Source of the DNA: Candidatus Woesearchaeota archaeon
GTDB taxonomy: Archaea > Nanobdellota > Nanobdellia > Woesearchaeales > 21-14-0-10-32-9
Assembly: GCA_020854775.1 (NCBI GenBank)
Contig: JAHKLZ010000017.1
Location: 1-60,641, forward strand
DNA length: 60,641 nucleotides
Direction of reading: 5' to 3'
Below the pieces are notes generated by a model, which saw only the letters and a list, made by a program, of their open reading frames with translations, was not told where the DNA came from and ran no database searches. The first letter of the stretch is position 1, and the number at the start of each line of letters is the position of its first letter. Shown here piece by piece: positions 1-60,641 of the stretch. The position numbers and the translations under genes were made by a program.

Positions 1-16
1 CGAAACATTTATATAT
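1..16 (+). promoter_or_regulatory. BRE/TATA promoter at window edge
   Basis: The first bases read cgaaacatttatatat, an A-rich BRE followed by a TTTATATA box. The same form precedes many genes in this window (for example near 26677, 28557 and 59416). A start site about 25 bases downstream would fall near 36-40, just ahead of the gene that opens at 77. Confidence 0.55.
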
Positions 17-76
17 TTTGAAATCTACTTTATTAATAGGGATATTAGTTTAGATAAACAAAATAAATTAGATGAT

Positions 77-1462
77 TTGTGTACTGACAATAGTTTACAA
101 AGTACAATTTCTCAGGAACAAATTCAAAATCTAATGACTGAAAATTTGTTAGCTATAGATTACGGGTTATATTTCAATAATTTGTTTGATGCTAGAAGAA
201 AACAAGCACTAGATATAATTGTGAGAATGCCTATTGATGCATTTTCCAATGAAGAGTTATCTAAAACTAAGTCTTGGAACAATTTAGAAAAGAATTATGA
301 AGATAAACAAATAAGCGCATCAAAATTAGAAGAAAAACTAAAAAAAATTAAATCTTCTGATTATGAAGCTTTACTTAGAAAAGCCAAAGATCAAAATAAA
401 CGTTTAGAAAAATTAAAACATATAGCTGAAAATCTTCATGAAGACATTGAACATTTTTATATTAAAAAATATGTTCAAGAAGGATTAGATCGTACTTTTA
501 ATTTAAAAAATATTAACAAGAAAAAAATAGATCTTGTAAGTAAAGTTATTGCTAATCGTGCTAAGATAGATTCTAATGGTGATATCGTTTTGTTTTATGC
601 TATTCAAAAATCTTTAATTAATAATGAAAATGTTAACAAAGATTCATTATTAAAAGAATATTTGAATGCTAGTTTAAACGCGTTATGGGAAGTTCAAACT
701 TTTAAAGGCGAAAGTACTTTGATAAGAGATGTTGTTAATCCTAAAAAATTAATTCGTGTAGATAAGTTTAATCGTGAAACTTTAAAAACTTATTTCGCTA
801 TGAGTGCTGTTGTTGCAGAAAAACTGTGTTTGTTAAATTCCATGTCTTATAAGAATCATATTTTTGCGAACAGCATGGAGTCTCTTGAAGCATATCATCC
901 TGGTTCTGATTTGGATTTAAGCCAATTGGAAAAAGCTCTTGATTCTAGTAATTATAGATTAGATGAGGATCGTGGAGAAATAAGAACTGCTATTGATTTT
1001 AAAAAAGGAGATAATAAAAGAGAAAGAGCAAAAGTCGGAGTTTCTATTAAAGTTAAAGATGATCAAGTAATTTTAAAATATAGAGCTATAGGTGTTTTTG
1101 GTAAAAAAATTGACATAGTTGTAAAGTATGAAAACGGCGAGATTAAAGATTTGCCTCACATAGAATATTCAAATCAAGAAAGACTAAAAGTAGGTCCTGA
1201 TATTGAATTTAAAACATATGATTGCGGAAACATAAATTTGTTTATTGAAGGCTCAAAACATGATGTTTTATCTGAAAATGATGTTATAAAAAATGATGTT
1301 AAAAAAGACAACATGATTAATCCTTTTTTTACAGGTCATTTTTCAGATAGAAAATTAAACTTGGTGGCTATGGGTGGAGAAGGTTTAGCGTGTGCTGATA
1401 ATTTTATTAGACAACACTATGGAACTATTTTAAATGCTGCTAAAAATTATAACTCTAATTAG
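77..1462 (+). CDS. Uncharacterised 461-residue protein
   Basis: I do not recognise a family. The protein is soluble, charged and helix-rich for its first 150 residues, with a Lys/Glu-rich stretch around residues 75-120 that could form a coiled coil. The C-terminal half looks more globular and beta-rich (residues 290-400) and has no clear catalytic motif. The start is uncertain: TTG at 77 is used here because no ATG lies upstream in frame, but the frame stays open to the left edge of the window. The TATA box at 8-15 argues that the gene does begin inside the window. Codon use is more A-rich than in most plus-strand genes here, so it may be a recent arrival. A different TATA box near 1490 precedes the next gene, so this is probably a single-gene unit. 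Confidence 0.6.
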   Translation: MCTDNSLQSTISQEQIQNLMTENLLAIDYGLYFNNLFDARRKQALDIIVRMPIDAFSNEELSKTKSWNNLEKNYEDKQISASKLEEKLKKIKSSDYEALLRKAKDQNKRLEKLKHIAENLHEDIEHFYIKKYVQEGLDRTFNLKNINKKKIDLVSKVIANRAKIDSNGDIVLFYAIQKSLINNENVNKDSLLKEYLNASLNALWEVQTFKGESTLIRDVVNPKKLIRVDKFNRETLKTYFAMSAVVAEKLCLLNSMSYKNHIFANSMESLEAYHPGSDLDLSQLEKALDSSNYRLDEDRGEIRTAIDFKKGDNKRERAKVGVSIKVKDDQVILKYRAIGVFGKKIDIVVKYENGEIKDLPHIEYSNQERLKVGPDIEFKTYDCGNINLFIEGSKHDVLSENDVIKNDVKKDNMINPFFTGHFSDRKLNLVAMGGEGLACADNFIRQHYGTILNAAKNYNSN

Positions 1463-1520
1463 TATTATTTGACTTTTTTGTTTAAATTAATTTTATATAC
1501 TAATTAAGATTTGTTTAGTT

Positions 1521-2027
1521 ATGTTTAAAAAAATTCATATTGTTGGAGGCCCTGGTTCTGGTAAAACAACTCTTTCTTTAACGTTATCTAAAGAATTTGG
1601 CTTGCCTGTTTTTGATTTAGATAATTTTTATTGGAAAAGCGATGATTATTCATTCAAAGAAAAAGAAGATTTAATTGTTCGTGATAATAATTTGAAAAAA
1701 GTTTTATCTAAAAAGAAGTGGATCACAGAAGGTGTTTATTTTAATTGGGCTTGGCATTGTTTTGAAAAAGCAGAAGTCATTATTTTTTTAGAGCCTGGTT
1801 TCTTGGTTTCTTCTTTTAGGATTATTAAACGTTTTTTTATGTGCAAATTAGGTTTTGAAAAAAGAAAAAAGAAAGAATTATGGATTAATTTATTTAGGCT
1901 TCTTGTTTGGAATAAAATTTACACGTTTAAACATATTCCTTTGTTAAAAGAAAAAATTAAATCATTAAATAAAAAAGTTATTTATGTTAAGACTTCTAAG
2001 ACTGACGTTGTTTCTTTATTAAAGTAA
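1521..2027 (+). CDS. P-loop nucleoside/nucleotide kinase-like protein (FlaR/adenylate kinase-like)
   Basis: A 168-residue P-loop NTPase. The Walker A motif GGPGSGKT is at residues 9-16 directly after the first beta strand, and a small-kinase feature 'VFDLDNFYWK' follows at about residues 30-40. This resembles the adenylate-kinase-like 'DNA topology modulation protein FlaR' family, which are predicted nucleoside/nucleotide kinases. The middle has the 'WITEGVYFNW' segment usual in that family, and a basic region around residues 115-125 would be the lid. The true substrate cannot be told from sequence. A TATA-like attttatatact lies near 1490, so it has its own promoter. The length is normal for the family. 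Confidence 0.7.
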   Translation: MFKKIHIVGGPGSGKTTLSLTLSKEFGLPVFDLDNFYWKSDDYSFKEKEDLIVRDNNLKKVLSKKKWITEGVYFNWAWHCFEKAEVIIFLEPGFLVSSFRIIKRFFMCKLGFEKRKKKELWINLFRLLVWNKIYTFKHIPLLKEKIKSLNKKVIYVKTSKTDVVSLLK

Positions 2028-2174
2028 TTATTTGTTGTAGTTTTTTTTATAAAAAACATTCTTTGTTTCAGATTTGAACCATTTTGTTTCAGGAAGTTTT
2101 TTAGGTTGTTAAAAAAAATTCATAAATTAATTATAAAAAACAACATTTTTCCTCGTCAAAAACATTAATAATTA

Positions 2175-2190
2175 CGAAAAATTTATAAAT
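2175..2190 (+). promoter_or_regulatory. BRE/TATA promoter for the 2228 small gene
   Basis: Sequence cgaaaaatttataaat fits the local promoter form. Transcription would start near 2212, about 16 bases before the GTG at 2228. A T-rich tract at 2385-2400 could end the transcript. Confidence 0.5.
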
Positions 2191-2227
2191 TAAACTGCAT
2201 TCCTTAATTTAGGTATATGTATACTGG

Positions 2228-2371
2228 GTGAGAAATCTGAAACCAAAACTATTGAAACAAGACATTTTTTCTAGGACGCTTTCAAATAGGTTCAACAACT
2301 ACAGATTAAAAACGCATTCCAAAGTGCCTGTTTACAAACCTGTGTATTCGTTGAACTTCGTAGCTGCTTAG
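2228..2371 (+). CDS. Possible 47-residue basic protein (or small RNA)
   Basis: A GTG-started frame of 47 codons ending in TAG at 2369. It is rich in Lys, Arg, Asn and Val with no acidic cluster, as in small nucleic-acid-binding proteins. The only signal beyond the open frame is its position: a good BRE/TATA box lies about 40 bases upstream, and a T-rich terminator-like tract follows the stop. I do not recognise a family. The alternative is a non-coding transcript of about 170 bases. It is the only gene-like feature in the 540 bases between 2028 and the initiator tRNA; the rest of that gap is T-rich with small hairpins. Confidence 0.35.
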   Translation: MRNLKPKLLKQDIFSRTLSNRFNNYRLKTHSKVPVYKPVYSLNFVAA

Positions 2372-2502
2372 AAAATAATAAATCATTTTTTTTCTTTTTC
2401 ATTAACTAGATTTTAAACTATTTCTTTTGAAACACTTCATTTTTTTCTTTTAATTTTCTGCTTGCTTATTTAATTTATTTAACGACTTCGTCGTGCATTA
2501 AC

Positions 2503-2526
2503 AAGAAAATTTCAAAAAATTTTCTT
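2503..2526. repeat. Perfect 10-bp inverted repeat with 4-base loop
   Basis: Bases 2503-2512 are the reverse complement of 2517-2526 and enclose caaa. It sits just upstream of the TATA box of the initiator tRNA. A second small hairpin (ACGAC/GTCGT, loop TTC) lies at 2482-2494. Function is unknown; it could be a terminator or a protein site. Confidence 0.4.
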
Positions 2527-2534
2527 CTCAAAAA

Positions 2535-2545
2535 CTTTATAAATA
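2535..2545 (+). promoter_or_regulatory. TATA box of initiator tRNA-Met
   Basis: Sequence ctttataaata is centred about 28 bases before the first base of the tRNA, the expected archaeal spacing. Confidence 0.65.
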
Positions 2546-2567
2546 AAGTGGTGTTCCGCTGTATTAC

Positions 2568-2642
2568 AGCGGGGTGGAGCAGGCAGGAGTGCTCGCAGGG
2601 CTCATAACCCTGAGGTCGGAAGTTCAAATCTTTCCCCCGCTA
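2568..2642 (+). tRNA. Initiator tRNA-Met (CAU)
   Basis: A 75-base cloverleaf with acceptor AGCGGGG paired to CCCCGCT and discriminator A, D arm GAGC/GCTC, anticodon stem CAGGG/CCCTG with loop CTCATAA (CAT at 2603-2605), and T arm GGAAG/CTTTC with loop TTCAAAT. The A1:U72 pair and the three G:C pairs at the base of the anticodon loop are the archaeal initiator hallmarks. The gene encodes CC but not the final A of CCA. A T-rich run follows downstream. Confidence 0.95.
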
Positions 2643-2793
2643 CCTTTATTTTCTCGTTTGTGTGTTTTGATTTTGTATTCGTGGTTATGAGTCCTTCGAG
2701 TAGAGTTTTTTTCGATTTTTGTTGTTTTTTTATTTTGTTTTTTCGTGTTTTTTTTCGTAATTTTTTTTAATTTTTTATTATTTGTTTATTTTT

Positions 2794-3309
2794 ATGTTAT
2801 TGAATCTTATTAGTGAAGTTACTGTTCGTGGCGCGATGTTTGAGCACGGATCTTTGATTTTGCTTCGTAGAAAAAACAAGAATAATTTTATTTTTCTTGT
2901 GAAGAGATTTGATTCTTTGTTTGAAATTATTGATAAGTATAGGTTTGATTGTTCTGAGATTAAAGATTTAGTTGGTTTTGTTCAGTCTTGTGGGATTTTG
3001 TGTGACTTGGTTGAATTTGTTGTTGATGATATTATTTCTAGGAAGGTATTAAATTTGAATTTCTATGAGGTTAAAACAAGGCGTCATGATTCTAAGCGTA
3101 AATATTTTGAAACTTGTTTTTCTAATTATGAGTTTATGAAGAATGTTTCTATTCGTGGTTCTGGTGTTTTTTTAGTTGGTATTTTGTTGTTTGAGGCGTG
3201 GCGTTTTAGTTTTAATGTTCATGATTATAATGATACTTTTCTTCGTGTTTATGATTCTTCTGAGAATAAAACTGTTTTCTTTTCTCGTAAGCCTATTAAG
3301 AAATCATAA
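2794..3309 (+). CDS. Uncharacterised protein, possibly a decayed Nudix-like fold
   Basis: A 171-residue protein; ATG at 2794 is preferred to the TTG at 2782. The N-terminal stretch 'VTVRGAMFEHGSLILLRRK' looks like the opening beta strands of a Nudix domain, but the GX5EX7REUXEE box is absent, so hydrolase activity cannot be claimed. The rest is unrecognised and rich in Phe, Asp and Arg. It converges with mgtE, with only about 16 bases between the two stops. The upstream region 2643-2793 is strongly T-rich and has no clear TATA box. Confidence 0.5.
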   Translation: MLLNLISEVTVRGAMFEHGSLILLRRKNKNNFIFLVKRFDSLFEIIDKYRFDCSEIKDLVGFVQSCGILCDLVEFVVDDIISRKVLNLNFYEVKTRRHDSKRKYFETCFSNYEFMKNVSIRGSGVFLVGILLFEAWRFSFNVHDYNDTFLRVYDSSENKTVFFSRKPIKKS

Positions 3310-3325
3310 TTTTTTTTGGTGGGGT

Positions 3326-4663
3326 TTAAGGTAATATCATTATAGCGATGGTGAAGTATATTATTAGTCCGAGCGCGTCTACTATGGTTGTTATTAGTGG
3401 TGAGCTTGCTACTGCGGGGTCTATTCTTAATTTTGATAATATGAATGGTAGCGCTGCGCCTATTAGGTTTGAGACTAGTATTATTGTTAGCATTGCTAGG
3501 CCTACTATTAGTCCTATGGTGTATCCTCCTCTGAAGTATCCTATTATGCTTGCTAGTATTCCTAGTGTTAAGCCTAGTATTAGTCCCATCATTATTTCTT
3601 TTAGTAGTACTTTGAACCATTCGTTTAGTTTTACGTCTTCTGTTGCTATTGCTCTTATCATTAGTGTTGCGGATTGTGAGCCTATGTTTCCTCCGCTTCC
3701 TATTAGTAAGGGTATGAAGAAAGCTAGTGCTATTGCTGAGCTTAATGTGTTTTCAAACATTGCGAGTACGCCTGATGAGAATAAGCTTACAAATACTAGT
3801 AGTGATAACCAGAATATTCTTTTATGGTATAGTGTAAATATGCTTGCTTGTTTGTAGCTTGTTTGTAGTGGTGTTACTGCTCCTATTTTTTGTATGTCTT
3901 CTGTTGTTTTTTCTTCGGCTACGTCTAGTAAGTCGTCGAATGTTACTATTCCTATTAGTACGCCTTCCGAGTCTATTACTGGGATTGATGATAAGTCATA
4001 TTTTTGCATTATTTTTACTGCTTCTTCTCTGTCGTCGTGTGCGTTTAGGCTTACAGGGTTGTATTCTAAGAAGTTTTCTATTTTGTCTTCTTCATCTGCT
4101 AGTATTATTGTTCTTAGTTTTATGCTGTCTAGTAATCTTTTATTAGAATCTATTATGTATACTCTATTTAGTGTTTCTGAGTCTTTTCCTCTTCGTCTTA
4201 TTCTTTGTAGTGCTTCTTTTACTGTCATTTCTTTGTATATTGACACGTAGTCAGGTGTCATCATTCTTCCTACGCTTTCTTCAGGGTATCCTAGTAAGCT
4301 TTTTGTTTCTTTTAGGTCTTCTGGTCTTAGTAATTTGAAAAGTCTTCTTGTTATTATTCCAGGTAGTTCGTCGAATAGTAATGCTCTGTCGTCAGGACTC
4401 ATATTCGTTAAGATTTGACTTGCTTCTTTGTTTGTGAAAGCGCTTAATAGTTCTTCTTGGCTTTCTAAGTCCAGGTATGAGAATACATCTCCTGATATTT
4501 TTTTTGGTAATGATCTGAATAATAGTATTGAGTCTGATTCTTCTAGTGTTGTTATTAGTTCTGCTATGTCTTGTACTTGCCAATCCGTTATTTTTTCTTT
4601 TATTTTTTTTAGGTCTCTTTCTTTTATTGTTTCTATAATTTCTTCTTTGTCGTAGTAAACCAT
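3326..4663 (-). CDS. mgtE: MgtE-type magnesium transporter
   Basis: A 445-residue protein with full MgtE architecture. The acidic helical MgtE N domain (about residues 1-125) carries the '[29 protein letters not shown]' type linker region. Two CBS domains follow (about 130-255), and five hydrophobic segments make up residues 275-445. The membrane part has the conserved '[17 protein letters not shown]' segment, which lines the pore in the family. MgtE channels admit Mg2+ and close when Mg2+ binds the N and CBS domains. The length matches bacterial and archaeal family members. It is a lone gene on the minus strand between two plus-strand genes; its start region is close to, and divergent from, ahcY. 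Confidence 0.93.
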
Positions 4664-4768
4664 TTTTTTAAGAAATGTTTTTTTATTTATATGTTTAACT
4701 TAATATTTTTTTCAGTTACTTTTTTATATCGTTGTTCTTTTCTTTTTTATTATTGGAGGGTGTTTTTG

Positions 4769-6172
4769 ATGAGTGATTTTAAGATTAAAGATATTAATTT
4801 AGCTATGCAGGGTAGGAAACAAATTGATCTTGCTGAGAAAGAGATGCCGGGTTTGATGGCTCTTCGTGATAAGTATTCTGGTTCTAAGCCTTTTAAAGGT
4901 GCTAAGATTATGGGTAGTCTTCATATGACTGTTGAGACTGCTGTATTAATTGAGACTTTGGTTGCGCTTGGTGCTGAAGTTCGTTGGGTTTCTTGTAATA
5001 TTTATTCTACGAATGATGAGGCTGCTGCTGCGATTGTTAAATCAGGTGTTAGTGTTTTTGCTTGGAAGGGTGAAACTCTTAAGGATTATTGGTGGTGTAC
5101 GAAGCAGGCTCTTAATTTTAATGGTGTTGGTCCTGATTTGATTGTGGATGATGGTGGTGATGCTACTCTTATTGTTCATAAAGGTGTTGAAATTGAAAAG
5201 AATCCTGTTTTGCTCGAGAAAGATTATAGTGGGGAGGGTGAGGATTTTTATGAGTTAATGTCTTTGCTTAAAGAAACTTATGATGAAGATAAAGGGTTTT
5301 GGACAAAAATTTCGAAGAACATCAAGGGTGTTTCTGAGGAAACTACGACTGGTGTTCATAGGCTTTATGAGATGCTTAAGCGTGGTGAATTGTTGTTTCC
5401 TGCTATTAACGTGAATGACTCTGTAACTAAGTCCAAGTTTGATAATTTGTATGGTTGTCGTGAGAGTTTAGCTGATGGTATTAAGCGTGCTACGGACGTT
5501 ATGATTGCGGGCAAGGTTGTTCTTGTTTGTGGTTATGGTGATGTTGGTAAGGGTTGTGCTCAGTCAATGAAGGGTTTTGGTGCTCGTGTCATTGTCACGG
5601 AGGTTGATCCTATTTGTGCTTTGCAGGCCGCGATGGAGGGTTTCGAAGTTAAAACCGTTGAGGACGTTATAAGGGATGTGGATATTTTCGTTACGGCTAC
5701 GGGTAATAGGGATGTTATAACTTTGGAGCATATGAAAAACATGAAGGATAATGCGATTGTTTGTAACATTGGTCATTTTGATAATGAAATCCAAGTTTCA
5801 AGGCTTGAAAAAGATAAAGATGTTTTGGAGATGAATATTAAGCCTCAGGTTGATAAGTACACGTTTAAGGATACTGGTAGGAGTATAATTTTGTTGTCTA
5901 AGGGTCGTTTAGTAAATCTTGGTAATGCGAATGGTCATCCTAGTTTCGTTATGAGTAATTCTTTTACGAATCAGGTTTTGGCGCAATTGGAATTGTGGCA
6001 GAAATCTTATGAATTAGGTGTTTACATGTTACCTAAAGAATTGGATGAGGAGGTTGCGCGTCTTCACATTGCTAAACTTGGTATTAAGCTTACTGAGTTG
6101 ACGAGTGAGCAAGCGGAGTATTTGAGTATTGAGAAGAATGGTCCGTTTAAGCCTGCTCATTACAGGTACTAA
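4769..6172 (+). CDS. ahcY: Adenosylhomocysteinase (S-adenosylhomocysteine hydrolase)
   Basis: Hydrolyses S-adenosylhomocysteine to homocysteine and adenosine with tightly bound NAD, clearing the product of SAM-dependent methylation. The ATG at 4769 follows a GGAGGG ribosome site and gives 467 residues; the longer frame from 4691 adds a hydrophobic stretch that is not part of the family. Visible marks include the N-terminal substrate domain ('[12 protein letters not shown]', '[13 protein letters not shown]'), the NAD-binding Rossmann motif '[12 protein letters not shown]' in the centre and the C-terminal '[10 protein letters not shown]' tail, which reaches into the neighbouring subunit's cofactor site. 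It is followed 40 bases later by a PfkB kinase that probably consumes the adenosine. Confidence 0.96.
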
Positions 6173-6212
6173 TTTTTTTTTTTTTTTAAATATTTTTTTG
6201 GGGTGTTGTTGT

Positions 6213-7178
6213 ATGTTTGATGTTGTTTGCATTGGAAATGCTTTGGTTGATATAACTGTTAATGTTGATGATTCTTTTATTGTTGGTGCTGGTTTGAAGA
6301 AGGGTTCTATGTCTTTGGTTGATGATGTTTCTCAGAAATTTTTATTATCTTCTATTATGGGTATGCGTTCAACGCTTTCTACTGGTGGTTCTGCTTCTAA
6401 TGTCGCGTTAGGTGTTGCTTGTCTTGGTGCTAAGAGTTGTTTTATTGGTGGTGTAGGTGTGGATGATAATGGTTCGTTTTTTGAAGACTTTTTAATTAGT
6501 AAAGGTGTTATTCCTAGACTTAATAAAGATATTAAATTAAGTACTGGTTCCGCTATTACTTTGATTAGTGAGGATGGTGAGCGTACTTTTTCTACGTATC
6601 TTGGCGCTGCTAGTTCTTTATCTGTTGATGATTTATCTGGGTTTCCTGATGCAAATTTTTTGCATGTTGAAGCTTATTTGTTGGAGAATATCGTGGTTAA
6701 GGATTTGATTATTGATTTAGTGAATGAAGCTAAGAGTAAAGGTGTTAAGATTTCTTTTGATTTGTCTGATGCTTCTTTGATTCAAAGGATTAAGCCTGTG
6801 CTTGTTGAGTTCTTGGATTTGGTTGATGTGGTTTTTGCTAATGAAGCTGAGGCTGAAGCTTTTACTGGTGAAAGTGGTGGGGGCGCCGCGCGGATTCTTA
6901 GTAAGGTTTGTGAAATAGCAGTGGTTAAGCTCGGTGAGAAGGGTAGCGTCGTTGTGTCTGGTAAGAACTTAATTGAGGTTCCTGTTGAGGTCGTTGTTCC
7001 TGTTAATACTAATGGTGCGGGGGATGCTTACGCTGCGGGTTTCCTTACGGGGTTGTCTAAGAATCTTAGTTTGAGTGATTGCGCGGAGTTAGCTTCTTTT
7101 CTTGCTAGGGAAACTGTTTTGGTTGAAGAGGCTTCTGTTCAGGTTTCTTTAAAGAATAAATTAGATGAATTGTTTTAA
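6213..7178 (+). CDS. PfkB-family kinase, probably adenosine kinase
   Basis: A 321-residue ribokinase-fold sugar/nucleoside kinase; ATG at 6213 is chosen because 'FDVVCIGNALVDI' is the normal N terminus of the family. The first PfkB signature region is 'STGGSASNVALGVACLGAKSCFIGGVG' and the second is 'NTNGAGDAYAAGFLTG', with the catalytic Asp in GAGD. The overall shape matches bacterial and archaeal adenosine kinases of the PfkB family. Its position directly after ahcY supports phosphorylation of adenosine to AMP, which pulls the reversible hydrolase reaction forward. Guanosine/inosine or sugar kinase activity cannot be excluded. A T-rich terminator-like tract lies after the stop. Confidence 0.82.
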   Translation: MFDVVCIGNALVDITVNVDDSFIVGAGLKKGSMSLVDDVSQKFLLSSIMGMRSTLSTGGSASNVALGVACLGAKSCFIGGVGVDDNGSFFEDFLISKGVIPRLNKDIKLSTGSAITLISEDGERTFSTYLGAASSLSVDDLSGFPDANFLHVEAYLLENIVVKDLIIDLVNEAKSKGVKISFDLSDASLIQRIKPVLVEFLDLVDVVFANEAEAEAFTGESGGGAARILSKVCEIAVVKLGEKGSVVVSGKNLIEVPVEVVVPVNTNGAGDAYAAGFLTGLSKNLSLSDCAELASFLARETVLVEEASVQVSLKNKLDELF

Positions 7179-7255
7179 CTTATTTGTTGTTTAAGAAATT
7201 AGAATTAAAAAAATAAAAAAATAAAAAAGGTTTGATTTTATTGTTCGGTTAGGAG

Positions 7256-7708
7256 TTATTGTTTTGGTACTTTTCCTGTTACTGTTCCTCTGTGGATTCT
7301 TGTTTGGGTTGTTCCTTGGTTGTAATATTCGAATCCTAGTTCTAAGTCCATTCTTTCTCCTTCTGTTAATTGTCCTGTACAGTCCCATTGTACTAAGAAT
7401 GGTTCTCCGTTTTGAACTGTTTTCATTTCATCATTTGTTGCTTCACAATCACCTATTCTGTTTGTGGTTATGTTGATTGTGTGTCCTACGTTGTTTATAA
7501 ACGCTACTTCTATTGTTACGCCATCTTCTAGTACTGCTGCAGTGTCTACGCTTGGTAGTGGTGCTGCGAATGTTGTTCTTTCTGGAGCTAGATTAGCAGG
7601 GCTTAATACACCGAAATATGCTAGTGCTGCGATTGCTGCTAGTACTACTAGTATTGCCCAGCCGTATGTCATTAAGAATTCCATGGCTGCTTGTCCTTTT
7701 TTATTCAT
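7256..7708 (-). CDS. Archaeal type IV pilin-like protein (class III signal peptide)
   Basis: A 150-residue secreted protein. The N terminus 'MNKKGQAAMEFLMTYGWAILVVLAAIAALAYF' (first part shown in positions 1-32) is a class III signal peptide: a short basic leader ending in KKGQ, cleavage before the AAMEF helix, and then a hydrophobic helix that packs in the filament core. The remaining 110 residues form a beta-rich head with Cys residues that could pair. It is transcribed away from the pilus operon that starts at 7946. A TATA box on the minus strand near 7819-7829 implies a long (about 85-base) 5' leader. It is the best candidate for the major pilin of this locus. Confidence 0.85.
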   Translation of the reverse strand: MNKKGQAAMEFLMTYGWAILVVLAAIAALAYFGVLSPANLAPERTTFAAPLPSVDTAAVLEDGVTIEVAFINNVGHTINITTNRIGDCEATNDEMKTVQNGEPFLVQWDCTGQLTEGERMDLELGFEYYNQGTTQTRIHRGTVTGKVPKQ

Positions 7709-7908
7709 TTTTTTTCACCTCTAAAGTGTTTCTTAGTTTTTTTTTTCTTTGGAAATCGTTATTTTTTTTGGTTTATTCTCTTTTATTGACCAAAGATAGT
7801 TGTTTAATGACGCCATTCATATATAAAGATTTCTATTTTTGAGCTTTTTTGTATATTTATATACTATTTACTTTTTTTCTTTTTTTTGGTTTATGTGTGA
7901 TTGTTTTG

Positions 7909-7924
7909 TAAAAGTTTATATATG
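7909..7924 (+). promoter_or_regulatory. BRE/TATA promoter of the pilus operon
   Basis: Sequence taaaagtttatatatg fits the local promoter form. A start site near 7945 makes the ATG at 7946 nearly leaderless. The opposite-facing TATA box for the minus-strand pilin lies at 7819-7829, so this 240-base gap is a divergent promoter region. Confidence 0.6.
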
Positions 7925-7945
7925 ACTAATTTCAATCTAAAAGTA

Positions 7946-8365
7946 ATGTATTTAGTTAAAAAAAGGGGTCAGGTTAGTATTGAGTATCTTGCAATTTTCT
8001 CTGTTGCAGCTCTTATGATTATTCCTTTAGTAATTATTTTCGCTTCTCAAACAAATAATATAGAAGCTGATATTGCTTATGCACAAACAGAAAACGCGTT
8101 ATCTAGAATTATTGATTCTGCTGAAGAAATATATTTTCAAGGACCTCCTGCTAAGAAGACGCTTAGAGTTCAATTTCCTAAAGGAGTGGATGAAGTAATT
8201 ATTGAACCGAACGCGGTTATTTTTGTACTTAAAACAATTGATGGTACTTTTGAGATTAGAAAGGATACTTCCGCGGTTCTTGAAGGTACTTTAAAAAGTT
8301 TTCAAGGTAGTCATTTGATTACATTTCAATCTTTTGAGAACGCGGTTTACATAGAGGATAAATAA
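7946..8365 (+). CDS. Prepilin-like protein, class III signal peptide
   Basis: A 139-residue protein; ATG at 7946 is used because it places the leader 'MYLVKKRGQ' directly before the hydrophobic helix, and because the TATA box at 7912-7922 would make a start at 7901 untranscribed. KKRGQ followed by 'VSIEYLAIFSVAALMIIPLVIIFAS' is a prepilin peptidase-type signal with Glu at mature position 5 or so, as in type IV pilins. The head domain of about 100 residues is predicted beta-rich and lacks Cys. It is the first gene of a run of short filament proteins with spacing under 20 bases. It is probably a minor pilin. Confidence 0.78.
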   Translation: MYLVKKRGQVSIEYLAIFSVAALMIIPLVIIFASQTNNIEADIAYAQTENALSRIIDSAEEIYFQGPPAKKTLRVQFPKGVDEVIIEPNAVIFVLKTIDGTFEIRKDTSAVLEGTLKSFQGSHLITFQSFENAVYIEDK

Positions 8366-8384
8366 TTTTTTTTGAGGTGTAATT

Positions 8385-8798
8385 ATGTTTTTTAAAAAAA
8401 AAGGGCAAGTGGGTTTAGAATTTGTTTTAGTTACTATGGTTGCTTTTTCTACGCTCATCGTTTTTTCATTAGTTCTTTTTAATATTATGTCTTCTAAGCA
8501 AGATGAAAAAAGATTTATTTTAGCTGAGGATTTAGCTTTGAGTATTAAGCAAGAGATTAGTTTTGCTTCTAATGCGGAGAAGGGTTATTCTAGAATTGTT
8601 AATTTGCCTAAAAACATTGAAGGTGCGAATTATGAAATAACTTTAGGTGTTACTAGTATAAACACAGGTTATTTTGAATTAGAGATTGATAACTCTGTTT
8701 TCTTTGAAATTATTCCTCTTACTTCTGGCACTATTGAACCGGGCAGGATTAAGATTTCTAAGCGAGAAGCTGATGTTTTTGTGGAGGTGCTTCCTTGA
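8385..8798 (+). CDS. Prepilin-like protein, class III signal peptide
   Basis: A 137-residue protein starting 'MFFKKKGQVGLEFVLVTMVAF': basic leader, KKGQ cleavage site, Glu at the fifth mature residue region and a hydrophobic helix to about residue 35. This is the same design as its upstream neighbour, with a different head. A GAGGTG ribosome site precedes the ATG. Its stop overlaps the TTG start of the next gene by four bases, so the two are translationally coupled. Confidence 0.75.
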   Translation: MFFKKKGQVGLEFVLVTMVAFSTLIVFSLVLFNIMSSKQDEKRFILAEDLALSIKQEISFASNAEKGYSRIVNLPKNIEGANYEITLGVTSINTGYFELEIDNSVFFEIIPLTSGTIEPGRIKISKREADVFVEVLP

Positions 8799-9289
8799 AT
8801 TCTAAAGCTCAAACGTGGATTTTTGATTTCATTGTGGGTTTCTTGATGTTTGTTTTTTTATTATTTTTATCTGTTAATTTGTTGAAGTCTGTTGATGCTA
8901 AGTCTAGTTACGAAGTTATTAATAGAGAGGTTGATTTTGTTTCTGTTGCTTTGATGTCTCCTGGTTTCCCTGAGTATTGGAATTCTTCTTCTGTTGTTGT
9001 TCCAGGTTTATTATCTAATAACGAAGTTGATATGGCTAAGCTTCAATTATTTGATTCGTTTAGTTATACGCGTTCTAAGGCTTTGTTAAGAGTTACTGGT
9101 GAATATTGGTTTTATTTTAAGAATGCTTCTGGCATAATAGAAGTTAATGGGAAATGCGTTAGAGGTTTTGATTTTGAAGGTTGTGAAATTCCTGAAGTAA
9201 CTGCTAGGCATTCTGATCGTGCTTGGACTGAACGTATTGTTCTTCTTGATTCTCAAATTGTTAGTTTAGTGGTGGTGGGTTGGAGATGA
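8795..9289 (+). CDS. Membrane-anchored pilus-locus protein
   Basis: A 164-residue protein starting at TTG 8795 within the overlap TTGA and preceded by GGAGGTG. The N terminus 'MNSKAQTWIFDFIVGFLMFVFLLFLSVNLLK' gives one membrane helix with a very short leader and an extracellular domain of about 130 residues containing two Cys (in 'GKCVRGFDFEGCEIP') that could form a disulfide. The leader ends in KAQ, like a relaxed class III site. It overlaps the following VWA gene (ATGA). Function is inferred only from position: a minor pilin or assembly protein. Confidence 0.65.
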   Translation: MNSKAQTWIFDFIVGFLMFVFLLFLSVNLLKSVDAKSSYEVINREVDFVSVALMSPGFPEYWNSSSVVVPGLLSNNEVDMAKLQLFDSFSYTRSKALLRVTGEYWFYFKNASGIIEVNGKCVRGFDFEGCEIPEVTARHSDRAWTERIVLLDSQIVSLVVVGWR

Positions 9290-12057
9290 ATAAAAAAGCT
9301 ATTTATTATACTATTGACGCGATTCTCGCAGGTGTATTAGTTACTGGCGCGTTAGCACTTATCATTGTTAATCCTTTTTATGATTCTTCTTATGCTTCTA
9401 AGAATTATTTAAGTCAGGACTTGCTGAATGCTTTGTCTACTTTGAAAATTTCTGATCTGAATGATTCTTTTATTACTTCTGAGATTAATAGTGCGGAGAT
9501 TGACGATCCTAATATTAGTGTTTTGGAGCAGATCGGGAAATATTGGGCTCTTGATTATGGTTTTAAAGCAGAGTATTTATCAGAATTAGTTTTAGATTCG
9601 CTTAATCTTTCTAGGAAAAGAATTACTTTGAAAATGGGTAATGATAACATACTTTATTTTGGTCAGGGTAGAAGTGGTGATATATCTGTGTCTAGGCGCA
9701 TGATCGCGGGTATTGATAAGGGTAAGCCTTTGGCGGGTACTAGTGCTTCTGCTTATTTGAGGCGTATTCGTGATAAGAGAACTAGTTCTTATCATTATTT
9801 TGGTGGTTTTATTGGTCAGGGTACTATTAGTTTTTTTATTGATGATTTGCCTGATGATTTGAACGCGTCGGGTATTTCTAGGGTTGATAATATTTATTTA
9901 GAGGGTGATTTTCAAGGGGATTTCTTGCTTTATGTTAACAACGTTCTTTGTGAGCGAGAACCAGGGAATTCTAGTTTTGTTACTAGTAATGATTTGTTTG
10001 TTGATTCTTGGGATTTACCTCATTGTTCTAACTTAATTATTAGTGATAGAAATAATTTTACTATTAATTTTTTAGATGGTATTAATAGGGCTTCGGTTTC
10101 GGGAGGATTTTTAAGAATTGATTATAGAACGGATGAGTTGCAACAACCTATTAATTATGGGGTTGATAATTATTATTTTCATGGAGTGGATGGTGTTGCG
10201 AATATTTATGATTCTTTTTTTATTCCTGGTACTTTGGAGGAGATGAATATATTCTTGCATTTTGAAACTGATCAAACAGCGTACATTAGTATTGGTGAGC
10301 GTATCTTAGTTATGAATACGGGTGATGATTTTGATATTCTTAATAATGTTACTTATGAGAAAGATAATGATGTTTTCAAAGTGTGGATTGATAATGATTT
10401 TTTGCTTAATGGAGCGAATTTTGATTATGAACAATTAAGTGTTAATACTGTTCCTTTGCGTTTCGCTGCATACGAAGTTACTAGTGAAATATTTGAAGGT
10501 GGTAATGCTGACGTAATCGTGATAACTGATTTTAGTGGTAGTATGATGAAGTCTGTTAGTGATTGGAATGATCAAGGATTTGGTGTTCCTAATTGTGACA
10601 CGGTGCTTCAATCTGATAGGGCTAGGAAGACTCATCTTGCTCGTTGTTTAGCTGCTAACTTAGTTGATGTCGTTATGAATTATACTGGGAACAGGGTTTG
10701 GCCTGTTTTTTTTCATGATAATAAGATTTCTTGGTATAATAATCCTGATGATAAAACTGCTGTTAGGAGTTACATTCTGGGTTTTGGTCCTCAAGGAAAA
10801 GGTGAAACTTGTATTGCTTGCGCGGTTAATAAAGCTTATGAGATTCTTAACGAGTATGGTTCTGATGATAGGCCTAAGTTCGTTGTTTTGATGAGTGATG
10901 GTGCGCCTACTCATTGCGCGCAAGGTTCTTGTAGTAGTATTTCTAGTACTTATGGCGCGATGCAGTGTGTTGGTTATTGTGATACTTCTGGTATGAGTGG
11001 TTGTAAGGATAATGAAATGGTTGGTTGCGAGGAAAATGATACTCGTTGTGTTTTAGCTGAGGATAACACTGTTTTTTCTACTGAGCGTCTTGTTAGTAAT
11101 CTTAGTGCGACTGTTTTTACTATTGGTTTTGGTTTAATTGATGAATGTGATCGTGCTCATGATCTTCTTCAAGAATTAGCTGTGATTGGTAATGGGACTT
11201 ATCAGCATAGTAGTAATACTTCTGAATTAATTGAGATTTATGAAAATATTTCTTATGAGATTCTTACTAGGATTGATCAGGTTAATCAAACAGTTTCTGT
11301 TCAGGGAGATGTTACTTTATCTACTTTGTTTGGTGATTCACATATTAATTTTACTTATGATCCTTTGATTAGTCCGCCTAATCCTGGAAAAATAAGTATT
11401 GTTTTTGAAGAGGATCTTAGTAATTCTAGTTGTACTAGTTCAATTAACTTATATCCTAATCTTGAAATTGTTAAAGCAGAAGTTACGAGTTATTCTGGTC
11501 CTCATTGGACTGATCAAGTAGTTGTTAATGGTGTTACTGCTTTTAATTTATCTGATTATTTTGTTCCTTATGTTCGTTTAGGAGATCCTTTCTCTGTTAG
11601 GTTGCCTGTTAATTTATTAACTGGTGGTTCTAATGTTATAACTGTTGAAACAGGTGATTCTCCAGATAATAGAACTGGGTGTAGTGTTTATAATAAATTA
11701 GTTTATACTGCTTTGTTGCCTGCAGTCACTGATAGAACTGATTCTTTGGAGTTCGCAGAGGGTTGTACTTGGTTCGTTGAAACAATTACTGGTTCTGTTC
11801 TTGAAATGAAGATTCCTGAAGATTATTCTGGTAGTAAGATTTGTTATTATAATTCTTCTTTTAGTTATGGAGATTATAATTCTAGGGATGCTTATGATTC
11901 TGCTATGTTTAATTTGATGCGTCAGTTAGATCCTTTGAATCAAGGTAAAATCATTGTTGATCTTGATGCTTCTGATTTAGAGATTCGTTTAACCGTTGTG
12001 GGTAGTATTCCTTACATGTGGGGTCCTACTATTGCTGAAGTAGAGGTGGTTTCGTGA
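9286..12057 (+). CDS. Large secreted VWA-domain protein of the pilus locus
   Basis: A 923-residue protein; ATG at 9286 overlaps the preceding stop. One N-terminal membrane helix ('AILAGVLVTGALALIIV') follows a short basic leader, and the rest is extracellular. Residues 1-400 are beta-rich and unrecognised. A von Willebrand A domain begins near residue 408 with the metal-ion-dependent adhesion motif DFSGSM at about residue 415, and the 'VVLMSDGAPTHC' segment is its later strand and metal ligand region. A Cys-rich insert (about ten Cys between residues 540 and 600) suggests disulfides. The C-terminal third is again beta-rich. VWA proteins in Tad/type IV systems act as adhesive tips, so a tip adhesin is the likely role. 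Confidence 0.75.
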   Translation: MNKKAIYYTIDAILAGVLVTGALALIIVNPFYDSSYASKNYLSQDLLNALSTLKISDLNDSFITSEINSAEIDDPNISVLEQIGKYWALDYGFKAEYLSELVLDSLNLSRKRITLKMGNDNILYFGQGRSGDISVSRRMIAGIDKGKPLAGTSASAYLRRIRDKRTSSYHYFGGFIGQGTISFFIDDLPDDLNASGISRVDNIYLEGDFQGDFLLYVNNVLCEREPGNSSFVTSNDLFVDSWDLPHCSNLIISDRNNFTINFLDGINRASVSGGFLRIDYRTDELQQPINYGVDNYYFHGVDGVANIYDSFFIPGTLEEMNIFLHFETDQTAYISIGERILVMNTGDDFDILNNVTYEKDNDVFKVWIDNDFLLNGANFDYEQLSVNTVPLRFAAYEVTSEIFEGGNADVIVITDFSGSMMKSVSDWNDQGFGVPNCDTVLQSDRARKTHLARCLAANLVDVVMNYTGNRVWPVFFHDNKISWYNNPDDKTAVRSYILGFGPQGKGETCIACAVNKAYEILNEYGSDDRPKFVVLMSDGAPTHCAQGSCSSISSTYGAMQCVGYCDTSGMSGCKDNEMVGCEENDTRCVLAEDNTVFSTERLVSNLSATVFTIGFGLIDECDRAHDLLQELAVIGNGTYQHSSNTSELIEIYENISYEILTRIDQVNQTVSVQGDVTLSTLFGDSHINFTYDPLISPPNPGKISIVFEEDLSNSSCTSSINLYPNLEIVKAEVTSYSGPHWTDQVVVNGVTAFNLSDYFVPYVRLGDPFSVRLPVNLLTGGSNVITVETGDSPDNRTGCSVYNKLVYTALLPAVTDRTDSLEFAEGCTWFVETITGSVLEMKIPEDYSGSKICYYNSSFSYGDYNSRDAYDSAMFNLMRQLDPLNQGKIIVDLDASDLEIRLTVVGSIPYMWGPTIAEVEVVS

Positions 12058-13004
12058 ATAAGAGAGGATTCATATTCGTGATTTCGTCTGTTATTATAAT
12101 AGCTGTTTTGTTGCTTGTTTTTTTAACTTTTGATCAGTATTCTTATTCTGATAAATCTTTTGCTGATCAGCGTAGATTAGATTTTGGTAATGATTTCGTT
12201 AGGGGTTTTAATCAGGATTTGGAGCGGGCTATTCGTATTGCTTCTTTTAGGTCTTTGATTGCTTTAGAAGAGTATATTGCTATTTCTGGTCAGTTTCTTA
12301 ATAATACTGAGGCTCAATTCGCTGAGACTGTTTATAATGGGACTATTAATGGTGTTCCTGCCATAATCATGACTAATTCTAGTATCGTTGAGTATCTTAA
12401 CAGGATTAATGTTATTGGTCAAAGGTTTGGTTTAGAGGTTTCTGTTAGCGTGGATGAAATATTGTTGTCGCAGTCTAATCCTTGGTATGTTAACGTTGTT
12501 GTTGTGGCTAATGTTTCTGTTTTTGATGTTTCTGGTTTTGCTTCTTGGACTTTTTCTGAGGCTTATAAATCAGAGGTGCCTATTGCGAATCTTAGAGATC
12601 CTTTGTACGCTGTTCATACTCAGAACCGATTTTATAATACTATTAGGCAGTATTCTGGTGATTTAAGTATGGGTGATCCTGTTTCTAACATTGAGACTTT
12701 AATGGGTGGTTCTCTTTATGTTGCTTCTGAGTTCGCGCCTAGTTTTATTCAGAGGTTTAGTAATAATGTTTCTCCTAGTCCTGCGGGTATTGAGAGCTTG
12801 GTTAATATCATGTTGATTTCTGATCAGGACATCCCTGTTTATGCTAACAGAGTCAAAATTGATTATATTTATTTTAATAATTTAGCATCTGATAAGCGTT
12901 GTGATTTTGATGGTGTTAATCCTGATTATAAATTAGTCTTGCCTAGTAACAGATTATCAATGTATTATGTTGATGGTTTAAATCCATCAAGTAGTTGTCC
13001 TTAA
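12054..13004 (+). CDS. Secreted or membrane-anchored pilus-locus protein
   Basis: A 316-residue protein starting at GTG 12054 in the overlap GTGA. The N terminus 'MNKRGFIFVISSVIIIAVLLLVFLTF' is a single membrane helix after a three-residue basic leader, a layout seen in PilX/TadE-like pseudopilins. The remaining 285 residues are predicted extracellular and mixed alpha/beta, ending in two or three Cys. I recognise no domain. It is the last gene of the overlapping filament run; a hairpin follows at 13020-13054. Confidence 0.62.
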   Translation: MNKRGFIFVISSVIIIAVLLLVFLTFDQYSYSDKSFADQRRLDFGNDFVRGFNQDLERAIRIASFRSLIALEEYIAISGQFLNNTEAQFAETVYNGTINGVPAIIMTNSSIVEYLNRINVIGQRFGLEVSVSVDEILLSQSNPWYVNVVVVANVSVFDVSGFASWTFSEAYKSEVPIANLRDPLYAVHTQNRFYNTIRQYSGDLSMGDPVSNIETLMGGSLYVASEFAPSFIQRFSNNVSPSPAGIESLVNIMLISDQDIPVYANRVKIDYIYFNNLASDKRCDFDGVNPDYKLVLPSNRLSMYYVDGLNPSSSCP

Positions 13005-13019
13005 ATTAAGGTTATTTAC

Positions 13020-13054
13020 TTCGCAGAATTAAAATTGTTGTTTGGTTCTGCGAA
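13020..13054 (+). terminator. Hairpin between filament genes and coiled-coil gene
   Basis: A 9-bp perfect stem (TTCGCAGAA / TTCTGCGAA) with a 17-base loop, 15 bases after the stop of the 12054 gene and 69 before the next ATG. It could end or attenuate the filament transcript. A TATA-like actatttaag at 13055-13064 could start the downstream unit, so it may mark a boundary between two transcripts. Confidence 0.45.
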
Positions 13055-13122
13055 AACTATTTAAGCAATGACGTTCCTTATTTTTTTGTTGAGGGTGTCT
13101 TCATTTAAAAAAGAGGTTTTTA

Positions 13123-14271
13123 ATGAAAAGAATTAAGACTGGCGCGGATAGTTTGATAGAGTTAATTCAAGAATCTAAGAAGATTAGTTTGGATGACGCG
13201 GCTAAAGCGCTTGGTGTAAGCAAGGATTTGGTTCAGGAGTGGGCTGAGTTTCTTGAGAAAGAGAAGCTTATTAGTATTGATTATTCTTTTTCTAAAGTTT
13301 TTTTTACTGAACGTAAATTTTCTTCTTCTGAAATTAAGGATTCTGCTAAGGAATTTGTTTTTGAAAAAGATGCTTTTGTTAGGAAAGTTGAGTATGCTTT
13401 GGCTTCTCTTGAGAAGGAATCTGTTAATTTTTCTCAGATTAAGAAGAAGTTTAACAGTATTCATGGCGAGGTTAAAGATGAGATTAAAACTGTGGAGCGT
13501 GAACTCGTTGAGTTAGAGAAGTATAATAAGTTGAAGAGTGATGTTGATAAGGAGATTGAGGATCAGAAAAAGAAGTATTTGTTAGAGGTTGATGAGTTAA
13601 CTAAGGATATTAAGAAGAAAGAGGCTGAGTTTGTTAGTTTGTATGCTAAGATATCTAAAGAAAAAGAAGGTATCGCGGTTCATAAGAATAGATTGTTGTC
13701 TCTTCATAAAGCTCAGAAAGAAATTACTGATTCTATTAGTTCTGCTAATGCTGTTTTGGTTAAGTTAAAAGAGGATTTGAGTCATGAAGAGTCTGAGATG
13801 AATAAGAAATTAAAGTCTTTTGATAAATTAATGGATGAGTTTGAGGTTTTTGGTAAAAAAGTTATTGATGAAAAAGAAAGAAAGATTTCTGGTTTGACTA
13901 ACGCGTTGAATAAGGAATCTGGTAAGTTGTCTGCTCGTCAAGATGTTTTGTTAAAAGATGCGAAGGCTAAGATTGCTAAGTTGCAGAGTTTGGGTGATCT
14001 TGGTAAAAAAATTAAAGGTAGCTTTGAAGGTTTCTTTAGTAAGACTTTAAGAATTTCTAAGAAGATCGAGGAGATTGATGTTGAGAAGTCTGCTTTGGAG
14101 AAGAATCTTTTGAATATTAGGGATAAGGCTAAGGCTTTGAGTATTATGAGTAATAATGCTTCTTTGAAGAAGCAAGCTCAGGAAGTTGAGGCTGAGATTA
14201 AGAAGCAGGAAGAGTCTAAGAAGAAGCTTCTTGGTAAGATGAAGTCTTTGTTGGATGATTTGAGGTTGTGA
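13123..14271 (+). CDS. Winged-helix plus long coiled-coil protein of the pilus locus
   Basis: A 382-residue cytoplasmic protein. Residues 1-65 look like a small winged-helix/HTH ('ISLDDAAKALGVSKDLVQEWAEFLEKEKLI'). Residues 90-380 are almost entirely heptad-rich Lys/Glu/Leu coiled coil, broken near residue 290 ('SLGDLGKKIKGSFEGFF'). There is no membrane segment. It overlaps the start region of the secretion ATPase by four bases, so it is probably made together with it. It may be a scaffold or regulator of the motor, but no homologue is recognised. Confidence 0.6.
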   Translation: MKRIKTGADSLIELIQESKKISLDDAAKALGVSKDLVQEWAEFLEKEKLISIDYSFSKVFFTERKFSSSEIKDSAKEFVFEKDAFVRKVEYALASLEKESVNFSQIKKKFNSIHGEVKDEIKTVERELVELEKYNKLKSDVDKEIEDQKKKYLLEVDELTKDIKKKEAEFVSLYAKISKEKEGIAVHKNRLLSLHKAQKEITDSISSANAVLVKLKEDLSHEESEMNKKLKSFDKLMDEFEVFGKKVIDEKERKISGLTNALNKESGKLSARQDVLLKDAKAKIAKLQSLGDLGKKIKGSFEGFFSKTLRISKKIEEIDVEKSALEKNLLNIRDKAKALSIMSNNASLKKQAQEVEAEIKKQEESKKKLLGKMKSLLDDLRL

Positions 14272-14276
14272 TTGTT

Positions 14277-15962
14277 ATGGTGAAAAAAAAGGTTGTTAAG
14301 AAGAAAAATATTAAGAGTTCTAAGGTTGTTAAAAAAAGTGTTTCTTCTAAGAAGCCTAAGTCTTCTAAAGGTGTTGTTTCTAAAAAGGTTAAGGTTGTTA
14401 AGAAATCTAAGAAGGGTGTTGTTGGTAAATCTAGGAAATTATCTTCTGTTGTTAAGGATTCTTCTAAGAAGGATTCTGTTTCGTCTAAGGTTATTGATTC
14501 TTATCAGTACTTAGCAGAGGGTATTACTATTAACGTGGTTGTTGATAAGAAGGATGGTGACTTTGTTCCTATTTATAATTTGGAGATTTCCGCGATTAGT
14601 CCTACTACTGAAGTTATTCTTGAAGGGGTTCGTCAGGAACTTATTAGGCGTGTGAATCTTGGTATTGCGGAAATTAATGATTATAAGCATGCTAATCTCG
14701 TTGAGGAGAAGTTTGAGCACATGATTTTGGTTCTTATTAAGAAATATTTTCCTGAGAGTGATGAGGAGACTGAGAAGTTTTTATCTACTTATTTGAAGAT
14801 GAAGAGTCTTGGTCTTGGTAATTTGGAACTGTTAATGGCTGATGAGTTGTTAGAGGAAATTGTTATTAATCAAGGTTCTGAGCCTGTTTGGGTTTATCAT
14901 AAGAAGCATGGTTGGCTTAAAACAACTGTTTTGTTAAAGGATGAGGAGCAAATTAAGCATTATGCTAGCATCATTGGTAGAAAGGTTGGTCGTCAAATCA
15001 CTGTTTTAAATCCTTTATTGGATGCTCATCTTGATAAGGGGGATAGGGTTAATGCTACTCTTTATCCTGTTAGTACTGAGGGTAATACTATCACGATTCG
15101 TAAGTTTAGTAAGGATCCTTGGACTATTACTAAGTTTTTGAAGATGAACACTATTTCTTTTAAGGCTGCTGCTATTATTTGGACGGCGATTCAATATGAG
15201 ATGTCTGCTATCATAGCAGGAGGTACAGCGTCTGGTAAGACTTCTGCTCTTAGTGTTTTTGCTTGTTTTTTTCCACCTAATCAACGTATTATTAGTATTG
15301 AGGATACACGTGAAATTCAACTTCCTAAATTCTTGCATTGGGTTCCTTTGAATACAGTTATTGCTAATCCTGAGGGTAAAGGTGAGATTACTATGCAGGA
15401 TTTATTAGTTAATTCTTTAAGGATGCGTCCTGATCGTATCCTTGTGGGTGAGGTTCGTCGTAGTAAGGAAACTGACACTTTGTTTGAAGCTATTCACACG
15501 GGGCATTCTGCTTATGCTACTTTTCACGCTAATAATGCTAAGGAAACCGTTGAGCGTTTAACTAATTCTCCTCTTAATGTTCCTAAGATTATGTTGCCTG
15601 CTATTTCTTTGATTATTGTTCAGTTTCGTAATCGTAGAACTGGTAAGCGTAGGACTTTTCAGATTTCTGAGATTACTTCTGATGGGGATGCTAATGTTAT
15701 TATGCAGTATGATCCTAAGAAAGATGTTTTAGTTGAAGCTAATAAGTCTGTTTCTTTCTTGGCGAATCTTAAGCTTTTTACGGGTTTGACTGATAAAGAA
15801 TTTAATAAAGATATTGAGGAAAAAATTAAGGTTTTGAAGTACTTGGTTAATAATGATATTGATACTGTCGATGGTGTTGGTAGAATAATGGCTGAGTATT
15901 ATACTGCTAAGGACAATCTTATGAAGTACGTTAGTAAGAATAAGTTGTTTGAAGATGAATAA
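14277..15962 (+). CDS. Type II/IV secretion (pilus assembly) ATPase
   Basis: A 561-residue hexameric motor ATPase of the GspE/PilB/TadA/ArlI family that powers filament assembly at the membrane. Residues 1-75 are a Lys/Ser/Val-rich low-complexity tail. The N-terminal domain follows, then Walker A 'GGTASGKTS' at about residues 313-321 and Walker B 'RILVGEVRRSKE' near residue 390. The 'HTGHSAYATFHAN' His box lies just after it. ATG at 14277 is used; GTG at 14268, overlapping the upstream stop, is an equally possible start that adds three residues. It is followed by two TadC/GspF-type membrane proteins, the normal partners. The basic tail is unusual for the family. Confidence 0.9.
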   Translation: MVKKKVVKKKNIKSSKVVKKSVSSKKPKSSKGVVSKKVKVVKKSKKGVVGKSRKLSSVVKDSSKKDSVSSKVIDSYQYLAEGITINVVVDKKDGDFVPIYNLEISAISPTTEVILEGVRQELIRRVNLGIAEINDYKHANLVEEKFEHMILVLIKKYFPESDEETEKFLSTYLKMKSLGLGNLELLMADELLEEIVINQGSEPVWVYHKKHGWLKTTVLLKDEEQIKHYASIIGRKVGRQITVLNPLLDAHLDKGDRVNATLYPVSTEGNTITIRKFSKDPWTITKFLKMNTISFKAAAIIWTAIQYEMSAIIAGGTASGKTSALSVFACFFPPNQRIISIEDTREIQLPKFLHWVPLNTVIANPEGKGEITMQDLLVNSLRMRPDRILVGEVRRSKETDTLFEAIHTGHSAYATFHANNAKETVERLTNSPLNVPKIMLPAISLIIVQFRNRRTGKRRTFQISEITSDGDANVIMQYDPKKDVLVEANKSVSFLANLKLFTGLTDKEFNKDIEEKIKVLKYLVNNDIDTVDGVGRIMAEYYTAKDNLMKYVSKNKLFEDE

Positions 15963-15986
15963 TCTTTTTTTGTTGAGGGTTGATGT

Positions 15987-16784
15987 ATGGAAAAATTGTA
16001 TAAATTGCTTGCGAGAAGGAATCCTGGGTTGAAGACTAAGCTCGTTCAGGCAGGTATTCAAGATAGCGCAGAGGATTATGTTAAGAAAACTATTTTTAAT
16101 TCTTTGCTTCTTTCTAGTGGTTTAGCGTTTATCACGTTCATGTTTTTGTTGTCTCCTGTTGTTTTTTTGATTGTTCCTTTTTTTGCTTTTTTGTTTTATT
16201 TTTATTTTCTTGGCTACGTCGATGTTAAGATTGAACAGATTAAGAAAGATATTGATCGTGAAATTGTTTATGCGGGTCGTTTCTTGATTATTGAGATTGA
16301 GTCAGGTGTTCCTTTGTATGACGCGATTTATAACATTGAGAAAAATTATAAGGTTATTGGTACTTATTTTGGGGATATTGTTAATAAGGTTTATCTTGGT
16401 ACTAGTTTGGAGGATGCTCTTAACGAAACTATGATTACTACTCCATCTAATAATCTTAGGAAGATTCTTTGGCAAATTCTTAATTCCATAAAGACAGGAG
16501 GGGATATAGGTGTGAGTCTTAACGCGGTTATTGATCAAATAATGAAGGAGCAAAAGATTAGTGTTCAGGATTATGGTAAGAAGCTTAATCCTTTGGCTAT
16601 GTTTTACATGATGATCGCTATTATTATTCCATCTCTTGGAGTTACTATGATTGTTGTTCTTGCTACTTTTCTTGGTTTGCAAGTAGGTTTACCTTTTTTG
16701 TTAGTGATTGCGGGTTTCCTTGGTTTTATTCAATTCATGTTCCTTAGTATTATTAAATCTGCGAGGCCTAGTATTAGTGCGTAG
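15987..16784 (+). CDS. TadC/GspF-type pilus assembly membrane protein
   Basis: A 265-residue inner-membrane platform protein of the type II secretion F superfamily. Hydrophobic segments lie near residues 35-55 and 57-75, and two more near 205-230 and 232-255, enclosing a cytoplasmic helical domain ('AGRFLIIEIESGVPLYDAI' ... 'KTGGDIGVSLNAVIDQI') typical of T2SSF. Such proteins sit under the filament and contact the motor ATPase. It starts 24 bases after the ATPase stop with a GAGGGTTGATG ribosome site. The next gene is a second member of the family. Confidence 0.85.
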   Translation: MEKLYKLLARRNPGLKTKLVQAGIQDSAEDYVKKTIFNSLLLSSGLAFITFMFLLSPVVFLIVPFFAFLFYFYFLGYVDVKIEQIKKDIDREIVYAGRFLIIEIESGVPLYDAIYNIEKNYKVIGTYFGDIVNKVYLGTSLEDALNETMITTPSNNLRKILWQILNSIKTGGDIGVSLNAVIDQIMKEQKISVQDYGKKLNPLAMFYMMIAIIIPSLGVTMIVVLATFLGLQVGLPFLLVIAGFLGFIQFMFLSIIKSARPSISA

Positions 16785-16793
16785 GTGTTTTTA

Positions 16794-17969
16794 ATGGTTA
16801 AAAAAAAGTCACGTAAAAAAATTAAGAAGGTTTCTTCTAGAAGTGATGTTTCAAAATTAGGAAATAGTCGCGTAGTTGATACAGAAATTAATAAGATGTC
16901 TGAAACTAAAAAAGATGAGGGTTCTGATTCTGGTGATGTTAAGAGTTCTAAGAAAATTAAGAGTAAATTTGATAAGAAAGAAAATAAGAAGAGATCTATT
17001 AGACAAATTTTTTCTGAGTTCTTAGTTAAAGCAGGTTCTGAATCTTCTCCTTATCAAGTTAATAGGTTAGTAATTATTTTTTCTTTAATTTTTTGTGGTT
17101 TGTTAAGTGTTGCTTTAATCATTACAGGTATTGTTCTTGGTTCTTGGTTTAGTCATTTATTATTGGTTTTATTATCTATTTGGACTGTTATTTTAATAGG
17201 TGTTTATTTGATTTCTTTGTTATTTGTTTTTTTTTATTTTGATTATAAAATTTATCAAAGAACTAAGGAAATAGAGGATGTTCTTCCTGAATTTTTGCAA
17301 TTGACTTCTGCTAATATTAGTGCGGGTATGACTATTGATAGGGCTTTGTGGTTCGCTGTGCGTCCTAAATTTGGTGTTTTAGCTAAGGAGATTGAAGAAG
17401 TTGCTAAGTTCACTATCGCAGGTGATGATTTAGAAAAGGCATTATTGGATTTTGCTAACAAGTATGATTCTGATTCTCTTAAGGAAGCTATGAATCTTTT
17501 GATTGAGGGTATGCGTGCTGGTGGTGAAATTGGTTATTTGTTGAATCAGATTTCTTCTAACATGCAAGATATAAGGTTGATGAAACAAGAAATTAGTTCT
17601 AGTGTTACTACGTACGTTATTTTTATTACTGTTGCTGCAATAATCGGTGCTCCTCTTCTTCTTGCTTTGAGCGGACAATTACTAGTTATTATTTCTTCTC
17701 TTACTACTGGTTTGGATACTGGTGGTTCTTCTAGTAGTTTTTTTTCTCTTGATTTATCAGGGGATAGTATTTCGTTAGAGGATTTTCGTATTTTTTCTTT
17801 GGTGATGTTATTCTTTTCTTCTTTCTTTTCTTCTTTAATAATAGGTGTTATTAGGAAGGGTTCGCCTAAAGAAGGATTAAAGTTTATTCCTGCTTATTTA
17901 GCAGTGTCTTATGTGTTGTATTTCGCCGCAGCTATATTATTTAGTTTGTTGCTAGGGGGTTTATTCTAA
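16794..17969 (+). CDS. Second TadC/GspF-type membrane protein with basic N-terminal tail
   Basis: A 391-residue protein. Residues 1-75 are Lys/Ser-rich and probably disordered. Residues 85-140 hold two membrane helices, 150-270 a cytoplasmic T2SSF domain ('EFLQLTSANISAGMTIDRAL', 'LIEGMRAGGEIGYLLNQI'), and 275-390 further membrane helices. Together with its neighbour it resembles the TadB/TadC pair or the double-domain ArlJ. GTG at 16785 is an alternative start; ATG at 16794 follows the ribosome site better. This ends the pilus unit; a T-run follows at about 17970-17990. Confidence 0.82.
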   Translation: MVKKKSRKKIKKVSSRSDVSKLGNSRVVDTEINKMSETKKDEGSDSGDVKSSKKIKSKFDKKENKKRSIRQIFSEFLVKAGSESSPYQVNRLVIIFSLIFCGLLSVALIITGIVLGSWFSHLLLVLLSIWTVILIGVYLISLLFVFFYFDYKIYQRTKEIEDVLPEFLQLTSANISAGMTIDRALWFAVRPKFGVLAKEIEEVAKFTIAGDDLEKALLDFANKYDSDSLKEAMNLLIEGMRAGGEIGYLLNQISSNMQDIRLMKQEISSSVTTYVIFITVAAIIGAPLLLALSGQLLVIISSLTTGLDTGGSSSSFFSLDLSGDSISLEDFRIFSLVMLFFSSFFSSLIIGVIRKGSPKEGLKFIPAYLAVSYVLYFAAAILFSLLLGGLF

Positions 17970-17990
17970 TTTTTTTTCTTTTTTTTTCTT

Positions 17991-18006
17991 AGAAATATAT
18001 TTATAT
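17991..18006 (+). promoter_or_regulatory. BRE/TATA promoter of the 2-hydroxyacid dehydrogenase
   Basis: Sequence agaaatatatttatat matches the local promoter form and lies about 50 bases before the ATG at 18053. Confidence 0.6.
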
Positions 18007-18052
18007 TGGTTTGTTTTTCTTTTCTTTGTTTTAGAAAAAGAGGTTTGTTTTT

Positions 18053-19060
18053 ATGAAAATAGTTTTTTTTGATTTGGAAGAATGGGAAATTGATTATTTG
18101 AAAGAAAAAATAGTTAATCATGATGTTAAGTATTTTAGTGAAGAGATGAAAAATGTTCCTTTAGATGAATATAAAGATGCTGATGTTATAGGTGTGTTTG
18201 TGTTTTCTCCTGTTTCTAAAGAAATTCTTAATAATATGCCTAATCTTAAATTAGTTCTTACTCTTAGTACTGGTTTTGATCACATAGATTTAGATGAGTG
18301 TAAGCGTAGAAACATAAAAGTGTGTAATGTTCCAGCTTATGGTGAAAACACTGTGGCTGAGCACGCGTTTGGTTTAATTCTTAATTTATCTAGGAATATT
18401 CATAAAGCTTATATTAGGACGTCCCAAGAAAATTTTTCTTTTGAGGGCTTGATAGGATTTGATCTTAAAAATAAAACTCTTGGGGTTCTTGGCACAGGCA
18501 AAATTGGTAGGAACTTGATTCGTATGGCTAAAGGGTTTGAGATGAATGTTGTTGCTTATGATCCTTTCCCTAATAATGATTTAGTAGCTAATTTAGGTTT
18601 TAGTTATGTTTCTATGGATGAATTATTGGCTTCTTCTGATGTTATTTCTATTCATGTTCCTCTTAATAAAGGCACGTTTCATTTGATTAATGAGTCCGCG
18701 ATTAATAAAATGAAAAAAGGCGTTTTGATTATTAATACTGCGCGTGGAAGTATTATTGATACTCGCGCGTTGATTAAAGGGTTAGAATCAGGAATCATTG
18801 GTGGTGCGGGTCTTGATGTTCTTGAAGGTGAATTGTTAATTAAGGATGAAAAAGAAATGACTCATTCACTTAATAACTTGCCTAGGGAGCAAATGCGTTT
18901 ATTATTAGAGAATCATGCTTTGATGAAGATGCATAATGTCATTGTTACGCCTCATTTGGCTTTTTATAGCAAGGAAGGTTTGATAAGAATTCTTAATACT
19001 ACGCTTGAAAACTTGTTTGATTTTTTGGAGAATAGAGAATTTAATAATTTAATTAATTAG
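18053..19060 (+). CDS. D-isomer-specific 2-hydroxyacid dehydrogenase
   Basis: A 335-residue NAD-dependent enzyme of the D-lactate/D-glycerate/phosphoglycerate dehydrogenase family, which interconverts a 2-oxoacid and its D-2-hydroxyacid. Visible motifs are the split catalytic domain at both ends, the Rossmann 'GVLGTGKIGR' near residue 147, 'INTARGSIIDT' (catalytic Arg), 'GLDVLEGE' (Glu) and 'VTPHLAFYSKE' (catalytic His). The substrate-side sequence resembles D-lactate dehydrogenases more than SerA, and no ACT domain is present. In this gene context it may reduce pyruvate to D-lactate to regenerate NAD, which is an inference. It has its own promoter and no operon partner. Confidence 0.88.
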   Translation: MKIVFFDLEEWEIDYLKEKIVNHDVKYFSEEMKNVPLDEYKDADVIGVFVFSPVSKEILNNMPNLKLVLTLSTGFDHIDLDECKRRNIKVCNVPAYGENTVAEHAFGLILNLSRNIHKAYIRTSQENFSFEGLIGFDLKNKTLGVLGTGKIGRNLIRMAKGFEMNVVAYDPFPNNDLVANLGFSYVSMDELLASSDVISIHVPLNKGTFHLINESAINKMKKGVLIINTARGSIIDTRALIKGLESGIIGGAGLDVLEGELLIKDEKEMTHSLNNLPREQMRLLLENHALMKMHNVIVTPHLAFYSKEGLIRILNTTLENLFDFLENREFNNLIN

Positions 19061-19097
19061 TTTTTTGTTTTCTTCGGAATTCTTCCATATTATGCTC

Positions 19098-19112
19098 AGA
19101 AGCATTTATATT
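19098..19112 (+). promoter_or_regulatory. BRE/TATA promoter of the Lrp-like gene
   Basis: Sequence agaagcatttatatt, about 25-38 bases before the ATG at 19136, implies a nearly leaderless message. Confidence 0.6.
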
Positions 19113-19135
19113 AGTATTGTTCTTTTTATTTCTTT

Positions 19136-19543
19136 ATGGATTTAAACAAAGATATTATTTGTTCTTTAAGAGAAGATGCTCGTCTTAGTTTGTCTTCTTT
19201 TTCTAGGAATAAAGGTGTATCTGTTAAGAAAGCACATTATGAATTTGGAAAAGTTAAAAAGGACGTTACTAAATTTGTTTCGGTGATTGATTTTGAATCT
19301 TTAGGTTTTAAACGTCTGATTATTTTTTTTCTTGACGCGGTTCAAGGTCTTGTTGTTTCTTCTCGTTTTAAGCCTTTTCTTGTTAATAATTCTGTTCGTT
19401 TAGATAAAGGATTATTTGTCGAATACTTATTTTTATCTGTTGATGAACAAAAATTATTTTTGAAAGATCTAAAAAGAAAAAAAATAAGTTTCGAATATTA
19501 CTTGGTTGATTCTGTTATTAAGCAAGAGGGGTTTATTCATTAG
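19136..19543 (+). CDS. Lrp/AsnC-like winged-helix protein
   Basis: A 135-residue protein. Residues 1-50 ('DLNKDIICSLREDARLSLSSFSRNKGVSVKKAHYEFGKVKK') follow the AsnC-type HTH plan: an 'LD..I...L..DAR.S...' opening, then a recognition helix and a wing. The remaining 85 residues are divergent and do not show a clear RAM ligand-binding domain, so the effector side is uncertain. It converges with the alpha/beta hydrolase gene on the minus strand with no gap. It could regulate its neighbours, but the sequence does not show a target. Confidence 0.65.
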   Translation: MDLNKDIICSLREDARLSLSSFSRNKGVSVKKAHYEFGKVKKDVTKFVSVIDFESLGFKRLIIFFLDAVQGLVVSSRFKPFLVNNSVRLDKGLFVEYLFLSVDEQKLFLKDLKRKKISFEYYLVDSVIKQEGFIH

Positions 19544-20170
19544 TTATTCGTTTAAGAACAAGTTTATACTGCTTATTAATTCTTTGTCCAACATATATAT
19601 TCCATGTCCTTTATTTTCTAAGTATATGCACTCTGTGAAAGGACATTTTTTTTCTATATCTTTAACTGTTTTATAGGAATATTCGTCTTCTTTACTCACT
19701 ATTATTAGTGCTTTTGTATCTTTTATTATTAGAACGATTCCTTTATAGTTAAATCCAGGGGATAATAAAATAGTTTTATTGTTTGGGTTGCTGGCTGCAT
19801 AATTTTGTGCTAAGTTAGCGCCTATGCTGGAGCCTATAAGGCTTATATCATTTTTTTCAAATTTTTGCTCTTCTAAGAATTTCATCGCGGTTTTTACATC
19901 TAATTCCATGTTTTCAAAATCTTTTTCTTCAAAATTTTTGTAATTACCTGTGCTTTCACCATGTCCTCGCAGGTCTAGTGCTAGAACTGCGTGTTTGTTA
20001 CTTATTAGTCTAGGTATTAATTCATTCCAGGATTCTTTGTTTTTAGAATATTGATGTAGTAATAATACGCATTTTTTTTGTTTTGGCTTATTGTAAAAGT
20101 TAGCTTTTAGAATATAATTATCTTTGGTTTTTAAAGATATTTTTTCTGGTTTGATTTCGTTAAGAGTCAT
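19544..20170 (-). CDS. Alpha/beta-hydrolase family protein
   Basis: A 208-residue serine hydrolase. The nucleophile elbow 'GSSIGAN' holds the catalytic Ser, 'SKEDEYSY' provides the probable Asp and 'ENKGHGIYML' the His. 'LHQYSKNKESW' near the N terminus forms the oxyanion region and 'DLRGHGES' is the usual early strand motif. It resembles dienelactone hydrolase/prolyl-oligopeptidase-like esterases; the substrate is unknown. ATG at 20170 after an AGGTG site is preferred to GTG at 20176. There is no signal peptide, so it should be cytoplasmic. A C/D-box sRNA gene lies immediately upstream on the same strand. Confidence 0.82.
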   Translation of the reverse strand: MTLNEIKPEKISLKTKDNYILKANFYNKPKQKKCVLLLHQYSKNKESWNELIPRLISNKHAVLALDLRGHGESTGNYKNFEEKDFENMELDVKTAMKFLEEQKFEKNDISLIGSSIGANLAQNYAASNPNNKTILLSPGFNYKGIVLIIKDTKALIIVSKEDEYSYKTVKDIEKKCPFTECIYLENKGHGIYMLDKELISSINLFLNE

Positions 20171-20203
20171 GTTCACACCTTTTTTTTGCGTTTTAAAAAA
20201 AGT

Positions 20204-20262
20204 TACCTCAGCAGTTACTCTTTTTCTTCACGTCTCAGCCGGGAATAACTTCATCACAGGTA
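20204..20262 (-). ncRNA. C/D-box sRNA (2'-O-methylation guide)
   Basis: Reading the minus strand: C box GTGATGA (20257-20251), a 12-base guide, D' box CTGA (20238-20235), a 3-base spacer, C' box GTGAAGA (20231-20225), a 13-base guide and D box CTGA (20211-20208). ACCT/AGGT form the terminal stem next to the C/D kink-turn. All four boxes and both guide lengths fit archaeal dual-guide sRNAs, which direct fibrillarin to methylate the base paired five positions before D or D'. The guides are agttattcccgg and aaaagagtaactg. Targets are probably rRNA or tRNA outside the window. Confidence 0.82.
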
Positions 20263-20380
20263 CTAATTAGTACTTTTTTATGTTTAATAAAAGTTTTGGT
20301 GTTTGTGCTTTAACAAAAAGTATTATAAATAAATCTTTTTTTCTCCTATTTAATTATTGTTTATTTCAATAGGTGATTTT

Positions 20381-20611
20381 ATGGGTAAAAAGAATAAGAA
20401 CAAGCCTAAGAAGGTCAGTGTTAAAAAAGAAAGATATTCTAAGTTTAGAAAGGATAAACCTGGGGTTCTTAATATTACTATGCCTGACTTATCAGAGGAG
20501 CAACAAAAACAGAAAAGGGATGATGAAAACAAAATTGATCGCTTTTTAAGATTCGCTAAGAATCCGCCTGTTAAAGAAATAGTTGAGCGAAAAGTTAAGA
20601 GTAAAAGATAA
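20381..20611 (+). CDS. Small basic uncharacterised protein
   Basis: A 76-residue Lys/Arg-rich protein; ATG at 20381 follows AGGTG. A TATA box (agtattataaataaa, near 20320) precedes it. The basic first 25 residues and the Asp/Glu-Gln middle suggest an RNA- or ribosome-associated protein, but no family is recognised. It precedes the broken Nudix gene by about 40 T-rich bases. Confidence 0.55.
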   Translation: MGKKNKNKPKKVSVKKERYSKFRKDKPGVLNITMPDLSEEQQKQKRDDENKIDRFLRFAKNPPVKEIVERKVKSKR

Positions 20612-20653
20612 TTTTTTTTTTAATTTTTTTTTATTTTTTTTTGGGTGGTTTCA

Positions 20654-21136
20654 ATGGTTAATTTGCGTAAAGTTACATTATCCGTGATTATTTCTGGTGA
20701 TGAAGTTCTTTTAGGTATGAAAAAGAAGGGTTTTGGTAAATGATTTTGGAATGGTTTTGGGGGTAAGCCTGAAATTGAGGAAACACTTATGGATTGTGCT
20801 TGCAGAGAAATATCTGAGGAGGCTAATATCGTTGTGAATCCTAGTTCTTTGGAGTTATGTGAAATTTTAAATTTTTATTTTACTAACAAGCCTGAGGATT
20901 GGGATCAGCAAGTTTATGTGTATAAAACCTTTAAGTATAGTGGTGTTCCTAAAGAAAGTGATGAGATGCTTCCTAAATTTTTTAAGATTAAAGATGTTCC
21001 TTATGATAATATGTGGCCTGATGATAAATATTGGTTACCTGAGGTGTTAAATAATAAAAAGGTTAGAGCTTCTTTCACGTTCGGCGAAGACGGTTCTGTA
21101 GTTAAAAAAGATAAAATTGTTTATTTTTTTAATTAA
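20654..21136 (+). pseudogene. MTH1-like Nudix hydrolase interrupted by an in-frame TGA
   Basis: Reading from ATG 20654 through one TGA at 20741-20743 (codon 30) gives a 160-residue Nudix protein that is otherwise intact to the stop at 21136. After the stop, 'FWNGFGGKPEIEETLMDCACREISEEANI' contains the full GX5EX7REUXEE box, and the part before it has the normal 'LLGMKKKGFGK' strand. In the family the interrupted position is usually Gly, so a GGA-to-TGA change explains it. Restarting at the later ATG (20789) would cut the Nudix box. The enzyme would sanitise oxidised nucleotides. Either it is a recent pseudogene, a sequencing error, or it is read through; TGA is used as a normal stop by neighbours. 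Confidence 0.75.
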
Positions 21137-21180
21137 TGTTCACCCATAAATTTAAAAAACAATGATTTTTCTTTGATTTT

Positions 21181-21417
21181 ATGGCATTTGACAAAAGTTT
21201 AGATAAGGAATTATTTGGTGAGACTGCAGAATTTGAAACTACTCGTCTGAGAGTTAGTGTTTTTTCGTACAATGATGGTACGCCTAAGCTTCAGATTTCT
21301 CGTGAGAATAGAAACATGGATTCAGGGGATTGGACCTTTGCTAAGATGGGTCGTTTGACTAAGGCGGAGTTAGAAGCTATTATTCCCTTCATTGAGAGGG
21401 CTAAGGAAAAGCTTTAA
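21181..21417 (+). CDS. PC4-like (p15 coactivator) small protein
   Basis: A 78-residue protein with the PC4 C-terminal-domain plan: 'TRLRVSVFSYNDGTPKLQISRE' as curved beta strands, a 'GDWTFAKMGRLTKAELEAI' strand-turn with the conserved G-x-L-T/S helix cap, and an amphipathic C-terminal helix. PC4 domains bind single-stranded DNA or RNA as dimers and assist transcription. The N-terminal 20 residues are acidic. The ATG lies right after a TATA-like region (cataaatttaaaaaac), so the message may be leaderless. Confidence 0.6.
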   Translation: MAFDKSLDKELFGETAEFETTRLRVSVFSYNDGTPKLQISRENRNMDSGDWTFAKMGRLTKAELEAIIPFIERAKEKL

Positions 21418-21423
21418 TTTAAA

Positions 21424-21540
21424 CAATAATATTTATAAAGCAATCTTTGTTTCCATTGTTTACGTCCGAGTTAGGAGCGCATAGGGCGACTGTTTATTTT
21501 CAGTTTTTAACTGAATTTGTTCGGTTTCTATGCACATTGG
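21424..21540 (+). promoter_or_regulatory. Promoter and foldable leader of the ribosomal/RNAP operon
   Basis: A TATA box (aataatatttataaag, 21425-21440) is followed by a leader of more than 100 bases before the uS13 ATG at 21581. GCATAG (21479-21484) can pair with CTATGC (21528-21533), enclosing a CAGTT/AACTG hairpin (21501-21513). Most genes here have short leaders, so a long structured one on a ribosomal operon suggests feedback control by a ribosomal protein such as uS4. That is an inference from position and folding. Confidence 0.45.
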
Positions 21541-21580
21541 ATGGTTTACTCAAATAGAGGATTTTCAGAGGATAATTAAA

Positions 21581-22030
21581 ATGGCTGAATTCAGACACAT
21601 TGTAAGGATAGCGGATACTGATCTTAAAGGTGAAAAGACAATACTTTACGCTATGAAGAAAATTAAAGGCGTTGATGTCATGTATGCTAATATGGCTTTA
21701 TCTGTTGCGGGCGTTGATAAAACTAGGAAAACAGGGGAATTAATGGATTCTGAGATTAAAAAAATTGAAGATGCATTAAAAAATCCTGATAAATATAATG
21801 TTCCTAATTGGTTAATTAATAGGCGTAAAGATTATGAAACGGGTGATGATAAGCACTTGCTTGGTGCTGATCTTGATTTTGAAAAAGATTCTGATCTTAA
21901 AAGAATGAAGAAAAATAAATCCTATAAAGGTCTAAGGCACCAATGGGGTTTAACTGTTCGTGGTCAAAGAACCAAGTCTAACTTTAGAAAAAATAAAGGT
22001 AAAGGCCTTGGTGTTAAGAGGAAAAAATAA
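21581..22030 (+). CDS. rps13: Small ribosomal subunit protein uS13
   Basis: A 149-residue protein of the 30S head that contacts 16S rRNA, the P-site tRNA and the large subunit. ATG at 21581 gives the archaeal start 'MAEFRHIVRIADTDLKGEKTI'; the 17 upstream residues in the longer frame belong to the leader. The 'VMYANMALSVAGVDKTRKTGEL' helix-hairpin region and the basic C-terminal 'GLRHQWGLTVRGQRTKSN' tail are family marks. It is the first gene of the uS13-uS4-uS11-Rpo3 operon. Confidence 0.97.
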   Translation: MAEFRHIVRIADTDLKGEKTILYAMKKIKGVDVMYANMALSVAGVDKTRKTGELMDSEIKKIEDALKNPDKYNVPNWLINRRKDYETGDDKHLLGADLDFEKDSDLKRMKKNKSYKGLRHQWGLTVRGQRTKSNFRKNKGKGLGVKRKK

Positions 22031-22041
22031 GGTAATTGAAA

Positions 22042-22779
22042 ATGGGCGATCCTAGACGTATGAAAAACAAGTACAGCACTCCTATTCATCCTTGGGAGAA
22101 ACTAAGGTTGGAGGCTGAGAAGCCTTTAATGAAGGAGTATGGTTTAGTTAATAAGAAAGAATTGTGGAAGGTTTCTTCTAAGCTTAAGAATTTTAAGGAT
22201 AATGCTAAGAAATTAGTTGCTTCTAAGAGTGAGCAAGCAATTGCTGAGAAGAAGCAAATGGTTGATCGTATGAAATCTTATGGTTTGATTACTAGTGATG
22301 TTCTTGATGAAATTCTTGGATTAGATATTCAGCAATTACTTGATAGGCGTCTTCAAACCGTTGTTTTTAAAAAAGGTTTGGCTAGAACTATTAAGCAAGC
22401 TAGACAAATGATTACTCATAGGCACATCGCTGTTAATGGAATAAAAATTACTGCTCCTGGTTACTTGGTTAAAGTTTCTGAGGAAGCTTCTGTTATTTTT
22501 ATGCCTAGTTCTAGTTTTTCTGATGAGTCTCATCCTGAGAGAGCTGTTGCTGTTGAAGAACCAGTTAAAGTTAAAGAAGTTGTTAAGGAATCAAAAAAGG
22601 TTCCTGCTGAGTCTTCAGATGCTAAGGAAGAACTTAAAGAAGAGTTAGCTAAGGAAGTAGCTAAAGAATCCGAATCTGATGATAAAAAATCTTCTAAAGA
22701 AGAAGTTAAGGTTGATTCTGATGAATCAAAGGTTGCTGATGTTGAAGAAGTTAAAGAGGAAAAAAGCGTTGATGCTTGA
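22042..22779 (+). CDS. rps4: Small ribosomal subunit protein uS4 with long charged C-terminal tail
   Basis: A 245-residue primary-binding protein of the 30S body. The archaeal N terminus '[18 protein letters not shown]' starts at ATG 22042, and the S4 RNA-binding domain ('[35 protein letters not shown]') lies near residues 100-150. After about residue 170 comes a 75-residue tail of Val, Lys, Glu and Ser repeats, low in complexity and longer than in most archaeal uS4. In other systems uS4 represses its own operon, which fits the leader upstream. Nine bases separate its stop from the uS11 ATG. Confidence 0.96.
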
Positions 22780-22787
22780 GGTTTAAA

Positions 22788-23186
22788 ATGGCTGAACATA
22801 AGATTAGATGGGGAGTTGCGCATGTTTATGCGTCTTATAATAATACTATTATTCACATAACTGATATTACTGGGTCTGAAACTATTGCTCTCGCTTCAGG
22901 GGGTCAAATGGTTAAGTCTGACAGATTAGAAAGTAGTCCTACCACTGCCATGGCTGCTGCTAAGAAAGCGGCTGAGTTAGCTATTGATAAGGGTGTTAAT
23001 GCTATTCATGTTAAGATTCGTGCTCCTGGTGGGCATAATGGTCCTACTAATCCTGGTCCGGGCGCTCAAGCAGCTGTTCGTGCTCTTTCAAGACGTGGTC
23101 TAAGGATTGGTTTAATTGAAGATGTTACTCCGTTACCTCATGGTGGTTGTCGTAAGAAAGGCGGTAGAAGAGGAAGAAGAGTTTAG
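22788..23186 (+). CDS. rps11: Small ribosomal subunit protein uS11
   Basis: A 132-residue protein of the 30S platform. '[33 protein letters not shown]' and the C-terminal '[21 protein letters not shown]' are diagnostic. ATG at 22788 is preferred to the in-frame GTG-type start at 22776, which overlaps uS4. It lies inside the operon, ten bases before rpo3. Confidence 0.97.
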
Positions 23187-23195
23187 GGTGAAAAA

Positions 23196-23972
23196 ATGAA
23201 GTTATCATTAATTGAGAAAGGCGATGTAAGGCAAACATTCGAAGTTAAAGATGTTTCTCCTGCGTATGTTAATTCATTAAGGAGATTTTTTGCTTCTGAA
23301 GTTCCTACTATGGCTATTAGCACTGTCGAATTTAAGAAGAATTCGTCTGCTTTGTATGATGAAATGATTGCTCATAGACTTGGCTTAGTTGTTTTAAAGA
23401 CTGATTTATCTTCGTATAATGTTCCTAAGGTTGGTGATAAAGAAGGTCCTGCTACTCATTGTACTTTTACTTTGAAAGTTGTAGGTCCTAAAGTTGTTTA
23501 TGCTTCAGATTTGAAATCTAAGGATAAGGGTGTTGTGCCTGTTCATCCTGATACTATTATTGTTAAGTTATTAGAGGGTCAGGAGTTGGAGTTGTTAGCT
23601 ACGGCTCATCTTGGTTTCGGAAAGGATCATGCTAAGTGGTCTCCTGGTTTAGTTTCATATTATTATAAGCCTTCAATTAAGGTTAATAACAAAGCGCCTA
23701 GTTTTAAGGACTCTAAGGATAAGTTTCCTAACCAAGTTTTTAATGCTAAAGGCGAAATTGATGTTTCAAAGATTAACTCTCCTCAGTTAATTGATGCGTG
23801 TAGGGATGTTGATCCAGAAGTTGTAAGTATTACTTATGATGATTCTCAATCTGAATTCGTGTTCACGATTGAGCCTTGGGGTCAATTATCTGTTGAGGAT
23901 ATTGTTGAGGAGGGCTTGAAGCGTTTTGATTCACAGCTTGATGAGTTGAAAAAGCTTTTCAAAGAGGCTTAG
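23196..23972 (+). CDS. rpo3: DNA-directed RNA polymerase subunit Rpo3 (RpoD)
   Basis: A 258-residue homologue of Rpb3 and of the bacterial alpha N-terminal domain; with Rpo11 it nucleates RNA polymerase assembly. The N terminus 'DVSPAYVNSLRRFFASEVPTMAI' is the alpha-like dimerisation motif, and 'MIAHRLGLVVLKTDL' is also family-typical. Many archaeal Rpo3 proteins carry a ferredoxin-like insert with Cys ligands. Here the insert region (about residues 160-200) contains 'IDACRDVDPEVVSI' with only one Cys, so no Fe-S cluster is expected. It lies in the usual place after uS11. Confidence 0.95.
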   Translation: MKLSLIEKGDVRQTFEVKDVSPAYVNSLRRFFASEVPTMAISTVEFKKNSSALYDEMIAHRLGLVVLKTDLSSYNVPKVGDKEGPATHCTFTLKVVGPKVVYASDLKSKDKGVVPVHPDTIIVKLLEGQELELLATAHLGFGKDHAKWSPGLVSYYYKPSIKVNNKAPSFKDSKDKFPNQVFNAKGEIDVSKINSPQLIDACRDVDPEVVSITYDDSQSEFVFTIEPWGQLSVEDIVEEGLKRFDSQLDELKKLFKEA

Positions 23973-23975
23973 CGC

Positions 23976-24061
23976 GCGAGGGTGGCAGAGCCTGGTCAAA
24001 TGCGCTAGCTTGAGGGGCTAGTCCCTTAGTGGGTGCGCGTGTTCAAATCACGTCCCTCGCA
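23976..24061 (+). tRNA. tRNA-Leu (GAG)
   Basis: An 86-base class II tRNA: acceptor GCGAGGG/CCCTCGC with discriminator A, anticodon stem CTAGC/GCTAG, loop TTGAGGG with GAG at 24012-24014, a long variable arm (tcccttagtgggt) and T loop TTCAAAT in the stem CGTG/CACG region. CCA is not encoded. It lies 4 bases after the rpo3 stop and 42 before eL18, so it is embedded in the ribosomal operon and probably processed from that transcript. Confidence 0.95.
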
Positions 24062-24103
24062 TTTCAATGGTTAATAATCAAAAAATATTTAGAGAATGGA
24101 AAA

Positions 24104-24463
24104 ATGGCAAAAATAAATCATAAAAACAATGAACTCGCTGGGTTGATAGCGGAGCTTAAGAAGTTATCAATAGAGAAGAAAGTAAAGATTTGGAAGCGAC
24201 TAGCTGAGGATTTAGAGAAACCTACTAGGAGTAGGCGTATTGTTAATATTTATAAGCTTAATAAGTATACTAAGAATGATGAGTTCGTAGTTGTGCCTGG
24301 TAAGGTTCTTGGAACTGGGGATTTGGCTCATTCTGTTAGTGTGGCTGCTTATAGTTTCTCGGATGATGCTTTTAAGAAGATTTCTGAGAAAGGTAAGGCT
24401 TTAACTATTAAAGAAGTTATGAAAAATAATCCTGAGGGTAAAAATATCAGGATAATAGGTTGA
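24104..24463 (+). CDS. rpl18e: Large ribosomal subunit protein eL18
   Basis: A 119-residue archaeal/eukaryotic-type 50S protein. ATG at 24104 gives the expected short N terminus; the longer frame from 24029 reads through the tRNA. 'RRIVNIYKLNKYTKNDEFVVVPGKVLGTGDLAHSVSVAAYSFS' is the eL18 core. Its stop overlaps the uL13 start region, consistent with coupling. Confidence 0.95.
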   Translation: MAKINHKNNELAGLIAELKKLSIEKKVKIWKRLAEDLEKPTRSRRIVNIYKLNKYTKNDEFVVVPGKVLGTGDLAHSVSVAAYSFSDDAFKKISEKGKALTIKEVMKNNPEGKNIRIIG

Positions 24464-24468
24464 TTAAA

Positions 24469-24885
24469 ATGATTGTGATAGATGCTAAGGATTTGATACT
24501 TGGAAGGTTATCTGCTTACGTTGTGAAGCAGGCTTTGCTTGGTGAGACTGTTCATGTGGTTAATGCTGAAAAAGTAGTTATTACTGGTAATAAGAGGAAC
24601 ACGATTGCTTTGTATAAGCAGAGAAGGGAAAGGGGTGCGCCTATGGTTGGTCCTTTTTTTCCTAGGATGCCTGATAGAATTGTTAAAAGAGCTATGCGCG
24701 GGATGCTTGATTATAATAAGCCTAGTGGTAAATCTGCTTTTGCTAGGATTAGGTGTCATATAGGTGTTCCTGAGTCTTTGAAGGATAAAGAAGCTGTTTC
24801 TTTTCCTAAGATGAGTGTTGATAAGACTCATGCACAATATATTTATATTGCTGAAATTAGTAAAGAGCTTGGAGCTAAATTTTAA
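24469..24885 (+). CDS. rpl13: Large ribosomal subunit protein uL13
   Basis: A 138-residue 50S protein that binds 23S rRNA early in assembly. 'VIDAKDLILGRLSAYVVKQAL' and 'RGMLDYNKPSGKSAFARIRCHIGVP' are typical of archaeal uL13. ATG at 24469 is chosen over an upstream in-frame start inside eL18. Ten bases separate it from uS9, its usual partner. Confidence 0.96.
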   Translation: MIVIDAKDLILGRLSAYVVKQALLGETVHVVNAEKVVITGNKRNTIALYKQRRERGAPMVGPFFPRMPDRIVKRAMRGMLDYNKPSGKSAFARIRCHIGVPESLKDKEAVSFPKMSVDKTHAQYIYIAEISKELGAKF

Positions 24886-24895
24886 GGGTTGAAAA

Positions 24896-25297
24896 ATGTC
24901 AAAAAAAATAATTAATGCGAGTGGAAAAAGGAAGATGGCTATTGCTAGGGCTACGATTAAAGAAGGTAAGCCTTGGGTTAAGATTAACAATGTTTCTTTA
25001 GATATTTATGAGCCTAGGATGGCTAAGCTTAGGATTCAGGAGCCTTTATTGTTGGCTGGTGATGTTGTTAAGAAATTATCTATTAGTGTGAATGTTTATG
25101 GTGGTGGCATGACTAGTCAAGCGGACGCTGTTAGGTTGGCTATTGCTAAGGCTTTGGCTGATTACAATGAGAGTTTAAGGCAGGTTTTTTTGGATTATGA
25201 TCGTCAGTTATTAGTTGCTGATGTTCGTAGGAGAGAATCTCGTAAGCCTAATAGTCATGGTAAAGCTAGGGCTAAGAGGCAAAAATCGTACAGGTGA
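24896..25297 (+). CDS. rps9: Small ribosomal subunit protein uS9
   Basis: A 133-residue 30S head protein whose C-terminal tail reaches the P-site tRNA. The 'ASGKRKMAIARATIKEG' start and the C-terminal 'RRESRKPNSHGKARAKRQKSYR' are diagnostic; the final Arg that contacts tRNA is present. It lies between uL13 and Rpo10 in the standard archaeal order. Confidence 0.97.
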   Translation: MSKKIINASGKRKMAIARATIKEGKPWVKINNVSLDIYEPRMAKLRIQEPLLLAGDVVKKLSISVNVYGGGMTSQADAVRLAIAKALADYNESLRQVFLDYDRQLLVADVRRRESRKPNSHGKARAKRQKSYR

Positions 25298-25303
25298 GCA
25301 AAT

Positions 25304-25498
25304 ATGATTATTCCAGTTAGATGTTTTAGTTGTGGTAAACCTATAGGTCATTTATGGGAGCAGTATCAGGAGAAGATTAAGTCTGGTACTAAGAAGAAGG
25401 CTCTTGATGATTTGGGTGTTGAGCGTATGTGTTGTCGTGGCGTTTTTTTAGGTCATGTTGATTTATTGGAAACTGTTGCTCAGTTTAAGAAGAATTAA
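25304..25498 (+). CDS. rpo10: DNA-directed RNA polymerase subunit Rpo10 (RpoN)
   Basis: A 64-residue zinc-bundle subunit homologous to Rpb10, which clamps the Rpo3-Rpo11 dimer. The zinc site is 'RCFSCGKPIG' plus 'RMCCRGVFLGHVDLL', the atypical CX2C...CC pattern of the family. It is the last gene of the operon and is followed by a T-rich tract at 25500-25520. Confidence 0.97.
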   Translation: MIIPVRCFSCGKPIGHLWEQYQEKIKSGTKKKALDDLGVERMCCRGVFLGHVDLLETVAQFKKN

Positions 25499-25596
25499 TT
25501 ATTTTTTTTTCTTTTATTTTTCACAACTTACAAAAAAACAATATTTACTAACAAGTAACAACAAAATTTAAATATTGTTTTGTATTCTTTAGTTGT

Positions 25597-26322
25597 ATGG
25601 ATGAACAAGATATTAAAAAATTAAAAAAGTATTTATTTAATTTGAATGATTTTTATGTTTTAATTAATCATGAAATAAAAGATCATCTTAATTTAAGGAG
25701 GGATGAATTTAAATTCAGAAAATCTATTCCTGAAATTAATGATTCTCTTGATTTTTATTTTAGAGGTGCGCCTCATGTTTTATCTCAGACAAGTCTGTTT
25801 CTTTCTTGTATGAGGCTTCAATCACAAATAGATTTGATTCGTTATGGTAAAGATTCAGAATTCAAAAACGAGTTGTTTGAAGAAAAGTTAAGTTCTAAAT
25901 TGGAAGAAGCTCAAGTTTTAACTAATTTTTATGATTCTTTTATTTTTCATGTTAATGAGTGGGCGCGTATAGAGTCTACTCAGCCTTTGATGATTTTATC
26001 GAATGATAAAGTTATAGGGGATATTTATAAAAGAATTTCTTCTCCTGAGAATTTAGAAATTGTATCTGAAAAACTTTGGGGTTTGTTTGAAACTGCTATT
26101 GAACTTATGCCTAATAATAAATTATCTGGTGATTATAATTTGAAATTTAATGATTTGATTAGGTCTCATAATTCTTTATTTCTTGGTAGTTTTGTTCCTG
26201 AAAATATTCCTAGGGTATCTTTTAGTTTTGATAATGAAAACATACTTGAGCCTATTGGTTGGTTTAAGGAAGGTTATCATGATAAATTATTAGAATATAG
26301 GGTTTCTAAATATTTTTCTTAG
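25597..26322 (+). CDS. Uncharacterised 241-residue protein
   Basis: A soluble, probably all-helical protein with no recognised domain. 'EFKFRKSIPEINDSLDFYFRGAPHVLSQTSLFLSCMRLQSQIDLIR' near residues 35-85 looks like a helical core. The end ('PRVSFSFDNENILEPIGWF') is less helical. A TATA-like aatttaaatattg at about 25565 lies 32 bases before the ATG, so it has its own leaderless promoter. Its stop lies 9 bases from the 3' end of the convergent SRP RNA gene. Confidence 0.6.
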   Translation: MDEQDIKKLKKYLFNLNDFYVLINHEIKDHLNLRRDEFKFRKSIPEINDSLDFYFRGAPHVLSQTSLFLSCMRLQSQIDLIRYGKDSEFKNELFEEKLSSKLEEAQVLTNFYDSFIFHVNEWARIESTQPLMILSNDKVIGDIYKRISSPENLEIVSEKLWGLFETAIELMPNNKLSGDYNLKFNDLIRSHNSLFLGSFVPENIPRVSFSFDNENILEPIGWFKEGYHDKLLEYRVSKYFS

Positions 26323-26330
26323 GGTGAAAT

Positions 26331-26593
26331 GCGCGCCGAGAAGTGGATCGTACATCAGTGAAACAGTGTGTTCTTCAAGGTTCCTCCTTCCTGCAACCCC
26401 TCAAACACCAACACTCAAGGTTATGGCTGCTTCATTCCTGACCTGACCAGGTTCCCAGGAGTGTCGATCAAGAGGGACAGGTTATCGACGGTTCCTCGAA
26501 GACTGCTTCGCTGAAGCAGACCTCCTTCTCGGCTTCGTCCCCCACGTGAAGCCGGTTTTGGGTTACAAGGCACGGCTAACGCCCCGGACTAGC
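26331..26593 (-). ncRNA. SRP 7S RNA
   Basis: The minus strand contains archaeal SRP RNA. The 5' domain reads CGTGCCTTGTAACCCAAAAC, the helix 3/4 region that forms the loop-loop contact, followed by ACGAAGCC. The helix 8 tip, at about 26425-26455 on the plus strand, reads GTCAGGTCAGGAATGAAGCA on the RNA, with a GGAA tetraloop closed by A:U and the AGCA side of the symmetric loop that binds SRP54. Length is about 263 bases. A minus-strand TATA box at 26614-26624 places the start near 26593. The closing helix 1 between the two ends is not obvious, so the 3' end is approximate. Confidence 0.9.
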
Positions 26594-26613
26594 AGTTTTA
26601 GTAGTGTTTCTTT

Positions 26614-26624
26614 ATTTATAAATG
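26614..26624 (-). promoter_or_regulatory. TATA box of the SRP RNA gene
   Basis: On the minus strand the sequence tcatttataaa is centred about 26 bases before the predicted 5' end of the 7S RNA. Confidence 0.6.
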
Positions 26625-26676
26625 ATTTGGGTCTCCTCGAAACAAATAACGTTTAATTACTTATAAGTGGCAAAAA

Positions 26677-26694
26677 ACGAAAAATTTATATATT
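26677..26694 (+). promoter_or_regulatory. BRE/TATA promoter of the 26716 gene
   Basis: Sequence acgaaaaatttatatatt lies 22-39 bases before the ATG, giving a leaderless message. Confidence 0.6.
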
Positions 26695-26715
26695 TGTTTA
26701 ACTATAATATTTAAT

Positions 26716-27177
26716 ATGGATAATAAGAAATCTAAAGAACCAGAACAACTAAGATTGTTTCCTGAAAGAACGCCTAAACATTACGATAGAGACATACCTC
26801 AAAAATCATACAAATATCAATCTCAAAACCAACAAATTGATGCATCAAAACAAATAGAAGCTCTAGAAGATAAAGTCATAGGGGAATACGTAGATATAAG
26901 AATAGAAACAGATGAAGCATTTAAAAAATTTAATACATTAAACAAATATGCTGACACTGTTCCTGAACAAAAAAAAATGGTGCTAAGACGTTTATACGCG
27001 AAATTCAGAGGACAAGGAAAAACACCTCAAGACATATCTAATTATGACGATGCAAGAGTTTCAAGATTATTTAACAGAATGTTAGATTCATACAAGAATT
27101 CTTTTAATAAAAAACTAGTAAGATTTAATGAGTTCTATGAAAGAAATGAATCAATACTAAAAAGACACAATCTTTAA
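26716..27177 (+). CDS. Uncharacterised charged protein
   Basis: A 153-residue hydrophilic protein rich in Lys, Gln, Asp and Arg. Residues 1-45 look disordered; residues 50-150 are predicted helical ('EALEDKVIGEYVDIRIETDEAFKKF', 'SRLFNRMLDSYKNSFNKK'). No family is recognised. Its codons are A-rich (AGA, ATA, ACA), unlike nearly all other plus-strand genes but like minus-strand genes here, a trait shared with the tRNase Z gene that follows 49 bases later. Confidence 0.6.
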   Translation: MDNKKSKEPEQLRLFPERTPKHYDRDIPQKSYKYQSQNQQIDASKQIEALEDKVIGEYVDIRIETDEAFKKFNTLNKYADTVPEQKKMVLRRLYAKFRGQGKTPQDISNYDDARVSRLFNRMLDSYKNSFNKKLVRFNEFYERNESILKRHNL

Positions 27178-27226
27178 ACAATAATTCAAAAACTTATTTA
27201 TACTAAAACAATTTCTTTAACAAATA

Positions 27227-28129
27227 ATGATTAACATAACTATTTTAGGAACAAGTAGCATGGTTCCCACAAAAGATAGGAACGTGCAAAGCATTTACTT
27301 AGATTACAACGGAGAAGGAATACTTTTTGATTGTGGTGAAGGAACACAGCGCCAAATGAACATCGCTGGAATAAACAGGACTAAAGTAAAAAAAATATTA
27401 ATAACTCATTGGCACGGTGATCACGTTTCTGGATTAATAGGTTTAATACAAACCTTGGGAAATTCTAAATACGCGTCTAAATTAGAAATTTATGGTCCTA
27501 AAGGAACAAAAAGATTCATGAATAACTTACTTAATAGTTGCGTGTTCGAATTAGCTGTAGAAATAGAAATAAACGAACTTGATATAACTAAGAAAAAAGT
27601 TTTTTTTGAAAACGAAAATTATTATTTAGAATCAACTCCTTTAAATCATAGCACGCCTTGTCTAGGATATTCATTTGTAGAGAAAGATAAAAGAAGAATA
27701 CTCGTTGAAAAAGCCAAACGCTTAGGATTAGAAGAAGGACCTTTACTTGGTAATATTCAAAAAAATTTACCTGTAAAAATTAATAATAAAATAATTAATC
27801 CTGATGATGTTTCAGTTGTGAAGAAAGGAAAAAAATTAACAATAATAGCTGATACATCTTCTAATGCTAACGCGCAATCATTAGCTAATGAAGCAGACAT
27901 TTTAATATGCGAAGCAACATATGCTTCTAAAGAAGAAGAAAAAGCAGAACAATTTATGCATTTAACATCTGAACAAGCAGCATTAATAGCGAGTAATGCG
28001 GGCGCAAAGAAATTAATATTAACACATTTTTCTCAAAGATACAAATCTTTAGATGACTTACTAGATCAAGCTAAAAACGTTTTTCCCGAGACAGTTCTCG
28101 CATTTGATTTCATGAAAATAAAATTATGA
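27227..28129 (+). CDS. rnz: Ribonuclease Z (tRNase Z)
   Basis: A 300-residue short-form (ELAC1-like) metallo-beta-lactamase endonuclease that removes 3' trailers from tRNA precursors. The metal motif 'THWHGDHVSGLIGL' carries the HxHxDH core, 'LNHSTPCLGY' supplies a further His, 'IADTSSNANA' the bridging Asp and 'LTHFSQRY' the last His. 'GTSSMVPTKDRNVQS' at the N terminus is also diagnostic. All three tRNA genes in this window lack a full CCA, so 3' trimming by this enzyme followed by CCA addition is required. TATA-like aaaacttatttatact at about 27187-27203 gives a leaderless start. Confidence 0.95.
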   Translation: MINITILGTSSMVPTKDRNVQSIYLDYNGEGILFDCGEGTQRQMNIAGINRTKVKKILITHWHGDHVSGLIGLIQTLGNSKYASKLEIYGPKGTKRFMNNLLNSCVFELAVEIEINELDITKKKVFFENENYYLESTPLNHSTPCLGYSFVEKDKRRILVEKAKRLGLEEGPLLGNIQKNLPVKINNKIINPDDVSVVKKGKKLTIIADTSSNANAQSLANEADILICEATYASKEEEKAEQFMHLTSEQAALIASNAGAKKLILTHFSQRYKSLDDLLDQAKNVFPETVLAFDFMKIKL

Positions 28130-28159
28130 CTTTACTAATTTAAATCTTGGAACTTCTTC

Positions 28160-28348
28160 TCAGTTAATAGTTACTGTTTCCATAAACATTTCTTTAGGCC
28201 TAACCCATAATTGGTCTTTACCAAACTCTGATTCATACAACGCTTGATAAACAACTAGTTCTTCTAAAGTCTCGCTGTGTCTAGCGACGCCTATCACGTT
28301 GTAATAATTACCATTGTAGTGTTGATATTTTCCTTTTTTTATTTCCAC
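28160..28348 (-). CDS. DUF1653-like small protein
   Basis: A 62-residue protein starting at GTG 28348, chosen because a strong GGAGGCG ribosome site lies 8-14 bases upstream; the longer frame to 28423 adds a non-conserved basic stretch. 'KKGKYQHYNGNYYNVIGVARHSETLEELVVYQALYESE' is the DUF1653 beta-barrel signature, followed by 'LWVRPKEMFMETV'. Function of the family is unknown; members are common in bacteria, so transfer is plausible. Confidence 0.82.
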   Translation of the reverse strand: MEIKKGKYQHYNGNYYNVIGVARHSETLEELVVYQALYESEFGKDQLWVRPKEMFMETVTIN

Positions 28349-28556
28349 TATTTTTCGCCTCCGTTCAATCTTAAAATAATTTTTCTTCAAGTCTTTTAAA
28401 CATGTTGTAAATGTTATAAACATATTTTTTTTAATTGCTTAAACCAATCATTACATCCTTCTTTTTGTAAGGATTAGAATCCAGAAGTGATATTTTGTTC
28501 ATCATCATTTTCTTTTATTAGCTTTTTATAAATTTTTTTACTAATTTTTTTTTATT

Positions 28557-28573
28557 CAGAAATATTTATATAA
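28557..28573 (+). promoter_or_regulatory. BRE/TATA promoter of gap
   Basis: Sequence cagaaatatttatataa predicts a start near 28597 and therefore a leader of about 80 bases before the TTG at 28678. Confidence 0.6.
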
Positions 28574-28635
28574 TAAGTAATTAATCTACTATGTGCGTGC
28601 GACGTGAGTCGGGGAAAAAGAGAGGTGACTTGCAG

Positions 28636-28656
28636 GACTGTGGTCTTGCAGTCTTT
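28636..28656 (+). promoter_or_regulatory. Hairpin in the gap leader
   Basis: TGCAGGAC and GTCTTGCA can form an 8-bp stem (one G:U pair) with a short loop, inside a leader that is more GC-rich than its surroundings and ends in a CGGAGGG ribosome site. A structured leader on a glycolytic gene may control its translation or stability; no known riboswitch is recognised. Confidence 0.4.
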
Positions 28657-28677
28657 TATGTTCGCGGAGGGATTACT

Positions 28678-29667
28678 TTGGTAAAAGTGGCTATAAATGG
28701 TTTTGGTAGAATAGGTAGAATGGTTTTTCGTGCAGGATACAAAGATCCTAGCATTGATTTCGTTGCAATAAATGATTTAACAGACACTAGGACTTTGGCT
28801 CATTTATTAAAACATGATTCTACTCAAGGAAGATTCGAAGAAGATGTTTCTTTTGATGATAATCACATAATTGTTAACGGAAACAAAATATCTGTTTTTT
28901 CTGAACGTGATCCTTTTAAATTACCTTGGAAAGAATATGATGTTGACGTAGTAGTTGAAAGTACTGGTTTTTTTACTTCTAAAGAAAAAGCATCTATGCA
29001 TTTGGAAGCTGGAGCAAAAAAAGTTGTTTTGAGTGCTCCGGGCAAGGATATTTTTACCATGGTTAAGGGAGTGAATGAACATTTTTATAATGGGGAATTA
29101 ATTGTTAGTAATGCTTCTTGTACTACTAATTGTTTAGCTCCTTTGGTTAAAGTACTGGATGATAACTTCGGTGTTGAACGTGGATTCATGACTACTATTC
29201 ATGCTTATACTGGTGATCAAAGATTGTTAGATGCGCCTCATAATGATTTGAGAAGAGCTAGGAGTGCAGCTGTTAATATTATTCCTACTACTACGGGTGC
29301 TGCTAGCGCAGTAGGTGAAGTTGTGCCGCATCTTAAAGGGAAACTTGATGGTAATGCTATTCGTGTTCCTGTTCCTACTGGTTCAATAACTGATTTTAGT
29401 TGCGTTCTTAGAAAAGAAGTTACTAAGGAAGAAATTAATAATTTGTTTAGAAACGTTGCTCAACACGAATTAAGAGGGGTTTTGCAGTATTCTGAAGATC
29501 CTTTGGTTAGTTCTGACATAATTGGTAATCATCATTCTAGCATATTTGATGCTTTAAGCACTAATGTTATTGATGGTACTTTAGTTAAAGTAGTTTCTTG
29601 GTATGATAACGAAGTGGGTTATAGTCATAGAATGATTGATATAATAAAAATAATTTCTAAGAAATAA
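28678..29667 (+). CDS. gap: Bacterial-type glyceraldehyde-3-phosphate dehydrogenase
   Basis: A 329-residue class I GAPDH that oxidises glyceraldehyde-3-phosphate with NAD and phosphate. TTG at 28678 is chosen because it follows GGAGGG and gives the canonical 'VKVAINGFGRIGR' start. The catalytic 'SNASCTTNCLAP' and the substrate motifs 'TIHAYTGDQRLLDAPH', 'RRARSAAVNIIPTTTGAA' and 'SWYDNEVGYSHRM' are those of bacterial and eukaryotic enzymes. Archaea usually have an unrelated class II enzyme or ferredoxin-dependent GAPOR, so this points to acquisition from bacteria. It fits with the bacterial-type sugar cluster at 47.9-53.4 kb. Confidence 0.95.
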   Translation: MVKVAINGFGRIGRMVFRAGYKDPSIDFVAINDLTDTRTLAHLLKHDSTQGRFEEDVSFDDNHIIVNGNKISVFSERDPFKLPWKEYDVDVVVESTGFFTSKEKASMHLEAGAKKVVLSAPGKDIFTMVKGVNEHFYNGELIVSNASCTTNCLAPLVKVLDDNFGVERGFMTTIHAYTGDQRLLDAPHNDLRRARSAAVNIIPTTTGAASAVGEVVPHLKGKLDGNAIRVPVPTGSITDFSCVLRKEVTKEEINNLFRNVAQHELRGVLQYSEDPLVSSDIIGNHHSSIFDALSTNVIDGTLVKVVSWYDNEVGYSHRMIDIIKIISKK

Positions 29668-29677
29668 TTTTTTTTTT

Positions 29678-30433
29678 TTATTCTATTATGAAGCTTGCAT
29701 ATCCTACTACGTTGTTTTTATTATTTGATGTTTCTGCTGAAGTCGTATATTTTAGTAATCTTGGTTTTTTATTTATTTCTTTAAAAATTCTATTTCCTAT
29801 TTTTAATGGATTGGCTCCGCACGCATATTCTGGATTAACATCTCTTAAATTAAGTATGTCGTTAATGGTTTCATTATCTACTTCTTTTGCGTCTCTTTCT
29901 GTTAAGAAATGGCTAAGGTCTGTGCTTATTATTAGTAACGTTCTTTTATCTATTAACTTGATTATTTCTTTGAATATCTTGTTAAGATCTAATTCGTTTA
30001 TATCTCCTATGATTATAGGTAATACTTCGAATTTTTTTAATTTTACTTGTAAAAAAGGCAGATGTGTTTCTACTGCGTGTTCTTGTTTGTGAACTACTTC
30101 GTTTTCTAAGAAGGCATCATTATTTATTTTCGGTTTCCAAATTTTTACTTTTCCTAAAGGCGTTTCCCAGTAATCATTCGTGTCTAAAACTGCTTTTTTT
30201 GTATAAACAGTATGGTTAGGTGCTAATATTATGATTTTTTCAAATTCAGGACTTATTAATTTGTATGCTTCCCCAGCAGTTTTTCCTGAATAAATGTATC
30301 CTGCGTGAGGAACTATTATGGCTGTGGCTCTTATTTTTTCTTTTGATTCTTTTATGTACTTAAGTTCATTTTCTAATTCTGAAGAATTGTTACTATAAAA
30401 AGTTCCTGAAACGCTTGATTTTCTTGTATTCAT
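29678..30433 (-). CDS. amrB: AmmeMemoRadiSam system protein B (MEMO1 family)
   Basis: A 251-residue MEMO-like protein related to class III extradiol dioxygenases. 'SGTFYSNNSSELENEL' at the start, 'IIVPHAGYIYSGKTAGEAY', 'ILAPNHTVY', 'EHAVETHLPFLQ' and 'STDLSHFL' are the family motifs and hold the metal-type His residues. It is divergent from the radical SAM member 105 bases away, with the AMMECR1 member following that, so all three parts of the system are clustered. Its biochemical role in prokaryotes is not settled. Confidence 0.92.
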   Translation of the reverse strand: MNTRKSSVSGTFYSNNSSELENELKYIKESKEKIRATAIIVPHAGYIYSGKTAGEAYKLISPEFEKIIILAPNHTVYTKKAVLDTNDYWETPLGKVKIWKPKINNDAFLENEVVHKQEHAVETHLPFLQVKLKKFEVLPIIIGDINELDLNKIFKEIIKLIDKRTLLIISTDLSHFLTERDAKEVDNETINDILNLRDVNPEYACGANPLKIGNRIFKEINKKPRLLKYTTSAETSNNKNNVVGYASFIIE

Positions 30434-30538
30434 TTTATTCTTATTTTGTTGTTTTTGTTTTTGTTGTTTATAAATATTATTTTTTTAAAGGAAATTTTTA
30501 AATAAATCTTTAATTAATTAGGTTTAAGTGATTTTTTT

Positions 30539-31525
30539 ATGAAGGAAGCATACTTATTTGAAAAACTAGATGATGGCTTAGTTAAGTGTTTGGCTTGTGC
30601 TCATAAATGCGTTATTCCTATTAATGGAAAAGGTAAATGCTTGATTAGAAGTAACAAAGAAGGTGTTTTGTTTCTTGATGCGTATGGTTCTGCTGCTTCT
30701 GTTGGTGTTGATAAAATAGAAAAGAAACCTTTGTATCATTTTTTACCTGGTTCTTTAACTTTTTCTTTTGGAACTCTAGGTTGTAATTTTAAATGCGGGT
30801 TTTGTCAAAACTTTGAAATAAGTATGCCTAAGAGTTTCATTTTCAAGAAAAATCTTAGTCCTGAAGAAGCTGTTTCTTTAGCTTTGAAGAATAATTGCGA
30901 ATCTATTTCTTATACGTATAATGAGCCTGCTGTTTTTGCTGAATATGTTTTGGATACTGCTCGTTTGGCTAAGAAAAAAGGATTAAAAAATGTTTTAGTA
31001 ACTAATGGTTTTTTTTCTCAAGAATCTTTAAATGCTTTTTGTGAATTAGTTGACGCTGTGAATATTGATTTAAAATCATTTAATGATGAATTTTATAAAA
31101 AGAATTGCAAAGCTTCCTTGAAGCCAGTTCTTGATTCTATTAAGTTTTTTCATAATAAAGGAATATGGGTGGAAGTTACGACTTTGTTAATTCCTGATAT
31201 GAATGATTCTGTTGATGAATTAAATAAAATGGCTGGTTTTATTTCTTCTGTTGATGTTAATATTCCTTGGCATATTTCTCGTTTTTTTCCTATGCACAAA
31301 TTTTCAAATAGAACTTTAACTTCTTTGAGTTCTATTGATGAAGCTGTTAGAATAGGCAAATCTAAAGGTTTAAATTTTGTTTACAAAGGTAATGTTTGTG
31401 AAGACGCTGTTACTGTTTGTTTTAATTGTGGTAAAGAATTAATTATTCGTAGTGATTTAGGAATTATTATTAATTTTGATAAGGGTGAGTGTGATTGTGG
31501 AAAAATAATCAGAGGTGTTTTTTAA
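30539..31525 (+). CDS. amrS: AmmeMemoRadiSam system radical SAM enzyme
   Basis: A 328-residue radical SAM protein of the PflA-like group. The cluster motif is 'CNFKCGFCQN' (CX3CX2C) near residue 82. An N-terminal Cys set ('CLACAHKCVIPINGKGKC') and a C-terminal set ('CFNCGKEL', 'CDCGK') could bind extra metal. The reaction is unknown. Its stop abuts the GTG of the AMMECR1 gene, so the two are co-translated. TATA-like atttttaaataaatc precedes the ATG. Confidence 0.93.
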   Translation: MKEAYLFEKLDDGLVKCLACAHKCVIPINGKGKCLIRSNKEGVLFLDAYGSAASVGVDKIEKKPLYHFLPGSLTFSFGTLGCNFKCGFCQNFEISMPKSFIFKKNLSPEEAVSLALKNNCESISYTYNEPAVFAEYVLDTARLAKKKGLKNVLVTNGFFSQESLNAFCELVDAVNIDLKSFNDEFYKKNCKASLKPVLDSIKFFHNKGIWVEVTTLLIPDMNDSVDELNKMAGFISSVDVNIPWHISRFFPMHKFSNRTLTSLSSIDEAVRIGKSKGLNFVYKGNVCEDAVTVCFNCGKELIIRSDLGIIINFDKGECDCGKIIRGVF

Positions 31526-32068
31526 GTGAATGAGAAGAACAAAAAATTATTGTTGAATTATGCTAGGAAATCTATTAAGTCTGTTTTTAATGGTGAATCT
31601 TTTGTTCCTGATAAGATTCCTTCCGATCTTAAAAGCATTGGTTGTTGCTTTGTTACTTTGAATTTAGATGGTGAACTTCGTGGTTGCATTGGGAACTTAG
31701 AACCTTTTGAGCCTTTGTATAAGAACGTTATTAATAATGCGGTTAACGCAGCTTTTAAAGATTCTAGGTTTAAGCCTTTGTCTCGTTCCGAATTCAACAA
31801 GATAAAAATAGAAATATCAGTTATTTCTAGCGCTGTGCCTTTAATTTATGATGATTATAATGATTTATTAAATAAGTTAAGGATTGGTCAAGGCGTTATT
31901 TTTAAGAAGGGTTTTTATCAATCCACGTTTCTTCCACAAGTGTGGGAGATGATTCCTGACAAAATTGAGTTCCTTAAAAATCTAAGTCTTAAAGCGGGGC
32001 TTCATGGTGATGCGTGGCGTGACGATCCTGACATATTTGTTTATGGTGTTGAAAAATTTTCGGAGTAA
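31526..32068 (+). CDS. amrA: AmmeMemoRadiSam system protein A (AMMECR1)
   Basis: A 180-residue AMMECR1-domain protein starting at GTG 31526 directly after the radical SAM stop. 'CFVTLNLDGELRGCIGNLEPFEPLYKNVINNAVNAAFKDSRF' holds the invariant LRGCIG motif with a Cys suited to catalysis or modification, and 'LPQVWEM' is the second family motif. It completes the three-part system; the other two genes lie within 2 kb. Confidence 0.93.
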   Translation: MNEKNKKLLLNYARKSIKSVFNGESFVPDKIPSDLKSIGCCFVTLNLDGELRGCIGNLEPFEPLYKNVINNAVNAAFKDSRFKPLSRSEFNKIKIEISVISSAVPLIYDDYNDLLNKLRIGQGVIFKKGFYQSTFLPQVWEMIPDKIEFLKNLSLKAGLHGDAWRDDPDIFVYGVEKFSE

Positions 32069-32090
32069 CACTTTTTGAGGGGTGAAGAAA

Positions 32091-32106
32091 CAAAAGCTTT
32101 ATATAC
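32091..32106 (+). promoter_or_regulatory. BRE/TATA promoter of the PRC-barrel gene
   Basis: Sequence caaaagctttatatac lies about 50 bases before the ATG at 32154. Confidence 0.6.
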
Positions 32107-32153
32107 TAATTACTCCTCTATTATTTTTATCCAAAGAGGCAGGTGGTATTCAA

Positions 32154-32420
32154 ATGCTTAAAATGAAAAGAATTACTGAAACTTATGATATGAGAGTTTT
32201 TACTGATACTGGGGATTACTTCGGAGACGTAGAAGAAGTAATTGTGACTGAAACCAAGATTTTTGGTTGGAAAGTTCGTGCGACTAAGAATTCTTTCTTG
32301 GCTAAGGTCTTAGGATCAGCTAAAGGAGTTATTGTTCCTCATCAACTCGTTAAGAATATAGGGGATATAATGATTATTAGTAAATCAGCGGTTCCTAGTT
32401 ATAATCCTGATGATGACTAA
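32154..32420 (+). CDS. PRC-barrel domain protein (CdpB-like)
   Basis: An 88-residue single-domain PRC-barrel protein. ATG at 32154 follows an AGGTGG site; the longer frame from 32082 overlaps the promoter. 'MKRITETYDMRVFTDTGDYFGDVEEVIVTETKIFGWKVRA' is the beta-barrel core, and 'AKGVIVPHQLVKNIGDIMII' is the second half. In haloarchaea small PRC-barrel proteins (CdpB1/CdpB2) take part in cell division with SepF and FtsZ, so a division role is plausible, but no division gene is adjacent. Confidence 0.82.
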   Translation: MLKMKRITETYDMRVFTDTGDYFGDVEEVIVTETKIFGWKVRATKNSFLAKVLGSAKGVIVPHQLVKNIGDIMIISKSAVPSYNPDDD

Positions 32421-32484
32421 GTTTTTTTTCTAAATATTTTTTTTTTAGGTAAATATTATACATTAGTTATGTTCTCATTGCTTA

Positions 32485-33525
32485 ATGGTTAAATCTTTTA
32501 AAAGATTGAAGTGCCTTTATTTTCCTAAGGGTGGAAACGCGAAGAAATTAGGGATTTCTCCTGAATACTTAGAGTTGTTAATTGATGGTTTTGTTCCTGC
32601 TTCTAGAAGCTTATTGCTTAAAATAAGTAAAGAATACAATGTTCCTCTTAATGAAATAAGTGATTATTTAGTTGATAATAAAGGAGTTCAACCTTTACTT
32701 TTTGCTTCTGAAACTCTATCTAATAACAAAGAATTTGTGAAACGTTTAAATCTTTATGACTCTGTTTCTTTTAATCAATTAGCTGAATTAGTTTCTTATT
32801 CTTATGAATCCATTCATGTCAAAGGACGTCTTAGCACTATTTTAACTAATGTTTCTAATTATTTCACTGTTGCTTCTATGAATCCTTTTCTTAGTATTTC
32901 TTCAGAATCTGAATTTAATGAATTCGCGAATCTTAAGAATCCTTTCGTTGTTCTTCATCATGAAAATATAGGTCCTTACAGATTCATTAAGAATGAGAAA
33001 ATTAATGGCGTGATGAATTACTTCGTAGTTGACGAATTTCTTCCACTCACTGTTAAATCTATAAGCACTGATTCTTCTTCTTGGAGAAAACGTTTCGTTG
33101 AAGGACGAAGTCCTAGAAAGCCTAATCTTGATTTTCCTAGTTACAGTGATGATTTTAACAAAGTCTTAGTTGAATACAAAAAACCTATTAAACAAGACAT
33201 AATCGAAGAATTAAGACGAGAATCGGAGGATTTAATTCGGTTTCCTGAATTTGATTTGTTGAGTAAAGGTCTGGGTAATAATTTATTTGATGAGCAAACA
33301 TCTTTTTCCAAGCTTCATAGTAATCACGATGTTACTTTTGTTAATAGGGGCAGACCTGCTATGTCTTTAGAGAATGATTACGTTGTTGGTTTTTATTTTT
33401 ATCCTGTGCAAGTCGTATCTCACTCATTGTCAGGAGGGGGTGATTCTTATTTTCCTGGTCCTGTAACTTTAAAGCTCGCTAACAGGTTTCAGAATCATGT
33501 TGAAGGCAGAATTCGTAACAAATAA
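32485..33525 (+). CDS. Uncharacterised 346-residue protein with N-terminal HTH-like segment
   Basis: Residues 10-65 ('NAKKLGISPEYLELLIDGFVPASRSLLLKISKEYNVPLNEISDYL') look like a Cro/XRE-type helix-turn-helix, as in proteins that pick a repressor fold. The rest is unrecognised, with a possible beta-rich C terminus ('YVVGFYFYPVQVVSHSLSGGG'). There is no membrane segment. A TATA-like aaatattatacat at about 32451-32464 gives a leaderless start. It converges with the NAC gene 9 bases after its stop. Confidence 0.55.
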   Translation: MVKSFKRLKCLYFPKGGNAKKLGISPEYLELLIDGFVPASRSLLLKISKEYNVPLNEISDYLVDNKGVQPLLFASETLSNNKEFVKRLNLYDSVSFNQLAELVSYSYESIHVKGRLSTILTNVSNYFTVASMNPFLSISSESEFNEFANLKNPFVVLHHENIGPYRFIKNEKINGVMNYFVVDEFLPLTVKSISTDSSSWRKRFVEGRSPRKPNLDFPSYSDDFNKVLVEYKKPIKQDIIEELRRESEDLIRFPEFDLLSKGLGNNLFDEQTSFSKLHSNHDVTFVNRGRPAMSLENDYVVGFYFYPVQVVSHSLSGGGDSYFPGPVTLKLANRFQNHVEGRIRNK

Positions 33526-33533
33526 TTTTTTTT

Positions 33534-33881
33534 TTATTCTTTTGCGTCGTTCAACTCTATGATTGCTTGAGCTAAATCTCCTTCGCAAATCTCAATAGCT
33601 GCTTTTGCTTCTTCTTTTGTGCAATTTGCTTGTGACATCACCATTTCGATGTCTTCCTCGCTTATGTCAGGAGTATTATCTATTTCTTTTTCTTGTATGT
33701 TTCCTGATACTTGAAAACTTTCCTGTCCTTGCATAACTATTCTTTGAACTGAAGGGTCTGTTATTATTATTTCTGAGTCTTTTAATTTTATTATTACTTC
33801 TGTTGCGGGTAAATCATCTTGTTTTATACCCATTTGTTTCATTGCTTGTCGCATTTGTTTAGGATTTAGTCCAGGTATCAT
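33534..33881 (-). CDS. nac: Nascent polypeptide-associated complex protein (archaeal NAC)
   Basis: A 115-residue ribosome-associated chaperone that meets emerging chains. The N-terminal 'MIPGLNPKQMRQAMKQMGIKQ' segment, the NAC beta-barrel dimer domain at residues 25-70 and the C-terminal UBA domain ('DISEEDIEMVMSQANCTKEEAKAAIEICEGDLAQAIIEL') are all present and of normal length. It is followed upstream on the same strand by the Sec61beta gene, so two nascent-chain genes are adjacent. Confidence 0.95.
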   Translation of the reverse strand: MIPGLNPKQMRQAMKQMGIKQDDLPATEVIIKLKDSEIIITDPSVQRIVMQGQESFQVSGNIQEKEIDNTPDISEEDIEMVMSQANCTKEEAKAAIEICEGDLAQAIIELNDAKE

Positions 33882-33906
33882 TTTTTATTTTTCCTTCCTA
33901 AGAATT

Positions 33907-34065
33907 TTATAAATTGGATAATATTAGCACAATAACTACTAACATTATTATCATGATTATTGTTGTTTGCGGCGTTATCATTATCTTTGAATAAGCCGCA
34001 TCAAAATATCTTGTTAGTCCTGCGCCTGATGATGGCATGTTTATTTTATTATCTTTTCTGCTCAT
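33907..34065 (-). CDS. Preprotein translocase subunit Sec61beta
   Basis: A 52-residue protein on the minus strand, starting at ATG 34065 and ending with TAA at 33907. The sequence begins MSRKDNKINMPSSGAGLTRY; 'MPSSGAGLTRYFD' is the conserved cytoplasmic motif of archaeal Sec61beta. Residues 33-52 form the single tail-anchor membrane helix (rich in Ile, Val, Met). The subunit sits at the side of the SecYE channel. It is 25 bases upstream of the NAC gene and probably co-transcribed with it. Confidence 0.9.
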   Translation of the reverse strand: MSRKDNKINMPSSGAGLTRYFDAAYSKIMITPQTTIIMIIMLVVIVLILSNL

Positions 34066-34191
34066 AATGATTTGTGAGTGTTTATTTGTTTAAAAACATT
34101 ATGGTGTTTTTTTATTATTTTAAAAGTAATTCTTTGTATTATTAAGAGTTATGGGAAAGAGTTATATATGATGAGTTCTTTTCTTTTTATC

Positions 34192-34317
34192 ATGATTCCA
34201 GTTGTTAGATGTGGTAATTGTGGAAAGGCTATTTCCGTCGCTGAATCTGTTTTGTTTCAGGGTAAGTCTTTTTGTAATGATTCTTGTAAAGAAAATTATT
34301 TGAAGCTTAATGTTTAA
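34192..34317 (+). CDS. Small TRASH-like zinc-binding protein
   Basis: A 41-residue protein. ATG at 34192 is chosen because a TATA box (gagttatatatg, about 34159-34170) would place the transcript start just before it; the longer frame from 34078 adds a hydrophobic run. 'VVRCGNCGKAI' and 'FCNDSCKENYL' give the CX2C...CX3C pattern of TRASH/MYM-type zinc modules, which bind metal or protein partners. It lies 6 bases before the 3' end of the convergent tRNA-Lys. Confidence 0.6.
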   Translation: MIPVVRCGNCGKAISVAESVLFQGKSFCNDSCKENYLKLNV

Positions 34318-34322
34318 AAGTA

Positions 34323-34428
34323 TGGGCTTGACGGGATTTTCGTTTATAACTTCTTAGTTAGTTATTTTTTTCGAACCCGCAACCTTTCGGTTAAGAGCCG
34401 AATGCTCTAGCCGTTGAGCTACAAGCCC
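34323..34428 (-). tRNA. tRNA-Lys (CUU) with an intron in the T loop
   Basis: Minus strand. Without the insert it is a perfect 73-base cloverleaf: acceptor GGGCTTG/CAAGCCC with discriminator A, D arm GCTC/GAGC, anticodon stem TTCGG/CCGAA with loop CTCTTAA (CTT at 34395-34393), and T stem GCGGG/CCCGT. A 33-base insert (about 34338-34370) splits the T loop after TTCGA, near position 59/60. Exon TTCG can pair with CGAA at the insert's 3' end, with a 3-base AAT bulge next to the T stem, an A-rich internal loop and an inner TAACT/AGTTA hairpin. That is a relaxed bulge-helix-bulge, the substrate of the archaeal splicing endonuclease. CCA is not encoded. Confidence 0.88.
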
Positions 34429-34567
34429 ATGCTTTGTAGGATTAGTTCATCTTATTTATATCTTCGTTTTTTTAGTTTTTTTTTTTTTACTTGCTCGTGG
34501 TCTTAAAAAATGAATACATTTAAATACTATTTACTAGTGTTTCTTCTTTGTGTAGGTGTGTTTTTAG

Positions 34568-37500
34568 ATGACTAGAATACTTAAAATTGAGTTGAGGGGT
34601 TTTAAATCGTTTGCTAAAAAAACAGAAGTGCCTTTTAGTGAAGATTTTAATTGTGTTCTTGGTCCTAATGGTTCTGGTAAATCTAATATTCTTGATGCGT
34701 TGTGTTTCGTTCTTGGTAAGGCTGGTGCGAAGGGTCTTAGGGCTGAGAAAACTGCTAATCTTATTTATAATGGTGGTAAGTCTAAGAGTCCTGCTAAGGA
34801 GGGTGAAGTTTCTATTTTCTTTGATAATTCTAGTGATGTTTTTGGTAAAGAGTTTGATGTTGTGAAGATTACTAGGATTGTTCGTGGTAGTGGTCAATCA
34901 GTGTATAAGCTTAATGATAAAGTTGTTACTAGGAATCAGATTCTTGATTTGTTGAGTCGTGCAAGGATTAATCCTGATGGTTATAACATTATTTTGCAGG
35001 GTGACATTGTTCGTTTAGTTGAGATGTCTAGTGTTGAGCGTCGTCAAATAGTTGAGGAAATCGCGGGCATTAGTGTTTATGAGCAGAAGAAGCAGAAGGC
35101 TCTTCGTGAATTGCAACGCGTTGAGGATAAAATGAATGAAGCTGAGATTATTCTTTCTGAGAGAAAGGCTCATCTTAAAGAGTTAAAGCAAGATAGGGAT
35201 AAGGCTTTGAAGTTTAGGGAGTTGGATGAAAAGATTAAGAGAAATAAGGCTACGATTATTTTTTCTGAGATATCTGTGAAGGATAAACAATCTAAGGATA
35301 TTGATAATTTAATTAGCAAGTTATCTTCTGAAATAAAGGTTTCTGAGGGTAAGGTTCAGAAGTTCAGGGAGAAAATTGATGAGTGTAAGAAGAAGATTGA
35401 TGATATTAATTTAGAAATCGAGGAGAAGGGTGAGAAGGAGCAGGTTGCTCTTCATAAAGAGGTTGAGAAGCTCAAGGTTGATTTGGCTTTGAATAAACAA
35501 AGGGTTCAGAGTGTTGATGCTGAGATTGAGAAGATTAGTGTTAGGCGCTCGGATTTATCTGCTAGTTTTAAGGATGTTGAGAGTAAATTAAAAATTCTTG
35601 ATAAGGCTAAGAAGGATGCTGAGGCTTTGATTAGTTCTAAGGAAGCTGAGATTGATAGGATTGATAAGAAAATTGAGGAGTTTCGTAAGAAGAATAAGTT
35701 GGAGAATGCTTCTGAGATTGATAAGAGCATAGAGGATGCTGATAAGACTATTGAGTCTTTGCAAGAGCAAGTTAATAAGCTTAGGGAGGAGCAACAAGTT
35801 GTTGTTCGTGAGAAGGACAGGGTTGAGTCTAAGCTTTCTTCTATTGATGAAAAAATTAGTAAGTTGTTATCTGTTAAGAAGGAGCATAGGGATGCTCTTG
35901 ATGCTTTGAAGAAGATGAAGCTTGATTTTAAGAAGACTGCTTCTGAGCTTAATCAGGCTTTGTCTGAGGATTCTTCTATTGTTGCTCAGTTGTCTAATGC
36001 TCATTCTAAGTTATTGGTTAGGAAAGAGGATCTTGCTAAGCTTGAGGCTAGGACTGCTGCGCTTAGAGAACAAACCGCGGGTGGTCAGGCTATTAAGGCG
36101 GTTCTTGATCTTAATCTTAAAGGTGTTTATGGTGTGATTTCTGAGCTTGGTAATGTTTCTTCTAAATATTCTTTGGCTTTGGAAATAGCTTCAGGCGCTA
36201 GGATTAATAGCGTGGTTGTTGATACTGATGAGACTGCTGCTAAGTGTATTGCTCATCTTAAGAAGTCCCAAGTGGGTGTTGCTACTTTTATTCCTCTTAA
36301 TAAGATTAAGGCGCCTGAGATTAATGATTCTTTGAGGAAGCTTAAGTCTTCTGGTGTTGTTGGTTTGGCTTTGGATTTGGTTTCTTTTGATAAGAAGTTT
36401 GAGAAGGCTTTTCAGTTCGTTTTTGGTAATACTTTGGTAGTGGAGGATATTAGTGCTGCTCGTAGATTAGGTATTGGTGGTAATCGCATGGTTACTATGT
36501 CTGGTGACTTGGTTGATGTTAGTGGCGCGATGCAAGGTGGTCATAGGTTTAGGTCTAAGCAAGCGGGTTTTGTTGAGAAGGAGACTAGGGAGGAAATTAT
36601 TCGTTTGCAATCTGAGATTAGTGATTTAGAATCTGTTAATGCTAGGTTGTCTCAGAAGCGTAGGGATAATGATGAGTTGATTAGTCGTTTACGTGAATTT
36701 AAGGCTAATCTTGAGGGTGACATCATTAAGTCTGAGAAGTCTTTAAGGCTTGAATCAGATGATTTGGATGCTGATAAGGATTTGAAGAGTTCTCTTAATA
36801 TTGAGCTTAAGAAGTTTGATGAGCAGTATGAAAAGGTTTCTTCTGAGATTAGTAAAATTAATTCTGAGCTTGCTCGTGCTAAGATTGAGAAGCAGAAGCT
36901 TCGTGATCAGATTAATCAGTTGAGGAATCCTGCTTTGTTGGCTGAGCTTACTAGTTATGAGCAGAAGAAGTCTGAGTTGAAGGAGCAAATTCTTGGTTTG
37001 AGATTAGACATTAAAGGTTCTGATTCTCAGATTAGTAGTATTCTTGGTCCTGAGAAGGAGAACATTTCTAAGATTTTTAAGCAACTTGATAAGGAGGAGA
37101 AGGGTTTTGTTGATGAGAAGAAGGAATTGTCTTCTTTGATTAAGTCGCAGGAGAAGGATCTTAGTGTTAAAGAGGAGAAGGAAAAGAAGTTTTATGCTCA
37201 GTTTAAGGATTTGTTTAATAAGCGTAATGCTTTGAGTGATGATGTTAATAAGTTTGAGAATAGTATTTTGAAGGAGAATGATTATGTTAGGGAGCGTGAG
37301 CAGAAGATTAATGTTAATAATATTGATAATGCTCGTTTGAAGGCTGAGCTTGCTGGTCTTCGTGAGGAAGCAAAATTGTATGAGGGTATTAGTCCGTATA
37401 AGGATAAGTCTTTGGATGTTATTAGGAAAGAGATTAAGGATTTTGAAGTTATGATTAATGATTTTGGTTCTGTTAATATGCGTGCTCTTGAGATTTATGA

Positions 37501-38053
37501 TTCTGTTGAGGTTGAGTATAAGAAGCTTAATGAGAAGAAAGAAAAGCTTCGCTTGGAGAAAGAGGATGTTTTGGTTATGATTAACGAGGTTGATAGTAAG
37601 AAGAAAGAATTATTCATGAAGACTTATGAGGTTGTTAATCATAATTTTAAGGAAATATTTAATACGCTTTCTACTAAGGGTGAGGCGACTCTTGATTTGG
37701 AAACTCCAAAATCTGTTTTTGATGGAGGTCTTAATATCAAGGTTAAGTTGTCTGGTAAGAAGTACATGGATATTCGTAGTTTGAGTGGTGGTGAGAAGAC
37801 TTTGACTGCGTTAGCGTTTTTGTTCGCGGTTCAGGAGCATGATCCTGCGGCTTTTTACATCTTGGACGAGGTGGATGCTGCGCTTGATAAGAAGAATTCT
37901 GAGCGTTTAGCAAAGCTTGTTAAGCAGTATAGTGATAGGGCTCAGTACATCATGATTAGTCATAATGATGCTGTGATTAGTGAAGCGGATACGCTTTTTG
38001 GTATTAGTATGAATGAGCACGGCGAAAGTAAAATTACGAGTTTGAAGATTTAA
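34568..38053 (+). CDS. smc: Chromosome segregation protein SMC
   Basis: A 1161-residue SMC ATPase that compacts and organises DNA. Walker A 'GPNGSGKSN' is at residues 33-41, followed by a coiled-coil arm (about 165-495), the hinge (about 505-640, 'LDLNLKGVYGVISELGNVSSKYSLALEIASGARINSVVVD'), the return arm (650-1000), and the C-terminal head with signature 'LSGGEKTLTALAFLFAVQ' and Walker B 'AFYILDEVDAALD'. The length is standard. No ScpA/ScpB gene follows; instead a 63-residue membrane protein starts 1 base after the stop. A TATA-like catttaaatactat lies near 34518. Confidence 0.97.
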   Translation: MTRILKIELRGFKSFAKKTEVPFSEDFNCVLGPNGSGKSNILDALCFVLGKAGAKGLRAEKTANLIYNGGKSKSPAKEGEVSIFFDNSSDVFGKEFDVVKITRIVRGSGQSVYKLNDKVVTRNQILDLLSRARINPDGYNIILQGDIVRLVEMSSVERRQIVEEIAGISVYEQKKQKALRELQRVEDKMNEAEIILSERKAHLKELKQDRDKALKFRELDEKIKRNKATIIFSEISVKDKQSKDIDNLISKLSSEIKVSEGKVQKFREKIDECKKKIDDINLEIEEKGEKEQVALHKEVEKLKVDLALNKQRVQSVDAEIEKISVRRSDLSASFKDVESKLKILDKAKKDAEALISSKEAEIDRIDKKIEEFRKKNKLENASEIDKSIEDADKTIESLQEQVNKLREEQQVVVREKDRVESKLSSIDEKISKLLSVKKEHRDALDALKKMKLDFKKTASELNQALSEDSSIVAQLSNAHSKLLVRKEDLAKLEARTAALREQTAGGQAIKAVLDLNLKGVYGVISELGNVSSKYSLALEIASGARINSVVVDTDETAAKCIAHLKKSQVGVATFIPLNKIKAPEINDSLRKLKSSGVVGLALDLVSFDKKFEKAFQFVFGNTLVVEDISAARRLGIGGNRMVTMSGDLVDVSGAMQGGHRFRSKQAGFVEKETREEIIRLQSEISDLESVNARLSQKRRDNDELISRLREFKANLEGDIIKSEKSLRLESDDLDADKDLKSSLNIELKKFDEQYEKVSSEISKINSELARAKIEKQKLRDQINQLRNPALLAELTSYEQKKSELKEQILGLRLDIKGSDSQISSILGPEKENISKIFKQLDKEEKGFVDEKKELSSLIKSQEKDLSVKEEKEKKFYAQFKDLFNKRNALSDDVNKFENSILKENDYVREREQKINVNNIDNARLKAELAGLREEAKLYEGISPYKDKSLDVIRKEIKDFEVMINDFGSVNMRALEIYDSVEVEYKKLNEKKEKLRLEKEDVLVMINEVDSKKKELFMKTYEVVNHNFKEIFNTLSTKGEATLDLETPKSVFDGGLNIKVKLSGKKYMDIRSLSGGEKTLTALAFLFAVQEHDPAAFYILDEVDAALDKKNSERLAKLVKQYSDRAQYIMISHNDAVISEADTLFGISMNEHGESKITSLKI

Positions 38054-38054
38054 A

Positions 38055-38246
38055 ATGTTGTTTGAGGAATTAATTATAAAAATTGTGGCTGCTGTTTTTT
38101 CTATTGGTGCTATTCTTCTTGTTATTTATTTTATTAATAAGAAGGCTTTGCAAAAAGCGAAGCGTATGAATGAAGAATTTATGAAATTAGAAAAGGATCA
38201 AGAAAAAATTAAGAAAAGCAATGATGAAAAAGTTCGTGGTAAATAA
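38055..38246 (+). CDS. Small single-helix membrane protein after smc
   Basis: A 63-residue protein with one membrane helix (about residues 8-28, Ile/Val-rich) and a charged cytoplasmic tail that is probably a short coiled coil ('KKALQKAKRMNEEFMKLEKDQEKIKK'). No family is recognised. Its ATG lies in 'taaaatg' right after the SMC stop, so it is co-translated with SMC. A role in tethering SMC or chromosome to the membrane is speculative. Confidence 0.6.
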   Translation: MLFEELIIKIVAAVFSIGAILLVIYFINKKALQKAKRMNEEFMKLEKDQEKIKKSNDEKVRGK

Positions 38247-38256
38247 TTCTCTTTTT

Positions 38257-38913
38257 TTAGTATTCGTTTAGTGCTTTTTGTGTTTTGTTCATTGCTACTT
38301 TTTTGTATGTGCTCCATGTTTTTCTGAAGAAGTCGTATTTGTTCCAGTTTTTTTTTAAGAAATCAATAGTTCTTGGGTCACTGGGGTATCCGCTTCCAAA
38401 TTCTATGTTGTTTTGTTTTTTTATTTCTTCGATGATTTCGTCTCTTGTTACTTTTGCGATTATGCTCGCAGCTCCTACGATTACATGATTAAGATCAGCT
38501 TTGTGTTCTGCTATTATTTCTGTTTTGTTTTTTATTCTTTCTGATACGTATTCTTTGTATGCTTTTATGTTGTTTGAGGGGCAATCTAGTATTGTTTTGT
38601 TTATCGTTATTTTTTTTTGTAATTCGTTTATTAGGTTAGCAGAGGTTACTCCTTCTAATTTGTTAAGGTTCATTTCTTCGTTGTTTAAGGCATCATCTAT
38701 TTCTCCAGGTTCTATGATTATTGTTTCGTGATAACACATGTTTTTTATTTTTTCAAGAATTATTTTTCTGTTACTAGGTGTTATTAATTTTGAATCTTTT
38801 ACACCTATTCTTTTTAGTTCAGGTATTTTTTCTTCTTCTATTGCGCATATAGTCATAACCATCGGGCCTATTACTGGGCCTCTTCCTGCTTCTTCTACGC
38901 CTGCTATTATCAT
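38257..38913 (-). CDS. rnhB: Ribonuclease HII
   Basis: A 218-residue enzyme that cuts RNA in RNA:DNA hybrids and at single ribonucleotides in DNA. The first motif reads 'GVEEAGRGPVIGPMV'; the usual sequence is DEAGRG, so the first catalytic Asp is Glu here. 'GVKDSKLITP', 'DCPSNNIKAY' (Asp), 'EHKADLNHVIVGAASIIAKVTRDEII' and 'FGSGYPSDPRTI' are all present. Its start overlaps the dus stop by four bases, so the two form an operon. Confidence 0.93.
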   Translation of the reverse strand: MIIAGVEEAGRGPVIGPMVMTICAIEEEKIPELKRIGVKDSKLITPSNRKIILEKIKNMCYHETIIIEPGEIDDALNNEEMNLNKLEGVTSANLINELQKKITINKTILDCPSNNIKAYKEYVSERIKNKTEIIAEHKADLNHVIVGAASIIAKVTRDEIIEEIKKQNNIEFGSGYPSDPRTIDFLKKNWNKYDFFRKTWSTYKKVAMNKTQKALNEY

Positions 38914-39842
38914 TTTATTAAAAAATCAGTTATAGTATTTATTATTTGTTCTTCTTCTTTTGATGTCGCTATGTTTTTTCTTAATTCTGCGCCTTTTTTT
39001 ATTCCTTTGGTGAATTGCATTGCTTGAATCCTTATTCTAGGTAGGGGAACTTCGTATTTTTTTGCTTCTTTAACGTATTTAAGAAATCCTTTGAGTTTCT
39101 TTGTTTCGGTTATTGTTGAATAACTATTTTTTTCTAAGTAACTTTTTACTTGATTAAAGCACCAAGGATTCCCCATCGCCCATCGTCCTATCATTACGTG
39201 ATCACAACTTGTTTCTTTAAACATGTCTTTAGCTTTTTCTGCTTTGTTAATATCTCCGTTTCCTGTTACTGGAATGTTAATTTTTTCTTTTAAATTCTTT
39301 ATTTTTTCCCAATTAGCAATCCCTGAATATCCTTGATCAGCGTATCTTGCGTGTAGCGTAATCATGCTTACACCTAAGTCTTCCGCCATTTTTCCTATTT
39401 TTAAATAAGTCTCATTATTCTTATTTATTCCTAATCTATACTTCAGTGTTACTGGTTTATTGGTGTTGTTTATTATTTCTTGAAGCATTTTTTTTAACAA
39501 AACAGGTTTACTTAGCAAGTCAGCTCCTGCTTCTTGTCCTATTATGTTATTAGCAGGACAGCCCGCGTTGAAATCTATGAAGTCAAAGTTTTCAGTGTAA
39601 TTCATTGCTTCTTTTATTTTTTCAGGATTCTTTCCGAATAATTGTAAACCAACTTTTTTTTCTTTTTTTGCTCTAAGTATTTTTTTTAGAGCTTCTTGTT
39701 TTTCAGAATAAAGAAAATCTATGCTTGTTAATTCTGTGAATGTAGCGTTTGCTCCTTGTTCTTCACACATTAATCTGAATGCTGGATCATTTATTCCTGC
39801 TAGTGGCGCTAAGAATACTTGTTTTCTTGGTTTATTAAACAT
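38910..39842 (-). CDS. dus: tRNA-dihydrouridine synthase
   Basis: A 310-residue FMN-dependent enzyme that reduces specific uridines of tRNA. 'APLAGINDPAFRLMCEEQGA' starts the TIM barrel, 'FNAGCPANNIIGQEAGADLLSKP' holds the catalytic Cys, 'KYRLG' and 'LHARYADQGYSG' bind tRNA and FMN, and 'VTGNGDI' and 'MIGRWAMGNPW' are the phosphate-binding turns. The length is standard. It is co-transcribed with rnhB and the two small helical genes upstream. Confidence 0.95.
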   Translation of the reverse strand: MFNKPRKQVFLAPLAGINDPAFRLMCEEQGANATFTELTSIDFLYSEKQEALKKILRAKKEKKVGLQLFGKNPEKIKEAMNYTENFDFIDFNAGCPANNIIGQEAGADLLSKPVLLKKMLQEIINNTNKPVTLKYRLGINKNNETYLKIGKMAEDLGVSMITLHARYADQGYSGIANWEKIKNLKEKINIPVTGNGDINKAEKAKDMFKETSCDHVMIGRWAMGNPWCFNQVKSYLEKNSYSTITETKKLKGFLKYVKEAKKYEVPLPRIRIQAMQFTKGIKKGAELRKNIATSKEEEQIINTITDFLIK

Positions 39843-39849
39843 CTTTTTT

Positions 39850-40317
39850 TTAATCTTCAGGAGGTATTATCATGTTTTTTATTCTGTTAAATAAATCATT
39901 TTGAAAAAAATAATAATTAGTTATGATGTCTATGTTTATTATTTCTTCTCTTCCATCAACCATGACTTTCATCGTTACGTGTCGTCTATATTCTTGAGTT
40001 TTTTCATGTATCTTCGCGCGAAATATTTTTCTTAATAAGAAATATAAATTCACGTTATCAATGATTTGTTCATCTTCTTTGAAAATGCTTTTTATCAAGT
40101 TTCCTTTCTCTATAGGTGAGCCTGGCATTTCTTCTTTTGTCATCTTGTTTTCTACACAATACTTTATTAGTGCATCAAACATGTGATTGTAAGCATCTAT
40201 CATTCTACTAATAGTATTTACGAATACGTCAGCTGTTCTAGTGTATTTCAAACTTACATATATTAAATGGTCTACTCTTTTTAATTCTTCTTTTGCATCA
40301 CTTAAAGATTCTATCAT
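39850..40317 (-). CDS. Uncharacterised helical protein, paralogue of its neighbour
   Basis: A 155-residue all-helical protein. 'VDHLIYVSLKYTRTADVFVNTISRMIDAYNHMFDALIKYC' at residues 15-55 aligns with 'ADHMITMSYPMFKDPKILVSAVKTLLKAGDNAITSMLEYE' in the next gene, so the two are diverged duplicates. The bundle is HEPN-like in outline, but the RX4-6H RNase motif is not clearly present. Its first codons overlap the end of the upstream gene by 20 bases. Function is unknown. Confidence 0.6.
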   Translation of the reverse strand: MIESLSDAKEELKRVDHLIYVSLKYTRTADVFVNTISRMIDAYNHMFDALIKYCVENKMTKEEMPGSPIEKGNLIKSIFKEDEQIIDNVNLYFLLRKIFRAKIHEKTQEYRRHVTMKVMVDGREEIINIDIITNYYFFQNDLFNRIKNMIIPPED

Positions 40318-40783
40318 TTTTACTTGTCACCTTGTACGTGTCTTCTACTAATAATTTTGTTTCTTTTATTAATGATTTTAAATCAGCAATTGTTAATGTT
40401 CTCATTTCATAAGTTTCAGAACACATTATGAATTTGTCTTTTCTAGGAAACTCCACACTACTCTCTTTATGAGCTTTTGATAAATCTGTTAAGGAATTTA
40501 ATAATTTTAAGTGGGTATTGCTTAATTTGTACAAAGGCATAATTTTTTGTTTGAACAAATTAATTTTTACATCAATAGAATCGTGGTAAATAGGTATTCT
40601 TTTGAATAATCGTTCATATTCTAGCATGCTCGTTATTGCATTATCTCCTGCTTTTAGTAAAGTTTTAACAGCTGAAACTAAGATTTTAGGGTCTTTAAAC
40701 ATTGGGTAGCTCATAGTTATCATGTGGTCGGCGACTTGTATGTTTCTTTTTGCTTGTTCCCTAAGCTCCTGGTGTTTCTCCAT
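40298..40783 (-). CDS. Uncharacterised helical protein, paralogue of its neighbour
   Basis: A 161-residue helical protein sharing the N-terminal repeat described for the adjacent gene (residues 18-57). It has two Lys-rich helices in the middle and a Thr/Lys-rich end. It is the first gene of the unit leading to dus and rnhB; a TATA-like region (tatttatatata on the minus strand, about 40808-40820) precedes it. The pair may form a heterodimer. Confidence 0.6.
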   Translation of the reverse strand: MEKHQELREQAKRNIQVADHMITMSYPMFKDPKILVSAVKTLLKAGDNAITSMLEYERLFKRIPIYHDSIDVKINLFKQKIMPLYKLSNTHLKLLNSLTDLSKAHKESSVEFPRKDKFIMCSETYEMRTLTIADLKSLIKETKLLVEDTYKVTSKNDRIFK

Positions 40784-40844
40784 TAGATTATAAGTGAATT
40801 CTTCTGTATATATAAATATTTGTAGTGTTTTTTTATTAAACTTT

Positions 40845-41708
40845 TTATTTTTTTAGTCTTTCATAAAAATTTATTCCTCTTAGAAATCCTTCTTCGTTTG
40901 GTAATTTATATGCAACATGTATGTGTTTTCCGTGTCCGGGTATTGATGCGCTACCACTATTTCCTACAGTTCCTATTATTTGACCTTTGAATATTATTTG
41001 TCCTGCGCTAACAGGAATATTTTCTTCTAAATGTGATATTAACATGTATCCTTTTTCTAGAGGGTTGTATATTATGAGTGCGTTTCCTGCTCTAGGTGTT
41101 AATCCTTTACCGTTCCAATCTGATATTTCTCTTCTTATAAATTGGCCTTCCCAATTATCTCCTGACGCTATTATTAATCCGTTAAATGGGGCTAAAACTT
41201 TGTTGCCTTCTTTTGTGAATAAATCTAAGGCTTCATGAACTCTTTTTCTATAACTATTTCTTGGCGCTGTGTAATATCCTTGTATCATTTCGTGCCATTC
41301 AATATTTTTGTTTATGTTTACGTTATTTAGTTCGAATAATAAATCGTATTTTTGTTCTAATTTTTTTCTTATTTCTTTACCTCTTTTCATGTCTTCTTTT
41401 GTTTTTTTATGTGTTTCTTCAAATCTTGGAGGTACTGCGTCATCTTCTATGTCTGAGTATATGTATCTGTAAAAGTCGTAGAAATTTGTTCCTATTGTTT
41501 TTTGATTATCTTCATATACATTTATATTTAAATAGTTCAGTGCTGAATGAATTTCGGATTCTAAATTGTGCGTTTTTAGTTCTTTAGAAACTTCGTTACT
41601 CGTTGTTGAATATTCGTATTTGTTCGCGTTATAACTATTTAATATGAAGTTCAAGGTTAAAATTGAAGGTATTGCTATTATTTTTAGGGTTTTTTTGAGT
41701 TTTTTCAT
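40845..41708 (-). CDS. Secreted M23-family (LytM) metallopeptidase
   Basis: A 287-residue protein with an N-terminal signal/anchor helix (residues 8-27). The C-terminal half is an M23 domain: 'RVHEALDLFTKEGNKVLAPFNGLIIASG' (His and Asp zinc ligands, HX3D), 'LISHLEENI' and 'GHGKHIHVAYKLP' (HxH). All zinc ligands are present. The family cuts glycyl or D-amino-acid-linked peptides in bacterial cell walls. Archaea lack murein, so the target is probably another organism or a surface protein. The first 130 residues are unrecognised. It has its own minus-strand promoter in the AT-rich gap 41709-41760. Confidence 0.88.
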   Translation of the reverse strand: MKKLKKTLKIIAIPSILTLNFILNSYNANKYEYSTTSNEVSKELKTHNLESEIHSALNYLNINVYEDNQKTIGTNFYDFYRYIYSDIEDDAVPPRFEETHKKTKEDMKRGKEIRKKLEQKYDLLFELNNVNINKNIEWHEMIQGYYTAPRNSYRKRVHEALDLFTKEGNKVLAPFNGLIIASGDNWEGQFIRREISDWNGKGLTPRAGNALIIYNPLEKGYMLISHLEENIPVSAGQIIFKGQIIGTVGNSGSASIPGHGKHIHVAYKLPNEEGFLRGINFYERLKK

Positions 41709-41830
41709 TGATTTTTTTTTTAAAATAAAAAAACAAATATAAATGTTTTGCTACTTTATAATAGTCATGAAGGTTTTAAGTGTTTTTTTTAAAGCATAAT
41801 TATTTAAAAAAGTCTTTGTTACTGTTGCTC

Positions 41831-43018
41831 ATGATTATAGGCGTCGTAGGTAAAGCTAATGTTGGTAAAAGTACTTTTTTTAAGGCTAGTACTTTAGCAG
41901 ATGTTGAGATTGCTAATTATCCTTTCGCAACTATTAAACCTAATTCGGGTATTGGGTTTGTTAAAATTGATTGTGCGGATTCTTTTTTTAGTAAGCAATG
42001 TAACCCTAGAGTTGGTTATTGTATTAATCATAAGCGTTTTGTTCCTGTTAACATGATTGACGTTGCAGGTCTTGTTCCTGGAGCTCATGAAGGTAAAGGT
42101 ATGGGTCTTGAATTTTTAAATGATCTTAATCAAGCGGATTTACTCATTCATGTTATTGATGTTTCAGGTTCCACTAATGAAAAAGGCGAGCCGGTTCCTC
42201 CTGGTTCTCGTGATCCAGCAGAGGATGTTTTATTTTTAGAAAAAGAACTTGATTATTGGTATTTAAGCATTCTAAAAAAAGTATGGGATAAATTTTCTAG
42301 GTCTGTTACTCAAACTAATCAAGAAATTGATAAAGCGCTTAATAAGCAATTTTCGGGTTTGGGTAGTGATGAAGAAATGATTAAAAGCATCATTGTTGAT
42401 ACTAATTTAGCTGATAAAAAACTTCGGTTTTGGTCAGAGGATGATTTGTTATTATTTGCGTCTGAGCTTAGAAAAAAAACGAAGCCTATGATTGTGGCTG
42501 CTAATAAAATTGATGTTAAAGGAGCATTAAATAATTTTGAATCTTTGAAAAAGCGTTTTCCTGATACTCTTTTTGTTCCTTGTAGCGCGGAATCAGAGTT
42601 GGCTTTGAAGGAGGCTGCTAAACACAAATTGATTAATTATGTTCCAGGTAATAAGGAGTTTGAAATTATTGGTTCTTTAAGTGATAAGCAAAAGAAAGCT
42701 TTGGATTTTATTAAGGATAATGTGCTTATTCATGGTACTGGTGTTCAGGACGCGCTTAATAAAGCTGTTTTTGATGTTTTAGAATATATTCCTATTTTTC
42801 CAGGCGGCGTTAATAAATTAGAGGATCAGCATGGTAATGTTTTGCCTGATTGTTTTCTTTTAAAGAAAGGTAGTACCGCGCTTGATTTTGCTTTTAAGAT
42901 TCATAGTGATTTTGGAAAGAATTTTATTCGTGCCATCGATGTTAAGACTAAGAGGACTGTTGGTAAAGAGCATGTTCTTAGTTTTGGTGACGTAGTAGAA
43001 ATAATTAGTCATAAATAA
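41831..43018 (+). CDS. YchF/Obg-like translation-associated GTPase
   Basis: A 395-residue P-loop NTPase of the Obg/YchF superclass. ATG at 41831 gives 'MIIGVVGKANVGKSTFFKAST' with Walker A at residues 7-14; the longer frame adds unconserved residues. The G3 region is 'MIDVAGLVPGAHEGKGMGLEFLND', G4 is 'AANKIDV', and the C-terminal TGS domain ('NVLPDCFLLKKGSTALDFAFKIHSDFGKNF') closes the protein. It is the archaeal/eukaryotic (Ygr210-like) type. Family members bind ribosomes. Confidence 0.92.
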   Translation: MIIGVVGKANVGKSTFFKASTLADVEIANYPFATIKPNSGIGFVKIDCADSFFSKQCNPRVGYCINHKRFVPVNMIDVAGLVPGAHEGKGMGLEFLNDLNQADLLIHVIDVSGSTNEKGEPVPPGSRDPAEDVLFLEKELDYWYLSILKKVWDKFSRSVTQTNQEIDKALNKQFSGLGSDEEMIKSIIVDTNLADKKLRFWSEDDLLLFASELRKKTKPMIVAANKIDVKGALNNFESLKKRFPDTLFVPCSAESELALKEAAKHKLINYVPGNKEFEIIGSLSDKQKKALDFIKDNVLIHGTGVQDALNKAVFDVLEYIPIFPGGVNKLEDQHGNVLPDCFLLKKGSTALDFAFKIHSDFGKNFIRAIDVKTKRTVGKEHVLSFGDVVEIISHK

Positions 43019-43019
43019 G

Positions 43020-43565
43020 TCATAGCACGAAGTGTTTTATGAATAAAGCAATTGTTACGTATTTTATTGTTAATCCTAAGAATGAATATATTAGTACTTT
43101 TTTGAATTTATATCTTAGCATTCCAGCAACTGTTACTAGTAAAGGTGATGATAAGGGTAATACGTTAAACACGAAGATTGTTAAGTCACCATATTTCTCT
43201 ATTTTATATTTTGATTTTTCGTATTTTTTTTGTCCTATTATTTTCTTTGTTACTTTATTGCTAAATATGTATCCTATGAAGTAATCAGTTGTTTGTGCTA
43301 ATAGAGCCATCGTTACTGCGAAGAAACATATTGTTAAAGGGTCAAACCCTGCCATTATGAACTTTATAAACATTAGTTCTACAAAAGAAAGAATAAAAAA
43401 AAGATATCCTATGTATTGCACGACTATGAAGTATTTAAGAGTTAAGTTATCTGCTAAAGTATCCATTAAGGGTACAGTCACAAGTGTTATTCCTATCATT
43501 ATGCCTATGCTAATTATGAGCAAAGGATAATATTTTTTTAACAAATACTTTAATCTTTGTAACAT
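43020..43565 (-). CDS. VTT-domain (DedA-like) membrane protein
   Basis: A 181-residue membrane protein with about five hydrophobic segments. 'GYIFSNKVTKKIIGQKKYEKSKYKIEKYGDLTIFVFNVLPLSSPLLVTVAGMLRYKFKKVLIYSFLG' carries the re-entrant 'F......P..SPLL..AG' motif of the VTT/SNARE-associated Golgi family. Related proteins move or flip polyprenyl and phospholipids. It converges with the GTPase gene one base after its stop and lies 14 bases from the FKBP gene upstream. Confidence 0.82.
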   Translation of the reverse strand: MLQRLKYLLKKYYPLLIISIGIMIGITLVTVPLMDTLADNLTLKYFIVVQYIGYLFFILSFVELMFIKFIMAGFDPLTICFFAVTMALLAQTTDYFIGYIFSNKVTKKIIGQKKYEKSKYKIEKYGDLTIFVFNVLPLSSPLLVTVAGMLRYKFKKVLIYSFLGLTIKYVTIALFIKHFVL

Positions 43566-43579
43566 GTTGTTTACTTCTT

Positions 43580-44005
43580 TTATTGTATATCAATAACTTT
43601 TATTTTAAACGTTAAATTTTGTCCTGCTAAAGGATGGTTTAAATCTATTATTATGTTTTCTTCTTCTACGCCTGCAACTACTACTGGGAATTGTTGTCCG
43701 TCAGGCGCGGTAACTGCTAAAGTCATTCCTGGTTTTATTTCTCCAGGAATATTCATTTTTTCTCTTGGTATTTTTTGTTTTAATTCTTCATTTCTTTCTC
43801 CGTACGCATCTTCAGGTTTTATTGTTATTTCTTTTTCTTCATCTTTTTTCATACCTATTACTGCCGCGTCGAATCCTTTGATTACTTTTCCACTTCCTGC
43901 TTCGAATTCTAATGGTTCTCTTCCTTCTGAGGAATCAAATACTTGTCCATTATCTAATGTTCCTGTGTAGTGTATCTTGATTTTATTTCCTTTTTTTACT
44001 TCCAT
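43580..44005 (-). CDS. FKBP-type peptidyl-prolyl isomerase (SlyD-like)
   Basis: A 141-residue prolyl isomerase/chaperone. ATG at 44005 gives 'MEVKKGNKIKIHYTGTLDNGQVFDSS'; the longer frame to 44038 covers the ribosome site. 'PLEFEAGSGKVIKGFDAAVIGMKKDEEKEITIKPEDAYGERN' and 'DLNHPLAGQNLTFKIKV' are the two halves of the FKBP fold around a SlyD-type insert-in-flap domain (residues 75-125). It has no metal-binding His-rich tail. It is probably cytoplasmic; no signal peptide is seen. Confidence 0.93.
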   Translation of the reverse strand: MEVKKGNKIKIHYTGTLDNGQVFDSSEGREPLEFEAGSGKVIKGFDAAVIGMKKDEEKEITIKPEDAYGERNEELKQKIPREKMNIPGEIKPGMTLAVTAPDGQQFPVVVAGVEEENIIIDLNHPLAGQNLTFKIKVIDIQ

Positions 44006-44155
44006 TTTTGTTTCATCTCCCCGAACAATTATTCTCACTTCTAAATTTTTTTTTTTTAGAATAAGAATCTTTTTGTCCTTTTTTAACCAAAATATGGCTT
44101 TTTTTATAAGTTTTTTGTCTTAAAAAGCATTATTATTTTAATTTTTTTAAAATGT

Positions 44156-45112
44156 TTAAAAAATGTTAATTAGCAAAACTGCTACTAAGTATCCTATGAA
44201 ACATCCTGCGCTTATGAAAGGCATAGCAGGATAATATTTGTCTTTTTTTCCGTACAAAAACAATAATAAAAGTGATGCTCCTGCGAAGCCAGATATTATT
44301 AGTGAATAAGCAATCGCTGTCGCGCTTGAATAACCTTGTTGTAGCATAAAAACTAAGAAAGTTGAAGCAAATATTAAGGGAAATGCTAAGTCTCCTCCTC
44401 CTAGTATGCCTATTCTTATTTCTTTTTTTGTTTGTTTCATAATTTTTTTATTTGATTTTTTGTTTGTTTCAGTTTTTTTGTTTATTTTTCCTGTTTTGAC
44501 ATTGTAAGAAAGTGCTAGTCCTGGAAATAAGTTCGCGTCTTTCGCGAATTTCGCCATGGTTATCATGTGTTTACTTTTCCAAACGGCGTAAGCATCGTAC
44601 GCGCTGACTATTATTAGTAATGTGAATGCATAAAAAACGTTTAATAATGGAACTAATAATAAAGCGATTCCTGGATAAACAAATAATTCTGTGAAGTTAT
44701 GTATTAAGAAATTAGGTTTGTATATTTTCCAAGCGCCTAGTATTATTGCTATGATCCACGCAACGAAATGATTAAACATAACTCCTAGGGATATGCTCAT
44801 AGTTATTATTGTAGCGAAGAAAAACCAGTGCTTCCACCATTTGACTTTTTTAAACTTTGATAGTAGAAGAAGAAGTATTGTTCCTATTGTCACACCTAGT
44901 ATTATTGTTATAATTGTTTCTGAGCCTTCTATTTCAGGTCTTTCTCCTACTGTTGTGTTGCTAAATATCACTTCTGTTTTTTCTATTTCTTTTGTTTCTT
45001 CATTTACTATTTTTATGACTTCTGATCCTTGATTAACTATTAGCAAGCCTATTATTTGTGATACTAAGAATAAAACCATGAATATTATTAGTACTTGTTG
45101 TGAATGCTTCAT
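44156..45112 (-). CDS. Presenilin/signal-peptide-peptidase-type intramembrane aspartyl protease
   Basis: A 318-residue polytopic protein of peptidase family A22. The catalytic pair is 'SAYDAYAVW' (YD motif) and 'LGGGDLAFPL' (GxGD), and the third motif, normally PAL, reads 'YPAMPFISAG' (PAM). A basic hydrophilic loop ('KINKKTETNKKSNKKIMKQTKK') separates the two catalytic helices. Eight or nine membrane helices are seen. The family cuts substrates within the membrane, for example signal-peptide remnants. It is divergent from the lipoprotein gene at 45197. Confidence 0.9.
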   Translation of the reverse strand: MKHSQQVLIIFMVLFLVSQIIGLLIVNQGSEVIKIVNEETKEIEKTEVIFSNTTVGERPEIEGSETIITIILGVTIGTILLLLLSKFKKVKWWKHWFFFATIITMSISLGVMFNHFVAWIIAIILGAWKIYKPNFLIHNFTELFVYPGIALLLVPLLNVFYAFTLLIIVSAYDAYAVWKSKHMITMAKFAKDANLFPGLALSYNVKTGKINKKTETNKKSNKKIMKQTKKEIRIGILGGGDLAFPLIFASTFLVFMLQQGYSSATAIAYSLIISGFAGASLLLLFLYGKKDKYYPAMPFISAGCFIGYLVAVLLINIF

Positions 45113-45196
45113 AATTCTTGTTTCTTGTTGCTTTATTTATATTATTATTCATTTTTGTCGTAAAATATTTAAAAAGAAGAATATTGTATTTATTTC

Positions 45197-45631
45197 ATGG
45201 TGAGATTGTTGACTAAGACTTATTTGTTAATTTTGGTTTTTGCTATGCTTCTTATTAGTGGTTGTACTAAATATGTTTGTTATGATGGTTCTGTTGAGCG
45301 CGATGAAGATAAGTGTCCTTTGGTTGTGGAGCCTAAGATTTTGCAGAGGCAAGCTGAAACAGCTGTTGATACTTATTCCGCGGCTTATGCTTCGGCTCTA
45401 GGTTCTAGGCATAGCAGGGTTAATACTTATAAAGTAGGGGGTGATTGGCACTCCGAAATTTTATTTACTAATATAAGAACTGGTACTGTTAATCATGTTA
45501 CTTTCAAGATTGATGGTGTTACTTCATCTGTTAGTTGTTTTGAAGGTTGTGATTATTTAAAAAAGGAAGAAGTCGTTGTTGAAGATATTAATAATGTGAC
45601 TGGTATTGATGCTGGTTACACTTTGTATTGA
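45197..45631 (+). CDS. Putative lipoprotein
   Basis: A 144-residue exported protein with a signal peptide ('LLTKTYLLILVFAMLLISGCTKY') ending in a lipobox LISGC, so the mature protein would be lipid-anchored on Cys23. The mature part has five further Cys and no recognised domain. Eighteen bases separate it from the MinD-like gene, so they may be co-transcribed. Confidence 0.7.
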   Translation: MVRLLTKTYLLILVFAMLLISGCTKYVCYDGSVERDEDKCPLVVEPKILQRQAETAVDTYSAAYASALGSRHSRVNTYKVGGDWHSEILFTNIRTGTVNHVTFKIDGVTSSVSCFEGCDYLKKEEVVVEDINNVTGIDAGYTLY

Positions 45632-45649
45632 GGTTTTAAGAGGTTATTT

Positions 45650-46357
45650 ATGGCTAAATTCATAGCTGTGCTTGGTGGAAAAGGAGGAGTTGGTAGAACG
45701 ACTCACGCGATTAATCTTGGTTTGTCTTTGGTTAATGAAGGTGAGGATGTTATTGTTATTGATGGTAATTTTGATTCTCCTTCTCTTGGTTTTCATCTTG
45801 GTGAAGCGTTTTATCCTGTTACTCTTCATGACGTCATGCATGATAATAAAGCGTTGATTAAAGCAATTCACGAGCACGAATCTGGTTTAAAGATTATTCC
45901 TGCTGATTTTTCTATTTATTCTAATAATGTTAATTATGATTCTTTGTTTAAGCACTTGCAAGATTTGCATTTATTTGCTGATTACATAATAGTTGATGGT
46001 TCTGCAGGTCTTAGTCATAATACGTCTCAGTTGTTAAGGCTTTGTGATGAAGTCTTTATTGTTACGGGTCCTGATCGTGCTTCTTTGATGGAATCAAAGA
46101 GAGTTCTTGATTTGGCTAAGAAGATGAATAAGATAATTACTGGTTTGGTTGTTAATAAGTACAAAGAGGGTAAGTATTTTGTTCATAAGGAAGACATTCA
46201 GAGTTTCTTAGGTATGCCTGCGCTTAGTGTTATCCCTGAGGATTTTAGGTTTTTTAGGTCTATGCATGAGAAGAAGCCTTATGTTTATATGTTTCCAGGT
46301 AAGAAGATTGCTAAGCAGTATCGTGATTTGGCTAAGAGGCTTAGTATTAAGAACTAA
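45650..46357 (+). CDS. MinD/ParA-like ATPase with altered Walker A
   Basis: A 235-residue SIMIBI-class ATPase of the MinD group. The deviant Walker A reads 'GKGGVGRTTHA' (residues 9-19). The signature first Lys is present, but the P-loop Lys is Arg, which usually weakens ATP hydrolysis. 'VIDGNFDSPSLGFHLG' (switch I) and 'YIIVDGSAGL' (Walker B/switch II) follow. The C terminus ends in an amphipathic 'AKQYRDLAKRLSIK' helix like a membrane-targeting sequence. It may position a surface structure or division site; the partner is unknown. Confidence 0.85.
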   Translation: MAKFIAVLGGKGGVGRTTHAINLGLSLVNEGEDVIVIDGNFDSPSLGFHLGEAFYPVTLHDVMHDNKALIKAIHEHESGLKIIPADFSIYSNNVNYDSLFKHLQDLHLFADYIIVDGSAGLSHNTSQLLRLCDEVFIVTGPDRASLMESKRVLDLAKKMNKIITGLVVNKYKEGKYFVHKEDIQSFLGMPALSVIPEDFRFFRSMHEKKPYVYMFPGKKIAKQYRDLAKRLSIKN

Positions 46358-46378
46358 TTTTTTTTGGGGGGGTTAGTT

Positions 46379-46852
46379 ATGAATTGTGATATTTGTGGTA
46401 GTAAAGGAGAGCTTTTTAATGTTGAAATGGAAGGTTCTAAATTAGTTGCGTGTGATAAGTGCGCTGTTTATGGTAAGAAAATTAATAAAGTGGTTGTTAA
46501 TGATGAACCTGTTATTAATTTTCGTGAATCTAAAAAATTTGTTAAGGCTGATGAACCTGTTATTTTAGTTGTTGATAATTATAATTCTTTGATTAAGAAT
46601 AAGCGTGAAAAGCTTGGGTTGAAACAGGAGGATCTTGCAAAGTCTATTAATGAGAAAGAGTCTTTGATTCAGCAAATAGAAAATAAGAAAATTGAGCCTA
46701 GTTTTAAGGTGGCTGAGAAGCTTGAAAAGCGTCTTGGTTTAATATTATTAGAAAATTATAAGGAATCTGTTTCGGGTCAGCAATCTTTGAAGGATCAAGG
46801 TCCTGTCACTCTTGGTGATTTGATTCAGTTTAAAACTAGGAAGAAGAAATAA
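46379..46852 (+). CDS. mbf1: Multiprotein bridging factor 1 (MBF1) homologue
   Basis: A 157-residue protein with an N-terminal zinc ribbon ('CDICGSKGELFNVEMEGSKLVACDKCAVYG', CX2C...CX2C) and a Cro-like HTH (residues 75-130, 'IKNKREKLGLKQEDLAKSINEKESLIQQIENKKIEPS'). Archaeal MBF1 associates with ribosomes; the eukaryotic form bridges activators and TBP. ATG at 46379 follows GGGGGGTTA. The tail 'GPVTLGDLIQFKTRKKK' is typical of archaeal members. Confidence 0.92.
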   Translation: MNCDICGSKGELFNVEMEGSKLVACDKCAVYGKKINKVVVNDEPVINFRESKKFVKADEPVILVVDNYNSLIKNKREKLGLKQEDLAKSINEKESLIQQIENKKIEPSFKVAEKLEKRLGLILLENYKESVSGQQSLKDQGPVTLGDLIQFKTRKKK

Positions 46853-46871
46853 TTGTGTTTAGTGATTTTTT

Positions 46872-47843
46872 ATGAGGTACATGCTTATTATTGGGAGGTT
46901 TCAGCCGTTTCATTCTGGTCATCTTGCTATTATTAAGAAGTATCATCATAAGGGTTTCTTTGTTAAAATAATTATTGGGTCTATTCATAAGGCGCATCAG
47001 CGTGATGATCCTTTCACTGTTGATGAGCGCGTGGAGATGATTCGTAGAAGCCTTGATGAAATAGGTGTTGTTAATTACGAAGTTTTTTTTGTTCCGGATG
47101 TTCCTGATGATGCTGAATGGGTTAGTATCGTTAAGAAGAAAGCGGGCAAGTTCGATGTTTTGTTCACGGGTAATCCTTGGGTTAAAAAACTTTTTAGGAA
47201 AGAAGATGTTGAGCTTCATGAATATGATGAGCGTTTTGATAGGATTAAAGGTATTAAGGCTAAAGATATAAGGATGAATCTTCTTAATTCTAAGAGTAGG
47301 AAGGGTTTGCCTTTGGCTGTTTTTAATTATCTTAAGATTATTAGTGCTTTTGATCGTTTAAAGGAGATGCATGATTCTAGGAAGAAAGTTCATTATTTGC
47401 TTAATACTAATAAATTAACTATTAGTACAGCTGAGAGTTGTACTGGTGGGGCTATTAGTAGGGCTTTGATTAGTTATTCTGGTTCTTCTAATTTTTTTAA
47501 GGGAGGGGTTGTTGCTTATTCTCCTAAGATTAAAAAAAGTGTTCTTGGTGTTAATGAAAGAACTATTTTGAAAAAAGGTGTTGTTAGTGAGGAAACCGCG
47601 GTTGAGATGGCTCTTGGTGCTCTTCAATTATTTGATTCTGATTACGCCGTGGGTACTACTGGTTACGCTGATCCTTCTGATAAGGAGTCGGGTAAGGTTT
47701 TTATTGCTGTTGCGAATAAGCGCGAGGCTTTTGTTAAAGAATTTTTTTTTAAGTTTAAAGACAGAAATAAGATAATTGATAAGGCGTCTTCTGAAGCTGT
47801 GAAATTAATTTATGAATTGTTAAGAAAGGATTTGTTCGAGTAA
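46872..47843 (+). CDS. Fusion of NMN adenylyltransferase and PncC/CinA-type NMN amidase
   Basis: A 323-residue two-domain protein. Residues 1-170 are archaeal-type NadM: 'IGRFQPFHSGHLAIIKKY' carries the (H/T)XGH nucleotidyl-transfer motif, and 'IKAKDIRMNLL' is the later Arg motif. Residues 175-323 are a CinA C-terminal domain: 'TAESCTGGAISRAL' (catalytic Ser), 'SNFFKGGVVAYSPKIKKSVLGV' and 'GTTGYADPSDKESGKVFIAV'. NadM joins NMN and ATP to make NAD; PncC deamidates NMN to NaMN. The fusion would put two enzymes acting on the same mononucleotide in one chain. ATG at 46872 leaves 19 bases after mbf1. Confidence 0.88.
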   Translation: MRYMLIIGRFQPFHSGHLAIIKKYHHKGFFVKIIIGSIHKAHQRDDPFTVDERVEMIRRSLDEIGVVNYEVFFVPDVPDDAEWVSIVKKKAGKFDVLFTGNPWVKKLFRKEDVELHEYDERFDRIKGIKAKDIRMNLLNSKSRKGLPLAVFNYLKIISAFDRLKEMHDSRKKVHYLLNTNKLTISTAESCTGGAISRALISYSGSSNFFKGGVVAYSPKIKKSVLGVNERTILKKGVVSEETAVEMALGALQLFDSDYAVGTTGYADPSDKESGKVFIAVANKREAFVKEFFFKFKDRNKIIDKASSEAVKLIYELLRKDLFE

Positions 47844-47898
47844 TTTTTTAGTAATGTTTTTATATTCTTCTTTTCTTTTTTGTTATTAGGTGAATTAG

Positions 47899-48534
47899 TT
47901 GCGTAGATCAAGTGTTATTCCCACAGTTTTTTCTCATAATAAGAAAGAGTTTTGTTCTAGGTTGGATTCTTTATTAAAGGTTTCTAAGAATTTACAAGTT
48001 GATTTCATGGATGGTTCTTTTGTTTCTTCTAAATCCGTGCTTCCAAGACACGTTCCTGTTCTTTCTAAGTTCAGTAATATTTTTGAAGCTCACTTAATGG
48101 TTAGTGATCCTGAAAAGTTTTGGACTAAAATTAGAAGTAAGGGTTTTAAGAAAATAATTTTTCACTTGGAATCTTTTGAGGATAAAAATGATGCTTTGAT
48201 TTTTTTTAATAAATTAAAGAAACAAAAAATTAGGCCTGTTCTTGCTGTTAATCCTGGGACTGTTTTATCTAAGGAATTAGTTAGAGGTTTTGATTTCTTT
48301 TTAGTTATGGGTGTTCATCCTGGTAAGGAAAAACAAAGTCTTATTCCTTCGACTTTTTCTAGGATTAAGTTTATTAAGAGTGTTAATCCTTCTGCTAAGG
48401 TGCAAGTTGATGGCGGAGTTAATCCTGGTAATTCCAGTAAATTATTTAAAGCAGGTGCTGATTATATTAATTCAGGTTCGTACATAAGTGATAATGAAGA
48501 TCCTGAAAAGGCTTTGTTAAGTTTATTAAATTAA
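47899..48534 (+). CDS. rpe: Ribulose-phosphate 3-epimerase
   Basis: A 211-residue TIM-barrel enzyme that interconverts ribulose-5-P and xylulose-5-P. TTG at 47899 is the start, in line with the barrel's first strand ('VIPTVFSHNKKEF'). 'QVDFMDGSFV' supplies the metal Asp, 'FEAHLMV' the His, 'MGVHPGKEKQ' the phosphate region and 'VDGGVNPGN' the second Asp. It opens the sugar-phosphate cluster; the next gene starts 19 bases later. Confidence 0.92.
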   Translation: MRRSSVIPTVFSHNKKEFCSRLDSLLKVSKNLQVDFMDGSFVSSKSVLPRHVPVLSKFSNIFEAHLMVSDPEKFWTKIRSKGFKKIIFHLESFEDKNDALIFFNKLKKQKIRPVLAVNPGTVLSKELVRGFDFFLVMGVHPGKEKQSLIPSTFSRIKFIKSVNPSAKVQVDGGVNPGNSSKLFKAGADYINSGSYISDNEDPEKALLSLLN

Positions 48535-48553
48535 AAAAGAGAGGTTGTTTTTT

Positions 48554-49384
48554 TTGGTTGCGCGTATTCATGGTTTAAAATTTGTTGCTAACACGCTTAG
48601 GCATGATGTTATTAATATGTTAACTGAGTCTAAATCTGGTCACACTGCGGGTCCTCTTGGTTTGGCTGATATTTTTGCGGCGTTATATTTTGATTTTTTA
48701 AATGTTAATCCTAAGAATCCTTTGGATGAGAATCGTGATTTTTTAGTTCTTAGTAATGGTCATGTTTGCCCTATTCTTTATGCGGCTCTTGCTAATAAGG
48801 GTTTTTTTGATAAGGATGAATTGTTTAGTCTTAGAAAGTTTGGGTCTAGGCTTCAGGGTCATCCTCATAGGTTTTCTTTGCCTGGTTTAGAATCTTCTTC
48901 TGGTCCTCTTGGTTCTGGTCTTGGTCAGGCTTCGGGTATGGCTTTGGTTTTAAAGCGTGAAGATAAGTCTAATAGGGTTGTTTGTGTTTGTTCTGATGGT
49001 GAGCATCAAGAGGGTAATCATTGGGAATCAGTTTTGTTTTGTGTTAAGTATGAATTGAATAATTTAGTGGTTATTGTTGATAGGAATAGGATTCAGATTG
49101 ATGGTAGCACCGAAGAAATTATGCCTTTGAAGTCTTTGAAGGAAAAATATTTGTCTTTTGGTTGGGGCGTCATTGAGATTAATGGTAATAACATGGATCA
49201 GGTTGTTCATGCTCTTGATAAATCTAAGCATCATAGAAAGGGTCCTTTGGTTATTGTTGCTAATACTGTTCCTGGTAAAGGTGTTAGTTTCATGGAGAAT
49301 AATTATGAGTGGCATGGTAAGACTCCTAGTAAAGATGAGGCTGAGAAAGCTCTTTTTGAGTTGAGTAAGAGGAGGGTTGCTTAA
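48554..49384 (+). CDS. Transketolase, N-terminal (TPP-binding) subunit
   Basis: A 276-residue split subunit. TTG at 48554 has a GAGAGG site at good distance; TTG at 48545 is an alternative. The 'SGHTAGPLGLADIFAALYFDFLN' start, the His-containing 'SNGHVCPILYAAL', 'GSLGSGLGQA'-type 'GPLGSGLGQASGMAL', and the TPP/Mg motif 'SDGEHQEGNHWESVLF...NLVVIVDRN' are all present. It overlaps the C-terminal subunit by one base. Split transketolase is common in archaea and some bacteria. Confidence 0.93.
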   Translation: MVARIHGLKFVANTLRHDVINMLTESKSGHTAGPLGLADIFAALYFDFLNVNPKNPLDENRDFLVLSNGHVCPILYAALANKGFFDKDELFSLRKFGSRLQGHPHRFSLPGLESSSGPLGSGLGQASGMALVLKREDKSNRVVCVCSDGEHQEGNHWESVLFCVKYELNNLVVIVDRNRIQIDGSTEEIMPLKSLKEKYLSFGWGVIEINGNNMDQVVHALDKSKHHRKGPLVIVANTVPGKGVSFMENNYEWHGKTPSKDEAEKALFELSKRRVA

Positions 49385-50430
49385 TGATTAGGAAGTCTTT
49401 TTTTTCTAGTCCTGAATTTGATTCTACTCGTAGAGGTTTTGGTAAGGGGTTGTTGAGACTTGGTTCTTTGTTTAATGATGTTTGGGTTTTAACTGCTGAT
49501 CTTGGGGGTTCTACTTGTGTTAATAACTTCAAGGATTCTTTTCCTGATAGATTCGTTCAAGTTGGTGTGGCTGAGCAGAACCTTGTTTGTGTCGCTTCAG
49601 GTATTGCTTCTATGAATAAGGTTGTTTTTGCTTCTTCTTTTGCGATGTTTAGTCCTGGTAGGAATTGGGAGCAGATTCGTACTACTATTGCGTATAATGA
49701 TCAACCAGTAATAGTTGTGGGTTCTCATACGGGTTTGGGTGTTGGTGAGGATGGTGCTACTCATCAGGCTCTTGAAGATGTTGCTTTGATGAGGGTTATT
49801 CCTAACATGGTAGTTGTGGTTCCTTGTGATGCTTTGCAGGCTGAGAAAGCCGTTTTTTCTTTGTATAAAAGAAGGGGTCCGTCTTATTTGAGGTTGAATC
49901 GTCAGAAGTCTCCTTTGATTACTACTGCGTCTAGTTCTTTTAAGTTAGGAAGTGCTCAAGTATTGGTTGATGGTAAGGACTTAGTAATTTTTGGTTGTGG
50001 TCCTATTCTCGTTGAAGCTATTAAAGCGTCTGTTATTTTAAAAAATAAGGGTTTCAGTGTGGCTGTTGTTAATATTCACACGATTAAACCTTTGGATGAG
50101 GAATCCGTTGTTAAATTTGCTAATAAGTGTGGTTGCTTCTTGGTTGTTGAGGATCATCAAATCAGTGGAGGTCTTGGTTCTGCTATTTCTGAGGTTTTAA
50201 TTAGGTCTAAGCCTGTTAAAGGTGACTTCGTTGGGATTAATGATGAGTTTGGTGAGTCAGGCGATTTTAATGATTTGTTTTGGAAGCATGGTTTGAATTC
50301 TGAAAGAATTGTTACTAAGGCTTTGAAGTTATTAAGAAATAAAAAAAATGTTAAAAGAGTTGTTAAGAAATCATTTTCTAAAAAGAAAGTTGTTAAAAAA
50401 AGCGCTAAGAGATTTGTTAAACATAAATAA
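49384..50430 (+). CDS. Transketolase, C-terminal subunit with basic tail
   Basis: A 348-residue subunit with the pyrimidine-binding domain ('FVQVGVAEQNLVCVASGIASMNKVVFASSFAMF', with the catalytic Glu) and the C-terminal transketolase domain. With its partner it moves two-carbon units between sugar phosphates. The last 35 residues are a Lys/Arg/Val-rich tail ('KKVVKKSAKRFVKHK') absent from the family and similar to the Lys-rich tails at 14277 and 16794. The tail may bind RNA, DNA or ribosomes; its role is unknown. Confidence 0.93.
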   Translation: MIRKSFFSSPEFDSTRRGFGKGLLRLGSLFNDVWVLTADLGGSTCVNNFKDSFPDRFVQVGVAEQNLVCVASGIASMNKVVFASSFAMFSPGRNWEQIRTTIAYNDQPVIVVGSHTGLGVGEDGATHQALEDVALMRVIPNMVVVVPCDALQAEKAVFSLYKRRGPSYLRLNRQKSPLITTASSSFKLGSAQVLVDGKDLVIFGCGPILVEAIKASVILKNKGFSVAVVNIHTIKPLDEESVVKFANKCGCFLVVEDHQISGGLGSAISEVLIRSKPVKGDFVGINDEFGESGDFNDLFWKHGLNSERIVTKALKLLRNKKNVKRVVKKSFSKKKVVKKSAKRFVKHK

Positions 50431-50495
50431 CTTTTGCTTGTTTAATAAAATTTATTAATGAGCTAATCTTGTTGTTGTTTGTTTAGGTGTTTTTC

Positions 50496-51344
50496 GTGGT
50501 TAAAAAATTATTGGTTGGGGACGTTGGAGGTACTAATACTTTTCTCGGAGTCATTCAGGGTTCTGATTTGTTAAAGGTTAAGGAATTTAAAACTAAGAAC
50601 GTTGTTATATATGAGGAGTTGTCTAATTTTCTTGATGAGTACGACGTTAAGGGTGTTAGTTTAGCTGTTGCGGGTCCTGTTATTAATGGGAGGGTTAGTC
50701 TTAGTAATGTTGATAAAATTATTTCTTCTAAGAAATTATCTGATTTGGTTAAGCAAGATGTTTTGTTGCTTAATGATTTTGAAGCTCTTGGTTTCTTTGT
50801 TAAGGACAAAACTAGTAAGGGCTTGGTGATTGGTGCGGGTACTGGTTTGGGTAAAGTAGTTGTTTCTGATAAAGTCATGGGTACTGAAGGAGGAGGTGTT
50901 GATTTTCCTTTTTTTTCTGGTGAAGAAAATATTAAGGATTTTTTTTCTAAGAAGTTAAAGCGTCATCCTAGTTATGAGGACTTAGTTTCGGGTAGGGGTT
51001 TGAGCATGCTTAAACAGTACTATGTTAAGAAGAACAGGGTTTTGAGTAATAATTTTTCTCCTAGTGATATTTTTTCTAATAATAAGGATGTTGTTAATAA
51101 AAAAGTTATTAAAGATTTTTCTAAGTTTTATGGTCGTTTCGTTAAGAATTCTTCTTTAGAGTTGTTGCCTGATAAAGTTTTTATTGCTGGAGGAATTGCT
51201 AGGAAGAATCCTGAAATAATTAAGTCAGAAGAATTTTTGAATGAGTTGTCTGTTTTGTCTAAGAAGCCTCGTGTTTCTTTGATTAAGGATAAATATGCGG
51301 GTTTGAAAGGTGCGGCTTCTGCTTTTTTTCATAAAAATATTTAA
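50496..51344 (+). CDS. glk: Bacterial-type glucokinase
   Basis: A 282-residue ATP-dependent glucokinase of the Glk family. GTG at 50496 follows AGGTG. 'LVGDVGGTNTFLGVI' is the phosphate-1 motif, 'LLNDFEALGF' holds the catalytic Asp, 'VIGAGTGLGKVVV' is phosphate-2, 'GTEGGGVDFPF' and 'YEDLVSGRGLSML' are Glk-specific, and 'VFIAGGIARKNPE' is the adenosine motif. Archaea more often use ROK or ADP-dependent enzymes, so this is a likely bacterial acquisition. It would feed glucose into the cluster. Confidence 0.9.
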   Translation: MVKKLLVGDVGGTNTFLGVIQGSDLLKVKEFKTKNVVIYEELSNFLDEYDVKGVSLAVAGPVINGRVSLSNVDKIISSKKLSDLVKQDVLLLNDFEALGFFVKDKTSKGLVIGAGTGLGKVVVSDKVMGTEGGGVDFPFFSGEENIKDFFSKKLKRHPSYEDLVSGRGLSMLKQYYVKKNRVLSNNFSPSDIFSNNKDVVNKKVIKDFSKFYGRFVKNSSLELLPDKVFIAGGIARKNPEIIKSEEFLNELSVLSKKPRVSLIKDKYAGLKGAASAFFHKNI

Positions 51345-51394
51345 AAAGAAAAGGTTCTTTGTTAGTATTGTGTTTTTATTAAGAGGTTTTTACA

Positions 51395-52198
51395 GTGAAA
51401 TTATTTTTAGATAGTGCGGTTTTGTCTGAAGTCGAGGAGGCTTTCTCTTGGGGCGTCGTGGAAGGTGTTACTACTAATCCTTCTTTGCTTAAGAAGGCCG
51501 TTGAGAAAAATCAAGGTGATTTAGAATTATATATTAGGTCTATTCTTAAAGCGGCTAAGCCTTTTCCTGTTAGTTTAGAAGTTACTAAGTCTAATGTTGA
51601 GGAAGTTGTTGCTGAGGCTAAGGCTTTGTTTAAGATGTTTAATCATACTGCGAGGAATGTTTGTATTAAGATTCCTATTTGTTTGTCTGATGATGAAGAT
51701 TCTTTGCTTTCTGGTTTGAAATCCATTTCTGAGGTTTCTAAGTTAAAGATTCCTGTTAATGCAACTCTTATTTTTACTCCTGAGCAAGCTTTATTGGCTG
51801 CTAAGGCTGGCGCGAAGTTTGTTAGTCCTTTTGTTGGTCGTTTGGATGATTTCATTAGGGATTCTGCTAGTGTTAAGTATTCTAAGGATGATTATTTTCC
51901 TGCTGAAGGTCTTAGTAGTAAAGGCGTAGTTCTTAATGATGAAGGTATTGTTTCTGGTGTTGATTTGGTTCGTAGGTGTTCTTTGATTATTAAGAAGCAT
52001 GGTTTGAGCACAGAGGTTATTGCTGCGTCTATTAGGAATCCTCGTCAAGTACGGGAGTGTGCTGAGGCTGGTGCTCACATTGCTACTTTGCCTTTTTCTG
52101 TTATTAAGAAATTAGTTGTTCACAAAAAAACTTTTGAAGGCGTAAAGAAGTTCTCAGAGGATACTGTTAAGGAATATGAGGGTTTAACTAAAAAATGA
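51395..52198 (+). CDS. tal: Transaldolase (small, FSA/TalC-like form)
   Basis: A 267-residue TIM-barrel enzyme starting at GTG 51395 after an AGAGG site. 'MKLFLDSAVLSEVEEA' and 'GVTTNPSLLKK' start the barrel, 'NVCIKIP' carries the Schiff-base Lys, 'VNATLIFTPEQALLAAKAGAKFVSPFVGRLDD' and 'EVIAASIRNPRQVRECAEAGAHIATLPF' complete it. It moves dihydroxyacetone units in the pentose phosphate pathway. It overlaps the pgi start by four bases. Confidence 0.94.
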   Translation: MKLFLDSAVLSEVEEAFSWGVVEGVTTNPSLLKKAVEKNQGDLELYIRSILKAAKPFPVSLEVTKSNVEEVVAEAKALFKMFNHTARNVCIKIPICLSDDEDSLLSGLKSISEVSKLKIPVNATLIFTPEQALLAAKAGAKFVSPFVGRLDDFIRDSASVKYSKDDYFPAEGLSSKGVVLNDEGIVSGVDLVRRCSLIIKKHGLSTEVIAASIRNPRQVRECAEAGAHIATLPFSVIKKLVVHKKTFEGVKKFSEDTVKEYEGLTKK

Positions 52199-53436
52199 AG
52201 TTCGTAAAAGATTATTCGTCTAAGTATTCAAGTGTTGATGAGAAAAAACTTTTAGATTTTATTTCTGTTATTAAAGAGGATTTGTTTAAGAATTATGATT
52301 CTGATTTTTCTTCTTTGCTTCTTCCTCAGGATGAGAATATTTTAAGGGATGTTTCTGTTCTTGTTAAGAAAAAAAAGAAGTTTTCTGATTTGATAGTTAT
52401 AGGTATAGGTGGTTCTAATCTTGGCGCTTTAGCTATTCTTGAAGCTGTTAAGGGTAAGAATTATTTATTGATTAATAACAAAAAAGTTTTTTTTGCTGAC
52501 ACGGTTGATTCTGATAATATTAACAACATTTTAAGTATTTGTAAAAAGAAAAATTTCTTGTTAGTTTTTATTAGTAAGTCTGGTACTACGACTGAGTCTG
52601 TTGCTAACTTCGAAGTTTTACTTAGTAAGATTCCATTAAAGCAGAGGAAGGAAAGAGTTGTTACTATTAGTGATGAGGGTTCTGCTTTATCTGTTCTTGC
52701 GGATAAGAAAGGTTTTGATTCTTTGTTTATTCCTAAGAAGGTTGGTGGTAGGTTCTCTGTTTTTAGTTCGGTTGGTTTGTTTCCTTTATTATTCGCAGGT
52801 ATTAATGTTAAGGAATTGCTTCGTGGTGCTAATGATTCTTTGAAGAGTTTTGATAAGACTAATTTTGCTTATTTAGGTGCTTTGGATATTTATACTAATT
52901 ACAAAAAAAATAAAGTTATTAATGACTTGTTTTTATTTAGTAATGATTTAGAATCTTTAGGTAAGTGGTTTCGTCAATTAATGGGTGAAAGCATAGGTAA
53001 GAAGTTTTCTGTTTCTGGTAAAAAAGTTTTTGCAGGTATTACTCCTACTGTTTCAGTTGGTAGTACTGATTTGCATTCTGTTGGTCAGCTTTATCTTGGG
53101 GGTCCTAGGGATAAATTTACTAGTTTTGTTAGTTTAAAGAATCAGTCTAAATTAATAATTCCTAAGAATAAAGATGGGATTCTTAAACATATTCAAGGAT
53201 TAAGCTTTCAAGAAGTCATGGATGCTATCTTAAAAGGTACTTTGTCCGCTTTTAAATTAAACAAGTTACCTTTTAATCATTATGTTTTAGAAAAAAAGTC
53301 TGAGTACGAAATTGGTTTTTTTATGCAAACGAAGATGCTTGAAATAATTCTTCTTGCTCACTTAATAGGTGTTAATCCTTTTGATCAACCTAGCGTTGAA
53401 GATTATAAAAAAGAAACTCGTAAATTGCTTCAATGA
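52195..53436 (+). CDS. pgi: Glucose-6-phosphate isomerase
   Basis: A 413-residue sugar isomerase of the classical PGI superfamily with two SIS domains ('VIGIGGSNLGALAILEAV', 'VFISKSGTTTESVANFE'). 'ESLGKWFRQLMGESIGKK' and 'TDLHSVGQLYLGGPRDKFTSF' hold the catalytic Glu/His region. It is not the cupin-type PGI found in some archaea, so a bacterial source is likely. It is the last gene of the cluster and converges with the HTH gene two bases after its stop. Confidence 0.93.
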   Translation: MKFVKDYSSKYSSVDEKKLLDFISVIKEDLFKNYDSDFSSLLLPQDENILRDVSVLVKKKKKFSDLIVIGIGGSNLGALAILEAVKGKNYLLINNKKVFFADTVDSDNINNILSICKKKNFLLVFISKSGTTTESVANFEVLLSKIPLKQRKERVVTISDEGSALSVLADKKGFDSLFIPKKVGGRFSVFSSVGLFPLLFAGINVKELLRGANDSLKSFDKTNFAYLGALDIYTNYKKNKVINDLFLFSNDLESLGKWFRQLMGESIGKKFSVSGKKVFAGITPTVSVGSTDLHSVGQLYLGGPRDKFTSFVSLKNQSKLIIPKNKDGILKHIQGLSFQEVMDAILKGTLSAFKLNKLPFNHYVLEKKSEYEIGFFMQTKMLEIILLAHLIGVNPFDQPSVEDYKKETRKLLQ

Positions 53437-53437
53437 A

Positions 53438-54064
53438 TCATTTTTTTCTTGATAATTCATATGCTATCATTATTAGTATCGTGAATGCTGCGCCTGCTAA
53501 GAACCATGGCGCTATAATCATACCTGTTGTTGGTTCACTAATAGTTGCGTCCATTACTCTCATGGCTGGTTCTGCGAGCATATCTGTTTCTGTTGTCATA
53601 ACCATGTCTGTTACTTGAAAGCTACCTGATAACATTTTTTGTCTTGGAAACAAATTCATTATTTTTTCCCAGTTGCTTTCTAATAAGTATATTAGTCCTC
53701 CTGTGAAAGCTGTGAATAAAGTTATTGGTAAAAAATTTCTTAATTTATCCATCACTGTTTTATCTTCTTTAGGAGCGATGATTATGTATTTGTTTGCTAA
53801 TCCGTAATGTACGACTTCTTTTCCTTTTTCTGAATAGTGATATTCGTCACTTGTTACTAAATTATTATCTTTTAATTGTTTTAAGTTATAATGAACGGTG
53901 CTCATGGCCATTCCTAGTTTCTTCGAGATTTCTGTAGCGGTCGCTCGTTCATTGTTTGATAAGTAGTCTAAGATTTTTCTACAAGTATCATTATTTAGTA
54001 CTTGAGTCATCTTTTTGACTTTGTCTTCTTTTAAAGACATTAAAACGAATGAATTAGTTGTCAT
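53438..54064 (-). CDS. Membrane-anchored winged-helix (ArsR-like) regulator
   Basis: A 208-residue protein. Residues 18-85 form an ArsR-type winged helix ('NDTCRKILDYLSNNERATATEISKKLGMAMSTVHYNLKQLKDNNLV'). Two membrane helices follow, near residues 110-125 and 185-205, with an outward-facing loop rich in Met and Thr between them. The layout suggests a one-component sensor that reads a signal at the membrane and binds DNA directly. It lies tail-to-tail with pgi, so it may regulate the sugar cluster, which is an inference. Confidence 0.8.
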   Translation of the reverse strand: MTTNSFVLMSLKEDKVKKMTQVLNNDTCRKILDYLSNNERATATEISKKLGMAMSTVHYNLKQLKDNNLVTSDEYHYSEKGKEVVHYGLANKYIIIAPKEDKTVMDKLRNFLPITLFTAFTGGLIYLLESNWEKIMNLFPRQKMLSGSFQVTDMVMTTETDMLAEPAMRVMDATISEPTTGMIIAPWFLAGAAFTILIMIAYELSRKK

Positions 54065-54135
54065 TTTAGCTTTGTTAATATTCAGGGATTTAAATACTTT
54101 AAGATAAGTTCTATTTTGTTAGAACTCTTTTTTTT

Positions 54136-56016
54136 TTATTCGTGTTTTTCGAAGAATTTTTTTATTTCGTTTTCGTACATCATTGTTTGTTTAATGTTCC
54201 AAGTTATGGGGAAGCACCTATAATAATTATTCCATGAGTATCTTTCATCTAAGAATATTATTACGCCTTTGTCTGTTTCGCTTCTTATGCATCGCCCCGC
54301 GCTTTGTAGTGTTTTGTTGAAAGCAGGGAATAAGTATCCGTAGTCCCATCCTTTTCCGAATTTTTTATCGTAATAATCTATTAGTGCTTTTGTTTCTAAG
54401 TCTGGTTTTTGTAATGGTAATCCTACGATTATGACTCCTTTCAAGTAATCTCCTGGTAAATCTATTCCTTCTCCGAAACTCCCTGTTATTACACCTAATA
54501 GTGCTGCGCCTTCGTCTTTGTATTTTTTGAAGTTTTCTAGTAATTCTTCTTTTTCGTGTTTCGCCATTCCTGAGTGTTCTAAGAAAATGGTTTTGTTACA
54601 ATCTTTCATGTATGTGTAAGCTGAATCTCTTAGTTTGAAGCTGGGAAAAAATACTGCGCTGTTACCAGGTATGTTGTTTATCATCTTAGTAACGGTTTCT
54701 CCTATTTCTTTGTATTGTTCTTCGTTCCTAGTCGCGTATTTAGTTGATGTTTTTGGAACTATCATGTTTATTTTGTTATTTTCAGGAAAAGGATTTTTTA
54801 GAACTAATTCTTCTGTTCTGTTTTTTTCAAATCCTAAGATGTCTAAGTACATATTAGTAGGATTAAGTGTCCCTGACATTAGTATTGTTGAATGAGCAAA
54901 AGGTAGTACTTGTTTCGCTATTATTGAGGGATCTAAGCATTTATAGTTAAGAACTAATATGTCTTCTTTGAATCCTTTAACGATGGAGAATATCCTTGTG
55001 TAACCTTCATCGTTGTTTAACCATTCATTTAAGAAACTCGCTATTGCTCCTAAATAAGATTGTTTTTTTTCTTTTCTTATTTCATCAGCTGCTTCTTCTA
55101 AGTCCTCTATTAGTTCTTCATAATTAGTTATTTTGTCTACTCTGTCTACGAAGTCATTCCTTTCGATGTATATTTCTTCTTTTTTCTTTGAATAATCAGA
55201 TAGTATTCCTTGTATTTCTCTTAATGAAACAAATAAGTTATTTGCTTTTATTTCTTGAGCTTCACTCATTGCTCTTTTTAATGATATGCTTGTTAATCTT
55301 TGGCTTGCCAAATCAGTTATTCTAGTGGGTAAGTTGTGAGCTTCATCAACTATTATTATGGCGTCTTCTAATTCTTTATTGGTTTTTCTAAGGAATGAAT
55401 CCCTTATTTTTGGGTGGAACAAATAATAATAATCTGTTACTATTATGTTTGATTTTTTTCCTATGTTCATTGATACTTCGTAAGGACACAATCCGTGTTT
55501 TTTTGATGTATTTATGACTTTATGAGTTGAACAAGGACTCTTATTGATTAGTTCGGAAGTAGCGGTTTTTGATTCGAATGATTGTTCTTCTCCACTTTTT
55601 AATTTAGAATAATAATCACATCTTTTATCTTCTCTTAACATTTTGCAGTATTCCGCGAAGTCTTTCGTGCTCATATTATCTACGCCTTCTTGTAAGCACA
55701 TATGTTTTTTTCCTACTATGTCTACGCAAATTATTTTTTCGTTGTATTTCTCATTTATTATTTCAACTGTTTCTAGAGCTATTAAGTGTTGAGTATGCAT
55801 GGAAGTTAGAAAAAAAACTGTTTTTCCTGATTCAACAGCTTTTTTTAATGCGGGACTTATGCTAGCAGCGGTTTTTCCTAGTCCTGTTGGTGCGTGTGCT
55901 ATCAAGTTATGTCCTGACGTGACTGCGTGATTAACTGCTTTTATTAATATGTCTTGTACTCCTCTTATGTTTTCGTATGGGAAGAAATCTTTGTTTTTTT
56001 CTTTTTGTTTAATCAT
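54136..56016 (-). CDS. XPD/Rad3-like (DEAD_2) Fe-S DNA helicase
   Basis: A 626-residue superfamily 2 helicase. Walker A 'APTGLGKTAA' is near residue 42, 'DEAHNLP' is motif II, and four Cys between them ('KHMCLQEG', 'EYCKMLRE', 'KRCDYYS', 'HGLCPYE') form the 4Fe-4S domain of XPD-family 5'-3' helicases. Motifs IV-VI ('AVFFPSF', 'GSFGEGIDLPG', 'QSAGRCIRS') are intact. It probably acts in repair or replication fork maintenance. It diverges from the ABCE1 gene across a 157-base gap. Confidence 0.93.
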   Translation of the reverse strand: MIKQKEKNKDFFPYENIRGVQDILIKAVNHAVTSGHNLIAHAPTGLGKTAASISPALKKAVESGKTVFFLTSMHTQHLIALETVEIINEKYNEKIICVDIVGKKHMCLQEGVDNMSTKDFAEYCKMLREDKRCDYYSKLKSGEEQSFESKTATSELINKSPCSTHKVINTSKKHGLCPYEVSMNIGKKSNIIVTDYYYLFHPKIRDSFLRKTNKELEDAIIIVDEAHNLPTRITDLASQRLTSISLKRAMSEAQEIKANNLFVSLREIQGILSDYSKKKEEIYIERNDFVDRVDKITNYEELIEDLEEAADEIRKEKKQSYLGAIASFLNEWLNNDEGYTRIFSIVKGFKEDILVLNYKCLDPSIIAKQVLPFAHSTILMSGTLNPTNMYLDILGFEKNRTEELVLKNPFPENNKINMIVPKTSTKYATRNEEQYKEIGETVTKMINNIPGNSAVFFPSFKLRDSAYTYMKDCNKTIFLEHSGMAKHEKEELLENFKKYKDEGAALLGVITGSFGEGIDLPGDYLKGVIIVGLPLQKPDLETKALIDYYDKKFGKGWDYGYLFPAFNKTLQSAGRCIRSETDKGVIIFLDERYSWNNYYRCFPITWNIKQTMMYENEIKKFFEKHE

Positions 56017-56173
56017 TTTGTTATTTTTTTGAATTCTTATTTAATATTTAAATGGTTGCCTTTCATTTTTTATTGCTTTTTTTTGGTTTTAAAAACTTGT
56101 TCTTCGTGAGTGTCCAGTGTTTTATTAAGAAAAACAAAAACTCTTTTAAAAAGTAGTTGTTTCTCTTATTTTT

Positions 56174-57931
56174 ATGCGTAATAGAATCATTGTTGTTAAA
56201 AAGGATCGTTGTAACCCTGTGGGGTGCGGTGATTATTTGTGTATGAGAGTCAGTCCTAGTAATAGGGCTGGTAAAGAAGCTATTGTTAAAGATGATGATG
56301 GCAAAGTCAGAATTAATGAGTCAGTAATTACTGACGCGGATAGGATAGCTGTTAATAAATGTCCTTTTCAGGCTTTAAGCATGATTAATCTTCCTGAAGC
56401 TCTTAATCAAGACCCTATTCACAGATTTTTACCTAATGGTTTTTCTTTGTACAAATTACCCATTCCTATTTTTGGAAAAGTCGTAGGTATTATTGGTAGG
56501 AACGGTGTTGGTAAATCTACTGCTATGAATGTTTTAGCAGGCTTACTAAAACCTAACTTCGGTGTTAAGGATAAAGAAGCTAGTTACAAGGACTTAATTG
56601 AGCGTTTTAAAGGCACAGAGGCTCAGGTTTTTTTTGAAAAACTAGAATCTGGCGAAATAAAAGTTGCGTATAAGCCTCAGCAAGTAGATCTGATTCCTAA
56701 ACAATTTAAAGGGTCTGTTAGGGATTTGTTGAATAAAGTTAATGAAACTGATAAATTAGATGAAATAGTTGATGTTCTTGAATTGTCAAAGATTCTTGAG
56801 AGTGATGTTTCTAAGATTAGTGGTGGTGAGCTTCAACGCGTCGCTATAGCTGCTACTGTTTTGAAGAAAGCAAATCTTTACTTATTTGACGAACCAACGT
56901 CTTACCTTGATATTAAGCAAAGAATTAAGATTAGTAAATTCATTAAGAGCTTAGCTGTTGAAGACGTCGCCGTATTAGTCATTGAGCACGACATCATCAT
57001 CTTGGATTATTTAGCTGATTTGATTCATTTAATGTATGGTGTAGAAGGAGAATATGGTATTACTAGTTTGGCTAAGTCTACTAAAGCAGGAATTAATATT
57101 TACTTAGATGGTTATATTCGTGATGAGAATATGCGTTTTAGGAATCATAAAATAGTGTTTGATGATAGTCCTGATGAGAAAGTCGCTTCTGAGACTCATC
57201 TGACTTCTTGGAGGAACTTAAAGTATGATGTTGGTCGTTTCTCTTTAAATGTTAATCAAGGAGAAATTATGCGTAGAGACGTCATAGGAGTTCTTGGAGA
57301 GAACGGTATTGGTAAAACTACTTTTGCGCGTCTTATCACTGGCGAAATAAAAGTTGATGAGCAAGTCTTAGAAGAATTAAGAATCTCTTATAAGCCTCAA
57401 TACTTGTTTAAAAGCGATGAATTAGTCATGGTTTATCTGCGTGACGCTTTGAAGTTTGATACTCAAATAATTAGTCCTTTACAAATTAAGTCCTTATTAA
57501 ATAAGAAATTATCAGAGTTATCTGGTGGTGAGCTTCAGCGCGTTTCTATTGCTAAATGCTTAAGTGAAGACGCAGATCTATATGTTTTGGACGAGCCTAG
57601 CGCGTACTTAGACGTTGAGCAACGTCTTAGCATGTCTAAAATCATAGGTGAATTAATGTCTCATTCAGGTAGAGCTGCTTTGATTATTGATCACGACTTA
57701 TTATTCCTAGATTATTTATCTAAGAAACTCTTAATTTTTGACGGTGTACCTGCGATTAGCGGTAAAACACTAGGTCCTCTCAGCATGGGTCAAGGTATGA
57801 ATCATTTTCTTAAAGAGCTAAACATCACTTTTCGTAGAGACGAAGAATCAGGTCGTCCTAGGATTAACAAGCCTGACAGTCAAAAAGATAAGGAGCAAAA
57901 AGCTAGTGGGGCTTTGTATTATTTGAAATGA
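56174..57931 (+). CDS. rli: ABCE1/Rli ribosome-recycling ATPase lacking one Fe-S ligand set
   Basis: A 585-residue twin ABC ATPase that splits ribosomes after termination. Both nucleotide sites are intact: NBD1 'GRNGVGKST', 'ISGGELQRVAIA', 'LYLFDEPTSYLD'; NBD2 'GENGIGKTT', 'LSGGELQRVSIA', 'LYVLDEPSAYLD'. The N-terminal ferredoxin domain normally has eight Cys. Here C13, C18, C23 and C63 remain, which by ferredoxin topology are the ligands of one 4Fe-4S cluster. The other set is replaced by S27, T53, D56 and A59, so the second cluster should be absent. The spacing C18-C23 is one residue longer than usual. Its stop overlaps the next gene (ATGA). Confidence 0.95.
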   Translation: MRNRIIVVKKDRCNPVGCGDYLCMRVSPSNRAGKEAIVKDDDGKVRINESVITDADRIAVNKCPFQALSMINLPEALNQDPIHRFLPNGFSLYKLPIPIFGKVVGIIGRNGVGKSTAMNVLAGLLKPNFGVKDKEASYKDLIERFKGTEAQVFFEKLESGEIKVAYKPQQVDLIPKQFKGSVRDLLNKVNETDKLDEIVDVLELSKILESDVSKISGGELQRVAIAATVLKKANLYLFDEPTSYLDIKQRIKISKFIKSLAVEDVAVLVIEHDIIILDYLADLIHLMYGVEGEYGITSLAKSTKAGINIYLDGYIRDENMRFRNHKIVFDDSPDEKVASETHLTSWRNLKYDVGRFSLNVNQGEIMRRDVIGVLGENGIGKTTFARLITGEIKVDEQVLEELRISYKPQYLFKSDELVMVYLRDALKFDTQIISPLQIKSLLNKKLSELSGGELQRVSIAKCLSEDADLYVLDEPSAYLDVEQRLSMSKIIGELMSHSGRAALIIDHDLLFLDYLSKKLLIFDGVPAISGKTLGPLSMGQGMNHFLKELNITFRRDEESGRPRINKPDSQKDKEQKASGALYYLK

Positions 57932-58563
57932 ACAAAAGATTAATTAATTTTTTAACTGTTTTCTTAGTCGTTTTCATATTAGTTCTAGGAATCCCTTCAT
58001 TTTTATCATTGAACCCTTTCATTTATTTTAACGAAGCTAAAAAAACAAATATTGTATTTGATGACTTTGAATATTTATACGAAAACGTTCACGGATTTTT
58101 ATTACTAAGAAATTCTTTATCAGATAATTTCACAATTGATGAAAATAATCACATGCAAGACGTTCGATTACTTATTAACACACTAAAAATTTTTTCGTTC
58201 ATTTTCATAATGGTTTTAGCAAGCACACTCTTTTTAATTAACAAAATAAAAGGCACCAAAAAAAGAAAAACAGAACTAACCAATTTTTTTAATAATCTAA
58301 AAAAAGGCGGATTCATAAGCCTATCATTTTTAATATTCTTAACCATTATTGTTTTCATAAATTTTTCTTTTTCATTCGACGCGTTCCACAGAATATTTTT
58401 CCCACAAGGAAACTGGCTTTTCTCAGCGGATAGCTTATTAATAACTTTGTTCCCCCAAACATTCTTCTTAAACATGGCCAAGAAAATATTCATCACGAAC
58501 ACATTATTCATCTCACTACTAATTCTAATCATTCATTTATTAGAGAACCAAAATAAATATTGA
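57928..58563 (+). CDS. DUF1461 integral membrane protein
   Basis: A 211-residue protein with four membrane helices (about 8-28, 90-108, 130-150, 180-205). 'ENNHMQDVR' and the 'FHRIFFPQGNWLF..DSLLITLFPQTFF' segment are marks of the DUF1461 (TIGR01906) family, whose function is unknown. It overlaps the ABCE1 stop by four bases, but its codons are A-rich, unlike ABCE1, so the overlap may be recent. It is the last plus-strand gene before the integron-like region. Confidence 0.82.
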   Translation: MNKRLINFLTVFLVVFILVLGIPSFLSLNPFIYFNEAKKTNIVFDDFEYLYENVHGFLLLRNSLSDNFTIDENNHMQDVRLLINTLKIFSFIFIMVLASTLFLINKIKGTKKRKTELTNFFNNLKKGGFISLSFLIFLTIIVFINFSFSFDAFHRIFFPQGNWLFSADSLLITLFPQTFFLNMAKKIFITNTLFISLLILIIHLLENQNKY

Positions 58564-58597
58564 ACGAAGTGAGTGTAAAATTAAGAAAAAGAAAATA

Positions 58598-59131
58598 TTA
58601 TTTTAAAGAATCAATTAATTTTTGAGTTGTAATTAAAGGCCCGATAACTGTTTTGAACCGTTCACAATTTCTTTCATGCCATTCTTGTTTTTCAGTTGTT
58701 GAAGCATCAGTTACTAAATATGGTTGAATTCTTCTATATGCAGCATCAACCGCACTAAAATAAACACAAACTCCTGAATAAACGCCCGTAAAATATATTT
58801 CATCGATGTTATTATTTTTACAATATTGTTCTAATTCAGTTTGAAAAAAAGCACTATATTCTGACTTTTCAATTTTAATTGAATACTTTGATTTTGTAAC
58901 TTCTTGAATTAATTCCTTTTTTTCAGGCTCATCTGCAAATTCATCACCCCATAATTTTAACATAACAGGATTTTTTTCAGAATTAGATTTTCCAGTTACA
59001 ACAATAATTGGTAATTTGTGTTTATTAAATTCTTCAATTAATTTGACTTGATTAGAAATTATTTCTTTAGGATTGTAAATATTTAAAGTATTGCCTTTAA
59101 TCATATCAATAATTATTAATGCTTTAACCAT
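58598..59131 (-). CDS. Isochorismatase-family hydrolase
   Basis: A 177-residue cysteine hydrolase of the isochorismatase/nicotinamidase superfamily. The triad can be placed at D9 ('IIIDMIKG'), K89 ('IEKSEYSAFF') and C122 ('TGVYSGVCVYFSA'); the cis-peptide segment before the Cys is typical. A nicotinamidase metal site is not obvious, so the substrate is uncertain. It lies between the last core gene and the first attC-like site at 59208 and has AT-rich codons. It may be the first captured gene of the array, although a preceding recombination site is not visible. Confidence 0.85.
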   Translation of the reverse strand: MVKALIIIDMIKGNTLNIYNPKEIISNQVKLIEEFNKHKLPIIVVTGKSNSEKNPVMLKLWGDEFADEPEKKELIQEVTKSKYSIKIEKSEYSAFFQTELEQYCKNNNIDEIYFTGVYSGVCVYFSAVDAAYRRIQPYLVTDASTTEKQEWHERNCERFKTVIGPLITTQKLIDSLK

Positions 59132-59207
59132 GATACTATTTGAATAATTGAATCTTTATTAATTTATCGAAGTCTTTTCTTTTTCTATGTTCTCTAATAT
59201 AAATGTC

Positions 59208-59307
59208 TTATAACATCAGGGATATACGAAGTTTTTTTTGGAACGAAGTGAAATAAAAATTTGGGTGAGCGAAGTGCAACGAGCGAACCCTTTAAGCCTT
59301 GTTAAAT
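59208..59307 (+). repeat. attC-like recombination site 1
   Basis: A 100-bp element that opens with TTATAAC and ends with GTTAAAT (fits GTTRRRY). It shares AACATCAGG, GAAGTTTT, AAAAATTTGGG and CCTTGTTA with sites 2 and 3. Its inner arms are the least regular of the three, and the middle contains GGGT/ACCC and gaacgaagtg repeats. The terminal 7-mers are not complementary to each other, as expected if they belong to different cassettes. Confidence 0.75.
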
Positions 59308-59415
59308 CCGCCGACGACTGAAAGGAGGAGAGCGCGGCGTGCCCGAGCCGTAGGCGAAGGAGTTTTTGTGCCTATATTAAAATATTGCCTGCATTGTTCT
59401 TGCCACTCGTTTTTA

Positions 59416-59432
59416 CCGAAACATTTATATAG
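59416..59432 (+). promoter_or_regulatory. BRE/TATA promoter inside cassette A
   Basis: Sequence ccgaaacatttatata is a textbook local promoter, about 45-60 bases before the ATG at 59477. The cassette therefore brings its own archaeal promoter. Confidence 0.7.
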
Positions 59433-59436
59433 TTTA

Positions 59437-59452
59437 ATGAATATATATTCAT
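59437..59452. promoter_or_regulatory. Perfect 16-bp palindrome, probable operator
   Basis: ATGAATATATATTCAT begins five bases after the TATA box and reaches the expected transcription start. A protein bound here would block polymerase. The DUF134 protein encoded downstream is a predicted DNA-binding protein and the obvious candidate autoregulator. Confidence 0.6.
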
Positions 59453-59476
59453 AACTAAATGTGGAGGTAAAGTAAA

Positions 59477-59650
59477 ATGCCAAATAAAGACGGAACAGGA
59501 CCAGAAGAAAAAGGACCTAGAACAGGAAGACAGATGGGAAATTGCGAAGGAGCAAAACCTACTGGTAGAGGTTTAGGACCGCGCGGAAGTGGAATGCGAA
59601 GAGGTTTGGGAAGAAGATTTGTAAACAAAGCTCCAAACAACAAGGATTAA
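59477..59650 (+). CDS. DUF5320-like small Gly/Arg-rich protein
   Basis: A 57-residue protein too short for usual ORF cut-offs. 'MPNKDGTGPEEKGPRTGRQMGNC' and 'TGRGLGPRGSGMRRGLGRRF' match the Gly/Pro/Arg pattern of DUF5320 proteins (usual start MP.GDGTGP.G.GP.TGR). A GGAGGT site precedes the ATG. It is followed two bases later by DUF134, a common pairing in anaerobes next to NifX/NifB-type genes. No such partner is present here, which fits capture of the pair as a mobile cassette. Confidence 0.75.
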   Translation: MPNKDGTGPEEKGPRTGRQMGNCEGAKPTGRGLGPRGSGMRRGLGRRFVNKAPNNKD

Positions 59651-59652
59651 GA

Positions 59653-59985
59653 ATGCCACGACCATGCAAGAGAAGAAGAGTTGGATGTCGACCAAATTCT
59701 TCTTATTTTAAACCCGCAGGAATACGAAAAGTCGAATTAGAGGAATCTGTTTTAGCTGTTGATGAATTTGAAGCTGTGAGATTAAAAGATTATTTAAATT
59801 TAGATCAAAATGAATGTTCTGAAAAGATGAATATCTCACAGCCAACTTTTCATAGATTAATCTTGTCCGCTAGAAAAAAAATTGCTGATGCTATTGTAAA
59901 TGGCAAAGCAATAAAGATTGAGGGTGGCAATTTCATATTTGAAGAACATCATGGAAGAAATAGTTGTGGCAGGCACAAGCAATAG
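59653..59985 (+). CDS. DUF134 predicted DNA-binding protein
   Basis: A 110-residue protein of the DUF134 family. 'MPRPCKRRRVGCRPNSSYFKPAGI' is the family opening, 'LAVDEFEAVRLKDYLNLDQNECSEKMNISQPTFHRLILSARKKIADAIVNGKAIKIEGGNF' is a sigma-70 region-4-like HTH, and a His/Cys tail ('EEHHGRNSCGRHKQ') may bind metal. It is a probable regulator of its own operon through the palindrome at 59437-59452. Site 2 begins 14 bases after the stop. Confidence 0.9.
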   Translation: MPRPCKRRRVGCRPNSSYFKPAGIRKVELEESVLAVDEFEAVRLKDYLNLDQNECSEKMNISQPTFHRLILSARKKIADAIVNGKAIKIEGGNFIFEEHHGRNSCGRHKQ

Positions 59986-59998
59986 GCACAAAAATTGG

Positions 59999-60091
59999 AT
60001 TTAACATCAGGATTTAGAGAAGTTTTTGCGACAGCAAAAATTTGGGTGGAAGAAACTGCAAGTTTCTGGAACCTCTAAATCCTTGTTAGTT
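59999..60091 (+). repeat. attC-like recombination site 2
   Basis: A 93-bp element: ATTTAAC (fits RYYYAAC) at 59999-60005 and GTTAGTT at 60085-60091. Inner arms AGGATTTAGAG and CTCTAAATCCTT pair, with a two-base asymmetry (TC) on the left arm that could be an extrahelical base set. The middle holds a perfect 7-bp hairpin AGAAACT/AGTTTCT. The opening 7-mer is the exact complement of the closing 7-mer of site 1. Confidence 0.82.
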
Positions 60092-60165
60092 GCGTCTTTT
60101 CGTAGAAAAGACCGAGGGATAGCTGCAAACGGTTTTTTGCGAAGCAAAAAAATCCCGAAGAGTTA
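60092..60165 (+). other. Structured GC-richer segment after site 2
   Basis: It contains CTTTTC/GAAAAG (loop GTA) and TTTTTTGC/GCAAAAAA (loop GAA), the second enclosed by GGGAT/ATCCC. Segments of similar make-up, including a shared cgag...gcgaag core, follow site 1 (59308-59362) and site 3 (60592-60641). No coding frame is convincing. Confidence 0.5.
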
Positions 60166-60177
60166 TTATTATGTGCG

Positions 60178-60435
60178 TTAATCAATAATTTTTAAAGAAT
60201 CAGACATAATTAGACTTGCAGACCTATGATTCATGCTCCTTGGGTTGCTCATACGAACTCCCCATCCTCTTTTAATATAGGGAATTAGTTCTTCAACCGA
60301 ATCCACAACCACATAATTTTTTTCGAATCTATCAGGACTAGTGATAAATTTATTCTCTCTCCTTGGATGCCTATGAGGGTATAATTCAATGCCTTGTTCT
60401 GGTCCCGATTTGACATAAGCTATAAGATTAACCAT
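60178..60435 (-). CDS. Uncharacterised 85-residue protein in cassette B
   Basis: A soluble protein with no recognised family. 'YPHRHPRRENKFITSPDRFEKNYVVVDSVEELIPYIKRGWGVRMSNP' mixes a basic patch with an alpha/beta-like end. It is the only gene between sites 2 and 3 and faces against the array's direction. An upstream TATA-like ttaagtataaaac on the minus strand (about 60447-60460) suggests its own promoter. Confidence 0.55.
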   Translation of the reverse strand: MVNLIAYVKSGPEQGIELYPHRHPRRENKFITSPDRFEKNYVVVDSVEELIPYIKRGWGVRMSNPRSMNHRSASLIMSDSLKIID

Positions 60436-60497
60436 ATTATTGAAAATATTGTTTTATACTTAAATAATTTTTTATATTAGCCCATAATAATAATTGC

Positions 60498-60591
60498 AAC
60501 TAACATCAGGATTTAGAGAAGTTTTCGGAACGAAGTGGAAGAAAAATTTGGGAAAATTCAGCAAGAATTTTCCTCTAAATCCTTGTTAAAT
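60498..60591 (+). repeat. attC-like recombination site 3
   Basis: A 94-bp element: AACTAAC at 60498-60504 and GTTAAAT at 60585-60591. Arms AGGATTTAGAG/CTCTAAATCCTT match site 2, with the same two-base asymmetry, while the middle is different (perfect 8-bp hairpin GAAAATTC/GAATTTTC). The opening 7-mer is the exact complement of the closing 7-mer of site 2. A further cassette starts at 60586 and runs off the window. Confidence 0.82.
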
Positions 60592-60641
60592 GAGGGTGAG
60601 CGAAGCGAAAGGCTGCAAGCCGTCCCCGAGGATTTGCGAAG

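Follow-up and report, generated by a model that had tools for sequence, protein, structure and literature searches.

A candidate integron-like platform with a Xer-type integrase in a woesearchaeal genome and its relatives

At the end of a woesearchaeal contig three similar elements alternate with small genes, which raises the question whether an archaeal chromosome can carry an integron and, if so, what kind of recombinase would work it. The window (the whole stretch analysed, 60,641 nucleotides) is the complete contig C17 of the 1.18-Mb, 58-contig genome of Candidatus Woesearchaeota archaeon; it is archaeal, with an archaeal SRP RNA at 26325-26599, and the array runs off its end. A sequence-only reading had proposed either an archaeal integron array or an integrase-less attC cluster. 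The reading reached here, which we hold with high confidence, is that the elements are attC-type sites of a chromosomal integron-like platform, in which a Xer/XerA-related recombinase that lacks the IntI-specific domain (a "patch-less" enzyme) would join an attI site with folded attC.

The three elements (59203-59312, 59994-60096 and 60493-60596) all lie on the + strand and share the conserved ends AACATCAGG...CCTTGTTA; in this, in their spacing (791 and 499, start to start) and in the pairing of slightly asymmetric inner arms (GGATTTAGAG with CTCTAAATCC, leaving a one-sided 2-nt bulge), the sequence-only reading was accurate. Their middles are two hairpins set on a conserved junction (GAAG-hp1-TTTGGG-hp2). 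Elements 2 and 3 are covariance-model matches; element 1 (R1 match, 71.6 bits; alignment A1) marks the array's distal end, at the greatest distance from the integrase. Between elements 1 and 2 are two + strand cassette genes, encoding a DUF5320 protein of 57 aa (59477-59650; Pfam PF17253, 8e-11) and a DUF134 protein of 110 aa (59653-59985; Pfam PF02001, 1e-26), and between elements 2 and 3 is an 85-aa ORF on the - strand (60178-60435) that belongs to no Pfam family. The flank start and next cassette that follow element 3 (60597-60641, +) run on to contig C7 or a near-identical copy; C7 begins and C19 ends with a repeat of the last ~140 bases of C17. The Lit gene beside this array end is just 29-39% identical in relatives.

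Element 1 is followed on its R'' side by a hairpin-rich flank (59313-59365, +) resembling that at C7:23758 (blastn, 74.5% over 157 nt), and element 2 by another (60097-60170, +) containing a GCGAAGC triloop. Hairpin-rich R'' flanks of this kind, 100-200 nt long, are kept with the element here and at equivalent positions, with 74-93% identity among this genome's copies. Element 1 is also a hybrid: its arms, GGGATATACG / CCTTTAAGCC, make a weak stem, and because its two L arms mismatch it folds no better than its own shuffles (z +1.75). Two further elements (L043:3068-3171 and L045:16411-16516) likewise have L arms from different element types, and the three look as if they were products of recombination inside the element.

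The general fold is a stem made of R (5 bp) and L (11 bp), continuous but for a bulge of 2 nt between them in the attI-like arm, which leads into a junction with two hairpins. DNA-fold z scores are about -3 to -8 in 6 of the 7 copies tested from this genome. In an alignment of 149 copies the proposed partners pair in 96.3% of cells and both sides have changed in 601 cells (vs 139 in shuffles); sliding the partner by 1-3 columns lowers pairing to 31-50%. The compensatory changes keep the R, L and first-hairpin stems. As for bacterial attC sites, which fold single-stranded with the bottom strand preferred, the strand predicted to fold more stably is the integrase-sense one (139 of 147 elements). 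Perfect triloop hairpins point the same way: 112 of 139 in the elements read GNA on the integrase-sense strand, and none does on the other. In DNA, mini-hairpins of the GNA type, GCGAAGC among them, have exceptional stability. A mini-hairpin of this kind is reportedly employed in a published study, PMC4686876. Confinement of GNA triloops to one strand, together with the predicted folds, favours use of the elements as folded single-stranded DNA.

Searches that started from the elements themselves and went on to a covariance model trained on 12 of them brought to light at least 15 copies in this genome, on contigs C17, C7, C19 and C25, so that the repetition that the sequence-only reading had seen extends beyond the window, and into relatives as well. 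Elements are present in 21 of 60 genomes in the relatives search (the present genome counted), and a second covariance model (60 copies, E <= 1e-6) finds them in 118, about a third, of the 371 phylum genomes scanned; a Pacearchaeota MAG and an Aenigmatarchaeota MAG are carriers beyond that genome set. Virus contigs with related recombinases yielded no element in the 44 loci searched (of 80). On CPR and spirochaete contigs, diverged elements lie upstream of a related recombinase in the archaeal orientation (L258:1105-6855, from Peregrinibacteria, L251 and L283). The layout of the Peregrinibacteria contig is that of the archaeal arrays, which suggests, as no more than a lead, a wider range. An element-like match in Spirochaetota (L260:7672-7781, E 1e-5) is on the strand opposite its recombinase; this opposition of recombinase and elements has been reported for spirochaete integrons.

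Strong hairpins with conserved sequence around them, repeated many times in a genome, would also be expected of mobile repeats that are non-autonomous (MITE, REP or IS200/605-like hairpins) or of structured RNAs and terminators, and such sequences might come to lie between genes by chance. No Rfam family matches the elements at gathering threshold, however, each array keeps to one element orientation, and the elements mark the boundaries of gene modules. A further test of this alternative is provided by the cassettes. If a unit is excised as a circle its two ends flank a single folded site, and they should therefore pair. In the window they do so exactly: the left core of element 2, GGATTTAAC, and the cassette start GTTAAATCC on the 3' side of element 1 are reverse complements of each other, as are the left core of element 3, GCAACTAAC, and the cassette start GTTAGTTGC on the 3' side of element 2. 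Over 107 adjacent pairs, scored at the six outer bases beyond the AAC/GTT core, a cassette start is complementary to its own end at 5.05 of 6 positions on average (58 pairs are perfect), vs 2.86 for the own-element control, 3.02 for the wrong neighbour and 2.83 for random pairing; none of 10,000 shuffles reaches 5.05 (the best gives 3.21). Twenty further loci, unused in finding the signature, yield 33 pairs with 4.52 of 6 (best of 10,000 shuffles, 3.64). The match is kept even where the core is mutated, as in C19 (GTAAAAT..CC/GGATTTTAC) and in another genome, G029 (GATAAATT/AATTTATC). The unit thus has the make-up of an integron cassette, one or more genes plus an attC whose R'' core is complementary to the cassette start, and the held-out arrays conform. 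This complementarity spans two different elements across a cassette, a pairing that a transposed repeat would not yield, and the attI match described below links the elements to a recombinase gene; mobile repeats or RNAs have next to no probability as an explanation, and the elements are treated below as sites of the integron-like platform.

Cassettes have a median length of 849 bp and their longest ORFs run in both directions (64:45). The cargo comprises whole restriction-modification (RM) systems along with other accessory genes. In this genome it includes a methylase and endonuclease pair of NgoPII type and a HinP1I endonuclease with a C5 methylase-like ORF next to it. Also present are an Eco57I-type enzyme and GmrSD, and a type III Mod/Res pair adjoins the attI-like site. 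Methyltransferases, DNA methylases, isochorismatase, class I tRNA synthetase (W/Y) and GmrSD are the commonest named families among 145 cassette proteins. One cassette (L043:3380-7123, on C7 of this genome) encodes an LD-carboxypeptidase of family S66 (MccF-like), a TrpRS-like protein and a second class-I-synthetase-like protein, and could serve in self-protection against an aminoacyl-nucleotide antibiotic. The sequence-only reading looked to presence and absence of cassettes in related genomes for corroboration, and here it went unrewarded: no cassette was found to be common to arrays of different species or to arrays within genera, so that cassette turnover is something we infer rather than see.

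What enzyme might act on these sites? The window contains no integrase, as the sequence-only reading noted. A tyrosine recombinase was found in 21 of 42 first-set array loci, and in all 21 it shares the strand of the array and lies downstream of its last element (about 7 kb beyond the array in genome G054). In the held-out loci it is again always on the element strand, and strictly downstream in 6 of 8; in the other two (L194 and L201) the recombinase has elements on its far side as well. About ten arrays have none within sequence spanning at least 4 kb downstream. Arrays of this last kind, or those with elements past the recombinase, could be secondary arrays or arrays in decay.

Between the last element and the recombinase gene, mostly 50-250 bp upstream of the start of the latter, 19 of the 21 loci have an attI-like site (14 with an exact 9/9 match), composed of ATT, a core complementary to the outer arm of the nearest element, 3 nt and a TATTAARCGAA-like box. 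The site recurs in 5 of 6 held-out loci and, by pattern or by eye, at three array-clade recombinases that have no element nearby; L102 and L103 have no recognisable attI. Judged by sequence, then, an attI lies beside the integrase at the array end. In the present genome the matching integrase gene is on C25 (78552-79349, - strand) with the attI-like site directly upstream of its start, together with one element and an adjoining type III restriction-modification cassette. Read on the opposite strand, the order is that of a bacterial integron: leftward integrase, attI, then repeats of gene(s) plus attC. The C25 enzyme would, we propose, serve the arrays of C17, C7 and C19. Elsewhere in this genome a 3-kb contig carries three tandem tyrosine recombinases (G000:C36:85-2702, L031), resembling a recombinase-in-trio (RIT) element.

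These findings bear on the second suggestion of the sequence-only reading. A CALIN is a cluster of canonical attC sites left behind by a normal IntI, or served by one in trans, with no working archaeal platform behind it. Most archaeal integrons reported to date are CALINs (PMC9668308), the window has no integrase, and the same is true of the vicinity of about ten arrays. On the other hand, recombinase and attI-like site occupy the same array end and strand at most of the loci that could be followed. By definition the genome of a CALIN has no integrase; this one lacks IntI but has the C25 recombinase, and the presence there of recombinase, attI-like site and element disfavours an integrase-less cluster for this genome. 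Across the phylum, IntI exceeds the cut-off in none of 371 genomes, all of them drafts or MAGs in which an IntI gene could have gone unassembled. The elements also differ from canonical sites: element model R2 finds no attCs in records carrying class 1 or phage IntI integrons (pattern extraction of canonical attCs recovered just a handful, not enough for a reference model). A CALIN is accordingly very unlikely, and the integron-like platform remains the preferred reading.

The sequence-only reading had anticipated a tyrosine recombinase with the IntI-specific patch: the recombinase is there and the patch is not. Positions ~180-237 of TIGR02249, the IntI-specific domain, are without counterpart in the array recombinases, and alignment to the V. 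cholerae IntI structure (2a3v) leaves a gap at residues 174-245. Phylogenetically, 23 array-linked recombinases and 2 others form one clade (support 97/91), and 5 array-linked and 2 others a second (100/98); host XerA (95/92) and IntI (100/100) stand apart, one array-linked recombinase is unplaced, and branching among the groups is without resolution. IntI was considered as the array enzyme and rejected, its domain being missing, the clades separate and no IntI exceeding the cut-off in the 371 genomes.

The nearest relatives with a solved structure or a named family are XerA and archaeal XerC-like proteins (NF040815; PDB 4a8e, 5hxy), and this kinship lends itself to a different view: that the host XerA acts on the elements as double-stranded, dif-like targets, either in chromosome resolution or in a dif-module system. 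The array-linked proteins, however, fall outside the chromosomal XerA clade, in clades of their own, and are encoded beside attI-like sites and element arrays, whereas the five host XerA genes inspected have no attI-like site upstream. Moreover, the element arms vary within a genome yet stay self-complementary; this suggests that a fold, and not a fixed double-stranded sequence, is what is recognised. Dif-like XerA targets are extremely unlikely; what the data support is an integron-like platform with a Xer-type integrase.

Its working can be pictured as follows. A dedicated Xer/XerA-related tyrosine recombinase would recombine the attI beside its own gene with the folded single-stranded attC of a circular cassette. 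Each new cassette would be inserted next to the integrase and older ones displaced outward, making the window the oldest, distal end of an array, with its last three sites, the DUF5320/DUF134 cassette and the 85-aa cassette. The elements, their folding and covariation, the cassette signature, the attI-like site, the gene order and the missing IntI domain can all be read from DNA; from them we infer recombination activity, single-strand use and insertion at attI.

The platform shares with bacterial integrons the integrase - attI - attC-cassette layout, the conserved R''/R' cores AAC/GTT at element ends, circular-cassette complementarity and the more stable folding of the integrase-sense (bottom) strand, as seen in the aac(6')-Ib attC folded for comparison. 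In bacterial attCs a central spacer stays unpaired and the R''-L'' arm carries extrahelical bases (PMC2727003). The archaeal elements, in contrast, lack both the unpaired spacer and extrahelical bases in L''; their 2-nt bulge sits on the attI-like arm, opposite to the bacterial extrahelical bases, and they have a conserved three-way junction. The integrase has no IntI-specific domain, attI in many cases has an inverted repeat of its own, and cassettes can be large and multigene. As to the first suggestion of the sequence-only reading, an archaeal integron array, its architecture (cassettes, folded sites, an attI-like site by the recombinase) is therefore borne out, while an IntI-type integrase and canonical attCs are not.

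Archaeal integrons are already known: Ghaly 2022 described them from 75 MAGs, with six IntIs and most arrays integrase-less (PMC9668308). Those arrays resemble the present ones in being attC arrays of archaeal MAGs, including Nanoarchaeota, mostly without integrase, and differ in their IntI-profile integrases, the recombinases here being patch-less. The integrase search of that study required a match to the IntI-specific profile (PMC9668308), a filter that would miss the recombinases of these arrays. A literature search, conducted mostly outside subscription journals and preprints, found no paper on an archaeal patch-less integrase with its own attI, and the patch-less platform looks new. On balance, though with appreciable doubt, it probably represents a second integron lineage shared by DPANN archaea (diverged in some CPR bacteria and spirochaetes), with a patch-less Xer-type integrase and folded single-stranded attC, sister or ancestral-type to IntI integrons.

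By the account of Messier and Roy 2001, cited in PMC9668308, IntI requires for its activity an extra domain that is unique to it. A complete-looking platform without that domain makes the requirements of folded-site recombination directly testable. For the small-genome archaea that carry it, the presence of whole restriction-modification systems, GmrSD and HEPN/MNT-type pairs among the cargo suggests a reservoir of defence genes that is reshuffled. Searches that insist on the IntI profile will report such arrays as integrase-less at best, and the integrons of reduced-genome archaea are therefore probably undercounted.
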